From positions 9,486,001 to 9,550,000 of the forward strand of contig NZ_CP109149.1 of the NCBI RefSeq assembly GCF_035920345.1: DNA of 64,000 bases. The letters run 5' to 3'. Under the pieces are notes generated by a model. It saw only the letters and a list, made by a program, of their open reading frames with translations. It had not been told where the DNA came from and ran no database searches. Of this stretch, positions 1-64,000 are shown piece by piece. Each line of letters begins with the position of its first letter. Position 1 is the stretch's first letter. Position numbers and translations under genes: made by a program. The DNA comes from Nocardia vinacea (GTDB taxonomy: Bacteria; Actinomycetota; Actinomycetes; Mycobacteriales; Mycobacteriaceae).

Positions 1-2
1 CA

Positions 3-713
3 CCTCCGCAGCAGGTTGCGCGGATGGACGGGCGCACCTTCTTCGACCGGCTCTGCACACTTATGCTCACCAACCCGCCTGCCCGCGACGATGCCCCCGC
101 GCTGCAGCGGTTCTCGAAGATCGGCATCCTGCCGGGCGGCACGGTGGACAATGCGCCGGTCGCCGACCTCAACGCCGCGGTGGCGGCGGGCCAGATGCGC
201 ATCCCGGATTACGCCAATCCCAAAGCCAGACGTGAGAACGGCTGGGGTTTCGCGACGAACCTCGGCACCTACGGCACCGATTACTCACTGCGTGCCTCGA
301 CTGCGTGGACCGCACTCGGTGCGAATCTGCCGGAAGACACGGTCTATCCGGAGATCAGCGCGAACGCGGGGGAGCAAGGTGCGCCGCGCTCGTACCGGCT
401 GCATTTCCCCGCGGGCCAGATGCCGCCCGCGCGGGCCTTCTGGTCGCTGACCGCCTACACCGCGGAGCGCTTTCTGGTGCCGAATCCGGCGGGCATCTTC
501 TCGGTCGGTCATCAGCGTCCCGTCGTACCGCTGCCGGACGGCTCGCTGGAACTCGCCATCCAGGCGGCGGACCCGGGAAGTGCTGTGCCATACGGCAATT
601 GGTTGCCGATACCGGAAACCGGCACCTTTCGGCTCGCGCTTCGCCTGTATGTGCCCGAGGAGCGGGCGCTCGATGGTCACTGGCGACCGCCGAGTCTGAA
701 CCGAGTCGGATGA
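3..713 (+). CDS. DUF1214-domain protein, C-terminal part (cut by window edge)
   Basis: The reading frame is open to the left edge, so only the C-terminal ~236 residues are visible. They match the DUF1214 half of the DUF1254/DUF1214 family: the sequence WSLTAYTAERFLVPNPAG, then a GNWLPIP block and an LRLYVPE block near the end. These proteins are often secreted; their biochemical role is not established. A second, internally deleted copy starts 9 bp downstream, so this is one member of a tandem pair. The first ATG in the frame is at 24, but I take the frame as continuing from upstream because conserved DUF1214 sequence begins immediately. Confidence 0.7.
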   Translation, partial: PPQQVARMDGRTFFDRLCTLMLTNPPARDDAPALQRFSKIGILPGGTVDNAPVADLNAAVAAGQMRIPDYANPKARRENGWGFATNLGTYGTDYSLRASTAWTALGANLPEDTVYPEISANAGEQGAPRSYRLHFPAGQMPPARAFWSLTAYTAERFLVPNPAGIFSVGHQRPVVPLPDGSLELAIQAADPGSAVPYGNWLPIPETGTFRLALRLYVPEERALDGHWRPPSLNRVG

Positions 714-722
714 AGGAGATGC

Positions 723-1040
723 ATGAACGTCTCGCGCAGAACCGCACTCGGACTCCCCGTGACCGGCATCGGACTGGCCGCCTATGACGCGGACAGCTAT
801 CTGGTGCCGAATACCGCGAATATCTATGCGATCGGCCATCAGGTGCCGGTGGCACCCAATTCGGACGGTTCGGTCGAAATCGCTGTGCAGCACGAGGATC
901 CGGGCACGAGCGTACCGGCGGGCAATTGGCTGCCCATCCCGGCGTCGGGGCAGGTCTGGCTGACCATGCGGCTGTACGCGCCGAAAGGCATCGCCATCGA
1001 CGGGCATTGGCAGCCGCCCGTCCTGACTGTAGTGCTATAG
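723..1040 (+). pseudogene. Internally deleted DUF1214 protein
   Basis: This 105-residue frame begins with a signal-peptide-like start (MNVSRRTALGLPVTG, with a twin-arginine pair) and passes within about 20 residues into YDADSYLVPN, the middle of a DUF1214 domain, then NWLPIP and LRLYAP-like blocks equivalent to those of the upstream neighbour. A complete family member has roughly 300 or more residues between these parts. I read it as an in-frame deletion that fused the leader to the last ~80 residues. A GGAG-containing ribosome site precedes the ATG, so the product may still be made. It could be a functional small secreted domain, but decay is more likely. Confidence 0.6.
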
Positions 1041-1053
1041 GAGACGAGAAACT

Positions 1054-1773
1054 ATGGGCCGCTTGGCTTTCCCGATCTCGATCGCCGCCGCCGTGGTGCT
1101 GGTATTCGCCGCGCCCGTTGCCGCCGCGGAGGTGGGTGATGAGGACGGTGTGCCGTCACGAACCGCGTTCTCCTTCCGTTCGGTGCTGCCCGGCGTTCAG
1201 TGGGGCACCAGCAACGAACACGAGATGCGCACCGGATTGTCACTGGTCAAGCTCTATATGGTCGACTACGCGCTGCATCGCGGCGACGGGTCGGCGACGG
1301 ATCTGGCGTTGGCGGAGCGGATGATCCGCTATTCCGACGACTCCGCGGCCGACGAACTCGGCGCGAAGTATCCGCAGGCGATCGACGCTATTGCCGCGGA
1401 GTACGGTCTGACCGCTACCAAATCGGGGCCGGCCTGGGGCATGTCGTACACCAGCACCGCGGATGTGGCCACCTTCCTGGCGACCAAGAAGCGCACCGAA
1501 CCCTGGTCGCCGATCTTCGGCTGGATGGCCGCGGCGGGCGAACAGGCGGCCGACGGCACCGCACAGGACTGGGGGACCGCGCGGCTGCCCCGCGTCGAGG
1601 GCACCAAGTGGGGCTGGTCCGACAGCGGGCCGCTGGAGGTGGCCTCGGCATCGTTCGGCGAGACTTTCGCGGTCGCGGCACATACCCGCGGCACACCCGA
1701 GGATCAGACGGCCGATGTCGGCGCCACCGTGCCGTTCTTGCTACTGGCTCTGGTCGCGCGCGTGACGGGATAG
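1054..1773 (+). CDS. Secreted penicillin-binding/beta-lactamase-fold protein
   Basis: The 239-aa product starts with a hydrophobic signal segment (about residues 5-24, ending AAPVAAAE). The mature part carries elements in the order of class A beta-lactamase-fold proteins: SLVK (S-x-x-K, near residue 67), SDDSAA (SDN-like, near 95) and KWGWSD (KTG-like, near 190). It is shorter than a true class A enzyme (~290 aa), and SDD and KWG are non-canonical, so I call a fold and not a resistance enzyme; similar short proteins are common in Nocardia and mycobacteria. It follows the truncated DUF1214 gene by 13 bp with a GGAGA ribosome site. It ends 7 bp before the convergent globin gene. Confidence 0.6.
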   Translation: MGRLAFPISIAAAVVLVFAAPVAAAEVGDEDGVPSRTAFSFRSVLPGVQWGTSNEHEMRTGLSLVKLYMVDYALHRGDGSATDLALAERMIRYSDDSAADELGAKYPQAIDAIAAEYGLTATKSGPAWGMSYTSTADVATFLATKKRTEPWSPIFGWMAAAGEQAADGTAQDWGTARLPRVEGTKWGWSDSGPLEVASASFGETFAVAAHTRGTPEDQTADVGATVPFLLLALVARVTG

Positions 1774-1780
1774 GCGGCGG

Positions 1781-2224
1781 TCAGTCCTCGCCGTCCCAGG
1801 TCCAGTGCGGCACCTCGCGGATCGGGTGCAGTTCGTCGTCGGACTTGGCATGCGAATTCTGTTGTGCCACTTGGGCGCCGAATTCGGCATGTGCGCGCAC
1901 CGCGGCACGGAAGGCGGGATCGTCGAATAGCCCCGCCTCCTCGAACGCCTCCAGATACAGCTGGGCGAAGCGCTCACGCTGTTCATCGGTGATTTCGAGG
2001 CCGCGATGTACGGCGATGATGTAGTCGAAGCCGAGGTTGCGGGTGAAACGGTGCGGGCCGCCGAAGGATTCGGCGGTGAACCAGGTGAGATGGTCGACGT
2101 GCGTCGGGCGGCGTTCGGTGAACTGGGTTTTCAGCACCGGATCGGCGAGCACCTTGTCGTAGAAGGCTTCTTCGACGCGATGCAATGCCTCGTCGCCACC
2201 GGCGTGCTCGTACAGGCTGGGCAT
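1781..2224 (-). CDS. glbO: Group II truncated haemoglobin
   Basis: The 147-aa product is typical of TrHbII (GlbO) proteins in length and motifs: MPSLYEHAGG at the start, FGGPHRFTRNLGFDYIIAVHRGL in the E-F region including the proximal histidine in AVHRGL, and a C-terminal HPIREVPHWTWDG tail. Members bind haem and O2/NO and are tied to nitrosative or hypoxic stress and redox signalling. I chose the ATG at 2224 and not the longer frame because GGAGGT lies 5 nt upstream and homology starts there. It is monocistronic and convergent with the gene to its left. Confidence 0.88.
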   Translation of the reverse strand: MPSLYEHAGGDEALHRVEEAFYDKVLADPVLKTQFTERRPTHVDHLTWFTAESFGGPHRFTRNLGFDYIIAVHRGLEITDEQRERFAQLYLEAFEEAGLFDDPAFRAAVRAHAEFGAQVAQQNSHAKSDDELHPIREVPHWTWDGED

Positions 2225-2529
2225 GGGGGACCTCCGGACAGTGACCTGTTGCGTCCCATTACAGGCTTGTCCGCTCGGTCGCGTGCACGGTTTCGCGATA
2301 AGCAATCAACTCGTCATTTATAGCTGACGGCTATTGAATGTAGGCGATCGGATGGCTATCGCCGCTGAAGTTAACGGGGTTTACTAAACGCTATTCACAA
2401 AACTCCGGTTGTGTGGTTTTATCGGCTTCGGAACGTGTCCCACAGTTCTTACCCGCCCGCCGGCTCCGCCGGCTGCCATCCCCAGTGTCGTGAGGTCTGC
2501 AGCCCAAGTCAGACCGGTAGGAGATAGCC
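2225..2529. promoter_or_regulatory. Divergent intergenic region between globin and CYP125 genes
   Basis: This 305-bp stretch has no gene. The AT-rich part (about 2300-2430) probably holds the divergent promoters. I see a GC-rich inverted repeat, GCCGGC-TCC-GCCGGC, at 2459-2473 and a smaller one, CCTGT/ACAGG, near 2248-2265. An exact KstR-type site (TNNAACNNGTTNNA) is not present; the nearest look-alike, around 2370, has a 3-nt spacer and does not fit. AGGAG precedes the GTG start of the P450 gene. Confidence 0.4.
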
Positions 2530-3765
2530 GTGACCGTGACCACGCCGTCGATTCCCGCGGGATTCGACTTCACCGACCCAGATCTGCTGTCCACCCGCCT
2601 GCCCATCCAGGAATTCGCCGAGCTGCGCCGGACCGCCCCGGTCTGGTGGTGCGCGCAGACCGGGCGGGCCAGCGGCTTCGATGACGGCGGCTACTGGGTC
2701 GTCTCCAAGCTCGAGCACATCAAGGAGATCTCGAAGAATCCGGAGGTGTTCTCCTCGCACGAGAACACCGCGATCATCCGGTTCAACGAGGAAACCACCC
2801 GCGAGCAGATCGACATGCTCGGCAATATGCTGATGCTCAATCAGGATCCGCCGCAGCACACCAAGACCCGCCGCATCATCTCCAAGGGTTTCACCCCGCG
2901 CGCGGTGGAGAGCTTGCGTGCGGCGCTCACCGAGCGTGCGGCTCGAATTGTGCACGAGGCCAAGCAGACCGGTCGCGGCGACTTCGTCGAACAGGTCGCC
3001 TGCGAACTGCCGCTGCAAGCCATCGCCGAACTGCTCGGAGTGCCGCAGAACGACCGCAAGAAGCTCTTCGACTGGACCAACCAGATGATCTCCTATGACG
3101 ATCCGGAGTTCGACGGCAATCACCACACCGCCACCGCCGAGGTCATGGGCTACGCCTGGAACATGGCCGAGGAACGGCGCAAATGTCCGGCAGGTGACAT
3201 CGTCACCCAGCTGATCAATGCCGATATCAACGGCGAGAACCTGGGCTCGGACGAATTCGCGTTCTTCGTGATCCTGCTGTCGGTCGCGGGCAACGAGACC
3301 ACCCGCAACTCGATCACCCACGGCATGAAGGCCTTCGTCGACAACCCGGAGCAGTGGGAGCTCTACAAGCAGCAGCGCCCGCGCACCGCGCCCGATGAGA
3401 TCGTGCGCTGGGCCACCCCGGTGACCGCTTTCCAGCGCACCGCGACCCAGGACACCGAGGTCGGCGGCCAGGAGATCAAGAAGGGACAGCGCCTCGGGCT
3501 GTTCTACAGCTCGGCCAATTTCGACGAGGACGGATTCGAGGATCCGTTCACCTTCGATGTGCTGCGCAACCCCAACCCGCACGTCGGCTTCGGCGGCACT
3601 GGCACGCACTACTGCGTCGGCGCCAACCTGGCCCGGCTGCAGATCGATCTGATGTTCAACGCCATTGCCGATGTGATGCCGAACCTGCGTCAGGTTTCCG
3701 ATCCGGTGCGGTTGCGCTCGGGTTGGTTGAACGGCATCAAGCGCTGGGAAGTCGAATACGCTTGA
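2530..3765 (+). CDS. Cytochrome P450, CYP125 family (steroid C26/C27 hydroxylase-like)
   Basis: The 411-aa protein follows CYP125A1 of Mycobacterium tuberculosis closely as I remember it: the N-terminal PAGFDFTDPDLL, FVEQVACELPLQAIAELLG, the I-helix AGNETTRNSITHGM (oxygen-binding AGxET at ~253-258), E-I-V-R (ExxR, ~290-293), FDEDGFEDPFTF, and the haem loop GFGGTGTHYCVGANLA with the axial Cys at ~362. CYP125 enzymes oxidise the terminal methyl of the sterol side chain with ferredoxin partners. No sterol-catabolism genes adjoin it, so it is an isolated paralogue and the substrate is uncertain. A TetR gene follows 8 bp downstream on the same strand and may be cotranscribed. The start is GTG with AGGAG 6 nt before it. 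Confidence 0.88.
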   Translation: MTVTTPSIPAGFDFTDPDLLSTRLPIQEFAELRRTAPVWWCAQTGRASGFDDGGYWVVSKLEHIKEISKNPEVFSSHENTAIIRFNEETTREQIDMLGNMLMLNQDPPQHTKTRRIISKGFTPRAVESLRAALTERAARIVHEAKQTGRGDFVEQVACELPLQAIAELLGVPQNDRKKLFDWTNQMISYDDPEFDGNHHTATAEVMGYAWNMAEERRKCPAGDIVTQLINADINGENLGSDEFAFFVILLSVAGNETTRNSITHGMKAFVDNPEQWELYKQQRPRTAPDEIVRWATPVTAFQRTATQDTEVGGQEIKKGQRLGLFYSSANFDEDGFEDPFTFDVLRNPNPHVGFGGTGTHYCVGANLARLQIDLMFNAIADVMPNLRQVSDPVRLRSGWLNGIKRWEVEYA

Positions 3766-3773
3766 ATTCCCCT

Positions 3774-4499
3774 ATGAACAGCTCCAAACCGCGGGGGCGG
3801 GCACCGGTGGTTTCGGATGCGGATATCCGCCGGGTAGCCCGCGCACTGCTGGTCGCGCACGGTCCCGATGCGGTCACCCTGCGGGCGATCGCGCGCGAAC
3901 TCGGCATTACCGCGCCCGCACTGTACCGGTATTACAACTCGCACGAGGACCTGCTCGAGAGTCTGCGCCTGGAGTTCTGCGAGGACCTCGCCGCCGAGCT
4001 GTCCGAGCAGATCGCCACGCTGCCCGATGACGGCGCGGTGCAGTTCTTCGCCATCTGCAAGGGATTCCGGCGCTGGGCGCTGGCGCACACCAGGGAATTC
4101 ACCCTGGTGTTCGCCTCGCCGGGCGCGGGCCGCGCGCGCATGCTGCGCCGGTTCGACGAACCGTTCGGCCGGATCTTCCTCGCCGCAGCAGGGCGACTGC
4201 TGGCCACCTACGATGTCGTGACGCCGCCGACCGATGTGATTCCGGCGGAGCTGCGCGAAGACCTCGTGCTGTTCCAAACCGAGCTGCTGGCAGCGCTTTC
4301 GGAGTCCGGACAGAAATTTCCGGCCGAAAAGCTCGACCTCGGCGTCACGTATCTGATGATCCAGATCTGGGCCCGGCTCTACGGGCACGTCACGCTCGAG
4401 GTGTTCGGGAATTATCCGATCCCGCTGTCGAATCCAGAGATCCTGTTCGATGCGATGCTGGCCGATCTGGGGCGCACGGCCGGGTTGATCAGCGAGTGA
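3774..4499 (+). CDS. TetR/AcrR-family regulator
   Basis: The 241-aa protein has an N-terminal TetR helix-turn-helix (about residues 20-65: VARALLVAHG, VTLRAIARELGITAPALYRYYNSHEDLLE) followed by an all-helical ligand-binding domain containing EFTLVFASPG and a C-terminal FDAMLADLGR helix, the layout of the TetR_C_13-like group. It starts 8 bp after the CYP125 gene, so it probably regulates that P450 or a linked ligand. I use the ATG at 3774 because upstream starts lie inside the P450 gene. Its 3' end overlaps the convergent oxidoreductase gene by 11 bp. Confidence 0.85.
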   Translation: MNSSKPRGRAPVVSDADIRRVARALLVAHGPDAVTLRAIARELGITAPALYRYYNSHEDLLESLRLEFCEDLAAELSEQIATLPDDGAVQFFAICKGFRRWALAHTREFTLVFASPGAGRARMLRRFDEPFGRIFLAAAGRLLATYDVVTPPTDVIPAELREDLVLFQTELLAALSESGQKFPAEKLDLGVTYLMIQIWARLYGHVTLEVFGNYPIPLSNPEILFDAMLADLGRTAGLISE

Positions 4500-5253
4500 T
4501 TCGGCGAGACAGCCATTCGGCGTAGCCGATGCCGATTGCGTCGCCGTTTCCGTCCAGGCAGAGAGCGCCCGACCGTAGGGCACGTCCGGCGCGGCCCGGG
4601 ATGGGTACCGGAAGCGGAAGCAGCTTGCGGCCGATGTGTTCGTGGTAGATATCGGCCAGTTCGGTGAGGGTGTGCACGGTCGGTCCGGCGATATCCGGGA
4701 TGCGCCCGGCCGGGCCATTGTCCACCGCGTCGGCGAGTCTTGTCGCTACGGCGTCGACGTCGATCGGCTGTATCTTCGCCGTCGAGCGCGGTGCGAGCCG
4801 CCAGCGCGCCGACAGGGCCAGGATTTCGGTGACGAGTTCGTGGAATTGGCTGGCGCGCAATAGTGTCCAGGGGATCTCCCCGGCGGTGACCACCTGTTCC
4901 TGGTCCACCTTCGCGTTGTAATAGCCGAAGGGGACGAGATCGCAACCGACGATGGAGATTTCGACGTGATGGCCGATACCGGCCTGCTTTTCGGCCGCCA
5001 GTAGTCGGCGCACGCCGTCCACCATGACCGATCGGGTCCGGCTGCGGGCGCTCACCGCGTCGACGACGGTGTCGCAGCCGTCCAGTGCGGATTCCAGGCC
5101 GGAGCCGGTGGTGAGATCCGCGGACCGGTGCTCCAGAGTTCGATCCGCCGGAGCGGTTCGGCTCACCACGCGGACCCGATGTCCGCGTGTGCTCAGCTCT
5201 CGTACTACCGCGGCCCCCAGTACCCCGGTTCCGCCGATTACCGCTACCTGCAT
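4489..5253 (-). CDS. NmrA-like NAD(P)-binding SDR protein
   Basis: The 254-aa product is an atypical short-chain dehydrogenase/NmrA-like protein. The Rossmann glycine motif VIGGTGVLGAAVVREL is at residues ~4-19, with TRGHRVRVVSR after it; a DLTTGSGLESALDGCDTVVDAVSAR segment and a C-terminal substrate lobe follow. There is no clear YxxxK catalytic pair, so redox-sensing or isomerase-type roles are as likely as dehydrogenation. Proteins of this kind are common in actinobacteria as 'NAD(P)H-binding protein'. The ATG at 5253 has GGGAGG just upstream. The 3' end overlaps the convergent TetR gene. Confidence 0.75.
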   Translation of the reverse strand: MQVAVIGGTGVLGAAVVRELSTRGHRVRVVSRTAPADRTLEHRSADLTTGSGLESALDGCDTVVDAVSARSRTRSVMVDGVRRLLAAEKQAGIGHHVEISIVGCDLVPFGYYNAKVDQEQVVTAGEIPWTLLRASQFHELVTEILALSARWRLAPRSTAKIQPIDVDAVATRLADAVDNGPAGRIPDIAGPTVHTLTELADIYHEHIGRKLLPLPVPIPGRAGRALRSGALCLDGNGDAIGIGYAEWLSRRITR

Positions 5254-5383
5254 TGATCCTCCCAAACGGCTCTGTTCGGTATTGGACGCTACGGTGACAC
5301 GCGGGACCGCTCAACGTGCTTCATCGCATATGCATTGTTCACCACATCGGTGTTCCGGTACGTGATTGCGTGCGGTATCCGCA

Positions 5384-7336
5384 TCAGATCCGGGCACCTT
5401 TGGCGCGGTTGCAGGCGCGGCAGAGGATCTGCAGATTGGTCGCACTCGTCGCACCACCGCGGCTGAGCGGGATGATGTGATCGAATTCCAGGTAGTGGCC
5501 GTCGCCGCATTCGACGCATTTACCGCCGTCACGTTGCCACACCTCGGCCTTGACTTCCTGCGGGATGCTGCGCGTGTCGCGCTGACCGGGCGTGAGCACC
5601 AGGCGTTTGGCGACCCGCAGCGCACCTTCCAGCGCGGCCGCGACGTAATCCGGATCGTCGACATCGAAGGTGGCGCCGCCGCGGGACGAGGTCGCCGCGA
5701 CGACCACCGAACGCTGCTCGACATGCACCGAAACCACCCGGTTCCACGGCAATTCGGTGCCGGTATCGGTACCGACGAACCGCAGCTTCTTATTGCTGGC
5801 GATCAGCCTGCCGTCGGTGAGCTTCGGGCCCTTGGCGAGCCGGCGGACGTGCACGGCGGGCAGATCCACGTGCACCTTCTCCTCCGGATCCAGATGCAGG
5901 CCGGGCGTTCGCACCACCGGCAGATCCCCGCCGCGCAACCGCGACAGGGTGCGCCCGCGATACATCCGCCTGCGCAGATCCTCGACCAGCGGTCCGCTGA
6001 GCGCCAGCTCTTCGATCGCGTACTCGAACGCCTCGAACTCGGTCTGCTCGATCTCGCCATCCGCGAATGCGAAGGCGACCAGTCGCTCGACATAGGTGAG
6101 CGCCACATCCCGCAGCGCCGCCCGGCCCAGGCCCTCATCGATTCGCTGATACCGCAACGACGCCCACAGCGCATCCCACTCCGCACCGCGCGGTCCGGCT
6201 GCGGTCAGCGCCCGCCAGGCCTGGGTATGCCAGTGCGTCAGGAATTCCTCGATTTCGTGCTCGCAACTCTGGCACGGCGCGAGACCGCCGAACAGCTTGC
6301 GGCGCCGGGGATTTCCGCACCGCTCACAGCTGCGAGGGCCGGCCTGACTCCGTTCGTATGTGGCACTGGTCCATTCGGCCCCATCCCACCAACGCAGCCG
6401 CGAGGGATTCTCGGGATCCGAATGCCAGTCCGCGCGTTCGGGATTCGGTGGTGGTGGTATCGGCGGTTCGACTTCGTGGCGCTGGCGCCGAAGGTCGACC
6501 GGCCTGCCTGGTCGCGGGCGGGCAGGCCGTTCGTCGGCCGAGTCGGCGCGATGGTCGGCTCGGTCCCGGGGCCCGGTGGCGGCGGTGTGGTGCCCAGTCT
6601 GATCCCCACGGTGTGCGCCGAGCGTCCATGGTCGGGCCGGTGCTTCATCGGGCCGATCATGCTGTCCAGTCGGGTCGGCGCGGGTGCCGTCCTGGTCCGA
6701 GGGGGCGGTGTCGAGCTGCTGGGGACCGGGCGACCCGGCCGGCGCTGTGCCGGCCGAGACACGTTGCTGCATTGGGTAAGTGGGTATCCGAGCCGGATGT
6801 GCCGCGTGCGGGCGATCGGGTGTCGGCTCGGCGGGGCCGTCGATGGTGACGCCGAATTCGGTGACGAGACCGGGGAGCCCACTGGCCCAACCCTGGCCGA
6901 TCGCGCGGAAACGCCACTGTCCGTCGCGGCGGTAGAACTCGCCGAACATCATTGCGGATACCGCATCGGGATCGGTGATCTCGAACCGGGCGATCGGCCC
7001 GTGGGCGGCCTCGATGGTGAGGGTCAGATCCGCGATATCGCCGAAGGTGCCGTCGTCGATCGATCCGGCGACCACGATGCGCGCCACATCCGATTCGGTG
7101 CGCGGTAGCGACACGCTCAGGCGCGCCGTCCCCGGTGCGGGTTCCTGGTCGAGCGTCACCGCCTGCGACATATGTCGGGGTGCATTGAAGAACACCAGAT
7201 CCCGATCGGTGCGCACCGTCCCCGCCTCCGCCAGCAACAGCGCGTGCGCATCCATCGCATGCCCCGACCGCCATGAAACAACCACGGCAAGAAGGGAAGT
7301 CGGCACCGCCGCATTGGCCCCTTTACTGAGTTTCAT
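5384..7336 (-). CDS. TerD - DUF2510 - zinc ribbon - TerB-like - PH-like - HNH multidomain protein
   Basis: This 650-aa protein joins several modules. Residues ~1-170 are a TerD (tellurium-resistance/stress) domain, with MKLSKGANAAVP, RTDRDLVFFN, ITDPDAVSAMMFGEFYRR and WRFRAIGQGW. A Pro/Arg-rich linker (~170-290) leads to a DUF2510 motif with RWWDGAEWTSATY and a two-Cys-pair ribbon (CERCGNP, CQSCEHE). Next comes a helical region with FAFADGEIEQTEFEAFEYAI that looks TerB-like, a beta-rich region (LTDGRLIASNKKLRFVG) like bacterial PH-type modules, and a C-terminal HNH nuclease (CVECG, FDHIIPLSRGG, LCRACN). Ter proteins combined with nucleases are known from comparative genomics; the function here is inferred as stress- or phage-responsive DNA cleavage. 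ATG 7336 starts the conserved TerD sequence. The gene is monocistronic. Confidence 0.8.
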   Translation of the reverse strand: MKLSKGANAAVPTSLLAVVVSWRSGHAMDAHALLLAEAGTVRTDRDLVFFNAPRHMSQAVTLDQEPAPGTARLSVSLPRTESDVARIVVAGSIDDGTFGDIADLTLTIEAAHGPIARFEITDPDAVSAMMFGEFYRRDGQWRFRAIGQGWASGLPGLVTEFGVTIDGPAEPTPDRPHAAHPARIPTYPMQQRVSAGTAPAGSPGPQQLDTAPSDQDGTRADPTGQHDRPDEAPARPWTLGAHRGDQTGHHTAATGPRDRADHRADSADERPARPRPGRPVDLRRQRHEVEPPIPPPPNPERADWHSDPENPSRLRWWDGAEWTSATYERSQAGPRSCERCGNPRRRKLFGGLAPCQSCEHEIEEFLTHWHTQAWRALTAAGPRGAEWDALWASLRYQRIDEGLGRAALRDVALTYVERLVAFAFADGEIEQTEFEAFEYAIEELALSGPLVEDLRRRMYRGRTLSRLRGGDLPVVRTPGLHLDPEEKVHVDLPAVHVRRLAKGPKLTDGRLIASNKKLRFVGTDTGTELPWNRVVSVHVEQRSVVVAATSSRGGATFDVDDPDYVAAALEGALRVAKRLVLTPGQRDTRSIPQEVKAEVWQRDGGKCVECGDGHYLEFDHIIPLSRGGATSATNLQILCRACNRAKGARI

Positions 7337-7485
7337 CGTACTCGAACTATGCCACGAACCACCGACACGCCGACTTCGGCGGTCCATACCTTCGGCGATG
7401 CGAGCGAGTGCGCGGCGATGCGACACCAAACCGGTCGGTCGGGGATATCCGGCCTCGAGGGCTATGGGTGCGGCAGAGTGGAGGG

Positions 7486-7974
7486 ATGACTACCCCGAAG
7501 GGTGCGGGCCGGAAGGCCTCGACTCCGAAGGCGCCGGGTGGGCGGGTGCCGAGTCCCGGCGATGTTCTGGCGGCCGCGCAATCGGCGGTGGAGGCGGCAC
7601 AGTCGGCGGCGAGTCAAGTATTGGATGCCGCACAACTTACGGCCGGTCAGGCCTTCGATGCGGCGGTGCGGCTGCCACCGGCCTCGGCGCAGTTGGCGGC
7701 GCAGCTGCCGGATCTGATCGAGAGCCTCTCGATCGCCGTCGACCGGCTCAACTCCACCATCGATCGCCTGGACCGCACCCTGGCGCTGGCGGATCCGGCC
7801 TTCGCCGCCTACGACCGACTGCTGCCCCGCCTGGAGGCGATGATCGGCCTCGGCGAAGACCTCTTCACGGCCCTCGCCAAACTCCCCGGCGTCTCCCTCC
7901 TCGGCCGCTTCACCGGCAAGCCCACCGAACCGCCCGCGCCTCCCGAACCCCCAAAACGCGGCCGCCGCAAATAG
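7486..7974 (+). CDS. Hypothetical helical protein, Ala/Pro-rich
   Basis: I do not recognise a family for this ~162-aa protein. It has a basic, Pro-rich N-terminus (TTPKGAGRKASTPKAPGG), a long alanine-rich amphipathic region (VLAAAQSAVEAAQSAASQVLDAAQ), a segment DRLNSTIDRLDRTLALADPA that may form a coiled coil, and a basic Pro-rich tail (PPEPPKRGRRK). There is no signal peptide or membrane span, and it resembles small phasin-like or nucleoid-associated proteins only in composition. The start is uncertain: GAGGG lies almost directly before ATG 7486, and GTG codons occur slightly upstream. It ends 5 bp before the convergent pabAB gene. Confidence 0.55.
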   Translation: MTTPKGAGRKASTPKAPGGRVPSPGDVLAAAQSAVEAAQSAASQVLDAAQLTAGQAFDAAVRLPPASAQLAAQLPDLIESLSIAVDRLNSTIDRLDRTLALADPAFAAYDRLLPRLEAMIGLGEDLFTALAKLPGVSLLGRFTGKPTEPPAPPEPPKRGRRK

Positions 7975-7979
7975 CAGAC

Positions 7980-10064
<2,085 letters not shown>

Positions 10065-10232
10065 CGTGCTCCGAACCCTACGCCGCGCCGGGCGGTGCAA
10101 ACTGTTGTCATGTGCCTTCAGTTAGGTTCGGCGCGTGCCTGCGCCCTACTATGGCCGGAGCAAGGCGCGGAGGTGAGATCGTGATAGTTGTTGATATTCA
10201 TGCTCTCGAGCGACAACTGATTTGGAGAGAAC

Positions 10233-11363
10233 ATGGGTAACTCATCGGGTACGCCCAGAGCCGAGCAACCCGCTGAACCGCCGGTCCGCGATGCGACTGG
10301 TGGGGTGCCCACCGATCGGCCAGAGGTTCGGGGAGGCGGGGGAGCCGTCGACTTTGCCGTCGTCGGTAAATGGATGGACGAGCAGGGCCTGCCTGCCGGT
10401 GAGTTCGAGGATGTGACCGCCCTCGGCGGCGGAACCCAGAACATCATGCTGCGCTTCGCGCGCGGCGGTCAGGACTACGTGCTGCGCCGCGGCCCGAAAC
10501 ACCTGCGCGCCAAGAGCAATGACGTCATCCGTCGCGAGGCCCGGCTCCTGGGCGCGCTCGACGGAACCGGCGTGCGCGCGCCGAAGGTGATCGCAGCCTG
10601 CCCGGACGAATCCGTTCTCGGTGCGGTGTTCTACCTGATGCAGCCCATTACCGGATTCAATCCGCAGAACGAATTGCCGGAGTTGCACGCGAGCGATCCG
10701 CAGATCCGGCGGCAGATGGGCCTGTCCGCGGTGGAGGCCATCGCCCGCCTCGGCTCGCTCGACTATCAGGCGCTCGGCCTGCAGGACTACGGCAAACCGG
10801 ACGGCTTCCTGGAGCGTCAGGTGCCGCGCTGGCTCGGCGAACTCGAGTCCTATTCGGCCAATGCGGGGTATCCGGGCCCGGAGATTCCCGGGGTGCAGCA
10901 GGTCGGGGAATGGCTGGATCGGAATCGGCCCGCGCGGTGGACTCCCGGCATCCTGCACGGCGACTGTCACCTGGCCAACATGATGTTCTCCTACGACGGC
11001 CCGGAGGTAGCCGCGATGGTGGACTGGGAGATGTCGACCATCGGCGACCCGCTGCTCGACCTCGGCTGGCAGATCGCGACCCGTCCGGAGCCGGGTACCA
11101 CGGGCGCGGCGCTGATCGGCAAGCTCGGCGCTGTCGGCGGTCTGCCGACGCCGGAGGAGATGGTCGAGCACTACGGCAAATTCTCCGACCGCGACCTGAG
11201 CAATGTCACCTGGTACACGGTGCTCGCGTGCTTCAAGCTGGGAATTGTGCTGGAGGGCACGCATGCTCGCGCATTCGCGGGCAAGGCGCCCGAGCAGGTC
11301 GGTGACTTCCTGCATGCCATCACGCTCGAGCTCTTCGAACGAGCGCATCGTCTGATGGATTGA
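10233..11363 (+). CDS. Phosphotransferase (APH/FadE36-like) family protein
   Basis: The 376-aa protein has a kinase-like APH fold: FEDVTALGGGTQNIMLRF as the glycine-rich loop, YVLRRGP (beta-3), LHGDCHLANMM (catalytic loop Asp, about residue 246) and VDWEMSTIGDPLLDLGW (metal-binding D, ~270). This is the acyl-CoA-dehydrogenase-associated phosphotransferase family (ACAD10/11 and FadE36 relatives), thought to phosphorylate hydroxy-acyl substrates in lipid or sterol catabolism. The first ~45 residues are low-complexity. GGAGAGAAC precedes the ATG. No acyl-CoA dehydrogenase gene adjoins it. Confidence 0.82.
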   Translation: MGNSSGTPRAEQPAEPPVRDATGGVPTDRPEVRGGGGAVDFAVVGKWMDEQGLPAGEFEDVTALGGGTQNIMLRFARGGQDYVLRRGPKHLRAKSNDVIRREARLLGALDGTGVRAPKVIAACPDESVLGAVFYLMQPITGFNPQNELPELHASDPQIRRQMGLSAVEAIARLGSLDYQALGLQDYGKPDGFLERQVPRWLGELESYSANAGYPGPEIPGVQQVGEWLDRNRPARWTPGILHGDCHLANMMFSYDGPEVAAMVDWEMSTIGDPLLDLGWQIATRPEPGTTGAALIGKLGAVGGLPTPEEMVEHYGKFSDRDLSNVTWYTVLACFKLGIVLEGTHARAFAGKAPEQVGDFLHAITLELFERAHRLMD

Positions 11364-11392
11364 ACGGCGCCTGTCGGGATCTTGTCGCTAGC

Positions 11393-11426
11393 TGGCTGAA
11401 TATATATCGCTGAAGATATTCAGCCA
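11393..11426. promoter_or_regulatory. Three-half-site inverted/direct repeat upstream of DinB-fold gene
   Basis: TGGCTGAATAT (11393-11403) and ATATTCAGCCA (11416-11426) are perfect 11-bp inverted arms with a 12-nt spacer. The spacer itself carries a third partial copy, CGCTGAAGAT (11408-11417), so the right arm also pairs locally as GCTGAA-GATA-TTCAGC. No T-run follows, which argues against a simple terminator for the preceding gene. The position 15-50 bp before the next ATG suggests an operator overlapping the promoter. Confidence 0.5.
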
Positions 11427-11441
11427 ATCTAGGGTAAGCGC

Positions 11442-12017
11442 ATGCCGATCGTTCCCGACGTCAAGAACTGGACCTGGGTCCTCGAACGCTCCTGTCCCGA
11501 ATGTGGATTCGACCCGGAGTCGATCACCTACGCGACGGTGCCCGATCTGGCTCGCGAATACGCGGGCCGTCTGTCGGCAACGCTCACGCGACATGACGCC
11601 ACCGCCCGCCCAGACGATTCCACCTGGTCGGCGCTCGAATATGCCGCTCACGTACGCGATGTCTGCCGAATCTTCACATACCGCACGGCCGTCGCGGCCC
11701 GCATCGAGGCAGTGGATCCGAGGGTTCCCGGGTTCGACGCTGAAGGCCTCGAGTCCGAGGGCGGTATCCCGGTGTTCTCGAACTGGGATCAGGACGTCAC
11801 CGCCATCGCCGATCAATACGACAAGCAGGATCCACGAAAGGTCGCCACGGAGCTGACCGACGCCGCCGAGGCGGTCGCGCGCGCCTTCGGATCAGTCCCC
11901 GCGGCCGCCCTAGGCAACCAGGCGCGACGCAGCGACGGCTCGGTCTTCACGGTCGAATCCCTGGCCGCCTACTTCCTGCACGACGTAATCCACCATGTGC
12001 ACGACGTGCGCGGCTGA
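11442..12017 (+). CDS. DinB-fold (DUF664-like) protein
   Basis: The 191-aa protein matches the DinB/maleylpyruvate-isomerase-like four-helix fold: NWTWVLERSCPECGFDPE at the start, WSALEYAAHVRDVCRIF (first His ligand), FSNWDQDVTAIADQYD, and the closing YFLHDVIHHVHDVRG, which supplies further His ligands. Such proteins are predicted metal-dependent transferases, some using mycothiol or bacillithiol; the substrate here is unknown. AGGG precedes the ATG by 7 nt, and a striking repeat lies immediately upstream. It is transcribed alone. Confidence 0.75.
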   Translation: MPIVPDVKNWTWVLERSCPECGFDPESITYATVPDLAREYAGRLSATLTRHDATARPDDSTWSALEYAAHVRDVCRIFTYRTAVAARIEAVDPRVPGFDAEGLESEGGIPVFSNWDQDVTAIADQYDKQDPRKVATELTDAAEAVARAFGSVPAAALGNQARRSDGSVFTVESLAAYFLHDVIHHVHDVRG

Positions 12018-12118
12018 AGTCGGGCAATATCGGTCCGGGACGGGTTCGCGGTCGGGGTGGAACTGGAACTCGTTCGGGGGTTCCGTCAATCCGTATCGAC
12101 GAATTTTCGATCGAGTAC

Positions 12119-12132
12119 TAGAACGCGTTCCA
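12119..12132. promoter_or_regulatory. KstR-type palindrome upstream of alcohol dehydrogenase
   Basis: TAGAACGCGTTCCA fits the published KstR consensus TNNAACNNGTTNNA at every fixed position, and its core GAACGCGTTC is a perfect 10-bp palindrome. It lies 61 bp before the ATG of the NDMA-dependent dehydrogenase gene, a sensible operator position. KstR is the TetR-family repressor of sterol catabolism in mycobacteria and rhodococci. One match does not prove binding. Confidence 0.5.
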
Positions 12133-12192
12133 GTTTTCTCGTAGTGTGGTTGCATTCACATAGAAGCCCGTGCATGCGAGAGGTCGACACGA

Positions 12193-13323
12193 ATGAAGAC
12201 GAAAGGCGCGATCCTGTGGGGGACCGACCAGCAGTGGTCGGTCGAGGAGATCGAGGTCGGCGATCCGGTATCCGGTGAGGTGCAGATCCGGATGGAAACC
12301 GCCGGTATGTGCCACTCGGACCACCACATCGTGACCGGCGCGACGCCGATGCCCGCATTCCCGGTCATGGGCGGCCACGAGGGCGCGGGCGTGATCACCA
12401 AGCTCGGGCCGAACTGCCCCGCCGATCTGCAGGTCGGCGACCACGTGATCCTGTCGTTCATCCCGGCCTGCGGTCGCTGTCCGGCGTGTGTGAGCGGCAA
12501 TATGGCGCTGTGTGATCTGGGCGCGGGCCTGCTGATGGGTCAGGCCATCAGCGACGGCACCTACCGGATCCAGGCGCGCGGTGAGAATGTCATCCCGATG
12601 TGCCTGCTGGGCACCTTCGCGCCGTATATGACGGTGCACCACACCTCGGTGGTCAAGATCGACCCGAGCATTCCGTTCGAGGTCGCCTGCCTCGTCGGCT
12701 GCGGCGTCCCCACCGGCTTCGGTTCTTCCACCCACGTCGCCCAGGTCGCGCCCGGCGAGACCGTGGTGATCGCGGGTATCGGCGGCGTCGGCATGAGCGC
12801 GCTGCAGGGCGCGGTGCTCTCCGGCGCGTCCAAAGTCGTTGCTATCGACCCGAACCCGTGGAAGCGCGAGCAGGCGCAGAAGTTCGGCGCGACGCACACC
12901 TACGAGAGCATGGCCGCCGCGATCATGCCGCTGATGGAGGCCACCGAGGGCCGGATGGCGCAGAAGGTCATCCTGACCATGGGTGAGATGCACGGCGAAT
13001 ACATCGAAGAGGGCCTCATCCTCACCGCCAAGGCCGGCACCCTGGTCGTCACCTCCATGGGCCGCATGGACGAGAACGATGTCAAGCTGAACAGCTTCCT
13101 GCTGTCCATGCTGCAGAAGACCGTCAAGGGCTGCATCTTCGGCGGTGGCAACGCCCGCCAGGACGCGCCGCACCTGCTGTCGCTGTACAAATCGGGCCAA
13201 CTGAACCTCGACGATATGGTGACCCGCCAGTACTCCCTGGAGCAGATCAACGAGGGCTACCAGGACATGTTGGACGGCAAGAACATTCGCGGCATCATCA
13301 AGTACACCGAGGCCGACTGGTAA
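12193..13323 (+). CDS. NDMA-dependent (mycofactocin-type) alcohol dehydrogenase
   Basis: The 376-aa zinc-dependent medium-chain dehydrogenase has the catalytic zinc ligands in AGMCHSDHH (Cys ~40) and GGHEGAG (His/Glu ~62-63), structural zinc cysteines in CGRCPACVSGNMALC (~93-107), and a Rossmann GIGGVG. MKTKGAILWG, VHHTSVVKIDP and the DDMVTRQYSLEQINEGYQDM tail are characteristic of the NDMA-dependent nicotinoprotein subfamily whose NAD is bound tightly and recycled through mycofactocin. It oxidises alcohols; the specific substrate is unknown. The KstR-like palindrome upstream links it tentatively to steroid metabolism. No mycofactocin genes are in the window. Confidence 0.87.
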   Translation: MKTKGAILWGTDQQWSVEEIEVGDPVSGEVQIRMETAGMCHSDHHIVTGATPMPAFPVMGGHEGAGVITKLGPNCPADLQVGDHVILSFIPACGRCPACVSGNMALCDLGAGLLMGQAISDGTYRIQARGENVIPMCLLGTFAPYMTVHHTSVVKIDPSIPFEVACLVGCGVPTGFGSSTHVAQVAPGETVVIAGIGGVGMSALQGAVLSGASKVVAIDPNPWKREQAQKFGATHTYESMAAAIMPLMEATEGRMAQKVILTMGEMHGEYIEEGLILTAKAGTLVVTSMGRMDENDVKLNSFLLSMLQKTVKGCIFGGGNARQDAPHLLSLYKSGQLNLDDMVTRQYSLEQINEGYQDMLDGKNIRGIIKYTEADW

Positions 13324-13514
13324 ACCGCAGGTTCACCGCTCGGCGAGCTCGGTCGCGACCCGTGATCAGCCCGCACGAAACCGGCTCTCCGAGCGGCGAT
13401 TTCAATTCCCGAGTGCGGCTGGGCCGTTGAGCCGATGTGCCACACACGAATTCGCACGCCCCGCATGAATTTGCCCGGCGAATCGGTGCGTGGCGAACCA
13501 AAACGTGCGCGGCA
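13324..13514. other. Gap between convergent genes
   Basis: The 191 bp between the convergent dehydrogenase and serine hydrolase genes hold no recognisable gene. A widely spaced repeat, CCGCTCGG (13336-13343) and CCGAGCGG (13387-13394), could form a long-loop hairpin, but there is no T-tract and I do not call a terminator. Confidence 0.3.
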
Positions 13515-14702
13515 TCAGCGGGTGCAGCGGAGGAGGGCCTTGCGTAGGTTGCGGCTGCGAACGTCGTCGAGGACGGCTAGGCCCAGGCGGTTCATGGCGT
13601 AACCGAAGCCTAGGCCGGTGGCGGGGTCGGCGAATCCGAACGAGCCGCCGAGGCCCGTGGTGCCGTAGGCGCGTTTATCCGAGCCGAATCGGAACGAGCC
13701 GCGGGATTTGCGGAAGCCCAGGTGATAGCGAGACTTGGTGTGCAACACCAGATCATCGGCGGGCACATCATCCGCGGCCGGGGCGGCGAGCCGATCGAGC
13801 ACCGTGTCCTCGATCGGTAGCGCACCGGTGCGACCCGCCGCCGCGCCGTAGGTCTTGGCCAGCGACCTGGCATTGCCGACGCCGTTGGAACCCGGCATCT
13901 CCAACGCGAGCAGTTCGCGCCTGCTCGCGCGCACCGGTGCGCCGATACGCGGATTGGTCAGTGCCGCATGCGAAAGTCCGCGTTTGGCGAAGATCTCCGC
14001 ACCGATGCGCACCGGAATATCGCGTTCGTAGCGCAGGATGTCCAGGCCCTCGGTGGCGGCCAGGGTGGCGATCCGGTCCATGCTCTGTTCGGTGGGCAGG
14101 CCGATGAAGAAGTCCAGGTCGAGCGGTTTCGCGATTTCCTCGGCGAAGATCCGGCCGAGTGTGCGGTGTTCCGGATCGGCGCGGCGCACGAGTTCGCCTT
14201 GATACAGGCCCAGGGTGATGGCGTGATAGCCGTGTCGCGTGCCCGGCCGCCACGCGGGCCGCTGCGCCGCGAGAATCGTTGCGAGACCGTCGAGATCGGC
14301 GATCTGCCGCAGGCGTACCACGGTGTCCAGTCCGGACAGTCCGGCCTGATGGTCGATCAGCTGACGCACCGTGACCGCGCCCTTGCCCTGCACGGCGAAC
14401 TCCGGCCAGTACTTCGCGACCGGCTCCTCGTAGTCCAGCAGTCCCTTCGACACCATCGTGGCGACCACGAACGCGGCCATACCCTTGGTCGAGGAGAAGA
14501 CCGGCACGATCGTGTCGCGTTCCCACGGCAGGGTCCGGCGGCGGTCACGATGACCCGCCCACAGGTCGACCACCGGGCGATCGCCCGCGTAAACGGCCAC
14601 GGCAGCGCCGATTTCGCCGTGCTGGGCGAAGTTGCGGCGGAAGGCGTCGGCAACGGGACCGAAACCGGCCGCCACATCGCCGTGGATGGTGGGTGCGCTC
14701 AT
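13515..14702 (-). CDS. Serine hydrolase, beta-lactamase/EstB family
   Basis: The 395-aa protein has the class C beta-lactamase-like fold of bacterial esterases and D-amino-acid peptidases: SSTKGMAA carries the S-x-x-K nucleophile (about residue 71), LIDHQAGLSGLD is the characteristic following helix, WRPGTRHGYHAITLGLYQGELVRR holds the YxN-like tyrosine region, and a GLGGSFGFADPATGLGFGYAMN segment ends the fold. No signal peptide is seen, consistent with an intracellular esterase. It is divergent from a second, shorter serine hydrolase, with 85 bp between the starts. I chose ATG 14702 because homology begins just after it. Confidence 0.82.
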   Translation of the reverse strand: MSAPTIHGDVAAGFGPVADAFRRNFAQHGEIGAAVAVYAGDRPVVDLWAGHRDRRRTLPWERDTIVPVFSSTKGMAAFVVATMVSKGLLDYEEPVAKYWPEFAVQGKGAVTVRQLIDHQAGLSGLDTVVRLRQIADLDGLATILAAQRPAWRPGTRHGYHAITLGLYQGELVRRADPEHRTLGRIFAEEIAKPLDLDFFIGLPTEQSMDRIATLAATEGLDILRYERDIPVRIGAEIFAKRGLSHAALTNPRIGAPVRASRRELLALEMPGSNGVGNARSLAKTYGAAAGRTGALPIEDTVLDRLAAPAADDVPADDLVLHTKSRYHLGFRKSRGSFRFGSDKRAYGTTGLGGSFGFADPATGLGFGYAMNRLGLAVLDDVRSRNLRKALLRCTR

Positions 14703-14787
14703 GATCAGTTGATGGTACCGGCGGTACCGACTTTCCCATGCAGACGGTGCGGACACGCCGGGAACGGGCGTCTCGTACGCTCATTTC

Positions 14788-15618
14788 GTGCGTGCATTCG
14801 AGCAGATCAAGGACTGGCCGGTTCGGCATGCGGCGGCGGGCGTCGTCACCCGCGACGGTGCGCAGACGGCGGGTGATACCGAGCGCGTATTCCCGCTCGC
14901 CTCGGTGACCAAGCCGCTGGTCGCCTACGCGGTGCTCGTCGCGGTGGAGGAGGGGGCGATCGAACTCGGTCAGTCCGCCGGTCCCCCCGGAGCTACCGTC
15001 CGGCATCTGCTCGCGCACACTTCCGGCATCGCCTTCGATACCACCGAGGTGATCGCCGCACCCGGCACGCGGCGCATCTACTCCAGCGCTGGATTCGAAA
15101 TTCTCGCGGCCTTCGTCGCGGAACAGACCGGGATTGCGTTCCCGGAGTACTTGCGCGAGGCCGTATTCGAGCCGCTCGGCATGACGGCCTCGGTGCTGGC
15201 CGGTCCGGCCGGACATGCGGGCCGGTCCACCGCGGCGGATCTGGTGCGCTTCGGTGCGGAACTGCTGGATCCCCAGCTGATTTCGGCACAGACCCACGCC
15301 GAGGCGACCACGGTCGAGTTTCCGGGACTCAACGGTGTACTGCCGGGTTACGGATCGCAGCGTCCCAACGACTGGGGACTCGGATTCGAGATTCGCGACG
15401 GGAAATCACCGCACTGGACCGGCGGATCGAATTCCGCAGGTACCTATGGCCATTTCGGGCAGTCCGGCACATTTCTGTGGGTCGATCCCGAATTGGGGGT
15501 GGCGAGTATCGCTTTGAGCGACGAGAATTTCGGCGACTGGGCACGGGAGGCATGGCCCGTCTTTTCCGATGCGGTGATCGCCGAGGTGATCCTCGCTCGG
15601 AACTCGGTGGCGAAGTAA
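14788..15618 (+). CDS. Serine hydrolase, beta-lactamase family
   Basis: The 276-aa protein belongs to the same superfamily as its divergent neighbour but is shorter. SVTKPLVAYAV has the S-x-x-K motif (about residue 39), HLLAHTSGIAFD follows, IYSSAGFEILA carries the YxS motif (~92), and GHFGQSGTFLWVDPELGV replaces the third KTG box with HFG. There is no signal peptide. The start is GTG at 14788. It could be an esterase or a peptidase; true beta-lactamase activity is unlikely. A short promoter region separates the divergent pair. Confidence 0.8.
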   Translation: MRAFEQIKDWPVRHAAAGVVTRDGAQTAGDTERVFPLASVTKPLVAYAVLVAVEEGAIELGQSAGPPGATVRHLLAHTSGIAFDTTEVIAAPGTRRIYSSAGFEILAAFVAEQTGIAFPEYLREAVFEPLGMTASVLAGPAGHAGRSTAADLVRFGAELLDPQLISAQTHAEATTVEFPGLNGVLPGYGSQRPNDWGLGFEIRDGKSPHWTGGSNSAGTYGHFGQSGTFLWVDPELGVASIALSDENFGDWAREAWPVFSDAVIAEVILARNSVAK

Positions 15619-15738
15619 CAGGTCGGACACGCCTCCGAAGTAACATGTGTAACTCGGGGCACTCCAGTACACTCGGGCAACGCCAGTACGACGGATCGTT
15701 GGGGAAGACGTTTCTCGTCGAAGCTGGAGGTGTCAGTG

Positions 15739-16272
15739 GTGCGCGCATCGAGTCAGTTCGCGGACGCGACGGCGGGTGTGGTCTATATCCACTCATCGCC
15801 GGCTGCGCTGTGCCCACATATCGAATGGGCACTGACCTCGGCCCTCGGCTCACCCGCGAAATTGCGCTGGACCGCACAACCCGCCGACGGACACTTGCGT
15901 GCGACCACCGACTGGATCGGTCCGGTTGGTACCGCATCCCGAATTGCCCAATCCTTGCGGTCCTGGCCGGTTCTGCGCTTCGAGGTCACCGAGGACCCCA
16001 GCGACGGCGTCGACGGTGAGCGCTACAGCTTCGTGCCCACCCTCGGCCTCTGGCACGGCTCCACCTCCGCCAACGGCGATGTCACCATCGGCGAAATGCG
16101 TCTGCGCGCCATGCTGCAGGCCAACCGGGAACTCGGCAACTACACCGGCTATGACCTGGCAACCGAACTCGACCGTGCCCTCGGCACCCCCTGGGACGAA
16201 GATCTCGAGATCTACCGCTACGGCACAGAATCCGGCGCCGAGGTGACCTGGCTGCGCCGCGACGTCGGCTGA
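15739..16272 (+). CDS. DUF3145-family protein
   Basis: The ~177-aa protein matches DUF3145, an actinobacteria-restricted family of unknown function: RASSQFADATAGVVYIHSSP at the start, then CPHIEWALTS, FEVTEDPSDGVDGERY, and the end LGTPWDEDLEIYRYG...VTWLRRDVG. Family members are usually 160-180 aa and broadly conserved in mycobacteria and relatives, which suggests a core role. GGAGG at 15726-15730 fits a GTG start at 15736 or 15739; I use 15739 because the family normally begins MRAS. It is likely a single-gene unit. Confidence 0.8.
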   Translation: MRASSQFADATAGVVYIHSSPAALCPHIEWALTSALGSPAKLRWTAQPADGHLRATTDWIGPVGTASRIAQSLRSWPVLRFEVTEDPSDGVDGERYSFVPTLGLWHGSTSANGDVTIGEMRLRAMLQANRELGNYTGYDLATELDRALGTPWDEDLEIYRYGTESGAEVTWLRRDVG

Positions 16273-16292
16273 TCGGTCACTCTTTCAAGGTC

Positions 16293-17471
16293 TCAGCCGA
16301 TCAGGTGCTCGAGTGCGAGTTGTTGCAGTCGGACGAAACCGAAGTCCCGTTCGGCGGCCTTATCCGGGTCGAAACCGTCGTCGATGTGCAGGAATGCCTC
16401 GATCGATTCGCCGTCGTCGAGGGTGGGTTGTGCCAGGTCGAGGACGCCGGAGTAGGCCATCGCCTCCTGAACGCGGGAATCGGCGCGGAAGGCGCGAGCC
16501 TTGTCCGCCAGCATCAGATATGTTGCCATACAGGCCTTGGCCGATTCCCATACGCCGGTGAGGTGTTCGGTGCGTGCGGGCTTGTAGTCGAAGTGCCGTG
16601 GTCCGGTGTAGCGCGGGCCGTCCGGATAGCTGGGGAAACCGTTTTCGAGCAGGTCGACGGTGAAGAATGCGGAGACCAGATCGCCGTGTCCGAAGACCAG
16701 GTCCTGGTCGTATTTGAGGCCGCGCTGGCCATTGAGGTCGATGTGGAACAGCTTGCCGCTCCACAATGCCTGGCCGAGGGCGTGCGTGTAGTTGAGGTTG
16801 GCCATCTGTTCGTGGCCGGTTTCCGGATTGAGGCCGACTATATCGCCGTGCTCCAATTCGGCGATCAGGGCGAGTGCGTGCCCGACGGTGGGCAGGAAGA
16901 TATCGCCGCGTGGCTCATTGGGCTTGGGCTCCAACGCGATTCGCAGGTCGTAACCCTGTGACTTGATATAGCCGGCAACCGTATCCAAACCCTCTTTGTA
17001 GCGCTCGAACGCGGCGAAGATGTCCTTGGATCCGTCGTACTCGCTGCCCTCGCGGCCGCCCCACATCACGAAGGTGGTGGCGCCGACCTGCGCGGCCAGA
17101 TCCACCGCGCGCAGGATTTTGCGCAGACCGAAACGGCGGATCGAGCGGTCGTTGGCGGTCAGCCCGCCGTCCTTGAAGACCGGATGGGTGAAGGTGTTGG
17201 TCGTGACCATCTCGACGGTGAGACCGCAGCGATCGGTCGCTGCTTTGAGGCGCGCGAGGTTGCGCTCCTTGGTGGCGTCGTCGGCATCGAACGGGAATAC
17301 ATCGTTGTCGTGGAAGGTGATTCCCCAGACGCCGAGTTCGGCCAGGCGTTCGGTGTACTCCCACGGTGCGAGTGTCGGTCGGGTCGGCAGGCCGAACGGG
17401 TCGGTACCCGTCCAACCGACCGTCCACAGGCCGAAGGAGAACTTGTCGTCGGTGGTGGGTTGACGGGTCAC
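16293..17471 (-). CDS. xylA: Xylose isomerase
   Basis: The 392-aa protein is a class I actinomycete-type xylose isomerase, interconverting D-xylose and D-xylulose (and glucose/fructose) with two divalent metals. Visible signatures are [21 protein letters not shown] (catalytic His region), [20 protein letters not shown] (metal-1 Glu and Lys), [11 protein letters not shown] and [19 protein letters not shown]. The length agrees with Streptomyces enzymes (~388 aa). The GTG at 17471 has GGAGG 6 nt upstream. It lies only 19 bp downstream of pobA on the same strand with its own ribosome site in the gap, so it may be read through from the 4-hydroxybenzoate operon. No xylulokinase gene is nearby. Confidence 0.92.
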
Positions 17472-17490
17472 GCGATGCCTCCAGATGTGT

Positions 17491-18666
17491 TTACGACGGG
17501 CCCCAGCTTCCGGTGTACCCCTCGGCGAAGTACGCCGCGCCGCGCCGGGATTCGGTGAGCATCGCGAGTTCACCACGTTGGCGTTCGAGATCGAAGGGGG
17601 ACGCGCCGTCGATCGAGTGCAGGAGGGTCGTCGCCCAGTAGGAGAAATGCTGAGCCTTCCACACTCGATCGAGCGCGCGGTCGGTATAGCGACGCAATGA
17701 TTCGTCAGAGCCGCCGGCGAAGTATTCATCGATAACCTCGTGCAGCACGCGCACATCCGCGAGCGCGAGATTCAGACCCTTCGCGCCGGTGGGCGGGACG
17801 GTGTGGGCGGCATCGCCTGCCAGCAGGAGTCTGCCGTGGCGCATCGGTGCGGTGACAAACGAGCGGAAAGGCAGGACCGTCTTTCCGCTGATCGGCCCCT
17901 CTTGCAGTGTGAAACCGTTGCCGTTGACGCGTTTGCGCATTTCGGCCCAGATTCGTTCGTCATCCCAGTCTTCGGGGCGCTCGGTGGGTGCGCACTGGAA
18001 ATACATGCGCTGCATCGTCGACGTGCGCTGGCTGACCAGGGCGAAGCCGTGTTCGGAGCGCGCGTAGATCAGTTCCGGATGCGACTGCGGCGCCTCGGCG
18101 AGGAAGCCGAACCAGGCGAAGGGGTATTCGCGGAACCATTCGGTGCGCAGGCCATCCGGAAAGGCGTGACGGCAGTTCGAACGTGAACCGTCGGCCCCGA
18201 CGATCAGATCGGCCGCCAGCCGGGTCGGGCGGCCGTCGGCCTCGGTGAACGTCACCACCGGAGGATCGATGGAGACCGCGGTATCCCGGACGCCATAGCG
18301 GACATCGCCGCCATCGGTCTTGCGGCGGTCGGCGAGGTCGATGAACACATCGGTCTGCGGATACAGCCACACGGATTCGCCGACCAGTTCCCGGAAATCG
18401 ATCCGATGGTTGTCACCATCGAAGCGCAGCACTACACCGTCGTGTCGGTCGCCTTCGGTGAGTACGCGGTCGGAGACGCCGGAATCCACCAGCATGCGCA
18501 CCGAACCCGGCTCCAGGATGCCTGCGCGAATGGTCGTCGCGATCTCCTCGTGCGTGCGGATATCGATGACGACCGATTCGATTCCGGAGCGGTGCAACAG
18601 ATGTGACAGCAGCAGACCCGCTGGACCCGCGCCGACAATGGCGACCTGTGTGCGCGTATTCCTCAT
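17491..18666 (-). CDS. pobA: 4-hydroxybenzoate 3-monooxygenase
   Basis: The 391-aa FAD enzyme hydroxylates 4-hydroxybenzoate to protocatechuate using NAD(P)H and O2. It has the N-terminal [19 protein letters not shown] dinucleotide fold, [11 protein letters not shown], the [11 protein letters not shown] motif, and [26 protein letters not shown] for the FAD ribityl site, plus [10 protein letters not shown] and FAEGYTGSW near the end as in PobA proteins. Length matches the family (~394). The start overlaps the stop of the permease gene as ATGA, so they are translationally coupled. Its product is the substrate of the neighbouring pca operon. Confidence 0.93.
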
Positions 18667-19922
18667 AGGGCGAACCCCTTCGAAGTGTCGAGGGTGGCGG
18701 CCGGTTCCACCGACCGAGTGCTGAGCCGCGACACCGCCGTCATCGCGAGCATCCCGACGCCCGCCACCGCGGCGAAAAAGTAGAAGCCCCACGGGTATGC
18801 GGATCCGGCGACGATGAGCCAGCCGGTAATGCTCGGACCGAAGATCGCGCCGAGCCGCCCCACACTCGAGGTGAGGCCGAGCGCGGTAGCCCGCACCTCG
18901 GCGGGATATACCTGCGTGACGTAGGCGTAGATGAGCGCCTGGGCCGAGAACACGAAGATGCCGGTGACCAGTACCAGCGCATTGAGGAGCACGGTGCTGG
19001 AGACTTTGACGCTCAACATGGCCAGCAATACCGCGGCGGCCGCAAACCAAACGAGGACAGTCGGTTTCGTTCCGCGCCGGTCCGCGAGCGGACCGGCGAT
19101 CAGCAGCCCGACGATCGCACCGACATTCAGCACCAGCAGCAGCGTCAACGAGGTCGACATGTTGTACCCGGCGTCACGCATCAGCTTCGGCAACCAGGTG
19201 TTGAGTCCGTAGACCAGCAGCAGGCCCATGAACGAACCGACCCACACCCCGAGTGTCGTGCGCAGATAGCGTGGCGCGAGCAGCACGGTCGGCTGAACCC
19301 GTTCAGGAGCGGCCTTGGCGGCCAGGTACGCCGCGGATTCGGGCAGTTTGACCCAGATCAGCGGCAGCAGTAGGAATCCCGCGATGCCGCCGAGAAGGAA
19401 CAGCGGCTGCCAGTGCGGAACAAGCTGTAGTGCAAGGAGTGAGGTGATCACCGCGCCGACGTGATAGCCGGTCATCGTGATGGTGCCGGCGAGGGCACGG
19501 CGGGTGGCGGGTACCTGCTCGGCCATGAAGGTCAGCGCCGTCGGCAGGCAGGCGCCGAGCCCGATCCCGGCCAGCAACCGGAATACGCCGAAAACGGTGA
19601 TGGATCCGGCCGCAGGGACGGCCGCGGTGAATGCCGAGAACAATGCGATCGAGGCGAGTAGCACCTTGCGGCGGCCGTAGCGGTCGGCGATCGGCCCGAC
19701 CAACGCGGCGCCGATGGCGACACCGACCAGCGAGATCGTTGCGGCGAATGTTGCACGCGCCGCGGTGAATCCGATGTGGTGCTGCTCGATGAGGGTGGGA
19801 ATGACGGCGCCGAGCACGACCAGGTCGTAGCCCTCGAGCAGAACGATGAGCCAGCACAGCACGGCCGGCCACGACGACAGCTTGTTCATGATGATTCGTT
19901 TCTGCAGATTCGGGCCGGTCAT
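18663..19922 (-). CDS. pcaK: Aromatic acid:H+ symporter, MFS (PcaK-like)
   Basis: The 419-aa protein has 12 predicted membrane spans and MFS loop motifs: GPIADRYGRRKVLL between TM2 and TM3, and GPLADRRGTKPTVL in the second half. LLEGYDLVVLGAVIPTL in TM1 with the charged E and D is the signature of the aromatic acid:H+ symporter (AAHS) group that includes PcaK, which imports 4-hydroxybenzoate and protocatechuate. It is first in the permease-pobA-(xylA) unit and diverges from a LysR gene. An alternative start is ATG 19889 (MNKLSSWP), which lacks the first 11 residues; neither has a strong ribosome site. Confidence 0.85.
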   Translation of the reverse strand: MTGPNLQKRIIMNKLSSWPAVLCWLIVLLEGYDLVVLGAVIPTLIEQHHIGFTAARATFAATISLVGVAIGAALVGPIADRYGRRKVLLASIALFSAFTAAVPAAGSITVFGVFRLLAGIGLGACLPTALTFMAEQVPATRRALAGTITMTGYHVGAVITSLLALQLVPHWQPLFLLGGIAGFLLLPLIWVKLPESAAYLAAKAAPERVQPTVLLAPRYLRTTLGVWVGSFMGLLLVYGLNTWLPKLMRDAGYNMSTSLTLLLVLNVGAIVGLLIAGPLADRRGTKPTVLVWFAAAAVLLAMLSVKVSSTVLLNALVLVTGIFVFSAQALIYAYVTQVYPAEVRATALGLTSSVGRLGAIFGPSITGWLIVAGSAYPWGFYFFAAVAGVGMLAMTAVSRLSTRSVEPAATLDTSKGFAL

Positions 19923-20013
19923 AGCGGGCCCTGATTGTGATGGCTCTCACGCTAGAATGACCGGCAATCAGAAATCCAATTGATATTTTTCGCGATTCAC
20001 ATAGAGGAGATCT
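19923..20013. promoter_or_regulatory. Divergent promoter region of LysR and permease-pobA
   Basis: The 91-bp gap is unusually AT-rich from 19965 to 20000. It contains ATCA/TGAT arms around 19968-19985 and GTGA/TCAC near 19937-19950, either of which could be the LysR-type (T-N11-A) site, but no repeat is long enough to assign. The arrangement itself, a LysR gene divergent from its target operon, is classical. AGAGGAG precedes the LysR ATG. Confidence 0.4.
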
Positions 20014-20934
20014 ATGGCAGCCGAGTTCGATCTGAACCTGGTGCGCACCTTTGTGCTGCTGTACGAGACCAGGAGCGTCACGGCCGCCGCCGACCTGCTC
20101 GGGGTCACCCAGCCGACGGTCAGCTACGGGCTCGGCAAGTTGCGGCGACGGCTGCGTGATGAACTGTTCGTGCGCGGCCCGGGTGGTCTCGTGCCGAGCG
20201 CGGAGGCCGAGCGGCTGTATCCGCCGCTGCGTGCGGCCATCGCGGGTGTCGACGAAACGCTCAGCGCGGCAACCGAATTCGACCCCACCCGACCGGCCCG
20301 CTTCGCGCTCGGACTCTCCGACCTCGGCGAGGTGACGGTGCTGCCGCTGGTGCTCGCGGAACTGACGGCCCGGGCACCGCAGGTGACCCTGCAGGTCGAG
20401 GCCTTCGATGTCGATACCGCGACCGACCGGCTGGCCCGCGGCGAGGTCGACGCGATGGTGGCCAGTCCGATACTCGATTCACCTCGGCTGACTCGGACGC
20501 CGCTGTTCAGCGAGGGCTATGCCGGGCTGGTCGCGGCGCGCCATCCTCGGCTGCGCGGTGAGACGCCCACCCAAGCCGAACTGGAGCGTGAGCGGCATAT
20601 CATCGTCGAGGGCGTGACGGGCCACCCCGGCCCGCGCAAGGCGCTGCGCGAGCACCATCTCGAAGACCGCGTCGCTGTGCGCGTCACCCGATTCGCCACC
20701 CTGCCCTATGTGGTTCAGGACAGTGAGCTGGTCGCCATCGTTCCCGAACGGGTGGCGCACGCTTTGGCGCGCACCCATCCCGTGCGCGTATTCACCCTCC
20801 CATGGCCGATCGAGCCGGTGGAGGTAGCGGCCTATACCCGGCGCGCACCTGGTCGCGCGGCGGCTCAGGGGTGGTTCCTGGACGTAGTTCGGGCGGCGCT
20901 GCAGAATCTGCCGTCGGTCAGCCCAGTCGCGTAA
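20014..20934 (+). CDS. LysR-family regulator of the pob genes
   Basis: The 306-aa protein has the LysR winged helix-turn-helix at the N-terminus (FDLNLVRTFVLLYETRSVTAAADLLGVTQPTVSYGLGKLRRRL) and a periplasmic-binding-like effector domain (~90-295). It is divergent from the permease-pobA unit, so I infer that it senses 4-hydroxybenzoate or protocatechuate and activates that unit; PobR/PcaQ-like roles are common. Its 3' end overlaps the convergent IclR gene by 17 bp. Confidence 0.83.
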   Translation: MAAEFDLNLVRTFVLLYETRSVTAAADLLGVTQPTVSYGLGKLRRRLRDELFVRGPGGLVPSAEAERLYPPLRAAIAGVDETLSAATEFDPTRPARFALGLSDLGEVTVLPLVLAELTARAPQVTLQVEAFDVDTATDRLARGEVDAMVASPILDSPRLTRTPLFSEGYAGLVAARHPRLRGETPTQAELERERHIIVEGVTGHPGPRKALREHHLEDRVAVRVTRFATLPYVVQDSELVAIVPERVAHALARTHPVRVFTLPWPIEPVEVAAYTRRAPGRAAAQGWFLDVVRAALQNLPSVSPVA

Positions 20935-21727
20935 TCGGTTTCGCGGCGGTGAGATCCGCTTCGATTCGATGGGCGGCCGTCTGCAGGCGCGGAATCAGTT
21001 CGGCCCGAATGGATTCGATGCTGCGGCGGGAGGCGTGCGTCGAAATATTGATCGCGGCGATCACACCGGACCGGTCGCGGATGGGGGCCGCGACCGACCG
21101 CAGACCTTCCTCCAATTCCTGGTCGACGATGGAATAGCCCTGTGCGCGAACCGTTTCCAAAGCGGCGCGAAAAGCGACCTGATCGATGATGGTGTTGGCG
21201 GTCAGCCGGGCCAGTGGCGTGCTCGTCAGATAGGCGTCGAGCTCGGCCGCCGGGAGTCCGGCCAGCAGGACATGGCCCATGGAGGTGGCGTAGGCGGGGA
21301 AACGCGTGCCGATATTGATGCTGACGGTCATGATCCGAGATGCGGCGACCCGGGCGACGTACACGACATCCGGACCGTCGAGCACAGATACCGAGCTGGA
21401 TTCGTGCACGTCGGCGGAGAGCTGTTCGAGGTGCGGCTGCGCCACCTCGGACAGGCTCATGCTGGACAGATACGAGTAGCCCAGTTCCAGCACCTTGGCG
21501 GTGAGCGAGAAGCGTTTGCCGTCGGTGCGGACGTAGCCGAGATCGGTAAGGGTCAACAGGAACCGGCGCGCCGCCGCGCGGGTGAGTCCGGTCAGGCGCG
21601 CCACATCGGAGAGCGTCAGCTGCGGGTTCTCGGCGTCGAATGCCTTGATGACCGCGAGGCCACGTTCGAGCGACTGCACATAGTGGGTGCCGCGCTGGGC
21701 GTCGTTGTCGTTACCGCCGGTCGTCAT
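20918..21727 (-). CDS. pcaR: IclR-family regulator PcaR
   Basis: The 269-aa protein has an IclR winged-helix domain (VQSLERGLAVIKAF, LTLSDVARLTGLTRAAARRFLLTL) and the C-terminal effector domain (LSADVHESSSVSVLDGPDVVYVAR, INIGTRFPAYATSMGHVLLAG, GLRSVAAPIRDRSGVIAAINIS). It is the last gene of the pca operon; PcaR/PcaU/PobR proteins of this family respond to beta-ketoadipate or protocatechuate. ATG 21727 has GAGGAGG 6 nt upstream. The inverted repeat before pcaI is its likely operator. Confidence 0.88.
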   Translation of the reverse strand: MTTGGNDNDAQRGTHYVQSLERGLAVIKAFDAENPQLTLSDVARLTGLTRAAARRFLLTLTDLGYVRTDGKRFSLTAKVLELGYSYLSSMSLSEVAQPHLEQLSADVHESSSVSVLDGPDVVYVARVAASRIMTVSINIGTRFPAYATSMGHVLLAGLPAAELDAYLTSTPLARLTANTIIDQVAFRAALETVRAQGYSIVDQELEEGLRSVAAPIRDRSGVIAAINISTHASRRSIESIRAELIPRLQTAAHRIEADLTAAKPITRLG

Positions 21728-21749
21728 CGTCGTCCTCCTCGACAGGGTG

Positions 21750-22136
21750 CTACAGGGCGGTATCGTCCCCGAGTTCGGCCAATACCTGCTGCCCGATCGC
21801 GAAGGCCGCGTTGGCCGCCGGCACGCCCGCGTACGCGCCGGTGTGCAGCAGTACTTCGGCGATCTCGGCGGCGGTGAGACCGTTGGTGATCGCGGCGCGG
21901 ACATGCATCGCGATCTCCTCGTGCCGCCCGAGGGCGGTGAGCACCGCAAGGGTAACGCAGCTGCGGGTGCGCCGGTCCAGGCCCTCGCGGGTCCAGATCG
22001 AGCCCCACACCGACTCGGTGATGTATTCCTGGAACGGCCTGGTGAATTCGGTGGTCCTGGCGACAGCGCGATCGACGTGATCGTCGCCGAGCACTTCGCG
22101 CCGGACCGCCATGCCGCTATCGGCTCGTTCGTTCAC
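21750..22136 (-). CDS. pcaC: 4-carboxymuconolactone decarboxylase
   Basis: The 128-aa protein is a CMD-family (AhpD-like fold) enzyme, converting 4-carboxymuconolactone to beta-ketoadipate enol-lactone. Motifs: VWGSIWTREGLDRRTRSCVTLA, LGRHEEIAMHVRAAITNGLTAAEIAEVLLHTGAYAGVPAA. The start GTG at 22136 overlaps the pcaD stop as GTGA, with GGAGG 4 nt before it. In several rhodococci and streptomycetes PcaD and PcaC are fused as PcaL; here they are separate frames that abut. Confidence 0.9.
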   Translation of the reverse strand: MNERADSGMAVRREVLGDDHVDRAVARTTEFTRPFQEYITESVWGSIWTREGLDRRTRSCVTLAVLTALGRHEEIAMHVRAAITNGLTAAEIAEVLLHTGAYAGVPAANAAFAIGQQVLAELGDDTAL

Positions 22137-22909
22137 GCGTCCTCCTTCAGGTGAGCGAGAATCAGATCGTTGACCGCCTCCGCCGCCTCGGCGCTGGCGA
22201 GATGTGCACCGGGGCTGACGATTTCGAGGCGTGCGTCCGGGACCGTGCGCGCAATGCGCTGTCCGTGCTCCGGTGGGATGGCCGGATCCTGGGCGCCTGC
22301 GATCACGAGTGTGGGTGCGGTGATCGATGACAGCCGGGCCGCGATATTCATCGTTTCGATTGCCGCGCAACAGGATGCGTAGCCCTCGGCGTCGGTGGCC
22401 GCGACCATTTCCTCGTAGTAATGGGTGCGCTCCGGATGGTCCGCGCGCCATTGCGGGGTGAACCAGCGTTGCACCACAGCATTTGAAACTGCCTGTGTCC
22501 CTTCGGCTCTGACCAACGCGGCGCGCTCGGCCCAACCGCTGGGCGGGCCCAGTTCAGCGGAGGTGCAGCACAGGGTGAGCGTGCGCAGCCGGTCCGGTGC
22601 GTGCTCGCCGAGCCACATGCCGACCATGCCGCCGAGTGAGAGTCCGACGAAATGCGCTCGTCGGACCCCGAATCGGTCGAGCAGCCCGATCACATCGGAG
22701 CCCAGGTCCGTCAGCGTGTACGGGCCGGAGGGGACCGGGGATGCGCCATGTCCACGGTGGTCGTAGCGCAATACCCGGTATCCGGCGGCGGTCAGCGCGG
22801 TTATCTGCGGATCCCACATCCGTAGGTCGCTGCCCAGTGATCCGCTCAGTACGACGGGTTCGCCGTCGTACTGACCGTCCACGAGGCAGTTCACCTCGAT
22901 GGCGCTCAC
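22133..22909 (-). CDS. pcaD: 3-oxoadipate enol-lactonase
   Basis: The 258-aa alpha/beta hydrolase opens beta-ketoadipate enol-lactone to beta-ketoadipate. It shows VVLSGSLGSDLRMWDPQ (oxyanion region), VLRYDHRGHGASPVP, the nucleophile elbow FVGLSLGGMVGMWL (Ser near residue 95), LVIAGAQDPAIPPEHG (acid) and SPGAHLASAE (His). It begins at GTG 22909, which overlaps the stop of a small upstream frame related to its own N-terminus. It is coupled to pcaC downstream. Confidence 0.9.
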   Translation of the reverse strand: MSAIEVNCLVDGQYDGEPVVLSGSLGSDLRMWDPQITALTAAGYRVLRYDHRGHGASPVPSGPYTLTDLGSDVIGLLDRFGVRRAHFVGLSLGGMVGMWLGEHAPDRLRTLTLCCTSAELGPPSGWAERAALVRAEGTQAVSNAVVQRWFTPQWRADHPERTHYYEEMVAATDAEGYASCCAAIETMNIAARLSSITAPTLVIAGAQDPAIPPEHGQRIARTVPDARLEIVSPGAHLASAEAAEAVNDLILAHLKEDA

Positions 22910-23010
22910 GACCGCGCCTGCCGAATCACTTGGCTGCCACCCGGTGATCTGCTCAGCACGATCGGTTCGCCGTCATCGGGATCATCCGTGGGGCAGTGCA
23001 TCTCGACCAC
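22906..23010 (-). pseudogene. Duplicated, decayed N-terminus of pcaD (34-codon leader frame)
   Basis: This 34-codon frame starts GTG at 23010 with GGAGG 7 nt upstream and ends TGA inside the GTGA that starts pcaD. Its translation contains VEMHC and DDGEPIVLSRSPGG, which align with IEVNCLVDGQYDGEPVVLSGSLGS of PcaD; the DNA of the two stretches is also clearly similar (GATC-GCTCAG-ACGA and GGTTCGCCGTC blocks are shared). I read it as a remnant of a duplicated pcaD (or pcaL) start that has kept its ribosome site and now couples translation to pcaD. Confidence 0.6.
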
Positions 23011-23074
23011 AGTCCTGCCTCCGTCTCATTGGCGCTCGGCCTTTTAGGTCCTGGCAGAGGATTTGATCGTGCGC

Positions 23075-24427
23075 TCATAATTTCTCACGCCAATCGTCAA
23101 GTGCCCGTTCGATGAACTTGCGTGCCGACCCGAGGTACAGGGCCGGATCGAGCAGTCTCTCGATTTGCTCTCGGTCCAAATACTTCCCGACCACCGAATC
23201 GGCGGCGAGCAGATCGGCGAGTGAGCCTGCACCGGCCAGGGCGGCCTGGCAGCACTGCGCGACGGCATCGCCCGCGGTATGCCTGCCGATCTCGCCGTTG
23301 GATGTCGAAACCAAGCCGGTCACCACGTTTTCCGCGAGCACGAGCCCGCCGGTGAGGTCGAGGTTGGCGCGCATGCGCTGTGGATCGACTCGCAGTCGAT
23401 CCAGGCTGATACGCAGCCAATGCACCGCGGAACCGGAGGTCCGCAGCAATTCGATATACGGCCGCCATTCCGCATGCCACGAGCCTGCCGCGCGCTGATG
23501 TTCATGCGCGGCCGCACCGAGCAGTGCGGCGACCAATCCCGGTGCCTGCACGGCGGATCCGGCGGCAAGAACGGCGGCGACGGGATTGCGTTTGTGCGGC
23601 ATGGTCGAGGAGCCGCCCGTACCCGCCGGGCCCTGCTCGTGGACTTCCGCGACCTCGGTCTGCGCCAGCAGCGTGATATCGCCGGCGATCTTGGCCACCG
23701 CCGCGCAGGTCTGACCGAGCGCCCCGGCGATCTCGGCGATGCGGCCGCGCTCGGTATGCCACGGCAGGGCCGGTTCGGCCAATCCGAGGTGCCGCGCGAG
23801 CTCGCTCAGGACGGCAATCCCGTTGTCGCCCAAGGAAGCCAGCGTGCCGACCGCTCCGCCGAACTGCACCGCCAAGCGGTGCCGACGGATGTCGTCGAGC
23901 CGGTCCCGCGCCGCGGCGAGACCGCCGAGCCAGCCCGCCGCGGTGAGGCCGAAGGTGACCGGCGGTCCTTGCTGGAGCAGGCTGCGCCCGGCCTGCACGG
24001 TGTCGGCGTGGATTTCGGCGAGGTGCGCCAGCTGGGCCGCGCATGCGCGCAAGTCGTCATCGAGCACCGCCAGCGCCCGGTGTGTCACCAGCATGGCGGC
24101 GGTATCGCCCACGTCCTGGCTGGTCGCGCCGAGGTGCACATATCCGGCCGCATCGCCCGCGACGCGTGCGGTGAGCGCCCGCACCAGCGGCCCAGCCGGA
24201 TTGCCGATCCCGACCGCCTGCCGGCCGAGCTCAGTGATGTCGTAATCATCTGCGTAGCAACAGTTTTGGATCGCGGCGGCGGCCTCGGGTGGAACGACTC
24301 CGGCCGCGGCCGAGGCGGCCGCCAGCGCGCCTTCGAAGTCGAGCATGGCCTGCACCCATGCCCGGTCGCCGACCTGCGCCGCGACCGGACCGGCCGCGAG
24401 CACACCGTCGAACAAACCGTCAGACAT
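23075..24427 (-). CDS. pcaB: 3-carboxy-cis,cis-muconate cycloisomerase
   Basis: The 450-aa protein belongs to the fumarase/aspartase superfamily and lactonises 3-carboxymuconate to 4-carboxymuconolactone. Motifs are YVHLGATSQDVGDTA, the QGPPVTFGLTAAGW segment, and the superfamily signature GTGGSSTMPHKRNPVAA (about residues 268-284). Length equals the family norm (~450). The ATG at 24427 overlaps the end of pcaG by 8 bp. Confidence 0.93.
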   Translation of the reverse strand: MSDGLFDGVLAAGPVAAQVGDRAWVQAMLDFEGALAAASAAAGVVPPEAAAAIQNCCYADDYDITELGRQAVGIGNPAGPLVRALTARVAGDAAGYVHLGATSQDVGDTAAMLVTHRALAVLDDDLRACAAQLAHLAEIHADTVQAGRSLLQQGPPVTFGLTAAGWLGGLAAARDRLDDIRRHRLAVQFGGAVGTLASLGDNGIAVLSELARHLGLAEPALPWHTERGRIAEIAGALGQTCAAVAKIAGDITLLAQTEVAEVHEQGPAGTGGSSTMPHKRNPVAAVLAAGSAVQAPGLVAALLGAAAHEHQRAAGSWHAEWRPYIELLRTSGSAVHWLRISLDRLRVDPQRMRANLDLTGGLVLAENVVTGLVSTSNGEIGRHTAGDAVAQCCQAALAGAGSLADLLAADSVVGKYLDREQIERLLDPALYLGSARKFIERALDDWREKL

Positions 24428-24962
24428 CGAAGAACACCGTCTCGCGCTCACCCTGGAGGTACACGTCGAAAACATAGCCATCGGGGCCGTTCGCGGCGAC
24501 CAAGGTGCCGCGACGCTCCGGCGGCACCGCGGCCAACACCGGATCACTCGCGCGCTGAGCGGCGTGCTCGGGGAAGTAGATGCGGGTGACCACTCGATGC
24601 AGCAGGCCACGGGCGAATACCGAGACATCGATATGCGGGGCCTGCCCATCGCCGAGCGCGCCGGGAATGACGGTATAGACCGCGAATTCGCCCGCTCGGG
24701 TGTCGCTGCGTGCGAATCCGCGGAAGTATTCGCGGACACCGCGACCGTCGTCGGGATGCGCGATATGCCCGTCCGGGTCGGCCTGCCAGATCTCGATCAT
24801 GGCGTCATCGATCGGCTCGCCGACGGCGTCGAGCACCCGGCCGCGAATCCACACGGCCCCTGGTGTCCCCAGCGGCACAGCGTACGGGCCGTCGTCCCAC
24901 GTCAGTCCGATATGCAGATAGGGGCCGACAGTCTGCGAAGGCGTGGTGGGCAGATCAGTCAT
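24420..24962 (-). CDS. pcaG: Protocatechuate 3,4-dioxygenase, alpha subunit
   Basis: The 180-aa alpha subunit pairs with PcaH in intradiol cleavage of protocatechuate to 3-carboxymuconate. It shows TPSQTVGPYLHIGL, IRGRVLDAVGEPIDDAMIEIWQADPDG, EYFRGFARSDTRAGEFAVYTV and APHIDVSVFARGLLHRVVTRIYFPEH. As expected for the alpha chain it lacks the full Tyr-Tyr-His-His iron set. The ATG overlaps pcaH by 8 bp and the stop overlaps pcaB. Confidence 0.93.
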   Translation of the reverse strand: MTDLPTTPSQTVGPYLHIGLTWDDGPYAVPLGTPGAVWIRGRVLDAVGEPIDDAMIEIWQADPDGHIAHPDDGRGVREYFRGFARSDTRAGEFAVYTVIPGALGDGQAPHIDVSVFARGLLHRVVTRIYFPEHAAQRASDPVLAAVPPERRGTLVAANGPDGYVFDVYLQGERETVFFDV

Positions 24963-25677
24963 CGTCCTCGTCGTCCTCGAAAGGTGTGGCGTCGCGGCCA
25001 CGCAATACGATGTCGAACTCGAATGCCAGCGCCCGCTCTGGTTCACTGCGGTCGAGATCGAAGCGGCTGATCAGCAGTGGGCGAGCAGCCTCGGGCACCG
25101 AGTTGAAGATGGGGTCCTGGGCGAACAACGGATCGTCCGGAAAATACATCTGGGTGACCAGTCGCTGGGTGAAGGCGCGCCCGAACAGCGAGAAGTGGAT
25201 GTGCGCGGGCCGCCAGGCATTGTGGTGGTTGCGCCACGGATAGGCGCCGGGCTTGATCGTGGTGAACTCGTAGCGGCCCGCGCCATCGGTGAGCGTGCGC
25301 CCGACACCGTCGAAGTTGGGATCCAAGGGACAGTCCCACGCGCCCCGGTCGTGCCGGTATCGGCCACCGGCATTGGCCTGCCAGATCTCGATCAAAGAAT
25401 TCGGGACCGGCTTGCCGTCACCGTCGAGCAGTCGACCGTGCACGATGATGCGCTGTCCGAGCGGTTCCACGCGGTGCTGCGCGGTCAGGTCGTTATCGGT
25501 CTCGGCGAGCCGGTCCGCGCCGAGCACCGGACCGGTGAGTTCGGTCAGCCGTTGCGGCAGCAGGACCAGCGGCTCTTTTGGATGCCGAAGGGCGGTGGAC
25601 TTGTATTCCGGGGAGTCCAGCGGCGGGTGGGTGCCCGCCGGATCCCTCCGATAGCCTTGCAGTGCACGGGTTTTCAT
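24955..25677 (-). CDS. pcaH: Protocatechuate 3,4-dioxygenase, beta subunit
   Basis: The 240-aa beta subunit carries the non-haem Fe(III) site: the Tyr in ANAGGRYRHDRGAWDCPLDPNFDG, the Tyr in IKPGAYPWRNHHNAWRPAH, and two His in PAHIHFSLFG. GQRIIVHGRLLDGDGKPVPNSLIEIWQA is the intradiol dioxygenase signature. The C-terminus is acidic (FEDDEDDD). It starts at ATG 25677, overlapping the pcaF stop as ATGA. Confidence 0.94.
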   Translation of the reverse strand: MKTRALQGYRRDPAGTHPPLDSPEYKSTALRHPKEPLVLLPQRLTELTGPVLGADRLAETDNDLTAQHRVEPLGQRIIVHGRLLDGDGKPVPNSLIEIWQANAGGRYRHDRGAWDCPLDPNFDGVGRTLTDGAGRYEFTTIKPGAYPWRNHHNAWRPAHIHFSLFGRAFTQRLVTQMYFPDDPLFAQDPIFNSVPEAARPLLISRFDLDRSEPERALAFEFDIVLRGRDATPFEDDEDDD

Positions 25678-26855
25678 GATGTCGCCTCCAGAACAACGGC
25701 CAGCCCCTGGCCGACGCCGATACACAGTGCGGCCAGGCCCCACCGGCTGCCGCTACGCCGCATTTCGCGGGCGAGTTGGTTGATGACGCGTCCCCCGGAC
25801 GCGCCGAGCGGGTGACCGATCGCGATCGCGCCGCCGTTGACATTGACGATGTCCCGATCCAACTCCGGCCAATCCGCAAGGCAGGCAAGCGATTGCGCGG
25901 CGAATGCTTCGTTCAATTCGACCACGCCGAGATCGCCCCAGCCGATTCCCGCGCGCCGCAGGGCGATTCGCGCCGCTTCGACCGGACCGATACCGAAGAC
26001 ATCCGGATCGACGCCCGCCGTACCGCGTCCCGCGATCCGCGCCAGAGGTGCCCGGCCGAGCCGATCGGCCAGGGCTTCGTCACCGAGCAGCAGGGCGGAG
26101 GCGCCGTCGTTCAGCGGTGAGGCATTTCCGGCGGTGACGGTGCCATCAGGCCGGAACGACGGTTTCAATCCCGCCAACCGCTCGACGGTTGTTTCCGCCC
26201 GCAGCGACTCGTCGCGAGCCAGTTCGGTGCCGGGCACGGCGACGACATGATCGTCGTAGAAGCCGTTGTCCCAGGCCTTCGCGGCGAGCTGATGGCTGCG
26301 CGCGGCGAATTCGTCCTGCGCCGCACGCTCGATTCCGTAACGGCCCGCGAGGATTTCGGTGCTCTCACCCAAGGAGACCGTCCACTGCGCGGGCATTGCT
26401 GGATTCACCAGCCGCCAGCCCAATGTCGTGGAGTGCAGTGTTTCGTTGCCGACGGGAAATCCCTTGGCGGGTTTGGGCATAACCATGGGCGCGCGGCTCA
26501 TCGATTCGACGCCGCCGACGACAACCGTTGCCGCATCACCGGTTTCGATCATCCGGGCGGCCTGCATCGCGGCGTCCATACTCGACCCGCACAGCCGGTT
26601 CACGGTCGTGCCGGGCACCGAGGTCGGCCAATCCGCCAGCAGCGCTGCCATGCGTGCCACATTGCGATTGTCCTCGCCCGCCTGGTTGGCGGCGCCGAAG
26701 ACGATCTCGTCCACCGTCGCGGGGTCCAGATCGTTGCGGTCCGCGAGCGACCGCAGCACGGTGGCGGCGAGGTCATCGGGCCGGATGCCGCTCAGCGCAC
26801 CGCCGTACCTGCCGAACGGGGTGCGAATACCGTCGTAGAGAAATGCGCTGGTCAT
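25674..26855 (-). CDS. pcaF: beta-Ketoadipyl-CoA thiolase
   Basis: The 393-aa thiolase cleaves beta-ketoadipyl-CoA to succinyl-CoA and acetyl-CoA. It has IRTPFGRYGGALSGIRPDDLAA, the acylated Cys in VNRLCGSSMDA (~89), NEAFAAQSLA, GGAIAIGHPLGASGGR (catalytic His) and the second Cys in LCIGVGQGLA. Length and motifs match PcaF closely. It is coupled at both ends by ATGA overlaps. Confidence 0.93.
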   Translation of the reverse strand: MTSAFLYDGIRTPFGRYGGALSGIRPDDLAATVLRSLADRNDLDPATVDEIVFGAANQAGEDNRNVARMAALLADWPTSVPGTTVNRLCGSSMDAAMQAARMIETGDAATVVVGGVESMSRAPMVMPKPAKGFPVGNETLHSTTLGWRLVNPAMPAQWTVSLGESTEILAGRYGIERAAQDEFAARSHQLAAKAWDNGFYDDHVVAVPGTELARDESLRAETTVERLAGLKPSFRPDGTVTAGNASPLNDGASALLLGDEALADRLGRAPLARIAGRGTAGVDPDVFGIGPVEAARIALRRAGIGWGDLGVVELNEAFAAQSLACLADWPELDRDIVNVNGGAIAIGHPLGASGGRVINQLAREMRRSGSRWGLAALCIGVGQGLAVVLEATS

Positions 26856-27634
26856 GAGGCGGCTTTCAGCGCTCGCAGGGTCTCGAGTTCGATGGCCGTC
26901 GGCGGCTCGCCGATTTCGAGATCCGGCGCGACCCGCAGCTGCCAGCCGGTGGCATCGCGGACCTGCTCTACGGTCACGCCCGGATGTACCGCGACGAGGA
27001 TCAACTCGCCGGTTTCGTCGGGCCGCATCACCCCGAGGTCGGTGATCACCAGGGTCGGGCCGGCGCCGCGCAGGCCGAGTTTGGCGCGCTCGCCGGTGCC
27101 GTGACCGTGCCCGAAAGAGGTGATGAAGTCGACTTTGTCGACGAAGGATCGGCGCGACTGGCGCACGACGACGAACACCTCGCCACAGGAGGCGGCAATC
27201 TCGGGCGCGCCACCGGCTCCTGGCAAGCGGACCTTGGGACGGGTGTAGTCACCGCCGATGACGGTGGTGTTGATATTGCCGTACTTGTCGAGCTGCGCGG
27301 CCCCGAGGAACCCGATATCGATGCGACCCGGCTGCAGCCAGTAGTTGAAAATCTCCGGCACGCTGATCACCGCGTCGGCGGTCTCGGCGAGCACACCGTC
27401 ACCGATGGAAGCGGGCAGCCGATCCGGCTTCGAACCCAACGTTCCGGATTCGTAGATGAGGACCAGATCGGGCGCGTGGGTATTGCGTGCGAGATTGGCG
27501 GCCGTCGACGGCAGCCCGATCCCGACGAAGCACCGTTTGCCCGCGCCGAGTGCCCTGGCGGCGGCGATCGTCATCATCTCGTCGGCGGTGTATGTCGTTT
27601 CCATTGTGGCGGTGCGGGTTTCGGCGATGGTCAT
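26852..27634 (-). CDS. pcaJ: 3-oxoadipate CoA-transferase subunit B
   Basis: The 260-aa protein is the beta subunit of succinyl-CoA:3-ketoadipate CoA-transferase. KRCFVGIGLPSTAANLARNTHAPDLVLIYESGTLGS includes the catalytic Glu in the ESG motif; ISVPEIFNYWLQPGRIDIGFLGAAQLDKYGNINTT is typical of the family. It starts at ATG 27634, overlapping pcaI by 4 bp, and its stop overlaps pcaF. Confidence 0.92.
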   Translation of the reverse strand: MTIAETRTATMETTYTADEMMTIAAARALGAGKRCFVGIGLPSTAANLARNTHAPDLVLIYESGTLGSKPDRLPASIGDGVLAETADAVISVPEIFNYWLQPGRIDIGFLGAAQLDKYGNINTTVIGGDYTRPKVRLPGAGGAPEIAASCGEVFVVVRQSRRSFVDKVDFITSFGHGHGTGERAKLGLRGAGPTLVITDLGVMRPDETGELILVAVHPGVTVEQVRDATGWQLRVAPDLEIGEPPTAIELETLRALKAAS

Positions 27635-28452
27635 ACTGTCTCCGTGGTGGCGGTGTACACGTTTTCGTCGAGCCAGCGGGTGAAGTGGGCACGGTCTCGG
27701 CTGATCGCGTCCCAGGTCTTGTAGTAGTCGTTGTCGCGTTCGGAATAGCCCTGTGCGTAGGACGGATGCGCGCCGCCGGGCACCTCCGCGACGGCGGTCA
27801 CCGCCCACGCGGGCAGCACGATCGCGCCGGGCACCGGGGTCAGCTCGTCGACGATTTCCTCGACCGTGACCAGGCTGCGGCGCGCGGCGAGCACCGCCTC
27901 CTTCTGCACTCCGAGCAGTCCCCACAGCTGCACATTTCCGGCGCGATCGGCGCGCTGGGCGTGGATCACCGTGACATCGGGATTGATCGCGGGAACCGCG
28001 GTGAGCTGTTCCCCGGTGAACGGGCAGGTGATCGGTTTGATGGTGTCGGTGACCGTCGGCAGATCAGTGCCGACGTATCCGCGCAGCACGGCGAACGGCA
28101 ATCCGGACGCCCCCGCGACATAGCGATTCGCCATACCGGCGTGGCTGTGCTCCTCGATATCCAACGCCGCGGGCCAGGCATGCTGTACCGCGTCGCGGAA
28201 CCGGTGCAGTGAGCCGACGCCGGGATTACCGCCCCAGGAAAAGATCAGCTTGCGTGCACAACCGGCCCCGATCAGCTGGTCGTAGACGATGTCCGGCGTC
28301 ATCCGCACCAGCGTCAGATCCCGCTTGCGCTGGCGGATGATCTCTTGCCCGGCGGCCACCGGGATCAGATGCGTGAACCCCTCCAGCGCGACCGTATCGC
28401 CGTCGCGGACGAGTTCGCCGACCGCAGCTGCCAAGGAGGTAATCCTGGCCAT
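27631..28452 (-). CDS. pcaI: 3-oxoadipate CoA-transferase subunit A
   Basis: The 273-aa alpha subunit has LVRDGDTVALEGFTHLIPVAAGQEIIRQ, KLIFSWGGNPGVGSLHRFRDAV and INPDVTVIHAQRADRAGNVQLWG, all typical of CoA-transferase subunit A. I take ATG 28452 because AGGAG lies 5-6 nt upstream; the ATG at 28464 would contain that ribosome site. It is the first intact gene of the nine-gene unit ending with pcaR. A dehydrogenase remnant ends 1-2 nt before it. Confidence 0.92.
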   Translation of the reverse strand: MARITSLAAAVGELVRDGDTVALEGFTHLIPVAAGQEIIRQRKRDLTLVRMTPDIVYDQLIGAGCARKLIFSWGGNPGVGSLHRFRDAVQHAWPAALDIEEHSHAGMANRYVAGASGLPFAVLRGYVGTDLPTVTDTIKPITCPFTGEQLTAVPAINPDVTVIHAQRADRAGNVQLWGLLGVQKEAVLAARRSLVTVEEIVDELTPVPGAIVLPAWAVTAVAEVPGGAHPSYAQGYSERDNDYYKTWDAISRDRAHFTRWLDENVYTATTETV

Positions 28453-28453
28453 A

Positions 28454-28640
28454 TCACTCCTCATTCGAAATCGTGGAAACGCCGCTGCTCACCTGCCGAT
28501 GGCCGTGATAGACGGACGGATCCGAACCGCACAGACCGACGCCGAGCATGCGCACCAGGACATCGCCCGGCCATGCAAACCGGGTCCAGCAGTTCCGCGA
28601 GCGCTATCCGCTCGGGCGCAACCGAGGTAGCAGCCTTCAC
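28454..28640 (-). pseudogene. Frameshifted N-terminal remnant of a Zn-dependent alcohol dehydrogenase
   Basis: Read in two frames, this stretch gives KAATSVAPERIALAELLDPV (start-like, from GTG 28640) and then GDVLVRMLGVGLCGSDPSVY, followed by HGHR and a TGA at 28456-28454. The second part is the classical N-terminal segment of medium-chain zinc dehydrogenases, including the first zinc Cys in GLCGSD. A single-base slip around 28560-28575 separates the two. Only ~60 codons remain, and the reading ends immediately before the pcaI ATG, so pcaI now takes the place of the rest of the gene. Confidence 0.65.
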
Positions 28641-28650
28641 GATGCCGCAT

Positions 28651-28686
28651 TGTTCGCAATCCGTACAATTGGTTGTTATGCGAACA
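28651..28686. promoter_or_regulatory. Inverted repeat, candidate PcaR operator and promoter of the pca operon
   Basis: TGTTCGCA (28651-28658) and TGCGAACA (28679-28686) form perfect 8-bp arms around a 20-nt AT-rich spacer that could hold core promoter elements. The left half, GTTCGCAATCCGTAC, resembles the Pseudomonas PcaR site GTTCGATAATCGCAC at 10 of 15 positions. It lies ~200 bp upstream of pcaI, between the two pseudogenes. Binding by the operon's own IclR protein is an inference. Confidence 0.5.
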
Positions 28687-28765
28687 TCGTAGGTCGGATT
28701 CGATGGTGACTCAAGTCCCAAATATCGATCGATGGCACCGCTCGGCGATCCATCGTCGCCGTGGC

Positions 28766-29289
28766 AGCTTCCACATCCTTTCGCGCGCAAGCGATCCCGC
28801 TGGCATCGCCGATGTGTCCGGGGAGAAACTGCTCTTCCTGCAGCTCGCCGACGCACCGCACCTGACCATGGATGTGCTGCAGTGGAGCCGCCACTACTGG
28901 CTGTTTCCCGGCCAAGGGGCCTTCGATCTGCCCGCGTTCCTCGGCTATGTTCTCGATGCCGGACACACCGGGCCGCTGTCGCTCGAAGTGTTCAATGATG
29001 TTTTCCGCCAAGCCGATCCGGCGCGCCCGTGACGCGATGCGTTCGCTGCTGTGGCTGCAGGAGCAATACGGTGGGATCGCGGCCGATACCGCCGCGCCCG
29101 CGCTGCACGGCCACGCCTTCACCCAGCTCAGCGTCGGCAGCGCCCCCGCGGCGCGTCAGCGCCTTCACCTTCGGTCGCCGCATTCTCCGCGCGCGAGACA
29201 TTCCGCTCGAAGACCTCGGCGCACCGGATGCGGCGCCGCTGTCACGCGAGGACTACTCGCGCCTGCGCGCCGAGGCGATCGCGGCGTAG
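28766..29289 (+). pseudogene. Decayed 3-dehydroshikimate dehydratase (QuiC-type) gene
   Basis: Frame 1 from about 28766 encodes SFHILSRASDPAGIADVSGE, KLLFLQLADAPHLTMDVLQW and FPGQGAFDLPAFLGYVLDAG, ending LSLEVFNDVFRQADPARP and a stop at 29030-29032. The continuation RDAMRSLLWLQEQYGG is in another frame after ~29025, so there is a frameshift. These are middle-barrel motifs of the sugar-phosphate-isomerase-fold dehydratase half of bifunctional dehydratase/4-HPPD-like proteins, which make protocatechuate from 3-dehydroshikimate. The N-terminus and most of the C-terminal half are missing. The distal piece ending near 29289 (PLSREDYSRLRAEAIAA) is in a third frame and I cannot assign it. The neighbouring pca operon would use its product. 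Confidence 0.65.
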
Positions 29290-29309
29290 AGATGCGCGGT
29301 GCGGGCGGA

Positions 29310-29804
29310 TCAGGCGGCGAAGAGGCCGACCAGGGTTCCGCTCGCGACAACGTGGTCCGTGATGGCAGATCGGACCACGTCGGCCGTGGTTTCCTTGGTG
29401 AATCCGGGCTTTTGGTCGAGGGCGTAGAGGCGGAAGAAGTACCGGTGCGGCTGGTCGCCGACCGGCGGTCGCGGACCGCTCCAGCCGATTTCACCGAAGT
29501 CATTGGGCCCCGCGACGGCCATGGGCGGCGGCGCGTCCGCCCGGACACTGGTCGCGTTCGGCGCGATGCCGGTCATCAGCCAGTGGGTGAACGGCCCGCC
29601 CGGTGCGTCCTCGTCCTCGCAAAGCAGGACGAGCTCTACGGCGTCGTCGGGGATACCACTCCACTCGAGCGGCGGGGCAACGTTTCCGCCGTCGTAGGAG
29701 TAGCGGTCCGGAATCGTCGCGTGGTCGGTGAACGCGGCACTGTGCAGGTCCGCGCGTGCCGGCGTCCGTCGCACGTCAGATCGCTGGCTGGTGGGATTCG
29801 CCAT
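29310..29804 (-). CDS. YbhB/YbcL (Raf kinase inhibitor-like, PEBP) protein
   Basis: The 164-aa protein matches the bacterial PEBP family: YDGGNVAPPLEWSGIPDDAVELVLLCEDEDAPGG (the ligand-binding DxDAP loop) and FTHWLMTGIAPNATSV, then PHRYFFRLYALD. The biological role of bacterial members is unclear. ATG 29804 has GGAGG 5 nt upstream. It stands alone between a pseudogene and the DUF2267 gene. Confidence 0.85.
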   Translation of the reverse strand: MANPTSQRSDVRRTPARADLHSAAFTDHATIPDRYSYDGGNVAPPLEWSGIPDDAVELVLLCEDEDAPGGPFTHWLMTGIAPNATSVRADAPPPMAVAGPNDFGEIGWSGPRPPVGDQPHRYFFRLYALDQKPGFTKETTADVVRSAITDHVVASGTLVGLFAA

Positions 29805-29926
29805 AGTTTCCTCCGGTCGATCGATGGTTCGAAGCTGCCTCGGAATCGGAGAGGTTCGCGCTGATCTCGTACTCGCCGAGCAGCGTCAATGTGCGGGTTA
29901 CCGCTGGACTATCTGTTAAACCGTGG

Positions 29927-30505
29927 CTAATAGACGGCCTCGTACTTACCGGTCTGATCCGATGACATAGCGGCCAGCCGCTGATCGATGCGCGCGAGCG
30001 TATCCGAGAGTGATTCGACCGACCGTTCCAGTCGATCCAACCGGTTGGCCGTGCCGTGCCTGGCTGTCTTGGGTGGGGCCGTCTCGGCGGACAACAGGAG
30101 CTCGCGCAGTGTGGGTGGCAGTTGTTCGAGGGCGTGCTCCAGCGTGCCGGGGGAGAACCGGTCCCGCAGCGCCGCGCTCAAACAGGTCACCGTAAACGGC
30201 ACGTCGCCGTCGGAGATCGTGGCCTCCGCGGCGAAGAGCTGGACGAATTCGGTTTGGTCGTAGCGTTTCGGAACGTCGCTCGGACGCCAGCCCTCGTAGT
30301 AAATGCCGCGCAACAGCTCCGGGAGCTGCGCGCCGAGATGCGCTGCCGCATCCACCGTCAGACGGTCACGCACCGTATGCAACCACGCGCGGAGCACGCG
30401 GTATGCGTAGCGGCGATCACTGGTACCCAGGCACTCCATAACGGTGTCGAGCCAGATTCGCGCTGTCTGTTCGGTGTGGGCGAATGGGTCACCTCCGCGG
30501 TTCAT
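29927..30505 (-). CDS. DUF2267-domain protein
   Basis: The 192-aa protein contains DUF2267: ARIWLDTVMECLGTSDRRYAYRVLRAWLHTVRDRLTVDAAAHLGAQLPELLRGIYYEGWRP is typical (a helical domain of unknown function, often regulated by stress). The C-terminus adds an amphipathic RLDRLERSVESLSDTLARIDQRLAAM segment that should form a coiled coil. GAAGGGAAG precedes ATG 30505; a start at 30565 is possible but has no homology. Confidence 0.75.
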   Translation of the reverse strand: MNRGGDPFAHTEQTARIWLDTVMECLGTSDRRYAYRVLRAWLHTVRDRLTVDAAAHLGAQLPELLRGIYYEGWRPSDVPKRYDQTEFVQLFAAEATISDGDVPFTVTCLSAALRDRFSPGTLEHALEQLPPTLRELLLSAETAPPKTARHGTANRLDRLERSVESLSDTLARIDQRLAAMSSDQTGKYEAVY

Positions 30506-30570
30506 TTCGACTTCCCTTCGGTCTCGTGAATCCACTACCCAGGGTAGGCCGATCGAACCCGTCATATGTG

Positions 30571-30987
30571 TTATAACCGCAGCTCACGCCTATCCGCCTG
30601 TCCTCCGCGCCAGATCGGGCAGCGCCGTGGCGTAGCGGCCTTCGAACAGCAGCGACAGGGGGCATCGGTTTCGTCCGTGGCCGAATCGACGAACATGATG
30701 CCGATCGAGCTGGCGGTCGCGGATCCCTCGGGTGCGATGGAAACCGGGCAGCCGAGCACCAACGGCTTATCGGGTAGGTCGCCGAGCTCGATCATGTACC
30801 GGCGCAGCGCCGTGGCACAGGCGGTGGGCACGATGTCGTCGACGGTGGTATCGCTGCACTTCGACAACCGCTTGACACGGTCCAATTCGATTGCGGCCGT
30901 GCTGATCCGGCGATGTGGGCCGACCTAGTCGACGTTGAGTGGTGATCGTGGTGCCGCGAACGGTCCGAAATGCTTCGTCAAATCTGG
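30571..30987 (-). pseudogene. Remnant of a wax ester synthase/diacylglycerol acyltransferase
   Basis: In one frame the minus strand reads APRSPLNVD, an in-frame TAG near 30927, then VGPHRRISTAAIELDRVKRL and TTVDDIVPTACATALRRYMI, with PLVLGCPVSIAPEG and IGIMFVDSATDETD. These are the central and C-terminal blocks of WS/DGAT enzymes (the NDVVLA-like and PVS boxes). Beyond DETD the frame is lost, and a further slip would give LLFEGRYATALPDLARR. Neither the N-terminal HHxxxDG active site nor the C-terminus is present. It ends immediately upstream of the meta-cleavage promoter. Confidence 0.65.
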
Positions 30988-31006
30988 ATGGGCGTCATTC
31001 TGACGT

Positions 31007-31058
31007 TTTCATCATTTCCTCTTGACAGAGACTGTGATCGTGACTGATGATTTCATCA
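31007..31058 (+). promoter_or_regulatory. Promoter and candidate TetR operators of the meta-cleavage operon
   Basis: A perfect -35 hexamer TTGACA is at 31022-31027; GATGAT at 31046-31051 can act as the -10 with an 18-bp spacer. The -10 lies inside the inverted repeat TGATGA-TT-TCATCA (31045-31058). A second TTTCATCA is at 31007-31014, upstream of the -35. The same 8-mer (as TGATGAAA) recurs at 39425-39432 in the promoter region of the TetR gene that follows this operon. Confidence 0.55.
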
Positions 31059-31078
31059 ACAAAGTCGTGGAGGTAGCT

Positions 31079-31942
31079 GTGACAAGCATCGACAAGGGGG
31101 TCGGCGCCGGACGGACGGTCCGGGTCGGCCAGCGCGAGGTCTTCTTCGGCGAGGTCGGATCCGGTCCCGCGGTGGTGCTGCTGCACGGTGGCGGGCCGGG
31201 TGCGACGGGCCTGTCGAACTATTCGCGCAATATCGAGGCGCTGGCGCAGCGATTTCGCGTGATCGTGCCGGATATGCCTGGCTACGGGCGCTCTTCGAAG
31301 GTTGTCGATCAGTCCGACCCGTTCGGCGACCTCGCGCGGGCGATCGGAGGTTTGCTGGACGAACTCGGCCTGGACTCGGCGCACCTGGTCGGCAACTCCT
31401 ACGGCGGTGCCGCCGCGCTGCGGTTGGCGATGGACCGGCCGGAAAAGGTGGGCCGAATGATCCTGATGGGCCCCGGCGGTGTCGGCTCCACGCGCGCACT
31501 GCCGACCAAGGGCCTGCAGGAGTTGCTCGCTTACTATCCGGGCAGCGGACCGAGCCGGGAGAAGATCACCCGGTTCATCCGCGAGTACCTAGTGTTCGAC
31601 GGCGCCGCGGTGCCCGACGAGCTCATCGAGCTGCGATTCCAGGCCAGCATCGATCCCGAGGTGATCGCGAATCCGCCGCTGCGCCGTCCCTCCGGACCGC
31701 TGGCCCTGCGGACGCTGTGGCGGATGGATTTCACCCGGGACTCCCGGCTGCGCGAGGTGGCCCATCCGACCCTGGTCATCTGGGGCGCCGATGACAAGGT
31801 CAACCGTCCCGCGGGTGGCCGGATGCTGGCCGATGCGATGCCGAACTGCGATCTGTACCTGGCGGCCGAGACCGGCCACTGGGTGCAGTGGGAACGCGCC
31901 GAACTGTTCAACGCACTGGCCACCGCATTCCTCGAGGCATAG
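31079..31942 (+). CDS. mhpC: meta-Cleavage product hydrolase (MhpC/HsaD-like)
   Basis: The 287-aa alpha/beta hydrolase cleaves the C-C bond of the ring-fission product to give 2-hydroxypenta-2,4-dienoate and an acid. It has VVLLHGGGPGATGLSNYSRNI (oxyanion region), VIVPDMPGYGRSSK, the nucleophile elbow LVGNSYGGAAALRLA (Ser near 117), LVIWGADDKVNRPAGG (Asp) and AETGHWVQWE (His). The GTG at 31079 has GGAGG 5 nt upstream. It is the first gene of an eight-gene unit. Confidence 0.86.
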   Translation: MTSIDKGVGAGRTVRVGQREVFFGEVGSGPAVVLLHGGGPGATGLSNYSRNIEALAQRFRVIVPDMPGYGRSSKVVDQSDPFGDLARAIGGLLDELGLDSAHLVGNSYGGAAALRLAMDRPEKVGRMILMGPGGVGSTRALPTKGLQELLAYYPGSGPSREKITRFIREYLVFDGAAVPDELIELRFQASIDPEVIANPPLRRPSGPLALRTLWRMDFTRDSRLREVAHPTLVIWGADDKVNRPAGGRMLADAMPNCDLYLAAETGHWVQWERAELFNALATAFLEA

Positions 31943-31944
31943 CG

Positions 31945-32973
31945 ATGAACGGTTTTCTGCGCCCCAACACCGACGCCTCGGTGTTCGGCTCGGTGCACAT
32001 GGGATACGTTGCGGTGCAATCGAATCTGCTGCCGGATTGGCGTCGCTTCGGTGCCGAGGCGATCGGCATGCACGTGGACGAGGTAGACCGCGATGCGCTG
32101 CGCCTGCGGCTGGACGAGCGCGCCTGCCGGTTCCTCATCGAGCGTGGTTCGGCCGAGGATGTCACCGCATTGGGCTGGCACGTCGACGACCACGAAACCT
32201 TCGACCGCATCATCGCCCGGGTGACCGATCGCGGTGTCCCGGTCGTCGAGGGCACCCCGGAAGAGACCGCGCTGCGCGGCGTGGACCGACTGTGGCGCTT
32301 TCCGGGCCCGAAAGGTATTGCACAGGAAATCTTCACGGCCCCGATAACCACACCCGAACCACTGCGGATGCTCAGCTCCGGATGGGTGACAGGGGAGGCC
32401 GGAATGGGCCACGTCGCGATCGTTTCGCGCGAACCGGAAGCGATGCGTGGCTACTACCACACGGTTTTCGACTCCCGACTGACCGATTACATCGACGAGA
32501 ACGTCTCCGGGTTGAAGATGAAGATCCGATTCCTGCGGGTCAACGAGCGTCACCATTCGATCGCCATCGCCAATATTCGCGGAGTCAAGATCGACCCACT
32601 GCGAACCCGGGTGCAGCACATCAATATTCAGTCCGCGACCTTGGACGACATGCTGGCATCCTTTCAGCGCGTCACCGATCTCGGCTTCCGCATGCAGTGG
32701 TCGGTCGGCCAGCACACCAACGACCGCGAACTGTCCTACTACTGCGTGACCCCGTCCGGCTTCGAACTCGAGGTCGGCTGGAACCCGATCGTGATCGGTC
32801 CCGAACTCGAATCCACCTGGGAACCGACGACCTACCAGGGCATCAGCATCTGGGGCCACACGACGGTGGGGGAGACGGTGCTGGACAAATTCGCCCAATT
32901 CCGCCAAGCGCTGCGGACCTCGACCACACCGGAGATCACCGTCCCGCAACTGGCAGGAGGACTTTCACGATGA
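31945..32973 (+). CDS. Type I extradiol (vicinal oxygen chelate) ring-cleavage dioxygenase
   Basis: The 342-aa protein is a two-module VOC extradiol dioxygenase: an N-terminal VFGSVHMGYVAVQS module, and a catalytic C-terminal module with GMGHVAIVSREP (His ligand), RVQHINIQSATLDDM (second His) and SGFELEVGWN (Glu). It performs Fe(II)-dependent meta-cleavage of a catechol-type substrate. E. coli MhpB, which does the equivalent step, is of the unrelated LigB type, so the mhp label applies only to the pathway. It starts 2 bp after the hydrolase stop and overlaps the hydroxylase by 4 bp. Confidence 0.86.
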   Translation: MNGFLRPNTDASVFGSVHMGYVAVQSNLLPDWRRFGAEAIGMHVDEVDRDALRLRLDERACRFLIERGSAEDVTALGWHVDDHETFDRIIARVTDRGVPVVEGTPEETALRGVDRLWRFPGPKGIAQEIFTAPITTPEPLRMLSSGWVTGEAGMGHVAIVSREPEAMRGYYHTVFDSRLTDYIDENVSGLKMKIRFLRVNERHHSIAIANIRGVKIDPLRTRVQHINIQSATLDDMLASFQRVTDLGFRMQWSVGQHTNDRELSYYCVTPSGFELEVGWNPIVIGPELESTWEPTTYQGISIWGHTTVGETVLDKFAQFRQALRTSTTPEITVPQLAGGLSR

Positions 32974-34703
32974 GTACCACCGACTACGACGTGGTGGTCG
33001 TCGGTCTCGGCCCGACCGGCCTGACGCTGGCCAACCTGCTGGGGCGGCGCGGCGTGCGCGTGCTCGTCCTGGAACGGGAACCGGAGTACTACGGACTCGC
33101 GCGTGCGGTCTACACCGACGACGAAGGCATGCGCATCTTCCAAACCGCCGGTGCGGCAGACGAACTCGCGGCCGATATGAATATCGACTCCACCGTGCAA
33201 TGGGTGCGCGCCGATGGCCGGGTGCTGGTGCAGTTCCACCAGACCGACCGTCCGCTGGGGTGGCCGGTGGTCAACTTCCTGTACCAGCCATACCTGGAGA
33301 ACACCCTCGAAAGTGCCCTTGGGCGCTATCCCCATGTCACCGTCCGCCGCGGACGCGAGGTCATCGATTTCGACCAGGGCGAATCCGGCGTGAGCGTCGA
33401 ACATGCCGAGTGCCGGGGCACCGGATACGGCAACCGCGCACCGGATACCGATCCGCGGACCGCGGAGCGGGTGCGCGCGAAATTCTTGGTCGGATGCGAC
33501 GGCGGGCGCAGTGTGGTGCGCACCAAGCTCGGTATCGATATGAGCGGGACCAGCTTTCCCGAGCGTTGGCTCGTGGTGGACCTGAAGGCCAAGGACGGCA
33601 TCGACGCGTTTCGGCATCTGCCGTATTTCAACTTCGTCTGCGATCCGGCAATGCCGATCGTGTCGTGCCCACAACCGGATGGGCATCACCGCTTCGAGTT
33701 CATGCTGACCGAATCGCAGACCAAAGAGGAGATGGAAGATCCGGAGAACGTCCGCCGTCACATCGCGCGCTTTATCGATCCGGACGAGGTCGAAGTGCTG
33801 CGCAAGCTGGTCTACACCTTCAATGCCGTGGTCGCCGACCGGTGGCGGGATGGGCGGATCCTCATCGCCGGTGACGCCGCGCATATGACGCCGCAGTTCG
33901 TCGGACAGGGCATGAACTCCGGGGTGCGCGATGCCGACAACCTGTCGTGGAAGCTCACCGCAATCCTCGAACAGGGTGCGGACCTGCGGATTCTGGACAG
34001 CTACGAGTCCGAGCGGCGGCCGCACGCCAAGGCGATGATCGATTTTTCGGTACTGAACAAGAACATCGTCTCCTTCGACAACAAACTGGTAGCGGCGGCC
34101 CGGGATATCGCACTCACCACGGCGCTACGAGTGCCCGGGCTGGGCGGCTGGATTCGCGCCGCGAAGATGAAACCGGCACCGCGCTTCCGTCGCGGTGGGT
34201 ACCTTGGCCTACCCCGGCGTGGGCTGCGCGGCGTGGAAGGCACGCTCGCCCCGCAGCCGGTCGTACGGACCTACGACGGACGGCCTCGGCGTTTCGACGA
34301 TGTGCTCGGCCTCGGATTCGCGGTCGTCGGCAACGGGGTCGATCCGCGCGCTGTGCTCGGAGCCGACGATCTGGCGAGGTTGCGGGCCCGGGGTGCTCGT
34401 TTCGTCACCGTGTATCCGCTCGGCGGGCGACCGCAGGGGCAGCCGGGTGACGGCCGCATTACCGGCGACGACTACGCCGATATCGAAGACCACACCGGCG
34501 CTTTGACCCGCTGGTTCGCCAAGGCGGGCGTCGGGACCGGCGGCGTGGTGCTGCTGCGCCCGGACAAGTTCGTCTTCGGTACCGCCGCTGCCGGGCGCAG
34601 CGGGTCCTTGATCGCCGAACTCTTCCGGCAGCTCACCGGGCCGATTCCGGTGCGGCCGCAATCGGATTCGGTCCAGGACCGTCACCTCGAGGAGGCTCGA
34701 TGA
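32970..34703 (+). CDS. mhpA: FAD-dependent aromatic hydroxylase (MhpA-like)
   Basis: The 577-aa flavoprotein monooxygenase has VVVVGLGPTGLTLANLLGRRG, the FLVGCDGGRSVVRTKLGI (GD/DG) motif, and DGRILIAGDAAHMTPQFVGQGMNSGVRDADNLSWKL. Family members such as 3-(3-hydroxyphenyl)propionate hydroxylase add an ortho hydroxyl to give the catechol cleaved by the preceding dioxygenase. The C-terminal ~150 residues form the thioredoxin-like extra domain of this subgroup. GGAGG is 9 nt before ATG 32970. The natural substrate is not determined. Confidence 0.85.
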   Translation: MSTTDYDVVVVGLGPTGLTLANLLGRRGVRVLVLEREPEYYGLARAVYTDDEGMRIFQTAGAADELAADMNIDSTVQWVRADGRVLVQFHQTDRPLGWPVVNFLYQPYLENTLESALGRYPHVTVRRGREVIDFDQGESGVSVEHAECRGTGYGNRAPDTDPRTAERVRAKFLVGCDGGRSVVRTKLGIDMSGTSFPERWLVVDLKAKDGIDAFRHLPYFNFVCDPAMPIVSCPQPDGHHRFEFMLTESQTKEEMEDPENVRRHIARFIDPDEVEVLRKLVYTFNAVVADRWRDGRILIAGDAAHMTPQFVGQGMNSGVRDADNLSWKLTAILEQGADLRILDSYESERRPHAKAMIDFSVLNKNIVSFDNKLVAAARDIALTTALRVPGLGGWIRAAKMKPAPRFRRGGYLGLPRRGLRGVEGTLAPQPVVRTYDGRPRRFDDVLGLGFAVVGNGVDPRAVLGADDLARLRARGARFVTVYPLGGRPQGQPGDGRITGDDYADIEDHTGALTRWFAKAGVGTGGVVLLRPDKFVFGTAAAGRSGSLIAELFRQLTGPIPVRPQSDSVQDRHLEEAR

Positions 34704-35621
34704 ACACAACAGCATCGCGTAACAATTCGATGAGCGATGGTGGCCGGGTGACGGGCGGGTTGGTGACCGATTCCGCGGCGGTTCATGCTGCGGCCGAACG
34801 GCTTTCCATCGCCACGACGACCGGAGCACCGATCGCGCCCGTTCGCGCCCTCATCGGCCCCGATGACGTCGACCTGGCATATGCGGTGCAGCGCATCGGC
34901 GTCCAGCACCGCCTCGCCGCCGGTGCCCGGCTCGTCGGACGCAAGATCGGACTCACCTCTCCGGCGGTCCAGCAGCAGCTCGGGGTGAATCAGCCCGACT
35001 TCGGCGTGCTGTTCGCCGATATGAACATCGCCGAAACTCCTGCGGCACAACGGCCTACGCTGCTGCAGCCGAAAGTCGAGGCCGAACTGGCATTCGTTCT
35101 GGGTGCCGACCTCGATGCTGCAGCCGAAAGTCGAGGCCGAACTGGCATTCGTTCTGGGTGCCGACCTCGATATCGAGCAGTTGGATGCGATCAGCGTCCG
35201 CGGGGCGGTGGACTATGCGGTTGCCGCATTGGAGATCGTCGACAGCCGCATCGCCGACTGGGATATCAGCTTCGCCGATACCGTCGCCGATAACGCGTCC
35301 AGCGGCTGGTTCGTCCTGGGCACCGAGCGGCTGTCGCTGGCCGAGTTCGAACCGTGCGAGATCGCGATGAATATGGCGATCGATGGCGAAATCGTCTCCA
35401 CCGGAACTGGTTCGGCGTGTCTCGGTGATCCGCTCAACGCGCTGGCCCGGCTGGCCCGCACCGCGCGCGACTGCGGCGATCCGCTGCGTGCCGGTGAGAT
35501 CGTCCTGTCCGGTGCGCTCGGACCGATGGCCCTCTTGCGACCGGGCGCCCGCATTCGGTCCGAATTATTCAGTGGCACACAGGCACTCGGTGCCATCGAC
35601 TTCACGCTGGAGGAAATATGA
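34700..35621 (+). pseudogene. mhpD: 2-hydroxypenta-2,4-dienoate hydratase, frameshifted by a 55-bp duplication
   Basis: Two overlapping frames together encode a full hydratase. The first, from ATG 34700, gives VDLAYAVQRIGVQHRLAAGARLVGRKIGLTSPAVQQQLGV through LQPKVEAELAFVLGADLD and then derails. The second resumes with the same LQPKVEAELAFVLGADLD and continues IEQLDAISVRGAVDYAVAALEIVDSR to the normal end [16 protein letters not shown]. The cause is a perfect 55-bp tandem repeat (55 = 3x18 + 1). Removing one copy restores a single 288-aa frame. The enzyme would hydrate 2-hydroxypentadienoate to 4-hydroxy-2-oxovalerate. The ends overlap both neighbours by 4 bp, so the rest of the operon looks intact. 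Confidence 0.85.
35061..35170 (+). repeat. Perfect 55-bp tandem duplication
   Basis: Unit 1 is 35061-35115 and unit 2 is 35116-35170; they are identical at every base, starting TGCTGCAGCCGAAAGTCGAG and ending GCCGACCTCGA. Because the unit is not a multiple of three it shifts the hydratase frame. The sequence before and after shows no other copy. Perfect identity implies a recent event, a selected switch, or an assembly error. Confidence 0.95.
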
Positions 35622-36565
35622 GCCGCACCAAAGTCGCCGTCATCGGCTCGGGCAATATCGGTACCGACCTGATGTTCAAGGTGCTGCGGCTGTCGGAAAC
35701 CCTGGAGGTGGCCGCCATGGTCGGCATCGATCCGGACTCCGACGGACTGGCCCGTGCCGACCGGCTCGGCGTACCGACCACCGCGAGCGGTGTCGATGGA
35801 CTGATCGCCATGCCGCATTTCGACGAGATCGATATCGTTTTCGACGCCACCTCCGCCGGCGCGCACCATACGAATGCCGCCGCGCTGGAGCCGCACGGGA
35901 AGCGGCTGATCGATCTGACCCCGGCCGCGATCGGCCCGTTCGTGGTGCCTGCGGTCAACCTGGACCAGCACCTCGACGCTCCGAACGTGAATATGGTGAC
36001 CTGTGGCGGCCAGGCCACTATCCCGATCGTGGCGGCGATTTCCCGGGTCACCGAGGTGCCCTACGCCGAGATCGTCGCCTCGATCGCCTCCAAATCCGCC
36101 GGGCCCGGCACCCGAGCCAATATCGACGAATTCACCGAGACCACCGCGCAGGCGATCGAGGCGGTCGGCGGCGCGACGCGCGGCCGGGCGATCATCATCC
36201 TCAATCCGGCCGAGCCGCCGCTGATCATGCGCGACACCGTACTCGCGCTGATCGGCGATCCGAATCCGGAAACCCATGCGGCCGTGCGGGAATCGATCGA
36301 GGCGATGATCGCCGAGGTGGCTGCCTATGTGCCCGGCTACCGGCTCGAGCAGGACATCCAGATCACTGCGGCCACGCAGTCGGAGACTCTTGTCGGCGAT
36401 ACCGTTGTCACGCATCAGATCTCGGTATTCCTCGAAGTCGAAGGCGCGGCGCACTATCTGCCGTCCTACGCCGGAAATCTCGACATCATGACCTCGGCCG
36501 CGTTGCGCGTCGCCGAACGCCTTGCCGCAGCGCCCGTTTCGGTGCCGATCCGGGAGAGTGTGTAA
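35618..36565 (+). CDS. mhpF: Acetaldehyde dehydrogenase (acylating)
   Basis: The 315-aa protein converts acetaldehyde to acetyl-CoA with NAD and CoA, normally in a channeling complex with the aldolase. It shows [20 protein letters not shown] (Rossmann), [13 protein letters not shown], the catalytic Cys in [17 protein letters not shown] (~130), and [15 protein letters not shown] 35618 overlaps the hydratase stop as ATGA; the stop overlaps the aldolase start by 1 nt (TAATG). Confidence 0.93.
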
Positions 36566-37575
36566 TGACAGAAGTCTTTTTGCAGGATGTGACGCTGCGC
36601 GATGGTATGCACGCGCTGCGCCACCGCATCACCCCGAAAAACGTTGCCGCCGTTGCCGCCGCGCTGGATGCGGCGGGCGTCGACGCGGTGGAGGTCGCGC
36701 ACGGCGACGGTCTGCACGGCGGCAGCCTCACCTACGGGCCGGGCAGCCACACCGATTGGGAGTGGCTCGAAGCCGCCGCGGGTGCATTGCAGGATGCCCG
36801 GCTGACCACGCTGCTGCTCCCCGGCATCGGCACCATCGACGATCTGCGCCACGCCTACGACCTCGGTGTGCGTTCGGTTCGGGTAGCCACGCACTGCACC
36901 GAGGCCGATATCGCCGCCCAGCACATCGCCTTCGCCCGCGAAATCGGCATGGACGTCTCCGGCTTCCTGATGATGAGCCATATGAACACACCCGCCGGGC
37001 TCGCCGCACAGGCCAAGCTCATGGAAGCCTATGGCGCACAATGCGTTTACGTCACCGACTCCGGCGGACGGCTCACCATGGACGGTGTCCGCAAACGCGT
37101 GCGCGCCTACCGGGCCGTGCTGGACGTGGACACCGAGATCGGTATCCACGCGCACCAGAACCTGTCGCTGTCGGTCGCCAATAGTGTCGTCGCCGTCGAG
37201 GAGGGCGTGACCAGGGTCGACGCTTCGCTGGCCGGGCTCGGGGCGGGCGCGGGCAATACACCGCTCGAGGCATTCGTCGCGGTCGCCGATCTCCAAGGCT
37301 GGGAGCACGGTGCGGACCTGAACCGGCTCACCGATGCCGCCGACGATCTGATCCGACCGCTGATGGAGCGACCGGTGCAGGTGGACCGGGAAACGTTGAC
37401 CCTCGGCTACGCGGGGGTGTATTCGAGCTTCCTGCGTCACGCCGAAAAGGCTTCCGCCACATACGGAATCGATGTCCGTACGCTATTGACCGAGGCCGGA
37501 CGCCGTGGTCTGGTCGGCGGGCAGGAAGACATGATCGTCGATATCGCACTCGACTTGACCGCTGTGGCTGGATGA
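36565..37575 (+). CDS. mhpE: 4-hydroxy-2-oxovalerate aldolase
   Basis: The 336-aa DRE-TIM metallolyase has [16 protein letters not shown] (DxTLRDG metal site), [24 protein letters not shown] and [23 protein letters not shown] (HxH metal ligands), all typical of MhpE/DmpG. It yields pyruvate and acetaldehyde, the latter passed to the acylating dehydrogenase. It overlaps the amidohydrolase start as ATGA. Confidence 0.94.
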
Positions 37576-38750
37576 CGAGGGACTGCTGTCATGAATACGA
37601 AAGGCGAAGCTCTGTGAATGGTCCTCGTGCCGAGGCCCCGCCGGTGGTCAGTCGTCGGCGCGCACTCGGTAGCGTTGTTGCCGGCACATTCGGTGCGGCT
37701 GCGGTGGCTTCGATGTCGAATGCCCAGGCGGCTCCGGCCCGCGCTCAGCAGCCCGCGCCGTCGGGCGCCTACCGCATCGACCTGCACGCGCATTTCCTGC
37801 CACCGGATTACCGTGCCGCACTGCTGGATCACGGTCACCTCACCATCGGCGGCTACCCGACGCCGGAGTGGTCCACGGAGGCTGCGGTGGCCTTCATGGA
37901 CTACTACGGCATCCAGGCCCAAGCACTGTCGGTATCGGATCCGGGTGTGTCGTTCCTGCCCGGTAAAGAGGCCAGCGATATGGCCCGCTACTGCAATACG
38001 TATGCCGCCGGTCTGTTCCGATCCAATCCGACACGATTCGGCGCATTCGCCGTGCTGCCGATGCCCGATATCGCGGCTTCGATCGCCGAGGCGAGCTACG
38101 CGCTGGACGAACTGCACCTCGACGGTGTGATCCTGCTGTCGGCGTATGACGGTGTCTACCTGGGTGATCCGCGCTTCGAACCGCTGATGATCGCGTTGAA
38201 CCAGCGCAATGCCTACGTCTTCGTGCATCCGGCCGCCATTCCCGATGTCGCCAAGCCGAAGCTGCCGCTGCCGGACTTCCTGGAGGAGTTCACCTTCGAC
38301 ACCACGCGCGCGGCGACCATGATGATGGTCACCGGAATGACCCAGCGCTATCCCAACATTCGCTTCCAACTCGCCCACGCGGGTGGTGTGCTGCCGTTTT
38401 TATCCCACCGTGTCAGCGTTGCCTCGCAAACAGTGCTGGGCCAGTTGTGGCCGCAGGACCTGCCGAAGCCGTCGGTGCTGGATATGAAGAACCAGATCTC
38501 GCGGTTCTACTACGACACCGCGCTCAGCGGTTCGGCGGCCGCCATGGCCGGCACGCTCGCCGTGACGAACCGTGATCACATCGTCTTCGGTTCCGACTGG
38601 CCCTTCAGCGCGCTCACGCTCCCGCAGAGCGGTTCGCACGATCCCGCGCCCGGACTCAGTGAGATCTTCGATGCCGATCAGCGCATGGAGGTCGAACACC
38701 ACAATCCACTGCGGCAACTGCCGCGACTGGCCGCAGCGGTCAACGGCTGA
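37572..38750 (+). CDS. Tat-signal amidohydrolase (ACMSD/Amidohydro_2 family)
   Basis: The protein (392 aa from ATG 37572; 378 aa from GTG 37614) starts with a twin-arginine-type leader, [20 protein letters not shown], ending near AQAAPA. The metal-dependent TIM barrel shows [10 protein letters not shown] (HxH), [13 protein letters not shown] (His) and [11 protein letters not shown] (Asp), the Amidohydro_2 signature of decarboxylases and hydrolases such as ACMSD and 6-methylsalicylate decarboxylase. It is coupled to mhpE by ATGA if the first start is used; the second start would give a more normal leader. I infer a role in supplying or detoxifying the aromatic substrate outside the membrane. 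Confidence 0.75.
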
Positions 38751-39383
38751 TCACAGCTGGGGCTGCGGCGGCAATTCGCTGGATACCAGCTTCTGCGCCG
38801 AGCGCTTGTTCATACCGAACATCCGCAGCACATGCAGGGTCATCTCGTCGGTGAGCGCCCCGGCGTCGGCCTCGGGCCGGGCGTCCAATAGTTGCAGCAG
38901 TCCCAGCAGCGCCCCACCCGCGGCCATCAGCGCCATATCCGGGTCCATCGGCTCGAACCGGCCCGCCTCCTGGGCGGCCGTGATGTCGCGGCGGGCCCGC
39001 GGGCCCAGGCCCTCGTCGCGCAGCAGCACCGACGTACCGGAATTCAGGATCACCCGCACGCCCTCCGGGATCTGGCGCTGCAACCGCCCGGTCATCCGGA
39101 AGCTCACCGCGAATACCTCGGCCGGATCGTCGTACATGGCGACGATCTCGTCGCGCATCTCGCTGTAGATCTGCAGTACCGACCGCACGGCCTCGTCGAA
39201 CAATTGCTCCTTGGACTGGAAATGGTTGTAGAACGAGCCGAATCCGACATCGGCGGCATCGGTGATCTCCTGGATGCTGACCGCGGATCGCCCCTCCGAC
39301 AGAAACTTCCGCGCCGCCCCGAGCAGCGCATTGCGCGTCCGCTCGCGCCGCCTGTCGATGCGGTTGCCCACCACACCTGTCAC
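38751..39383 (-). CDS. TetR-family regulator, likely of the meta-cleavage operon
   Basis: The 210-aa protein has a TetR helix-turn-helix (RTRNALLGAARKFLSEGRSAVSIQEITDAADVGFGSFYNHFQSKEQLFDEAV) and an all-helical C-terminal domain. It ends 0 bp after the amidohydrolase stop, convergently. The 8-mer TTTCATCA occurs in its own promoter region and twice in the operon promoter at 31 kb, which supports regulation of that operon. GTG start at 39383 with AGAGGA upstream. Confidence 0.85.
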   Translation of the reverse strand: MTGVVGNRIDRRRERTRNALLGAARKFLSEGRSAVSIQEITDAADVGFGSFYNHFQSKEQLFDEAVRSVLQIYSEMRDEIVAMYDDPAEVFAVSFRMTGRLQRQIPEGVRVILNSGTSVLLRDEGLGPRARRDITAAQEAGRFEPMDPDMALMAAGGALLGLLQLLDARPEADAGALTDEMTLHVLRMFGMNKRSAQKLVSSELPPQPQL

Positions 39384-39422
39384 CGTGTCCTCTTTTCCCT
39401 CTAATCCGCTATCGGAATCGTA

Positions 39423-39440
39423 TCTGATGAAAGGATCAGA
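39423..39440. promoter_or_regulatory. Inverted repeat between TetR and metY-like genes
   Basis: TCTGAT (39423-39428) and ATCAGA (39435-39440) are perfect arms with the spacer GAAAGG. The site is 40 bp upstream of the TetR start and ~90 bp before the divergent sulfhydrylase gene. It includes TGATGAAA, the complement of the TTTCATCA element in the meta-cleavage promoter. No SAM-IV-like riboswitch sequence is evident in this gap. Confidence 0.5.
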
Positions 39441-39530
39441 GTCGATTGTGGACCTGGTTTCCGGTGCTGATCGGGCCCGGATTCGGTTCCGGATGAATGT
39501 AATTCTCGACGCCGCGCCGGGCGCTTCTTA

Positions 39531-40853
39531 GTGTCCGTTGATGTGACCACCAGCGACCAGACCCAGGCCGACCCGAGCGCCGACTGGAGCTTCGAGACCA
39601 AGCAGATCCATGTCGGACAGGCGCCGGACGGCACGACCAATGCCCGCGCCCTGCCGATCTACCAGACCACCTCCTACACCTTCCGGGATACCGCGCACGC
39701 TGCGGCGCTGTTCGGTCTCGCCGAGCCGGGCAATATCTACACCCGCATCATGAACCCGACCCAGGATGCCGTGGAGCAGCGCATCGCGGCGTTGGAGGGC
39801 GGTGTCGCGGCGCTGCTGCTGGCCTCCGGACAGGCCGCGGAGACCTTCGCGATCCTTAATATCGCCGGTGCGGGCGATCACATCGTGTCCAGCCCGCGGC
39901 TGTACGGCGGCACCTACAACCTGTTCCGCTACTCGCTGCCGAAACTGGGCATCGAGGTCAGCTTCGTCGACGATCCGGACGATCTGGACCAGTGGCGCGC
40001 GGCGATCCGGCCGAATACCAAGGCGCTGTACGGCGAGACGATCTCCAACCCGCAGAACCACATCTTCGATATACCCGGCATCGCCGAAATCGCCCATGCC
40101 GCAGGCGTTCCGCTGATTCTCGACAACACCGTCGCGACGCCGTATCTGATCCAGCCGCTCGCCCACGGCGCCGATATCGTGGTGCATTCGGCGACAAAGT
40201 ATCTGGGCGGCCACGGTGCGGCCATCGCGGGCGTGATCGTCGACGGCGGCACCTTCGATTGGACCGGCGGCCGCTTTCCCGGCTTCACCACGCCGGACCC
40301 GAGCTACCACGGTGTGGTGTACGCCGACCTCGGCGCTCCCGCCTATGCCCTCAAGGCCAGGGTGCAACTGCTGCGCGATCTCGGTTCGGCCGTCTCGCCA
40401 TTCAACGCCTTCTTGATCAGCCAGGGTCTGGAGACGCTGAGTCTGCGGATCGAACGGCATGTGCAGAATGCCAAGGCGGTGGCGGACTTCCTCGCGGCCC
40501 GTCCGGAGGTGACCGCGGTGTCCTACGCCGGGCTGCCGTCCTCCCCGTGGTACGAACGCGGGCGCACCCTCGCGCCCAAGGGCGTCGGCGCGGTGATCGG
40601 CTTCGAAGTGGCCGGTGGGGTCGATGCGGGTAAGCGTTTCGTCGAGGCGCTCACGCTGCACAGCCACGTCGCCAATATCGGCGATGTGCGTTCGCTGGTA
40701 ATCCATCCGGCCTCGACCACTCATTCCCAGCTGACTCCGGAGGAGCAATTGGCGGCCGGTGTCACCCCGGGCCTGGTCCGTCTCGCGGTCGGCATCGAGG
40801 GGATCGACGATATCCTCGCCGATCTCCGTGCCGGATTCACCGCCGCTCAGTAG
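39531..40853 (+). CDS. O-acetylhomoserine sulfhydrylase-like PLP enzyme (MetY family)
   Basis: The 440-aa Cys/Met-metabolism PLP enzyme shows ETKQIHVGQAPDGTTNARALPIYQTTSY, YTRIMNPTQDAVEQRIAALEGG, LDNTVATPYLIQPLAHGADIVVHSATKYLGGHG (PLP Lys) and VRSLVIHPASTTHSQLTPEEQ. It makes homocysteine from O-acetylhomoserine and sulfide. The start is GTG at 39531 or 39543. Only 5 bp separate it from an SsuB-like ATPase gene, so it is cotranscribed with the importer; I infer that it captures sulfide or sulfite-derived sulfur released from imported organosulfur compounds. Confidence 0.88.
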   Translation: MSVDVTTSDQTQADPSADWSFETKQIHVGQAPDGTTNARALPIYQTTSYTFRDTAHAAALFGLAEPGNIYTRIMNPTQDAVEQRIAALEGGVAALLLASGQAAETFAILNIAGAGDHIVSSPRLYGGTYNLFRYSLPKLGIEVSFVDDPDDLDQWRAAIRPNTKALYGETISNPQNHIFDIPGIAEIAHAAGVPLILDNTVATPYLIQPLAHGADIVVHSATKYLGGHGAAIAGVIVDGGTFDWTGGRFPGFTTPDPSYHGVVYADLGAPAYALKARVQLLRDLGSAVSPFNAFLISQGLETLSLRIERHVQNAKAVADFLAARPEVTAVSYAGLPSSPWYERGRTLAPKGVGAVIGFEVAGGVDAGKRFVEALTLHSHVANIGDVRSLVIHPASTTHSQLTPEEQLAAGVTPGLVRLAVGIEGIDDILADLRAGFTAAQ

Positions 40854-40858
40854 TCGAC

Positions 40859-41650
40859 GTGTCACCCAGTGCCAGTCGTGCCGCCGGGGTCGCATTGCGC
40901 GGCCTCGGCCGCAGTTTCGGCGCCCATACCGTCCTGCGCGATATCGAATTGGACATCGCGCCGGGTGAGGTGATCGCGCTGGTCGGTCCGTCCGGCAGTG
41001 GGAAATCGACACTGCTGCGGGTCATCGCCGGGTTGGACGAGCCGACCGAGGGCGAGGTCGTGCTGGACGGCCGGCCCATGCGCGGCATCGACCCGCGCTG
41101 CGCGGTGGTTTTCCAGGAGCCGCGGTTGCTGCCGTGGCGCAACCTCGCGGGCAACGTCGCACTGGGTTTGCCACCGACCATCTCGCGGGCCGAAGGCGAG
41201 GCCGAGGTGCGGCGCGGGCTCGAGATCGTCGGCCTGGCCGGATTCGAGAGACATCGGCCGCGACAGGTGTCCGGGGGGATGGCGCAGCGAACGGCATTGG
41301 CCCGTGCGCTGGTTCGGCATCCGGGTGTGCTGCTGCTCGACGAGCCGTTCGCGGCGCTGGATGCGCTGACCAGGCTGCGAATGCAGGATCTGCTCGACGA
41401 GGTGCAGCGCGCCGCGGGCATCACGGTCGTACTCGTCACCCATGATGTGGACGAGGCGTTGCGCCTGGCCGACCGTGTTGTCGTACTCGAAACCGTCGGT
41501 GGCGAAACGGGTTTCACAATCGGCGCGGCGCTGGAGGTATCCGCCGATCGGCCTCGTGACGATGCCGACCCACAGTTGGCCGCACTGCGGCTCGACCTAC
41601 TCGAACGACTCGGCGTTCCGCGCCGCGCCACCGTCAAGGAGACACTCTGA
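40859..41650 (+). CDS. ABC importer ATPase (SsuB/TauB-like)
   Basis: The 263-aa ATPase has Walker A GPSGSGKST, Q-loop VVFQEPRLLPWRN (the RLLPW motif is typical of sulfonate/nitrate/taurine importers), signature VSGGMAQRTALARAL and Walker B VLLLDEPFAALD, then the switch His in VTHDVDEAL. The start is GTG 40859. It overlaps the binding-protein start by 1 nt (TGATG). Confidence 0.88.
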   Translation: MSPSASRAAGVALRGLGRSFGAHTVLRDIELDIAPGEVIALVGPSGSGKSTLLRVIAGLDEPTEGEVVLDGRPMRGIDPRCAVVFQEPRLLPWRNLAGNVALGLPPTISRAEGEAEVRRGLEIVGLAGFERHRPRQVSGGMAQRTALARALVRHPGVLLLDEPFAALDALTRLRMQDLLDEVQRAAGITVVLVTHDVDEALRLADRVVVLETVGGETGFTIGAALEVSADRPRDDADPQLAALRLDLLERLGVPRRATVKETL

Positions 41651-42627
41651 TGAGACGATCGATCATCGTCCTGGCAGCCGTCGCGGCGACTGTGGTAACG
41701 CTGCTTTCGGGTTGCGCGGAGGGCGAAAAGTCTGGCGCGGCCGGGGCGGATGAGGTGCGGCTGGACTACGCCTACTACAACCCGCTGAGCCTGGTCATCC
41801 GGGACCAGCATCTGCTGGAGAAGTCCGGTACCAAGGTGACCTGGGTGTTCTCCGCGGGCAGCAATAAGGCCAATGAAAGCCTGCGCGCCAATGCGATCGA
41901 TGTGAATTCGACCGCGGGTTCGGCGGCGCTGCAGGCGAAGGCCAATGGCACACCGCTGCAAAGCATTTCGGTCTACAGCAAGCCGGAATGGACCGCGTTG
42001 GTCGTCGCGAAGGATTCGCCCGTCACCTCGGTGGCCGAGCTGAAGGGGAAGAAGATCGCGGCGACGAAGGGCACCGACGCTTATTTCACACTGCTGCAAG
42101 CACTTCAGACGGCCGGTCTCACCGCCAAGGATGTGGAAGTGACCAACCTGCAGCACGCCGACGGCAAGACCGCACTCGAACGCGGTGATGTCGACGCATG
42201 GGCGGGTTTGGATCCCTATATGGCGCAGACCCGTCAGGAGCAGGGTTCGCGATTGCTATACCGCAACGCCAACTTCCAGACCTACGGCGTACTCAACGCC
42301 CGCGCGGATTTCATCGCACAGCATCCTGATCGGGTCCAGGCCGTGGTCAATGCCTACGAGCAGGCAAGGGTTTGGGCACTGGATCATCCGAACGAACTCG
42401 CGCAGCTGCTGGCGACGGAGTCGAAGACCTCCCTCGATGTCGCCAAGGAAACGCTCGAGCGCACCGTGCTGAAGGTCGATCCGGTGCCGGGCGAGTCCCA
42501 GCGGGCGGTGCTCACCCCGATCGTGCCGATCATCGTGGCCGACGGTGACGTGCGATCGAAGGAAGCCGCCGAGACCGCACTCGGCGCACTCTTCGAGCCG
42601 AAATTCGCACAGCAGGCCCTTCGGTGA
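41650..42627 (+). CDS. Sulfonate-type ABC substrate-binding lipoprotein
   Basis: The 325-aa protein has an N-terminal lipoprotein signal with lipobox LLSGC (about residues 20-24). The mature part is an SsuA/TauA-like type II binding fold: VRLDYAYYNPLSLVIRDQHLLEKSG, INSTAGSAALQAKANGTPLQ-like ligand loop, ELKGKKIAATKGTDAYFTLLQAL and GDVDAWAGLDPYMAQTRQ. It should be anchored outside the membrane and deliver an alkanesulfonate-like ligand to the permease. It overlaps the permease gene by 4 bp. Confidence 0.86.
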   Translation: MRRSIIVLAAVAATVVTLLSGCAEGEKSGAAGADEVRLDYAYYNPLSLVIRDQHLLEKSGTKVTWVFSAGSNKANESLRANAIDVNSTAGSAALQAKANGTPLQSISVYSKPEWTALVVAKDSPVTSVAELKGKKIAATKGTDAYFTLLQALQTAGLTAKDVEVTNLQHADGKTALERGDVDAWAGLDPYMAQTRQEQGSRLLYRNANFQTYGVLNARADFIAQHPDRVQAVVNAYEQARVWALDHPNELAQLLATESKTSLDVAKETLERTVLKVDPVPGESQRAVLTPIVPIIVADGDVRSKEAAETALGALFEPKFAQQALR

Positions 42628-43415
42628 CGGTGACCCCGACCGCGCCGCCGCGTGGTGTGCGCCGGATTCGTTGGGACCGGGTGTCGCTCGGACTGGTCGT
42701 GCCCGTGCTGCTGCTATTGCTGTGGCAAGGGGTGACCTCGGCCGGACTGTATTCGTCGAGTCAGCTCGCGCCGCCCGCGGATGTGCTTGCCGCACTGCGG
42801 GAATTGCTACAGCGCGACGAACTGTGGAGCCATCTGGCGATCAGCATCCAGCGGGTGCTGCTCGGATTCGCCAGTGGCGCGCTCATCGCACTGGTGCTCG
42901 GCGCGGTGGTCGGACTGTTCGATATCGCCCGCGTGCTGCTGGCGCCGACCGTCGGATTGTTTCGCACGGTGCCGTCGCTGGCGTGGGTGCCGCTGCTGCT
43001 GTTGTGGCTCGGCATCGGCGAGGAGCCGAAGATCGTGCTGGTGGCCATCGGTGCGTTCTTCCCGATCTATACGACGACGGCTTCGGCTCTGGCACAGGTC
43101 GATCCGCACCTGACCGAACTCGGCCGGGCCTATGGACTCCGTCGGGCCGCGCTGTTGTTCTCGATCCAATTGCCCGCGGTGGCACCGGCGGTCGTCAACG
43201 GTCTGCGCCTCGGCCTGGCGAACGGCTGGCTGTTCCTGGTAGCGGCCGAGCTGATCGCCTCGTCGAAGGGACTCGGGTTCCTGCTGATCGACAGCCAGAA
43301 CAGCGGCCGCACCGACATCATGCTGCTGGCCATCGTGCTGCTGGCCTTGCTCGGCAAGATCAGCGACACCGTATTCGCCATCGCGGAAACGAAATTGATC
43401 GACACCCGGTTCTGA
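42624..43415 (+). CDS. Sulfonate-type ABC permease (SsuC-like)
   Basis: The 263-aa permease has six predicted spans; LVVPVLLLLLWQGVTSAG is TM1 and the coupling-helix region reads VDPHLTELGRAYGLRRAALLFSIQLPAVAPAVVNGLRLGLANGW, the EAA motif of this family. It starts GTG 42624, overlapping the binding-protein stop. It completes importer 1. Confidence 0.87.
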   Translation: MTVTPTAPPRGVRRIRWDRVSLGLVVPVLLLLLWQGVTSAGLYSSSQLAPPADVLAALRELLQRDELWSHLAISIQRVLLGFASGALIALVLGAVVGLFDIARVLLAPTVGLFRTVPSLAWVPLLLLWLGIGEEPKIVLVAIGAFFPIYTTTASALAQVDPHLTELGRAYGLRRAALLFSIQLPAVAPAVVNGLRLGLANGWLFLVAAELIASSKGLGFLLIDSQNSGRTDIMLLAIVLLALLGKISDTVFAIAETKLIDTRF

Positions 43416-43418
43416 AAG

Positions 43419-43541
43419 TCAGGCGTACGCACCGCGAATGCGGTCGACGATGGAAAGCGGATCGGTCGGGGCGGCGTTGCCGCGCCACTGCCTGATCTTC
43501 CCGAACTCTGACCGATTCCATTCGAACTGATCGCAAACCTG
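43419..43541 (-). pseudogene. Unassigned C-terminal coding remnant
   Basis: On the minus strand the gap between the permease and the next gene reads, in one frame, CDQFEWNRSEFGKIRQWRGN followed by AAPTDPLSIVDRIRGAYA and TGA. The composition and third-position GC look coding, but no start or N-terminal part exists. I do not recognise the family. It suggests a gene lost on one side of the monooxygenase insertion. Confidence 0.3.
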
Positions 43542-43575
43542 TGCTGCGGGAGCGGGATACGGTTGTCTCGAACAA

Positions 43576-44871
43576 ATGAGCTCTGCACGACGTCGGGCGT
43601 TGAAAACAGTTACTGGAGTCAGCGGCGCGGTGAGCGTCTATGCGGCCGCGATCGATCCGCACGAATCGACGGTCGCGTCCTCGATCGAGATCGCGAAGAT
43701 CGCCGAGGCCAATAAGTTCGACGCACTGTTCGCTGCCGACCTGCTGAGCTTCGGCACGCAGGGTGCGATCGGCGCGCAGGAGCCGCTGATCTTCCTGTCC
43801 GCATTGAGTGCGGTGACCTCGCACGTCGGCTTGATCGCCACCGTGACCAGCACCTTCCACCACCCTTACAATCTCGCCCGGCTGTTCGGAACGCTCGACC
43901 ATGTGAGCAATGGCCGCGCCGCCTGGAATGTCGTCACGTCCTCGGTGGGTGAGGAGAACTACGGCGATCAGGATCTGCCGAGCCCGGAGGAGCGGTACGC
44001 GCGGGCGACCGAATCACTCGAGGTCGTCAACGCGCTGTTCGACAGCTGGGAACCGGGGGCGCTGACCCCCGACGGAATCGGCGGGGCGGTCCTCGACGCG
44101 ACCAAGGTGCGCCCGATCGAGTATGCGGGGCAATACTTCACGGTGCGGGGTCCGCTCAATATCCCGCCGTTGCCCCAGCGTCGCCCGGTCCAATTCCAGG
44201 CCGGTCAATCGGCGGGCGGTATCGAGCTCGGCGCGCGGTTCGCCGAGGTGGTCTTCACCTCGCTGCCGACGCTCGAAGATGCGGTGACCTATACCAAGAC
44301 GATTCGCGCCCGCGCGACGGAACTCGGTCGCGCACAATGCCTACCGCTGATCATGAGTTCGTTCCATGCGACTTATGGAGCGACGGAGGAGGAGGCGCGC
44401 CGGTTGGTCCGCGAGGCGGCCGAAGCGACCGACTTCGATGCGGGCCGAATCCAATTGGCGGATATGTTCGGCGGCGGTATCGATCTTTCAGAACTGCCGC
44501 TGGATCGGCCCATACCGGAAACGATACTGCCCGAACTGAATTCGGTAAACCGCCGTCGCGGGCGGGTGGAGATCTTCACCAAGCTGGCGGCATCGGGTCG
44601 CACGCTGCGTGAGCTGATCGTCGCTGCGAAGGATACCGGGCACTGGGCGGCCGCCGGGACGCCGGAACGATTGGCCGATGCTGTCGAAGAGCGTTATCGC
44701 GCAGGGGTTCTCGACGTCATTTCGCTGGGTGGGCTGGCCGATTCCCGAACTCGGGACTTTGTCACCAATGGACTGCTGCCCGAATTGCGGCGCCGGGGAA
44801 TCGTCGGAAACGACTATGTCGGTGGCACTTTCCGCGAAAACCTGGAACTTCCCCCGCTACCTGAGCGCTGA
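43576..44871 (+). CDS. LLM-class flavin monooxygenase (NtaA/SnaA/DszA type), atypical N-terminus
   Basis: The 431-aa protein matches the FMNH2-dependent NtaA/DszA group: EIAKIAEANKFDALFAADLLSFG, SHVGLIATVTSTFHHPYNLARLFGTLDHVSNGRAAWNVVTSS, ERYARATESLEVVNALFDSWE and LNIPPLPQRRPVQFQAGQSAGG. The usual opening strand and GHH-xAW motif are missing; residues 1-30 (SSARRRALKTVTGVSGAVSV) look more like a leader. The frame is closed upstream by a TGA near 43525, so no longer form is available. It probably oxidises an organosulfur or amino-carboxylate compound if still active. Confidence 0.75.
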   Translation: MSSARRRALKTVTGVSGAVSVYAAAIDPHESTVASSIEIAKIAEANKFDALFAADLLSFGTQGAIGAQEPLIFLSALSAVTSHVGLIATVTSTFHHPYNLARLFGTLDHVSNGRAAWNVVTSSVGEENYGDQDLPSPEERYARATESLEVVNALFDSWEPGALTPDGIGGAVLDATKVRPIEYAGQYFTVRGPLNIPPLPQRRPVQFQAGQSAGGIELGARFAEVVFTSLPTLEDAVTYTKTIRARATELGRAQCLPLIMSSFHATYGATEEEARRLVREAAEATDFDAGRIQLADMFGGGIDLSELPLDRPIPETILPELNSVNRRRGRVEIFTKLAASGRTLRELIVAAKDTGHWAAAGTPERLADAVEERYRAGVLDVISLGGLADSRTRDFVTNGLLPELRRRGIVGNDYVGGTFRENLELPPLPER

Positions 44872-44893
44872 ATGCACGGACTGATTTCGGCGG

Positions 44894-45631
44894 CTAGTTC
44901 GGCGTCGATGCGGAGCCGGTGGACGATGGTGCCTGCACGATCGTCAACAACGAACGCTTGCGCAGGGTGAATCCCAACGTCTCGTACAAACTGATCGCCG
45001 TCGCATTGTGCGCGACGGCGTGCAGGAACGGTGTTTCGCCGCGCGCCCGGATCCTCGCGCCGACCGCACGGGTCAGCCGGGAGGCGAAGCCGCGGCCGCG
45101 GAATTCGGCATCGGTGCACACCGCGCTGATCTCGGTCCAGCCCGGCGGGTGCAGGCGCTCACCCGCCATCGCCACCAGTCTGCCGTCCACCCGAATTCCC
45201 AGGTAAGTGCCCATTTCGATGGTCCGAGGCGCATACGGGCCGGGTTCGGTGCGGGCGATCAGCTCCAGAATCTCCGGCACATCGGCGGCGGCGAGTACCT
45301 CGAGTTCCGGATCGTGGGCAACGCGTAGTGCGGTGCCGTCCATTTGCACCGAACCGAATTCGTTCAGGACGGTCCAGCCCGCCGGCGGCAGATGGCCGTA
45401 GCCGCGCAGCGCGGTGCTGCCACCCGGTCCGAGCAGGGTGGCCAGATCGGCCCAATCCTGTTCGTCCAGTACGGGCGGATGGCCGATGAACCTGGCGACG
45501 TCCGGGTCGTAGCGGCCGATGCGGCCCACCCAGCTGGCGAAGCGGCGGTGCTCGCCGCGCAGCGATGCCCGCACCGGATCGTCGAGCGGGTGCAGTGGGG
45601 TATCGACGTCGATGGTCGACTCGGTGGTCAT
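44894..45631 (-). CDS. GNAT-family N-acetyltransferase
   Basis: The 245-aa protein has a C-terminal GNAT domain: TEISAVCTDAEFRGRGFASRLTRAVGARI is motif A (R/Q-x-x-G-x-G/A acetyl-CoA loop) and LHAVAHNATAISLYETLGFTLRKR is motif B. The N-terminal half (~1-110) is unassigned, as in FR47-like proteins. ATG 45631 has GGAGGA upstream. Substrate unknown. It is transcribed against the monooxygenase genes. Confidence 0.82.
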   Translation of the reverse strand: MTTESTIDVDTPLHPLDDPVRASLRGEHRRFASWVGRIGRYDPDVARFIGHPPVLDEQDWADLATLLGPGGSTALRGYGHLPPAGWTVLNEFGSVQMDGTALRVAHDPELEVLAAADVPEILELIARTEPGPYAPRTIEMGTYLGIRVDGRLVAMAGERLHPPGWTEISAVCTDAEFRGRGFASRLTRAVGARIRARGETPFLHAVAHNATAISLYETLGFTLRKRSLLTIVQAPSSTGSASTPN

Positions 45632-45818
45632 CGCGCACTCCTCCGCAACAGGGTCCGACCGGAGAACGTTAGCGAGGCGCACGAGTGTCGGCACCGGTTG
45701 TGCTCAGCGGAATTTCTATCCGGTGGCTGTCGTCGATTCCGCTCGTTCGCAGCGTATTTCCCCGCGCTCGAGCTGATCTCAATCGTTGACACCACCTGCG
45801 GCGGGCCAGGTCAGGGCA

Positions 45819-45854
45819 ACCCCGAATATCGCGTGGCCACGCGATATTCGGGGT
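45819..45854. repeat. 36-bp perfect palindrome
   Basis: Eighteen bases (ACCCCGAATATCGCGTGG) are followed directly by their exact reverse complement, with no spacer; the axis is between 45836 and 45837. I checked every pair. Such length is far above chance. It could be a cruciform-forming operator, a bidirectional terminator core, or the scar of an inverted duplication. Confidence 0.95.
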
Positions 45855-45875
45855 GGGCGGAGTCATACCCGCCCA
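45854..45875. repeat. Second inverted repeat beside the palindrome
   Basis: TGGGCGG (45854-45860) and CCGCCCA (45869-45875) are perfect 7-bp arms with the spacer AGTCATAC. The first base is shared with the end of the 36-bp palindrome, so the two structures abut. Confidence 0.8.
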
Positions 45876-45971
45876 GCACAGCGTCCGGCCGGAGTCGTAT
45901 ACCGCCCGACGCATCAGCGATTGCGCGCGTTGCAGGACATGACATTCGCGCATGCAGAGGAACGGGAGACG

Positions 45972-46085
45972 ATGGCACCGAAACAACTACATCTCGGCGT
46001 CGCGCTAGATGGAGCGGGCTGGCATCCGGCCGAGTGGCGGGAGCCGACGTCCCGACCCGCCGAACTGTTCAGTCCCGGATACTGA
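45972..46085 (+). pseudogene. 5' fragment of LLM flavin monooxygenase A
   Basis: The frame encodes 37 residues, APKQLHLGVALDGAGWHPAE then WREPTSRPAELFSPGY, the N-terminus of an SnaA/NtaA-type monooxygenase (GWHPAxWR motif). It stops at TGA exactly where the family continues with Trp and ~120 further residues, because the TnpB element begins there. A ribosome site and start are intact, so a short peptide could be made. Confidence 0.75.
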
Positions 46086-46275
46086 AATGTGTGCTAGTGC
46101 TCCGCCCTTTCAGAGCGGGAAGAAGGCACACACGGGATGGCCGCCAACGCCCGAGCGTGTTCTAGACCGGACGGTCCTGCGCTTCGATGTTCTGCTTCGC
46201 CACCGATAGCGGCGCGCCACTGACCGAATCTGCAAAATGCGAGCCCGACCACAAACCAACGGTATCGTGTGAGAT

Positions 46276-47475
46276 GTGCAGTTGCGGTACACCTTTCGTG
46301 TCTACCCGACACCCGGACAGCGGCAAGCGCTGTCGCGGGCATTCGGGTGTGCGCGTGTGGTGTTCAACGACGCATTACGTGCGCGGCAGGACGCGCGTGT
46401 TGCCGGTGAGCCATATGTGAGCGACGGTGACCTGTCGCGAGCATTGACCGCTGCGAAGAGGACTCCGGGGCGGGCCTGGCTGGGTGATGTGTCGGCGGTG
46501 GTGTTGCAGCAAGCGCTGGCGGACCTGAACGCCGCCTACCGCAATTTCTTCGCCTCGGTCAGTGGGAAACGCAAAGGGCGTATGGTTGCCACGCCCCGAT
46601 ATCGGTCCCGTAAAGATCATAGGCAGGCGATCCGGTTCACCGCTAATGCCCGTTTCGCGGTCACCGATGGCGGGAAGTTGCGGTTGCCGAAGATCGGTGA
46701 TCTCGCGGTGAGGTGGTCGCGGGAGCTGCCGTCGGTCCCGTCGTCGGTCACGATTATCCATGACGCTGCTGGGCGGTATTTTGCGTCGTTCGTCGTGCGG
46801 ACCGACAGCGAGCCACTGCCCGAAGTCGATACAGAGGTGGGTATCGATTTGGGGTTGACCACCTTCGCTGTGATGTCCGACGGGAGGGTGATCGAGTCTC
46901 CGAAGTTCTTGCGCCGCGCCGAACGTCGGCTCCGCAAGGCGCAGCAGGCCCTGTCGCGGAAGGAGAGAGGCAGCCAGAATAGGGCGAAGGCGCGTCTGCG
47001 GGTAGCGCGGGCGCACACGAAAGTAGCTGACACGCGCAGGAATTGGGCGCACAAACACTCCACGACGATCATCCGCGAAAACCAAGCGGTGTACGTCGAG
47101 GACTTGTGCGTCACAGGCCTGGCGCGTACCCGGTTGGCGAAGTCGATACATGACGCCGGATGGGGCATGTTTACCCGGCTGTTGGAGGAGAAAGCCGCGC
47201 GCTACGGTCGGTACTTCGCCCGGGTGGGCCGGTTCTTCCCGTCGTCTCAGCTGTGTTCGGTGTGCGGGGTGATCGATGGTCCTAAGCCGTTGTCGGTGCG
47301 AACCTGGACATGCCGGTGCGGTGCGGTTCATGACCGGGATCGCAACGCCGCGAACAATATTCTCGCCGCTGGGCAGGCGGAGAGACGAAACGCTTGTGGA
47401 GTGCGGGTAAGACCGGAACCTGTTCCGGCGCCGCGCGGTGAAGCAGGAACCCACCGACAGGCCGTGACGGTCTAG
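46276..47475 (+). CDS. tnpB: TnpB RNA-guided nuclease (OrfB family)
   Basis: The 399-aa protein has the N-terminal OrfB helix-turn-helix (YTFRVYPTPGQRQALSRAFG), the RuvC-I Asp in VGIDLGLTTFAV (D191), RuvC-II Glu in AVYVEDLCVTGL (E275), a zinc ribbon (CSVCG ~327-330, CRCG ~346-348) and the RuvC-III Asp in HDRDRNAANNI (D355). All catalytic residues are present, so the protein is likely an active omega-RNA-guided DNA nuclease. The start is GTG 46276. The C-terminal tail after ~365 overlaps the omega-RNA coding region. Confidence 0.92.
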   Translation: MQLRYTFRVYPTPGQRQALSRAFGCARVVFNDALRARQDARVAGEPYVSDGDLSRALTAAKRTPGRAWLGDVSAVVLQQALADLNAAYRNFFASVSGKRKGRMVATPRYRSRKDHRQAIRFTANARFAVTDGGKLRLPKIGDLAVRWSRELPSVPSSVTIIHDAAGRYFASFVVRTDSEPLPEVDTEVGIDLGLTTFAVMSDGRVIESPKFLRRAERRLRKAQQALSRKERGSQNRAKARLRVARAHTKVADTRRNWAHKHSTTIIRENQAVYVEDLCVTGLARTRLAKSIHDAGWGMFTRLLEEKAARYGRYFARVGRFFPSSQLCSVCGVIDGPKPLSVRTWTCRCGAVHDRDRNAANNILAAGQAERRNACGVRVRPEPVPAPRGEAGTHRQAVTV

Positions 47476-47513
47476 TAGGAATCGCCTCCGTTCACGGAGA
47501 CGAGGATGCCAAT
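47400..47513 (+). ncRNA. Candidate omega-RNA (reRNA) scaffold at the element's right end
   Basis: In IS200/IS605 elements the guide RNA is made from the 3' end of tnpB through the right end, and the guide is the host sequence immediately beyond. Here the 3' end of tnpB plus the stem TCG-CTCCG-TTCA-CGGAG-CGA (47482-47503) and the terminal GAGGATGCCAA fit that pattern. The guide would start at about 47513 (TGGACAGATCTGGTCG). The 5' boundary is a guess. Confidence 0.4.
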
Positions 47514-48471
47514 GGACAGATCTGGTCGCCGCCGCCGCGGCGGCTTCCTCGACCCGGACGACCGCTATGTGCGGGCCGAGGAAACACTGAATGCCGTTCG
47601 TGCCCTGTGGGATTCGTGGAACGCCGCCGATATCGTCGCCGACAAAGACTCCGGCCGATTCCTGGCCCGACCGGATGCCGGGGCGTTCGCCTTCCAGGGC
47701 AACCAATTCGATATCTCCGGGCGGTTCACCGTCCCGCGCAGCCCGCAGGGGCGGCCGGTGATCCTGCAGGCGGGTGTCTCACCGCAGGGCCGCGCCTTCG
47801 CGGCCGCCAATGCCGATGCCATCTTCTCCCCGTACGGCAAGCTGCCGGAGGCCGCGGACTTCTACCGCGATATCAAGGCGCGCGCGGTCGCGGCGGGACG
47901 TGCGGCCGATGACATCAAGATCCTGCCTTCGGCGAGTTTCGTGCTCGGCGATACCGAGGCCGAGGCGATCGAGAAGTTCCACGCCGTGCGCGACGAGCAG
48001 GTCACCGGCCAGACCGCGCTGATCCTGCTGGAGCAGATCTGGAACCGCGACCTGTCCGGCTACGACCCGGAGGGGCCGGTACCCGATATCGATCCGGATC
48101 CCGATGCGGCGCCGATCATCCAGGGACGTGCCTTCGTGCATCAGGACCGGTTCGCCACGGTCGAGCGCCTGCGCCAGGTGGCCGAGGCGAAGAAACTCAC
48201 CCTGCGCGAGGTCGTGATCGATCAGTTCGAACGCGGGCCCCTGGTCGGCACTCCCGCCCAGGTCGCCGAGCAGATCGATACCTTCGTCCAGAACGACGGC
48301 TCCGACGGCTTCATCCTCGGCTCGCACCTGGTGCCATGGGGCATCGATGAATTCGTCGACCAGGTGGTGCCGCTGCTGCAGGACCGCGGCGTGTTGCGCA
48401 CCGAATACACCGGGACCACGCTGCGCGACAACCTCGGTCTGCCGCATGTCCGGTCCACGGTGTCGGCCTGA
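47506..48471 (+). pseudogene. 3' fragment of LLM flavin monooxygenase B
   Basis: The frame encodes the C-terminal ~310 residues of an NtaA/DszA-type monooxygenase, from RRGGFLDPDDRYVRAEETLN through GRPVILQAGVSPQGRAFAAANADAIFS to FVDQVVPLLQDRGVLRTEYTGTTLRDNLGLP. The first ~130 residues, which form the early barrel strands, are absent. ATG codons at 47506 and 47512 come from the IS right end and could start a truncated, probably inactive product. Its subfamily seems to differ from fragment A, so the two do not rejoin into one gene. Confidence 0.75.
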
Positions 48472-48766
48472 ATTCGGTTGCTGCCCTTGGTATTGCGGGC
48501 CGAGGGCGGCACTCCGCTGTGGAAGTTCGGACAGTGGCAGCTCCATTGGGAGTGGTGTCCGCGCCGGTGTAGAAATCGCGCGCGAAGGATGCCGCAGCGG
48601 ACAGCGCCGAGGCCACGGCGCATGCGCATAGCAGCACCCGCCGCCCCGGGACGTCAGCGACGGCCGAACACAGTGGGGCTTGTGTCCTCAGAATCGGCTC
48701 GAGCGCAACGGTGTCGCTGGAAGCGTGCCAGGTTGATGATGTCCGGGTCGGTTGACCGAGGGCGAG
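48472..48766. other. Gap between monooxygenase B fragment and ROK gene
   Basis: This 295-bp stretch has no gene I can support. On the minus strand a short hydrophobic reading (RRVLLCACAVASALSAAASF) looks like part of a signal or membrane helix without a complete gene around it. No clear terminator is seen. GAGGG precedes the ROK ATG. Confidence 0.35.
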
Positions 48767-49936
48767 ATGACGGTGGTGGCTGGGGGTAGTAGTGCGGGGG
48801 CGGTCTTGCGTGCGGTGCTCGAGCAGGGGACGGCGCCGCGCAGTGAGATCGCTCGGCTGGCGGGGCTGTCGCCTGCGACGGTAACCGCGCAGGTTCGTGC
48901 GCTGCGGACGGCGGGTTTGCTGACCGAACTGCCGGAGACGGCAGGGCCGGCCGGGATGGGCCGTCCGCATTCGCCGCTGATGTTGAATGTCGCGGGCAAT
49001 GTGGTGATCGGGGTGCATATCGCCGCCGAGCACACCACGGTCGCCGTGCTGGATATTGCCGGGGCGGTGCGGCTTTCGCACCGGGTGCCGCATATCAGCC
49101 TGGATCCGGATGCGATTCTGGCCGCTGCTGCCGCCGAAGTGTGTCGCCTGCGGGGTGAATTGACCGAACGCATACTCGGTCTGGGGGTCGCGATCGGCGG
49201 CTGGGTCGACACCTCAGCCGGGGCCGTCGTCGGCCACGGCACCCTACCTTGGCGAAATGTCGCTGTGCGGCGGTATCTTTCGGACGAAACCGGCTTACCG
49301 GTGACCTTGGACAGTCACACGCGCGCCCTCGTGCACGCCGAGCAGTTATTCGGAAATGCGCGCGATGCGGCGGCGACGGTGGTGCTGTTCGCGGGCAATG
49401 TGATCGATGTGGCGTTCGCCGTGCACGGGCGGGTGCACTACGGCCCGCGTTCGGCTGCGGGCGCGATCACTCGGCTGGTCGCCGGTGAGTCCGCGGAGTC
49501 GGCGCTGGCGGATTGCGCCGATCGCGCGCTGGTGGCGCGTGCGCAGCGGGCGTCGCTGCCGGTACGCGGTTTGCGGGATCTCATCGAGGTCGCGGGCTGG
49601 GATGAGACGGCGCAGGCGCTGTTCGTGGAGCGGGCGACGGTGCTGGGTCGGGTGATCGCGGTCGTGATCGATCTGCTGGATCCGGACGCCGTGGTGATCG
49701 TCGATCCGGCCTTGGTTCGGGTGCCGGGCGTGCGCGCCACCTATCTCGATGCGGTGCGCCGGTACTCGGCGTGTGAGCGTCCCGAGGAGGTCGTCACCGG
49801 GTCGTCGTTCCTCGGACATGCACTCGAGACCGCCGCCGGCACCGTGGTGCTCCAGCAGCTGTTCACCGATCCACTCGCGGTGGTCACCGCCGCCGTGCCG
49901 GGGGAGGTGTTGCCGCCGTCGGACGCCCGACTTTGA
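48767..49936 (+). CDS. ROK-family transcriptional regulator lacking the zinc motif
   Basis: The 389-aa protein has an N-terminal winged helix (AVLRAVLEQGTAPRSEIARLAGLSPATVTAQVRALRTAGLL) and a ROK/sugar-kinase-like domain (NVVIGVHIAAEHTTVAVLDIAG, GLGVAIGGWVDTSAGAVVGHG, VTLDSHTRALVHAEQLFGNARDAATVVLF). The family's His plus CxCGxxGCxE zinc site, expected near residue 240, is missing. Sitting between two importer sets, it may control the second importer operon. ATG 48767 follows GAGGG; a TTG at 48752 is possible. Confidence 0.82.
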   Translation: MTVVAGGSSAGAVLRAVLEQGTAPRSEIARLAGLSPATVTAQVRALRTAGLLTELPETAGPAGMGRPHSPLMLNVAGNVVIGVHIAAEHTTVAVLDIAGAVRLSHRVPHISLDPDAILAAAAAEVCRLRGELTERILGLGVAIGGWVDTSAGAVVGHGTLPWRNVAVRRYLSDETGLPVTLDSHTRALVHAEQLFGNARDAAATVVLFAGNVIDVAFAVHGRVHYGPRSAAGAITRLVAGESAESALADCADRALVARAQRASLPVRGLRDLIEVAGWDETAQALFVERATVLGRVIAVVIDLLDPDAVVIVDPALVRVPGVRATYLDAVRRYSACERPEEVVTGSSFLGHALETAAGTVVLQQLFTDPLAVVTAAVPGEVLPPSDARL

Positions 49937-50101
49937 TTCGCATTTATTTTAAGTCGAACGAATGTTGCCCTACCGCAATGTCTTCCGTCAAAGTCGGTAC
50001 ATGGAAGATCACGCAAACGCGATCCGGTTCGAATGCCTCGCCTGTCGTCGTCCCTCGAATTCCCACAATGCATTCCAATACAGACGAATCAGGAGCGAGC
50101 G
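49937..50101 (+). promoter_or_regulatory. AT-rich promoter region of the second importer operon
   Basis: The 165-bp gap begins with an AT-rich tract unlike its surroundings (about 49940-49965, CATTTATTTTAAGT), flanked by TTCG and CGAA. This probably holds the promoter of the importer 2 operon. I cannot place -35/-10 hexamers with confidence. AGGAG lies 6 nt before the ATG at 50102. Confidence 0.4.
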
Positions 50102-51142
50102 ATGCGATCCGCCATATACGGATTAGGGCTCGTGGTAGCGACAGCGCTTTTCATCGGCGGCTGCGCTACCCGCGGCGGCGGGGATACCGCTCTTTCAGCT
50201 GACCTGCCGACCAGTGTGCCACCGGGCACAAAGCTCTCGATTTCGGTGAATACCACCCGTGTCGCCCTCGAGGCGTCCGGTCGGTCGAACACATTGCCGT
50301 TCACCGTTTCCGAATGGCCCGTGGTGTCCGCGGGACCGGATATCATTCAGGCCTTTCGCAGTGGCGCGCTGGATGTGGCGAGCAATGCGGGAATCCCGCC
50401 GATCCACGCCCATGCCACCGGCGTGGACGCGAAGATCGTCGGCGTCAAGGTGCGCTCCACCCCGATGTATCAGCTGGCGACCGCGCCGAATTCGGGTATC
50501 AACAGCCTCACCGACCTGCGCGGCAAGCGAATCGGCTTCTCACCCGGGCAAGCGCAGGGCGTGGTGGTGCTTCGCACGCTGCAGGCCGCGGGCATCGGGT
50601 TGAACGACGTCAAGCTGGTGGAATTGAATGGTCCGCAATTCCTGACCGCATTGCAGGGCAAACAAATCGACGTCGCACCGCTCGGGGAGCCCTCGACGAC
50701 AAAATATCTCGCCCAGTACGGTGCTCAGGGCGCACGCGCCATCGCTACTCCCGCAGTGGACGCACTGACCATCCTGTGGACGCCGACGGCGGTGCTGCAG
50801 GACGCTGCGAAACTCGCCGCCGTCACCGAATTCGTGAAAACCTGGGCGCGCGCGGATATCTGGGCCTGGGAGCATCAGGATCAATGGATCGACGCGTATT
50901 ACGTGAAGGATCAGAAGGTTTCGGCGGAGGACGGCAGGCGGATTCTGAGCACTGTCGAAAAGCCCTACTACCCATCGAATTGGGATGACGCGATCAAGTG
51001 GGAACAGGAAACCATCGACCTGGTCACCCGCTCCGGTTACTTCGGTAAGAGTTTCGACGCCGCCGAGCTGTTCGACCGGCGCTTCGAACATATCGCCAAC
51101 GAGGCGGTGCCCGCGCAGTACCGGACCAAGGAGTCGCAATGA
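50102..51142 (+). CDS. Second sulfonate-type ABC substrate-binding lipoprotein
   Basis: The 346-aa protein has a lipoprotein signal with lipobox FIGGC (about residues 17-21). The fold is SsuA-like: LSISVNTTRVALEASG, GALDVASNAGIPPIHAHATGVDAKIVGVK, INSLTDLRGKRIGFSPGQAQGVVVLRTL, and WEHQDQWIDAYYVKDQKVS. It is only distantly similar to the binding protein of importer 1, so a different ligand is likely. ATG 50102 has AGGAG 6 nt upstream. It overlaps the permease start as ATGA. Confidence 0.85.
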   Translation: MRSAIYGLGLVVATALFIGGCATRGGGDTALSADLPTSVPPGTKLSISVNTTRVALEASGRSNTLPFTVSEWPVVSAGPDIIQAFRSGALDVASNAGIPPIHAHATGVDAKIVGVKVRSTPMYQLATAPNSGINSLTDLRGKRIGFSPGQAQGVVVLRTLQAAGIGLNDVKLVELNGPQFLTALQGKQIDVAPLGEPSTTKYLAQYGAQGARAIATPAVDALTILWTPTAVLQDAAKLAAVTEFVKTWARADIWAWEHQDQWIDAYYVKDQKVSAEDGRRILSTVEKPYYPSNWDDAIKWEQETIDLVTRSGYFGKSFDAAELFDRRFEHIANEAVPAQYRTKESQ

Positions 51143-51987
51143 CCCTCGCATTACCGCGCACCGCGGTGTCGATACCGAGGGCCGATGAGGGGTTCGTGGA
51201 TCGACGTCGCCTGCGCCGACTCGGACTGCGCAAACCGGTGCCGTTCGCCCGACTGCTCGGTGTGGCCCTCGTGCTGGCCGCATGGACGGCGGGCATCCAT
51301 TTCGGTCTGCTGGACGAACGCAAACTGTCCGCGCCGTGGACCGTGCTCGAGACCGGCTGGGACCTGTTCCGCGACGGCACACTCGGCGAGAATGTCGCCG
51401 CCTCGCTGCGCCGTGCGGCCTTCGGCCTCGGCGTCGGTGTACTCGTCGGCACGGCGCTGGCGCTGCTTTCGGGCCTTTCCCGCCTGGGTGAGTCGCTGCT
51501 CGACGGCCCCCTGCAGGTCAAGCGAGCCATCCCCACCCTGGGCCTGATTCCGCTGATGATCCTGTGGCTCGGCATCGGTGAGACGTTCAAGATCGTGCTG
51601 ATCACCTTCGGTGTGCTCGTCACCATGTACCTGCAGACCCACGCCTCGCTCACCACCATCGACAAGCGATTCGTGGAACTGTCGGAGGTGCAGGGAGTTT
51701 CGCGCTGGGATTTCATCCGCCGGGTGGTCATCCCCGGCTCACTGCCCGGGTTCTTCCTCGGGCTGCGACTGTCGGTCACCGGCTCCTGGCTGGCCCTGGT
51801 CGTCGTCGAATCCGTCAATGCCACAGACGGATTGGGCAAGCTCATGAGCAGCGCCCAGAACTACGGACAGGCCGATGTCATCCTGTTCTGCCTGCTCATC
51901 TACGGCGTATTCGGACTGATCTCCGATGCCGGTATCCGTCTGCTCGAAGGCAAGGTGCTGTCATGGCGTCGCACGATCGCGACTTAG
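51139..51987 (+). CDS. Second sulfonate-type ABC permease
   Basis: The 282-aa permease has about six spans after a basic cytoplasmic N-terminus. PTLGLIPLMILWLGIGETFKIVLITFGV and DKRFVELSEVQGVSRWDFIRRVVIPGSLPGFFLGLRLSVTGSW (the EAA loop) are typical of the SsuC/TauC family. It overlaps the binding-protein gene by 4 bp and the ATPase gene by 25 bp. Confidence 0.86.
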   Translation: MTLALPRTAVSIPRADEGFVDRRRLRRLGLRKPVPFARLLGVALVLAAWTAGIHFGLLDERKLSAPWTVLETGWDLFRDGTLGENVAASLRRAAFGLGVGVLVGTALALLSGLSRLGESLLDGPLQVKRAIPTLGLIPLMILWLGIGETFKIVLITFGVLVTMYLQTHASLTTIDKRFVELSEVQGVSRWDFIRRVVIPGSLPGFFLGLRLSVTGSWLALVVVESVNATDGLGKLMSSAQNYGQADVILFCLLIYGVFGLISDAGIRLLEGKVLSWRRTIAT

Positions 51988-52685
51988 GCGTCCGGACCCG
52001 GGACCTGGTCCGATCCTTCGGGGATCGGACCATCCTGGAGGAGATCACGTTGACCATCCCGCCGGGTCAATTCGTCGCCCTGCTCGGCCGCAGCGGTTCC
52101 GGTAAGAGCACGCTGCTGCGGGCCTTGGCCGGGCTCGATCACGATGTCCAGGGTTCCGGGTCACTGCGCGTACCCGCGAAAACCGCTGTGGTATTTCAGG
52201 ATTCGCGATTGCTGCCCTGGCAGCGGGTGTTGACCAATGTGCTGTACGGGCAGCCGCGCAACCACCGCGAGGCCGGCAAGTCCCTGCTGTCGGAGGTCGG
52301 GCTGGCTGGACGGGAACGCGCCTGGCCGTCGGAGTTGTCCGGCGGTGAACAGCAGCGGGTGGCGCTGGCCCGAGCGCTGGTCGGCGCACCCGATCTACTG
52401 CTGGCCGACGAGCCGTTCGGCGCATTGGATGCGCTGACCCGCATCAAGATGCACGAATTACTGCGCGACCTGATCCAGCGGCACACTCCGACCGTCCTGC
52501 TCGTCACCCATGACGTGGACGAGGCGATCACGCTCGCACAGCGGGTCCTGGTGCTCGACGCCGGGCGTCTCACCGTCGACCTACCCATCGAACTGCCGGC
52601 CGAGCGTGATCCGGGCCAACCGGATTTCCAGCGCATCCGCCGCACCCTACTGACCGCGCTCGGCGTCGTTCCGGCCGGAGTCTGA
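51963..52685 (+). CDS. Second ABC importer ATPase (SsuB-like)
   Basis: The 240-aa ATPase shows Walker A GRSGSGKST, Q-loop VVFQDSRLLPWQR, signature LSGGEQQRVALARALV, Walker B LLLADEPFGALD (Ala-Asp-Glu) and the His switch VTHDVDEAI. The RLLPW motif groups it with sulfonate importers. It completes importer 2 and is followed 10 bp later by a monooxygenase gene. Confidence 0.88.
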   Translation: MASHDRDLGVRTRDLVRSFGDRTILEEITLTIPPGQFVALLGRSGSGKSTLLRALAGLDHDVQGSGSLRVPAKTAVVFQDSRLLPWQRVLTNVLYGQPRNHREAGKSLLSEVGLAGRERAWPSELSGGEQQRVALARALVGAPDLLLADEPFGALDALTRIKMHELLRDLIQRHTPTVLLVTHDVDEAITLAQRVLVLDAGRLTVDLPIELPAERDPGQPDFQRIRRTLLTALGVVPAGV

Positions 52686-52695
52686 AAGGAATACC

Positions 52696-54039
52696 ATGTC
52701 GAAACAGTTGCACCTCAACGCATTTCTCATGTCGACCGGCCACCACGAGGCCTCGTGGCGGCTGCCGGAATCCGATCCGCACTCGAACACCAAAATCGAG
52801 TACTACGTGAACCTCGCCCGCATCGCCGAACGCGGGAAGCTGGATTCCATCTTCTTCGCCGACAGCCCGGTGCTCTTCGGCGATACCGGTCGCCGCCCCA
52901 GCGGCAAGCTGGAGCCGACCGTCCTGCTCACCGCGATCGCCGTGCAGACCTCGCGGATCGGGCTCATCGCCACGGCGTCCACCAGCTACAACTCGCCGTT
53001 CAATCTGGCGCGCCGGTTCGCGTCGGTGGACTGGGTGTCGAACGGGCGCGTCGGCTGGAATATCGTCACGACCGCGGGTGCGGACGCGGCACGGAACTTC
53101 GGGCTCGACGATGTCCCGGACCACAAGTTGCGCTACGAGAAGGCCGCCGAATTCGTCGATGTGGCAACGAAATTGTGGGACAGCTGGCAGGACGACGCCG
53201 TGCTCGCCGATAAGGAATCCGGGCTGCACACCGATCCGGACAAGGTCCGCAAGATCGAACACGAGGGCCAATTCTTCAAGGTCGCGGGTCCGTTGAACGT
53301 GCCGCGCTCGCCGCAGGCGTACCCGGTGCTGGTGCAGGCCGGATCCTCCGAGGACGGTAAGGAATTCGCCGCCCGCTACGCCGAAGCGGTGTTCACCGCC
53401 CAGCAGACGATCGAGGACGGCCTCGAGTTCTACACCGACCTGAAGCGCCGCGCCATCGCAGTCGGGCGCGATCCGGAGACCATCAAGATCCTGCCGGGCA
53501 TTGTGCCCGTCATCGGCGACACCGAGGAGCACGCCCGCGAACTGGATGCCGAACTGGAGCGGCTGATCTCGCCCGAATACGCCAAGCGTCAGCTGGCCCG
53601 CACCTGGGGAATTCCGGTGGAGGACCTCGACCTGGACAGCGAACTGCCCGACAATCTGCCCACCGAGGACGAGATCCAGGGCGCCAAGAGCCGATTCACC
53701 CTCATCGTGAATCTGGCTCGGCGCGAACGGCTTACGCTACGCCAGCTGATCGGACGGCTCGGCGGCGGACGCGGCCACCACACCTTCGCGGGCACCGCAG
53801 AACAGGTCGCCGACACCATCGAGGAATGGTTCATCCGCGGTGCCGCGGACGGATTCAACATCATGCCCGCCGTACTGCCCTCGGGCCTGGAACGATTCGT
53901 CGACGAGGTGGTGCCGATCCTGCAGCGGCGCGGGCTGTTCCGCACCGAGTACACCGAAACCACGCTGCGCGGGCACTACGGCCTGGACCGGCCCGCCAAC
54001 CAGTTCGCCGAAGCGGACGCCCTCGTGGTCGCCGGATGA
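52696..54039 (+). CDS. LLM-class flavin monooxygenase (NtaA/SnaA/DszA family)
   Basis: The 447-aa protein is a complete family member: KQLHLNAFLMSTGHHEASWRLPE at the start, YYVNLARIAERGKLDSIFFAD, TSRIGLIATASTSYNSPFNLARRFASVDWVSNGRVGWNIVTT, LNVPRSPQAYPVLVQAGSSEDGKEFAARYAEAVF and VPILQRRGLFRTEYTETTLRGHYGL at the end. Such enzymes use FMNH2 from a separate reductase (none is seen here) to oxidise sulfur- or nitrogen-containing substrates. Cotranscription with importer 2 suggests that it degrades that ligand. Its stop overlaps the ABC exporter start as ATGA. Confidence 0.88.
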   Translation: MSKQLHLNAFLMSTGHHEASWRLPESDPHSNTKIEYYVNLARIAERGKLDSIFFADSPVLFGDTGRRPSGKLEPTVLLTAIAVQTSRIGLIATASTSYNSPFNLARRFASVDWVSNGRVGWNIVTTAGADAARNFGLDDVPDHKLRYEKAAEFVDVATKLWDSWQDDAVLADKESGLHTDPDKVRKIEHEGQFFKVAGPLNVPRSPQAYPVLVQAGSSEDGKEFAARYAEAVFTAQQTIEDGLEFYTDLKRRAIAVGRDPETIKILPGIVPVIGDTEEHARELDAELERLISPEYAKRQLARTWGIPVEDLDLDSELPDNLPTEDEIQGAKSRFTLIVNLARRERLTLRQLIGRLGGGRGHHTFAGTAEQVADTIEEWFIRGAADGFNIMPAVLPSGLERFVDEVVPILQRRGLFRTEYTETTLRGHYGLDRPANQFAEADALVVAG

Positions 54040-57000
54040 GTTCGGGCTCGGGCTGTTCCGGCGACGCGGCTGCCGACGGGTGGATTCGTTATCTGCTGCG
54101 GCGCTGCGCGGAACATCGGCGGACGGTAATCGTCGCGTGTGTGGGTTCGGTGGTGGCCGCGGTACTCACGGCCATCCTGCCGCTGCTTGTACGGCATGTG
54201 GTCGATACTTTGACCACCACGGCCGCATCGGTGCTGCCATGGGTGCTCGTGCTGTTGGCGATCGGGTCCGTCCGGTTCGTCGCGGGGTATCTGCGGCGGA
54301 CCGGATCCTCGCGGCTATCGCTGGATGTGCAGCACGATCTGCGCCGCGACCTGTTCGCGGCGCTGCTGCGCCTGAACGGACGGCAGCGCGCGGGGCTCTA
54401 CACCGGGCAGGTGGTCAGCCGCGCCATAACCGATGTGACGCTGATCCAGATGTTCCTGCAACTGGTTCCGCTGGTCGCGGGCAACGTTGTGCTGATCGCC
54501 GCGTCACTGTTGCTGATGGCGTCGATGTCGCCGGCGCTCAGCGTAATCGCGCTGCTGGTGGTGCCCGCGCTGTGGTTGATCACCTCGCGCAGTCAGCGTG
54601 AGCTGTTCCCGGCCAACTGGGATGCGCAGGCCCGGGCCGCCGAGGTCGCCATGCGGGTGGAGGCCGCGGTGGCCGGGGTGCGGGTGGTGAAGGGTTTCGG
54701 GCAGGAGTCGCACGAGCTCGAGCAGTTGGCCGCGTCCGCTCGTGATCTGTATCGGTCGCGGTTGCGAGTCACGCGAATAACCAGTCGGTTCACGCCGGTC
54801 ATGCAGGCGGTGCCCGCCGCCGGGCAGGCGTTGGTCCTTGTCGTCGGTGGGCTGCTGGCATTGCGGCAGTCCATCACGCTGGGCACCTTTCTCGCGTTCA
54901 TGACCTACCTGGGGTCGTTCGTCACCCCGGTCCGCATGTTCTCCATGCTCCTGACGGTGAGCCAGCAAGGGAAGGCATCGTTGGAGCGAGTACGCGAGGT
55001 GATCGAGACGCCACCGCCGAGCGAGTCGACCGCCGGGCAGGTCGCCGACTCCTCGGACGGTGCGCCGCGAATCGAATTCCGCGGTGTGCGTTTCGCATTC
55101 GAAGGTCAGCCGCCAGTGCTGCACGATCTCGATCTCACGGTCGAGCCGGGGGAGACCATCGCCGTTGCGGGTGCGGCGGGTTCCGGCAAGTCGATTCTGG
55201 TGCAGCTGCTACCGCGGTTGTTCGATCCCGATGCGGGGCGGATCCTGTTGGACGGCACCGATATCCGCGAGCTACCGGATCTCAGGGGTCGAGTGGCAAT
55301 GGTCTTCGAGGACACCTCGCTGATGGCGGATACCGTGCGAGCCAACGTCTCCTACGGCCGCCCGGACGCCACCGACGAACAGGTGTGGCACGCACTGCAT
55401 CTGGCCGCCGCCGAGGATTTCGTCGCCGCGCTGCCCGAGGGGCTGGACACCGGCATCGGGGAACGCGGACAACGACTTTCCGGCGGGCAGCGGCAACGAC
55501 TGGCGTTGGCGCGCGCCCTGATTACCGACGCCCCGGTGCTGGTACTCGACGATGCCACCTCCGCCATCGACGCGCAGGTGGAGGAGGAGATCTTCGCCCG
55601 CATCGCCGCGGAGGTGCATCGGCGCACCACAATCGTGGTGGCACACCGCATTTCGACCCTGGCGCTGGCCGACCGGGTAGCGGTGCTCGACGACGGGCGG
55701 GTGGCCGAACTCGGCACCCTGCACGAGCTGCAGACCTCCGGTGAGCTGTTCCATACCCTGTTCACCCCGCCCGATCCGGCGAGTATCGCCGCCGATCTGA
55801 CCGCGGTCACCGACCCCGTGCCCACCGCGGGACTGTGGGTGCACACCGACACCGACGGTGACGAGTCGCGCACGCTGGAGCAGATGGCGAAGGCATTCTC
55901 CCAGCGGGCCGCGGGCGGGCCCGGAGGGATGGGCGGCCACCTGGGGGGCGGCATGATGTCGAGTGCCCCACCGAGCGGTGATGTGCGTGCACTGATCGAC
56001 CGGTTGCCCGGCGTGAGTGGTGAACCCGATGTGCCCGAAGAGTTTTCGCACACCCCCGAGCCGAACTTCGATCTGCCTCGGCTGCTGCGGCCGTTCGTGA
56101 TTCCGCTGCTGGCTGGGCTGGGACTGGTGGCCTTGGACGCGTTGGCGCAGACGCTCATTCCGTTCCTGGTGCGCTACGGCATCGACCGCGGGGTGCTGGT
56201 AGGTGCCCGCGATGTCCTGCTACTCGCCGCAGCCTCGGCGCTGGTGCTGGTGGTCGTGGACTGGGCGATCACCGTCGCGCAGGTCCGGGTGACCGGGCGC
56301 GCCGGGGAACGGTTGCTGTACGGCCTGCGCGTGAAGGTCTTCGCGCAACTGCAACGGCTGGGTCTGCAGTTCTATGAGCGAGAACTGGCCGGCCGCATCA
56401 TGACCCGGATGATCACCGACGTGGACGGCCTGTCCACCTTCCTCCAGACCGGCCTGACGGTCGCGCTGACGAGCACACTCACCATCGGCGGTGTAGTGGT
56501 CGCGTTGGTCGTGATCGACGCCGAGCTGGCGCTGGTGGTGCTCGCGCTGCTGCCGGTGCTGGTGGCCGCCACGGTTGCGTTCCGCCGAGCCTCCGTGCCC
56601 GCGTACAACCTTGCGCGCGAACAGGTCAGCGCGGCGAACGCCTATCTGCAAGAGAATGTCGACACCATCGCGGTGACGCAGGCCTACCGCAGGGAGGCGA
56701 TCAACCAGCGCGAATTCGAGCGTCGCTCCTGGGGGTACCGCAATGCGCGGCTGCACAGCCAGACGCTGATGGCGCTGTTCTTCCCGTTCATCGAGATCAT
56801 GTCGGTGATCGCCACGGCTGCCGTGCTCGCCGTCGGTGTGCATCAGGTCCGCGAGAATGCGCTCACCGCAGGCACTTTGATCGCGTTTCTGCTCTATATT
56901 GATCTGCTGTTCGCGCCGATCCAGCAGCTGTCGCAGGTTTTCGACAGCTATCAGCAGGCGATCGTCGGTGTGGAGCGCATCGGTGTCCTGATGCGCGAAC

Positions 57001-57800
57001 CCGTTACCACGCCGGACGCGCCCGATGCCCGCACCGTCGACCGGCTCGCGGGCGAAATCGAGTTCCGCGGTGTCGGTTTCGCCTACGACAGTGCCGGCGC
57101 GCGGGTGCTGTCGGATATCGATGTGACGATCGCTCCCGGCGAGAAGGTGGCCGTGGTCGGCGAAACCGGTGCGGGCAAGTCCACTCTGGTGAAGCTGCTC
57201 GCGCGTCTGTACGACACGACCGACGGCGCGGTACTCGTCGACGGCGTCGATATCCGCCGCTACCGGTTGCGCGACTACCGCAAACGCCTGGGTGTGGTGC
57301 CGCAGGAACCATTCCTGTTCGGCGACACCGTGCACGCCGCCATCGCCTACGGCAAACCCGATGCGACCCCTGCCGAAATCGAATGGGCGGCACGTGCGGT
57401 CGGTGCGCACGAGATGATCGCCGCCCTCGAATACGGCTACCGTCAGCCGATCGGCGCGCACGGTGCGGGGCTGTCCGCGGGTCAACGCCAACTGCTTGCC
57501 CTGGCCCGCGCCCAACTGGTGGAACCCGACATCCTCATCCTCGACGAGGCCACCGCGTCCCTCGACCTGGCCACCGACGCCCGGGTCCGCGCGGCCGTCG
57601 ATGTGCTCACCGCGGGCCGCACCACCATCGTCGTGGCCCACCGTCTGGCGACCGCTGCCGCCGCCGACCTCATCCTGGTCGTCGGCGACGGCCACTTGCT
57701 CCAAATCGGCCGCCACACCGATCTTCTCGAAGTCGACGGCCCCTACCGCAAGCTTTGGTCGGCCTACGTCGGTGACGAATCGTCGGTGGGCAGCAGATGA
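54036..57800 (+). CDS. Fused two-module ABC exporter (TMD-NBD-TMD-NBD)
   Basis: The 1254-aa protein joins two half-exporters. Module 1: six spans (~20-310), NBD with Walker A GAAGSGKS, E in the Q-loop position (VFEDTSL), signature LSGGQ and Walker B VLVLDDATSAID, where Asp replaces the catalytic Glu. A Gly/Met-rich linker (~620-650, GGPGGMGGHLGGGMM) leads to module 2: six spans, NBD with Walker A GETGAGKST, VPQEPFLFGDTV, signature LSAGQ and canonical VLDEA-type Walker B (ILILDEATASLD). This is an asymmetric exporter with one degenerate ATP site, similar in layout to mycobacterial Rv0194. It is coupled by ATGA to the monooxygenase, so it may export a reaction product or toxic intermediate. Confidence 0.88.
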   Translation: MSSGSGCSGDAAADGWIRYLLRRCAEHRRTVIVACVGSVVAAVLTAILPLLVRHVVDTLTTTAASVLPWVLVLLAIGSVRFVAGYLRRTGSSRLSLDVQHDLRRDLFAALLRLNGRQRAGLYTGQVVSRAITDVTLIQMFLQLVPLVAGNVVLIAASLLLMASMSPALSVIALLVVPALWLITSRSQRELFPANWDAQARAAEVAMRVEAAVAGVRVVKGFGQESHELEQLAASARDLYRSRLRVTRITSRFTPVMQAVPAAGQALVLVVGGLLALRQSITLGTFLAFMTYLGSFVTPVRMFSMLLTVSQQGKASLERVREVIETPPPSESTAGQVADSSDGAPRIEFRGVRFAFEGQPPVLHDLDLTVEPGETIAVAGAAGSGKSILVQLLPRLFDPDAGRILLDGTDIRELPDLRGRVAMVFEDTSLMADTVRANVSYGRPDATDEQVWHALHLAAAEDFVAALPEGLDTGIGERGQRLSGGQRQRLALARALITDAPVLVLDDATSAIDAQVEEEIFARIAAEVHRRTTIVVAHRISTLALADRVAVLDDGRVAELGTLHELQTSGELFHTLFTPPDPASIAADLTAVTDPVPTAGLWVHTDTDGDESRTLEQMAKAFSQRAAGGPGGMGGHLGGGMMSSAPPSGDVRALIDRLPGVSGEPDVPEEFSHTPEPNFDLPRLLRPFVIPLLAGLGLVALDALAQTLIPFLVRYGIDRGVLVGARDVLLLAAASALVLVVVDWAITVAQVRVTGRAGERLLYGLRVKVFAQLQRLGLQFYERELAGRIMTRMITDVDGLSTFLQTGLTVALTSTLTIGGVVVALVVIDAELALVVLALLPVLVAATVAFRRASVPAYNLAREQVSAANAYLQENVDTIAVTQAYRREAINQREFERRSWGYRNARLHSQTLMALFFPFIEIMSVIATAAVLAVGVHQVRENALTAGTLIAFLLYIDLLFAPIQQLSQVFDSYQQAIVGVERIGVLMREPVTTPDAPDARTVDRLAGEIEFRGVGFAYDSAGARVLSDIDVTIAPGEKVAVVGETGAGKSTLVKLLARLYDTTDGAVLVDGVDIRRYRLRDYRKRLGVVPQEPFLFGDTVHAAIAYGKPDATPAEIEWAARAVGAHEMIAALEYGYRQPIGAHGAGLSAGQRQLLALARAQLVEPDILILDEATASLDLATDARVRAAVDVLTAGRTTIVVAHRLATAAAADLILVVGDGHLLQIGRHTDLLEVDGPYRKLWSAYVGDESSVGSR

Positions 57801-57943
57801 CGTGCTCGGTTGCCAGGAGCTGTTCGGCGAGCCGCCTCCATCGAATGCACCAACGTCGGCGCGTCCGACTGTCCGGGCGGTGATAATCGCCGACGCCGGT
57901 CGCTTCACCCACGAGAGACCGGCGCTGATATGTGAAATATACG

Positions 57944-57958
57944 ATATGAAACTCATAT
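57944..57958. promoter_or_regulatory. MarR operator 1 (upstream of nitroreductase gene)
   Basis: ATATGA-AAC-TCATAT is a perfect 6-bp inverted repeat 24 bp before the nitroreductase start. It matches operator 2 (58478-58492): together they give GATAYGAAASTCRTATAA over 18 bp with only three differences, two of which compensate each other across the dyad. Confidence 0.7.
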
Positions 57959-57981
57959 AATCTTCAACTAGGATTGTGTGC

Positions 57982-58425
57982 ATGAGTGCAGATAGTTACC
58001 GTCGGACAACCAACACCATCAACAAGGTCATCGTCGGGTTGCAGCGGATAGGCATCGCCTTCGGCCCGATGCAACTGCTCACGGTCGCGGGGCGACGCAG
58101 CGGACAGTTGCGCACCTTCCCGATCGCGGTGAACAAGCTCGACAGCGGACGCTTCATCTTCCAGGCATTCCCGAAGGCGGCGTGGGTCGCGAATGCCCGT
58201 GCGGCAGATATCGTTACGCTGACACGCGGCCGAAAGTCGTCGACGGCACGCCTGGTCGAGGTGCCGGTAGACGAGCGCCCGCCGCTGCTGCACGAATTGG
58301 TGGCGACGAGTCCGAAGAGCGTCGGCCAGCGTTTCGTCACCACCGGACTGGCCGATGCCGCCACCCCGGACGGCGTGGCCGCATCGGCGCATCGAATCGC
58401 GGTCTTCCGCGTCGTTCCGGTCTGA
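57982..58425 (+). CDS. Deazaflavin-dependent nitroreductase/DUF385-family protein
   Basis: The 147-aa protein has the split-barrel flavin fold of the F420-dependent Ddn/DUF385 group: VGLQRIGIAFGPMQLLTVAGRRSGQLRTFPIAV, FIFQAFPKAAWVANARAA and ITLTRGRKSSTARLVEV. Members use F420H2 (or bind other flavins) to reduce quinones or nitro compounds in actinobacteria. It shares a promoter operator with the MarR gene downstream, so it is a likely target. ATG 57982 follows AGGA; GTG 57976 is possible. Confidence 0.8.
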   Translation: MSADSYRRTTNTINKVIVGLQRIGIAFGPMQLLTVAGRRSGQLRTFPIAVNKLDSGRFIFQAFPKAAWVANARAADIVTLTRGRKSSTARLVEVPVDERPPLLHELVATSPKSVGQRFVTTGLADAATPDGVAASAHRIAVFRVVPV

Positions 58426-58477
58426 CGGAGCGAATCGCACACGTCGGCGAGCCGAATCTGCCCCTCGCCTACGTATG

Positions 58478-58492
58478 ATACGAAAGTCGTAT
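58478..58492. promoter_or_regulatory. MarR operator 2 (autoregulation)
   Basis: ATACGA-AAG-TCGTAT is a perfect 6-bp inverted repeat 25 bp before the MarR ATG. The flanking G and AA are also shared with operator 1. The identical distance to the two starts (about 24-25 bp) supports co-regulation. Confidence 0.7.
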
Positions 58493-58516
58493 AAACGTAG
58501 GCGAGGGTGGTGGATA

Positions 58517-59008
58517 ATGAGTTCAGCAGCAGGTCGTACTTCGGCGCGCAGCCGTCGGCGATTGACGGCCGACGTGCGGGAAGCATTGCGTGACTTGAAT
58601 ATTCAGCTTTCGCTGCTCAATAGAAGGTTCGGTGGTCGGGTCGAACTCAAGGACGTCGACTGGACATGCCTCGACCTGATCAACCGCCACGGCCCCATAT
58701 CCCCGACGGCATTGGCGCGCCGCGCCGGACTGCACCCCGCGACCATGACGGGAATTCTGGATCGCCTGCAGAAGGGCGGCTGGATCGTCCGTGAACGTGA
58801 CTCGGATTCCACGGATCGTCGCGCGGTCACCTTGCATTCGGTGCGCGAACGGAATTCCGAACTGTTCGAGCTGTTCTCCGGCATGAACAACCGCATGGAT
58901 GAACTCTGTTCCCGCTACTCCGAAGCCGAACTCGAGGTGATCGCCGACTTCCTCCAGCGGACCGGCGTGGCGGGCCAAGAGGCCGCCCAGGAGTTGACGG
59001 AAGGCTGA
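58517..59008 (+). CDS. MarR-family regulator
   Basis: The 163-aa protein has the MarR winged helix: LSLLNRRFGGRVELKDVDWTCLDLINRHGPISPTALARRAGLHPATMTGILDRLQKGGWIVRERDSDSTDRRAVTL, with the D-x-R-A wing. The C-terminal helices form the dimer region. I infer that it represses itself and the nitroreductase gene through the paired operators. The ATG at 58517 follows GAGGGTGG. Confidence 0.85.
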   Translation: MSSAAGRTSARSRRRLTADVREALRDLNIQLSLLNRRFGGRVELKDVDWTCLDLINRHGPISPTALARRAGLHPATMTGILDRLQKGGWIVRERDSDSTDRRAVTLHSVRERNSELFELFSGMNNRMDELCSRYSEAELEVIADFLQRTGVAGQEAAQELTEG

Positions 59009-59199
59009 GCGCGGAGGTCACACTTTCTGGTAGTCGTCTAGCGCCATCCTGGCGATCATCGACGGCCGCACCCTTCGCCGAGCCCAGCGACGGCACCTGA
59101 TCTCGTCGTCACCCCAGTCCGGGGCGGAAGTTGAACTTGACGTCAGAATCGAATACGGTTGCGACCAATACTGCCGCGGTAGACGAGGTGACCTCGAGT

Positions 59200-60132
59200 A
59201 TGGACACACGCAATCTGCTGGACGAGTGGCTGGGGCTCGGTAGCCGCCAGGTCGCGACCAATGGGATCGAGTTGCGGGTCGTCGAGCATGGCGACGGTCC
59301 CGCTGTGGTGTTCTGCCATGGCTTTCCCGAGCTCGGGTTTTCTTGGCGCCACCAAGTCTTCGCGCTCGCCGAGGCCGGTTTCCGGACGTTGACTCCGGAT
59401 ATGCGCGGATACGGTGGCAGTTCTCGGCCCGATCGGGTCGAGGACTACGACATGGTGAACTTGTGCGCCGATCTCGTCGGTGTTCTCGACGAGGCCGGTG
59501 TCGAGGATGCGATCTTCGTCGGTCATGACTGGGGTGCGTCGGTGGTGTGGCAGTTGGCCCTTCGGCATCCGGAACGAGTGCGGGCCGTCGCGGGGCTGAG
59601 CGTTCCCGCAACACCGCGGTCGGCCGCGCCACCGTTGCCGATACTGCGGTCCAGGCTCGGCGACGACTTCTACATGTGCTGGTTCCAGGAGCCGGGCCGC
59701 GCGGATGCGGAGCTCGCGTCGGACGTGCGTCGCACGCTGCTGCAGGACGATGTCGTCAGTGCCCGGGATCTGTTGAGCGGCAACGGTTCCGAGATGGCAG
59801 CTCCGGCCTGGCTGAGCGAGGACGAACTCGGTCACTACATTGCGACTTTCACGACCACCGGGTTCACCGGCGGACTCGACTATTACCGCAATCTCGACCG
59901 CAACTGGGAACTGAGCGCGCACCTGGCCGATGCGAAGATCCACCAGCCCGCGCTGTTCATCGCCGGATCGGAGGATGCCGTCATCCGGTTCACCCCGACC
60001 ACAAAGATGGCTGCCATACTGTCCGACCTGCGGGCGACCATTGTCCTGGACGGGGCGGGACACTGGATTCAACAGGAACGCGCCGCCGAAGTCAGCGCCG
60101 CCCTGATCGATTTCGCCCGCACTATCGGCTGA
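59200..60132 (+). CDS. Epoxide hydrolase-like alpha/beta hydrolase
   Basis: The 310-aa protein fits the epoxide hydrolase/haloalkane dehalogenase-like subgroup: VVFCHGFPELGFSWRHQVFALAEAG (HGFPE oxyanion motif), PDMRGYGGSSRP, the nucleophile elbow IFVGHDWGASVVWQLA with Asp in GHDWG, FIAGSEDAVI and GAGHWIQQERA (His). Two lid tyrosines are plausible at HYIATF and LDYYRNLD. A TTG at 59131 would add 23 residues of no homology; I prefer ATG 59200. Confidence 0.83.
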   Translation: MDTRNLLDEWLGLGSRQVATNGIELRVVEHGDGPAVVFCHGFPELGFSWRHQVFALAEAGFRTLTPDMRGYGGSSRPDRVEDYDMVNLCADLVGVLDEAGVEDAIFVGHDWGASVVWQLALRHPERVRAVAGLSVPATPRSAAPPLPILRSRLGDDFYMCWFQEPGRADAELASDVRRTLLQDDVVSARDLLSGNGSEMAAPAWLSEDELGHYIATFTTTGFTGGLDYYRNLDRNWELSAHLADAKIHQPALFIAGSEDAVIRFTPTTKMAAILSDLRATIVLDGAGHWIQQERAAEVSAALIDFARTIG

Positions 60133-60137
60133 AAGTC

Positions 60138-61037
60138 CTATAGGCCGGCTTTGATCATCTGTCGATAGCGAGCCGACAGCGTGGGCGGGAATCCGAGGTC
60201 GCCTTCGATTACCCGGATCGCCAACGGCGCGGCGAGCGTACACAGGCGCGCGCACCCGGCTTCGCCGATCGCTTCGTACGGATAGACCGAGAGTTCGTCG
60301 GTCCGGCTCTCGATCGCGCCGCGTCGCGCCGAACCGTGTTCGCTCAGCGCGACGGCATCGTCCGCCATCCAACCCCGCTCGCGAAGCCGCCGCACACCGG
60401 CGGCCCAGTCCGCTTCGCTCCAGGATCGGCTGGCGCGCAGCACTTCCGGCGATATCTCGCCGGTCGCACTGTGCGTGATCAACGCCTCGATTCCGTCCAG
60501 CCCCTCCGTCAGCAATAGCGTGACATGCCCATCGCCGCGATACTCCCGCAACAGTGTCTGCGCATGCCACAGCACCAGGTGCGGTTCGTCGGGCCACGGC
60601 AGCGCCGCATGTGCGGCGAACAACGGCCGGCCCTGCGGGCGTTCGCAAGCGCGTTCGGCAGCGCGCCGGGCAAGCTCGGCGACTGCACGGACCTCGGGGC
60701 CACTGATGTCGTCGCCCCATGCCTGCCGCAGCGACCGATCGACGGCGCGCAACCGAGCACGGAAAATATCTGCGGGCGAGGCGATTTCCCATGCGGCCGG
60801 GAGGACCGCCCGCACCGCGGCCGGATTGAAATTGAAGAACGTGGCGATGGTGACCTCGGCGGGCACCGGCCCGAATGCCGCGGACCGGGATGCGAAGTAC
60901 ATCATCCGCGGATCCGTAATGCCCAACTCGCGGTAGGCATCCGGGCCGTGTGGGGTGAAATAGATCATCCCGTGAACCGGCTCGAGCGCGCGGAACGCGA
61001 GATGGGCACTGTGCGGGGAGACCGTGGTCAACGGCAT
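60138..61037 (-). CDS. SCO6745-family protein
   Basis: The 299-aa protein matches the actinobacterial SCO6745 (SalK-like) family: LEPVHGMIYFTPHGPDAYRELGI, YFASRSAAFGPVPAEVTIATFFNFNP, AHAALPWPDEPHLVLWHAQTLLREYRGDGHV and ARRGAIESRTDELSVYPY. Related domains occur near natural-product and xenobiotic genes; the reaction is unknown. It is downstream of the phosphotriesterase-like gene (28-bp gap) and likely in the same transcript. Confidence 0.8.
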   Translation of the reverse strand: MPLTTVSPHSAHLAFRALEPVHGMIYFTPHGPDAYRELGITDPRMMYFASRSAAFGPVPAEVTIATFFNFNPAAVRAVLPAAWEIASPADIFRARLRAVDRSLRQAWGDDISGPEVRAVAELARRAAERACERPQGRPLFAAHAALPWPDEPHLVLWHAQTLLREYRGDGHVTLLLTEGLDGIEALITHSATGEISPEVLRASRSWSEADWAAGVRRLRERGWMADDAVALSEHGSARRGAIESRTDELSVYPYEAIGEAGCARLCTLAAPLAIRVIEGDLGFPPTLSARYRQMIKAGL

Positions 61038-61065
61038 TGCTCCTTGTGGTTGTGCATCGTTCGGA

Positions 61066-62025
61066 TCACTTCTCGAAGTACCGGCGCGGATTGCGCACCA
61101 GAATCGCGTCGATATCGTCCTCGGTGAGTCCCCGCGCGATCAGCGCCGGAATCACATCCGCACTGATGTGCCGGTAGTTCCACTTCGGTGCCACCTGCTT
61201 CTTGGCATCGGGGTCGAACCAGTCGATGTGACACGCCGCGTCATGGGCGATAACGACCTTGTCCAGGTAGCCGCGCCGCACCAGTTCGACAATGGTGTCG
61301 ATCCGATCCTCGAACGGCAGCAGGACGTCGAGCCCGAAGCGATCCATGCCGAGCAGCGATCCCGCGTCGGCGAGTTCGGTGAGGTACTCGATATCGGTGG
61401 TGTCGCCGGAGTGGCCGATCACCACGCGGCTCAGGTCCGCGCCTTCCTCGGCCAGCACCCGCTGCGCCACCAGCCCGGAGCGGGTGTGCGGGTTGGTGTG
61501 CACGGTGATCGGCGCACCCGTTTGCGCCGATGTCTGCCCGACCGCGCGCATCACCCGTTCTACGCCGGGCGTCAGTCCGGGTTCCTCGATGGCGCATTTG
61601 AGGAATCCGGCGCGCACACCGGTATCCGCGATGCCCTCGGTGAGGTCCTTGACGAACATTTCCACCATCGGCTCCGGCCGGTCGAACAGCAAACCCGGAC
61701 CGGTGTAATGGAATTGGAAGGGGACATCGTTGTAGGTGTAGATGCCGGTGGCGACGATGATCCGCAAATCCGTTCTGGCCGCGATCTTCTGGATGCGCGG
61801 CAGATAGCGGCCCAGCCCGAGCACGGTCGGGTCGAGGATGGTGTCGATGCCGAGGGATTTCAACTCGTTCAGTTGTTCGACGGCGTCGTCGACGCGGGCG
61901 TCCTCATCCCAGTCGGCGTAGTTCTGCCGGAATTCCTCGCCGAGTACGAAGACGTGCTCGTGCACCAGGACGCGGCCGAGTTCGGCGGAGTCGACGGTTC
62001 CGGTCGCGGTGGGGATTTCGGTCAT
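61066..62025 (-). CDS. Phosphotriesterase-like lactonase/amidohydrolase
   Basis: The 319-aa metal-dependent hydrolase has LGRVLVHEHVFVLGEEF (HxH metal site), FLKCAIEEPG (carboxylated Lys), ITVHTNPHTRSG (His), VVIGHSGDTTD (His) and VIAHDAACH (Asp). These are the phosphotriesterase-like lactonase signatures; members hydrolyse lactones, and some hydrolyse organophosphates weakly. It overlaps the CoA ligase gene by 4 bp (ATGA) and sits in a three-gene unit. Confidence 0.87.
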   Translation of the reverse strand: MTEIPTATGTVDSAELGRVLVHEHVFVLGEEFRQNYADWDEDARVDDAVEQLNELKSLGIDTILDPTVLGLGRYLPRIQKIAARTDLRIIVATGIYTYNDVPFQFHYTGPGLLFDRPEPMVEMFVKDLTEGIADTGVRAGFLKCAIEEPGLTPGVERVMRAVGQTSAQTGAPITVHTNPHTRSGLVAQRVLAEEGADLSRVVIGHSGDTTDIEYLTELADAGSLLGMDRFGLDVLLPFEDRIDTIVELVRRGYLDKVVIAHDAACHIDWFDPDAKKQVAPKWNYRHISADVIPALIARGLTEDDIDAILVRNPRRYFEK

Positions 62026-63581
62026 CGGGCCGCCTTGTCCGTGAAGAGATTCGGGTCGAGAGCGCGTTTGAGGATCTTGCCGGTGGCGCCCTTGGGTAGC
62101 TGGTCGGTGAAGGCGAAGCGGTGCGGCACCTTGTACGCCGACAGCCGCTCCTTGGCCCAGGACCGCAGATCCGCCGGATCGAGTTCGACCCCGGGGGTGG
62201 CGGCAACGACCGCGCCGACCTCCTCGCCGTAATGCTCGTCCGGGATACCGATCACCGCTACTTCGACGACGTCCGGATGCTCGTACAGCACTTCCTCGAC
62301 CTCGCGCGGATAGACGTTGTATCCGCCGCGAATAATGAGATCCTTTGCGCGGTCGACGATGTAGACATAGCCGTCGGCGTCGACGCGGCCCAGATCGCCG
62401 CTCTTCAACCAGCCGTCGGATAGATCGGCGGCGGTGGCGTCGGGCCGGTTCCAGTACCCCTTCATGATGCTGGGGCCGCGCAGGAAGATCTCGCCGACGG
62501 TGTCGGCGGGCAGTACGTTGCCGTCGGGATCGCGAACCTCGATCGACGTCCCGGGCAGCGCGGCGCCGACCGATCCGACCCGCTGTTCGCGATTGAGCGG
62601 ATTGTAGGTCGCCGCACCCGTGGATTCGGTGAGGCCGTAGCCCTCGAGGATGGTGCAGCCGAAGCGATCGGAGAAGGCGCGGATCACCTCACCGGGCAGC
62701 GACGCTCCGCCCGATGCTGCCAGCCGCAGGCTCGCGAAGTCCGCCGCACTGTAGTCACCGGCCGCGTGCAGCATGGCATTCCACATGGTCGGCACACCGG
62801 CGACGTGGGTGAGCTGCTGATCGCGGATCATCGCGATCATGGCCCGCGGTTCGAAAGGCGTCACCATGGCGAAGGATGCGCCCGCGTGCAGCGCGGTGAG
62901 CAGGCATACCGCCTGCCCGTAGACATGGAACAGCGGCAGTCCGGTGCCGAAGCGATCGTCCGGGCCGAGCTGCAGCTGATCGGTGAAGATTCGAGCGGTC
63001 TCGGTCAGGTTGGTGACGGTGAGTTCGACGCCCTTCGGTTTGCCGGTGGTTCCGGAGGTGTAGAGCAGTACCGCGGTATCGTCGGCGCGCCGCCGCACCG
63101 GTTCGGCCACGGGCTGGGCCGGTTCGGCATGCGCGCCCGGCGCGAGCACGAGCAAGGGCAGATTTCGTTCGGTGGCCGCCTCCCGTGCGGCCTCCAGCGC
63201 GCCATGCCATGCGATGACGATTCGCGCGCCGGAGTCGTCCAGCACGTAACCGATTTCGGGCGCGGTAGCCATGGTGTTCATGGTGATGGCGATGGCGCCG
63301 ATGAGCTGCGCGCCCAGATATGCGACGACGAATTCACCGACGGTGGGCGCCACCAGCAGCACCCGGTCGCCCGTGGCGATACCGGATTCGCGCAGCAGGC
63401 CGCCGTAAGCCGCACTGCGCCTGGCCAATTCGCCGTAGGTGAGCTGTGTGTCCGTGGCCAGCAGTGCGATGGCATCGGGGCGTTCGGCGGCGTGCTGCCA
63501 GCACCGGTCGGCGACATTGGTCAGCTGATTCGATGCGGTCGGGGAAGCCGGATTCGCAGGCATGGCTTGCTCCAGTTTCAT
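62022..63581 (-). CDS. Acyl-CoA ligase (AMP-forming)
   Basis: The 519-aa protein is a member of the ANL superfamily: TAVLLYTSGTTGKPKGVELT (P-loop), EGYGLTESTGAATYNP (adenine motif), LKSGDLGRVDADGYVYIVDRAKDLIIRGGYNVYPREVEE (hinge and A8) and LPKGATGKILKRAL with the A10 catalytic Lys. It activates an unknown carboxylic acid to its CoA thioester. It is first in a unit with the lactonase-like and SCO6745-family genes and is divergent from a TetR gene. Confidence 0.87.
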   Translation of the reverse strand: MKLEQAMPANPASPTASNQLTNVADRCWQHAAERPDAIALLATDTQLTYGELARRSAAYGGLLRESGIATGDRVLLVAPTVGEFVVAYLGAQLIGAIAITMNTMATAPEIGYVLDDSGARIVIAWHGALEAAREAATERNLPLLVLAPGAHAEPAQPVAEPVRRRADDTAVLLYTSGTTGKPKGVELTVTNLTETARIFTDQLQLGPDDRFGTGLPLFHVYGQAVCLLTALHAGASFAMVTPFEPRAMIAMIRDQQLTHVAGVPTMWNAMLHAAGDYSAADFASLRLAASGGASLPGEVIRAFSDRFGCTILEGYGLTESTGAATYNPLNREQRVGSVGAALPGTSIEVRDPDGNVLPADTVGEIFLRGPSIMKGYWNRPDATAADLSDGWLKSGDLGRVDADGYVYIVDRAKDLIIRGGYNVYPREVEEVLYEHPDVVEVAVIGIPDEHYGEEVGAVVAATPGVELDPADLRSWAKERLSAYKVPHRFAFTDQLPKGATGKILKRALDPNLFTDKAAR

Positions 63582-63609
63582 GAGTGGGCGAGAACTGATG
63601 TGACCCAGG

Positions 63610-63629
63610 CCACGTCAGTGGGTCGGACG
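63610..63629. promoter_or_regulatory. Direct repeat copy 1, candidate TetR operator
   Basis: CCACGTCAG-T-G-G-GTCGGACG matches a second copy at 63729-63748 at 18 of 20 positions. This copy lies 28 bp upstream of the CoA ligase start and overlaps a partial inverted repeat (GACCCA/TGGGTC, 63602-63624). Confidence 0.55.
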
Positions 63630-63728
63630 CTACTTGAATTTGGCGTCATGTTCAATAGATGTTGTGCCGATAGAGGTTGCCCAGCGGCGTCGTGGGGTCG
63701 CGGCAGCGGCGTGCGCTGTTACGATCCA

Positions 63729-63748
63729 CCACGTCAGCGAGTCGGACG
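63729..63748. promoter_or_regulatory. Direct repeat copy 2, candidate TetR operator
   Basis: CCACGTCAG-C-G-A-GTCGGACG lies 15 bp upstream of the TetR start. The two copies flank the divergent promoter region between the CoA ligase and TetR genes, as expected for a shared regulator site. Confidence 0.55.
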
Positions 63749-63763
63749 ACAGCGAGTGAGGCA

Positions 63764-64000
63764 GTGAACGCCCAGGAAGCCACCGAGGACCAGCCCGGTC
63801 GGGTGCCCCCGCGGAGTAAGCGTGGCATGCGCACCAGGTCCGCATTGGTGACCGCGGCGCGCGAGGTGTTCGAAAGCGACGGTTTCCTCGACGCCAGGAT
63901 CAGTGATATCTCCAAGGCGGCCGGGGTCGCCTCCGGATCGTTCTACACCTACTTCGACAGCAAGGAAGAGATCTTCGCCGCGGTCGTCGAGCAGGTGCGC
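63764..64000 (+). CDS. TetR-family regulator, N-terminal part (runs off window)
   Basis: Seventy-nine codons are visible from GTG 63764 to the edge. RGMRTRSALVTAAREVFESDGF and ARISDISKAAGVASGSFYTYFDSKEEIFAAV form a standard TetR DNA-binding domain. It is divergent from the CoA ligase operon and likely controls it through the flanking direct repeats. Confidence 0.8.
   Translation, partial: MNAQEATEDQPGRVPPRSKRGMRTRSALVTAAREVFESDGFLDARISDISKAAGVASGSFYTYFDSKEEIFAAVVEQVR

Follow-up and report, generated by a model that had tools for sequence, protein, structure and literature searches.

The gene at positions 5384 to 7336 of the window, by which we mean the whole stretch of 64,000 nucleotides from Nocardia vinacea that was analysed, encodes a single chain in which a TerD domain is joined, through a long linker and a DUF2510 domain, to a zinc ribbon, a probable TerB domain, a PH-like domain and an HNH endonuclease domain. 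We read this protein as a signal-gated DNA nuclease of the Ter stress and conflict kind, with its target left unspecified, and we put the chances of this reading at about even. The gene, its domains and two of its neighbours lie as follows.

5384..7336, minus strand: whole gene, 650 amino acids plus stop
6854..7333, minus strand: TerD domain, residues 2-161, without the calcium signature
6467..6841, minus strand: Pro/Ala/Arg-rich linker, residues 166-290, disordered in the model
6338..6427, minus strand: DUF2510 domain, residues 304-333
6263..6328, minus strand: zinc ribbon with four cysteines, C337, C340, C355 and C358
5933..6271, minus strand: TerB-like domain of five helices, residues 356-468
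5588..5911, minus strand: PH/GRAM-PH-like domain, residues 476-583
5387..5569, minus strand: HNH endonuclease domain, residues 590-650
7408..7974, plus strand: divergent neighbour of 188 amino acids, without Pfam or PADLOC match
7980..10100, minus strand: pabAB-type gene with GATase and chorismate-binding domains, fixed core neighbour

The plus strand across 5384..7336 is mostly open too. Opposite-strand open frames are common in GC-rich DNA, and we keep to the minus strand because homology, selection and domain content all favour it. Scoring of 7,993 candidates gave 378 homologues of the 650-residue protein. Those that align over the whole query are 61-97% identical to it, the closest among the matches listed being from Nocardia vinacea (97%). 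Where an organism is named among the 120 matches listed it is always a Nocardia, bar one mixed cluster that names Streptomyces gardneri and Nocardia sputi. The original prediction, a one-chain fusion that starts with a calcium-type TerD and ends with an HNH nuclease, holds for all the parts, the TerB part as probable, but not for the calcium type. The WWDGxxW motif that it pointed out is indeed that of a DUF2510 domain, and its two pairs of cysteines make up the zinc ribbon. The linker from the end of TerD to the WWDG could be measured in 118 of 121 proteins, in which both marks were found, and is 42 to 336 residues long (median 129).

The TerD domain scores 103.8 bits against a Pfam cut-off of 25.3 and has a fold match too. 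The solved TerD chains 2kxt and 3ibz carry an acidic stretch, GDN.TG.G.GDDE, which we take to be calcium-binding. The Nocardia protein lacks this signature and has, when aligned to the two chains, a shorter and nearly neutral stretch at the same position; GDN.TG, the first part of the signature, was found in none of the 121 proteins checked. A TerD of the calcium type is rejected on this signature. The genome of N. vinacea itself has 15 TerD places, and among the 13 that were translated the full acidic signature is present in four and a variant of it in a fifth.

Sequence models match the middle of the chain weakly, the zinc ribbon as a double zinc ribbon in six of 41 aligned members and the PH part as bPH_3 in six of 41. 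Residues 476-583 have the barrel of seven strands, closed off by a helix at the C-terminal end, that places them in the PH superfamily, and the PH fold that had been expected within residues 350-570 is thus there. The TerB fold expected in the same region is a segment of five helices, weak by sequence, for which a structure search gave 2h5n, presumably TerB-like, at E values of 0.87 to 3.5 and nothing convincing; residues 356-468 are probably a TerB domain. The HNH domain is over its cut-off (48.6 bits against 21.4), its metal-site and catalytic residues are invariant in 57 aligned proteins and the full residue pattern is found in 234 of 237 proteins, so that the site is intact, as first read. 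It is also the slowest-changing domain of the chain. An HNH domain is what the protein has in common with the nucleases of the IscB, Cas9 and McrA types. Its score with the IscB model, 40.9 bits, is far below the cut-off of 175, and membership of the IscB/Cas9 group was rejected because the match is confined to the HNH part (residues 593-648). Models of 14 PADLOC families match the protein up to an E value of 1, and 13 of these matches lie within residues 585-650; the sole one beyond the HNH is a weak match of PDC-S48 to residues 400-482 (E 0.031).

In Nocardia this is a core gene. It was present in 22 of 23 other Nocardia genomes when the 30 best candidates were scored in each, split over two contig pieces in one of them (G015), and among the rows listed it is found in 51 of 52 Nocardia genomes, its own included. 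It is absent from G006 and G548, where all 52 and 65 candidates were scored. The place is fixed as well: in 19 of 22 loci the gene adjoins pabAB or the next conserved gene, and in the remaining three (L029, L039 and L040) the contig ends at the pabAB side. Conserved core orthologues with no phage effect had been named beforehand as evidence against the first reading, and within Nocardia the core part of this is what we find. The C-terminal 325 residues evolve about as slowly as the adjoining pabAB, with identities to nine relatives of 97, 83, 80, 80, 79, 78, 78, 74 and 75%, against 97.7, 76.5, 75.3, 73.9, 76.3, 74.6, 74.5, 75.7 and 79.1% for pabAB of the same genomes. Over these 325 residues the dN/dS by Nei-Gojobori between our protein and other Nocardia is 0.06-0.23 overall and 0.00-0.07 in the HNH among the pairs listed (against L054 it is 0.12 overall, with a dN of 0 in the HNH), and the maxima among the other pairs listed are 0.36 overall, 0.63 in TerB and 0.29 in the HNH. 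The intact HNH site is kept by purifying selection. Gene calls at the loci of relatives were made by a GC-composition script, by which some genes are mis-called; the strand of L156 was re-read from the translation, and the homologue at L034 was placed by search coordinates. Some Nocardia carry in addition a paralogue group, B, with the same order of domains (e.g. L026:8693-10492 and L128:9285-11036), at a site shared by these two loci, which were the ones viewed, and with neighbours that we take to be dxr, a site-2 protease and ispG.

The gene and its divergent 188-residue neighbour start 71 bp apart, and this gap is possibly a shared control region. About 7 kb off and 1.6 kb before the start of the window lies a convergent TerF-type gene (G000:C1:9483182-9484438, or L009:13182-14438), which is a TerD-vWA protein with 261 bits for vWA-TerF-like and 92 bits for TerD. 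TerF was found in 14 of 24 Nocardia genomes, the present one included, and in ten of the 14 the two genes converge and lie 0.9-10.5 kb apart, although these ten loci are not independent because gene order is inherited. Nine of the ten Nocardia that have no TerF still carry the gene, and a TerF partner is therefore not needed. The idea that the gene stands alone as a self-contained system is right for its immediate surroundings and has to be qualified by this recurrent TerF. A Pfam scan of ten neighbours found no Ter biosynthetic gene, and TerF is their only link to a Ter operon. PADLOC at 0.001 gave no match in the ten flanking genes, which by Pfam are metabolic, regulatory, TerF or without a match. 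A defence island at the Nocardia locus is not supported, given these two results and the fixed core place. Whether orthologues lie in such islands was one of the checks first proposed; relatives that lack TerD do turn up in prophages and, in one case, next to type I restriction genes.

Among the rows listed for 401 genomes of the family, 51 Nocardia have the module of zinc ribbon, TerB, PH and HNH, as do 10 of the 349 other genomes. Five of these ten have it without TerD and five fused to TerD, the fusion being judged by translation and the TerD tree and not by a Pfam scan; G600, outside the ten, has an HNH match only. We read the surroundings of the five TerD-less and five fused loci case by case, which is not a census and has no random-gene baseline. 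Two of the TerD-less genes are in prophages, that of G220 with head, tape measure and integrase genes and that of G443 with tail, tape measure and endolysin genes. The TerD-less gene of G352 (L156:9346-10239) adjoins the type I restriction genes hsdM-hsdS-hsdR, NB-ARC and PDC-S60-like genes lie near, and the last part of its HNH falls out of frame. One TerD-less locus is flanked, at 7-10 kb, by transposases and an integrase, and at L155, also without TerD, five neighbours have no Pfam matches and four of them no PADLOC matches. A profile scan of neighbours among the fused loci was made for L160 only; here the TerD-fused gene (L160:9533-11377, from G467) is bordered on one side by small genes and an integrase, and the locus resembles the margin of an element that has integrated.

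A search with a TerD-less module protein gave 64 matches, 44 of which cover at least half of the query and 20 the HNH end only. Two proteins on short metagenome contigs have other domains before the module, an IrrE-type peptidase in P0264 and Clp_N in P0280, and the front sensor may therefore be exchangeable. In IMG/VR, 12 of the 80 loci kept (91 in all) cover at least 200 residues of the module. Four of the 12, at L172, L173, L175 and L176, are open reading frames of 322-345 residues without TerD, and tail, lysis or integrase families are present on four of the five contigs scanned (L172-L175, not L176). Another of the 12 is TerD-fused; it lies at L174:4985-6700, on a contig predicted to be viral that also has an integrase (IMGVR_UViG_2627854286_000002, the same contig as L228). 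No plasmid record covers 80% of the Nocardia protein. Phage records gave only HNH-sized matches to P0238, over at most 27% of it, and no match to P0249 at 1e-12, and a first viral scan with P0238 as query gave no relative. In 396 genomes of the wider Actinomycetota the module is present in the three Nocardia drawn, and six other genomes have matches at the HNH end, one of which reaches residue 213 of the 327-position model. In a sample of the order 263 of 298 genomes match at 0.001, and among the rows listed only seven Nocardia and G220 do so over the whole module. In most genomes these searches scored the best five to seven candidates, so copies may be missed.

A search of plasmids found two Deinococcus proteins named ‘TerD family’ that match the C-terminal half of the Nocardia protein at 37-39%. 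The relative in D. radiophilus, P0301, has the order TerD-Zn-TerB-PH-HNH (92.7 bits for TerD and 50.5 bits for HNH) and opens a complete Ter operon. The row runs from this TerD-HNH gene through TerD, TerF, TerD and TerD to DUF475/TerC, and divergent from it are ATPgrasp_Ter, PRTase_2, HAD hydrolase, AIM24, StiP and C-C_Bond_Lyase genes; some of the Ter biosynthetic genes are named for their Ter role by Pfam. D. radiodurans carries a homologue too (WP_162177623.1), with no Ter operon within the 19 kb viewed.

In the phylogeny of the module, from which four long-branch rows (P0280, P0279, G332 and P0266) were left out, the fused forms of Deinococcus group with TerD-less proteins (100/100), the fused clade of Mycobacteriales is separate (100/99), and a single clade of all fused forms is rejected with a p-AU of 0.004, which carries a long-branch warning. 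In the TerD phylogeny the fused TerD of Deinococcus joins the TerD domain that TerF carries in D. radiophilus (100/99), and a single fused clade is rejected with a p-AU of 0.003 in a test that includes the stray fused row G332, placed apart from the other fused rows without strong support. Because both trees reject a single fused clade, TerD has probably been joined to the nuclease twice, and two fusions would be the simplest reading of both trees; a single old fusion, followed by losses and domain replacement, could strictly speaking still account for them. A direction from phage to core gene is only what we infer, because the trees are unrooted. That the same two partners were joined repeatedly is evidence for a joint function of TerD and the nuclease.

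TerD, TerB, PH and HNH domains are known already, and Ter modules in conflict systems have been proposed before. Ter-dependent stress response systems are reportedly the subject of work by Anantharaman, Iyer and Aravind from 2012. That work was outside the reach of our literature search, which found no description of a TerD-DUF2510-Zn-TerB-PH-HNH chain. As far as the searches reach, what is new is the exact chain, its core status in Nocardia, the free module in prophages and the repeated fusion. TerD and TerB-type domains are what the protein shares with the Ter systems, and in D. radiophilus the related gene belongs to a full operon that also has ATPgrasp_Ter, PRTase_2, StiP, TerF and TerC-like genes, whereas the Nocardia gene has no such biosynthetic gene among its ten neighbours and has the nuclease in the same chain. 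TerF, a neighbour here, is built likewise from an N-terminal TerD and another C-terminal module, which is a vWA domain in TerF and Zn-TerB-PH-HNH in our protein. In the parts of the source that we draw on, the Shango system (PMC10250203) also couples a TerB-type domain to nucleic-acid processing, but it has three genes, for a TerB-like protein, a helicase and an ATPase, with no HNH or TerD named there, and in tests against phages it was anti-phage. Other papers, in the passages drawn on, describe TerB and TerD as possible sensors and TerF and TelA as submembrane parts (PMC7824862), TerD as a protein that may bind nucleotide derivatives (PMC7159879), an anti-phage system that depends on TerD and has an McrBC-like part (PMC3710099) and a fusion of TerB to MmcQ/YjbR, not to HNH (PMC7641849). 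From excerpts of two further papers, TerB and TerD proteins of D. radiodurans are raised after UVC/vacuum and likewise by gamma radiation (PMC5731708), and Ter genes appear in a table of radiation-related genes (PMC1978522).

The domain parts, together with the D. radiophilus fusion inside a Ter operon, suggest a signal-controlled nuclease. We hypothesize that TerD and TerB would bind the signal, for which a metal or a nucleoside-like metabolite has been suggested in Ter systems, and that the PH fold and the zinc ribbon would put the protein at the membrane or at a partner; the membrane is a guess, because PH folds also serve protein contacts. The long linker would hold the nuclease apart until the signal comes, and the HNH would then nick or cut the DNA of an invader or the cell's own damaged DNA. 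In Nocardia, a nuclease with prophage-borne relatives of its module is a fixed core gene. The stress or phage-defence nuclease first proposed is supported in part: the domains, the D. radiophilus operon and the TerD-less relatives in prophages and next to restriction genes favour it, while the missing calcium signature, the fixed core gene, the nearby TerF in many Nocardia and the lack of PADLOC matches nearby speak against it as first put.

A dedicated anti-phage defence, where a signal derived from infection makes the HNH cut phage DNA or leads to abortive cell death, would agree with the TerD-less genes in the prophages of G220 and G443, with the IMG/VR loci and the phage-type families on four of five scanned contigs, with the hsdM-hsdS-hsdR, PDC-S60-like and NB-ARC genes around the G352 copy, and with the anti-phage activity described in the excerpt on the TerB-bearing Shango (PMC10250203). 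We nevertheless find it rather unlikely, since the gene is near-universal, syntenic and slow-changing in Nocardia, unlike the patchy genes of defence. Its PADLOC matches are HNH-sized, bar the weak PDC-S48, the ten flanking genes have none, the G352 copy is the one that is out of frame, and the context cases stand without a random-gene baseline. The core status, fixed position and purifying selection would suit a housekeeping nuclease for DNA repair or recombination, with TerD and TerB as regulators of stress level and invaders not involved, as would the shared place of paralogue group B in the two loci viewed and the rise of TerB and TerD in D. radiodurans after UVC/vacuum, according to the part of that paper we draw on (PMC5731708). 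This is still quite unlikely, as at least two Nocardia (G006 and G548) are missing the gene and relatives of the module sit on prophages. That the HNH only binds, with the protein acting as scaffold or regulator, is most improbable; cutting is predicted from sequence, but the metal and catalytic residues are invariant in the 57 aligned proteins, the pattern is kept in 234 of 237, and no part of the chain changes more slowly.

The signal-gated nuclease of the Ter kind is thus the reading that we prefer. We would also venture a bolder idea, which is possible although doubtful: the missing effector of Ter systems may be the mobile Zn-TerB-PH-HNH nuclease, attached to TerD on at least two occasions, in Mycobacteriales and in Deinococcus, as a one-chain receptor that would read the Ter signal and cut DNA, and in Nocardia a module otherwise seen in phages may have become a guardian kept by almost the whole genus.

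The function of Ter systems and the targets of their sensors have long been debated. A nuclease that was probably joined to TerD more than once, and that is found once inside a complete Ter operon, is a concrete candidate effector, and the homologue in D. radiodurans puts it in a tractable laboratory organism that is not pathogenic. In Nocardia, a module of prophages and of a restriction neighbourhood is kept as a core gene of the genus.
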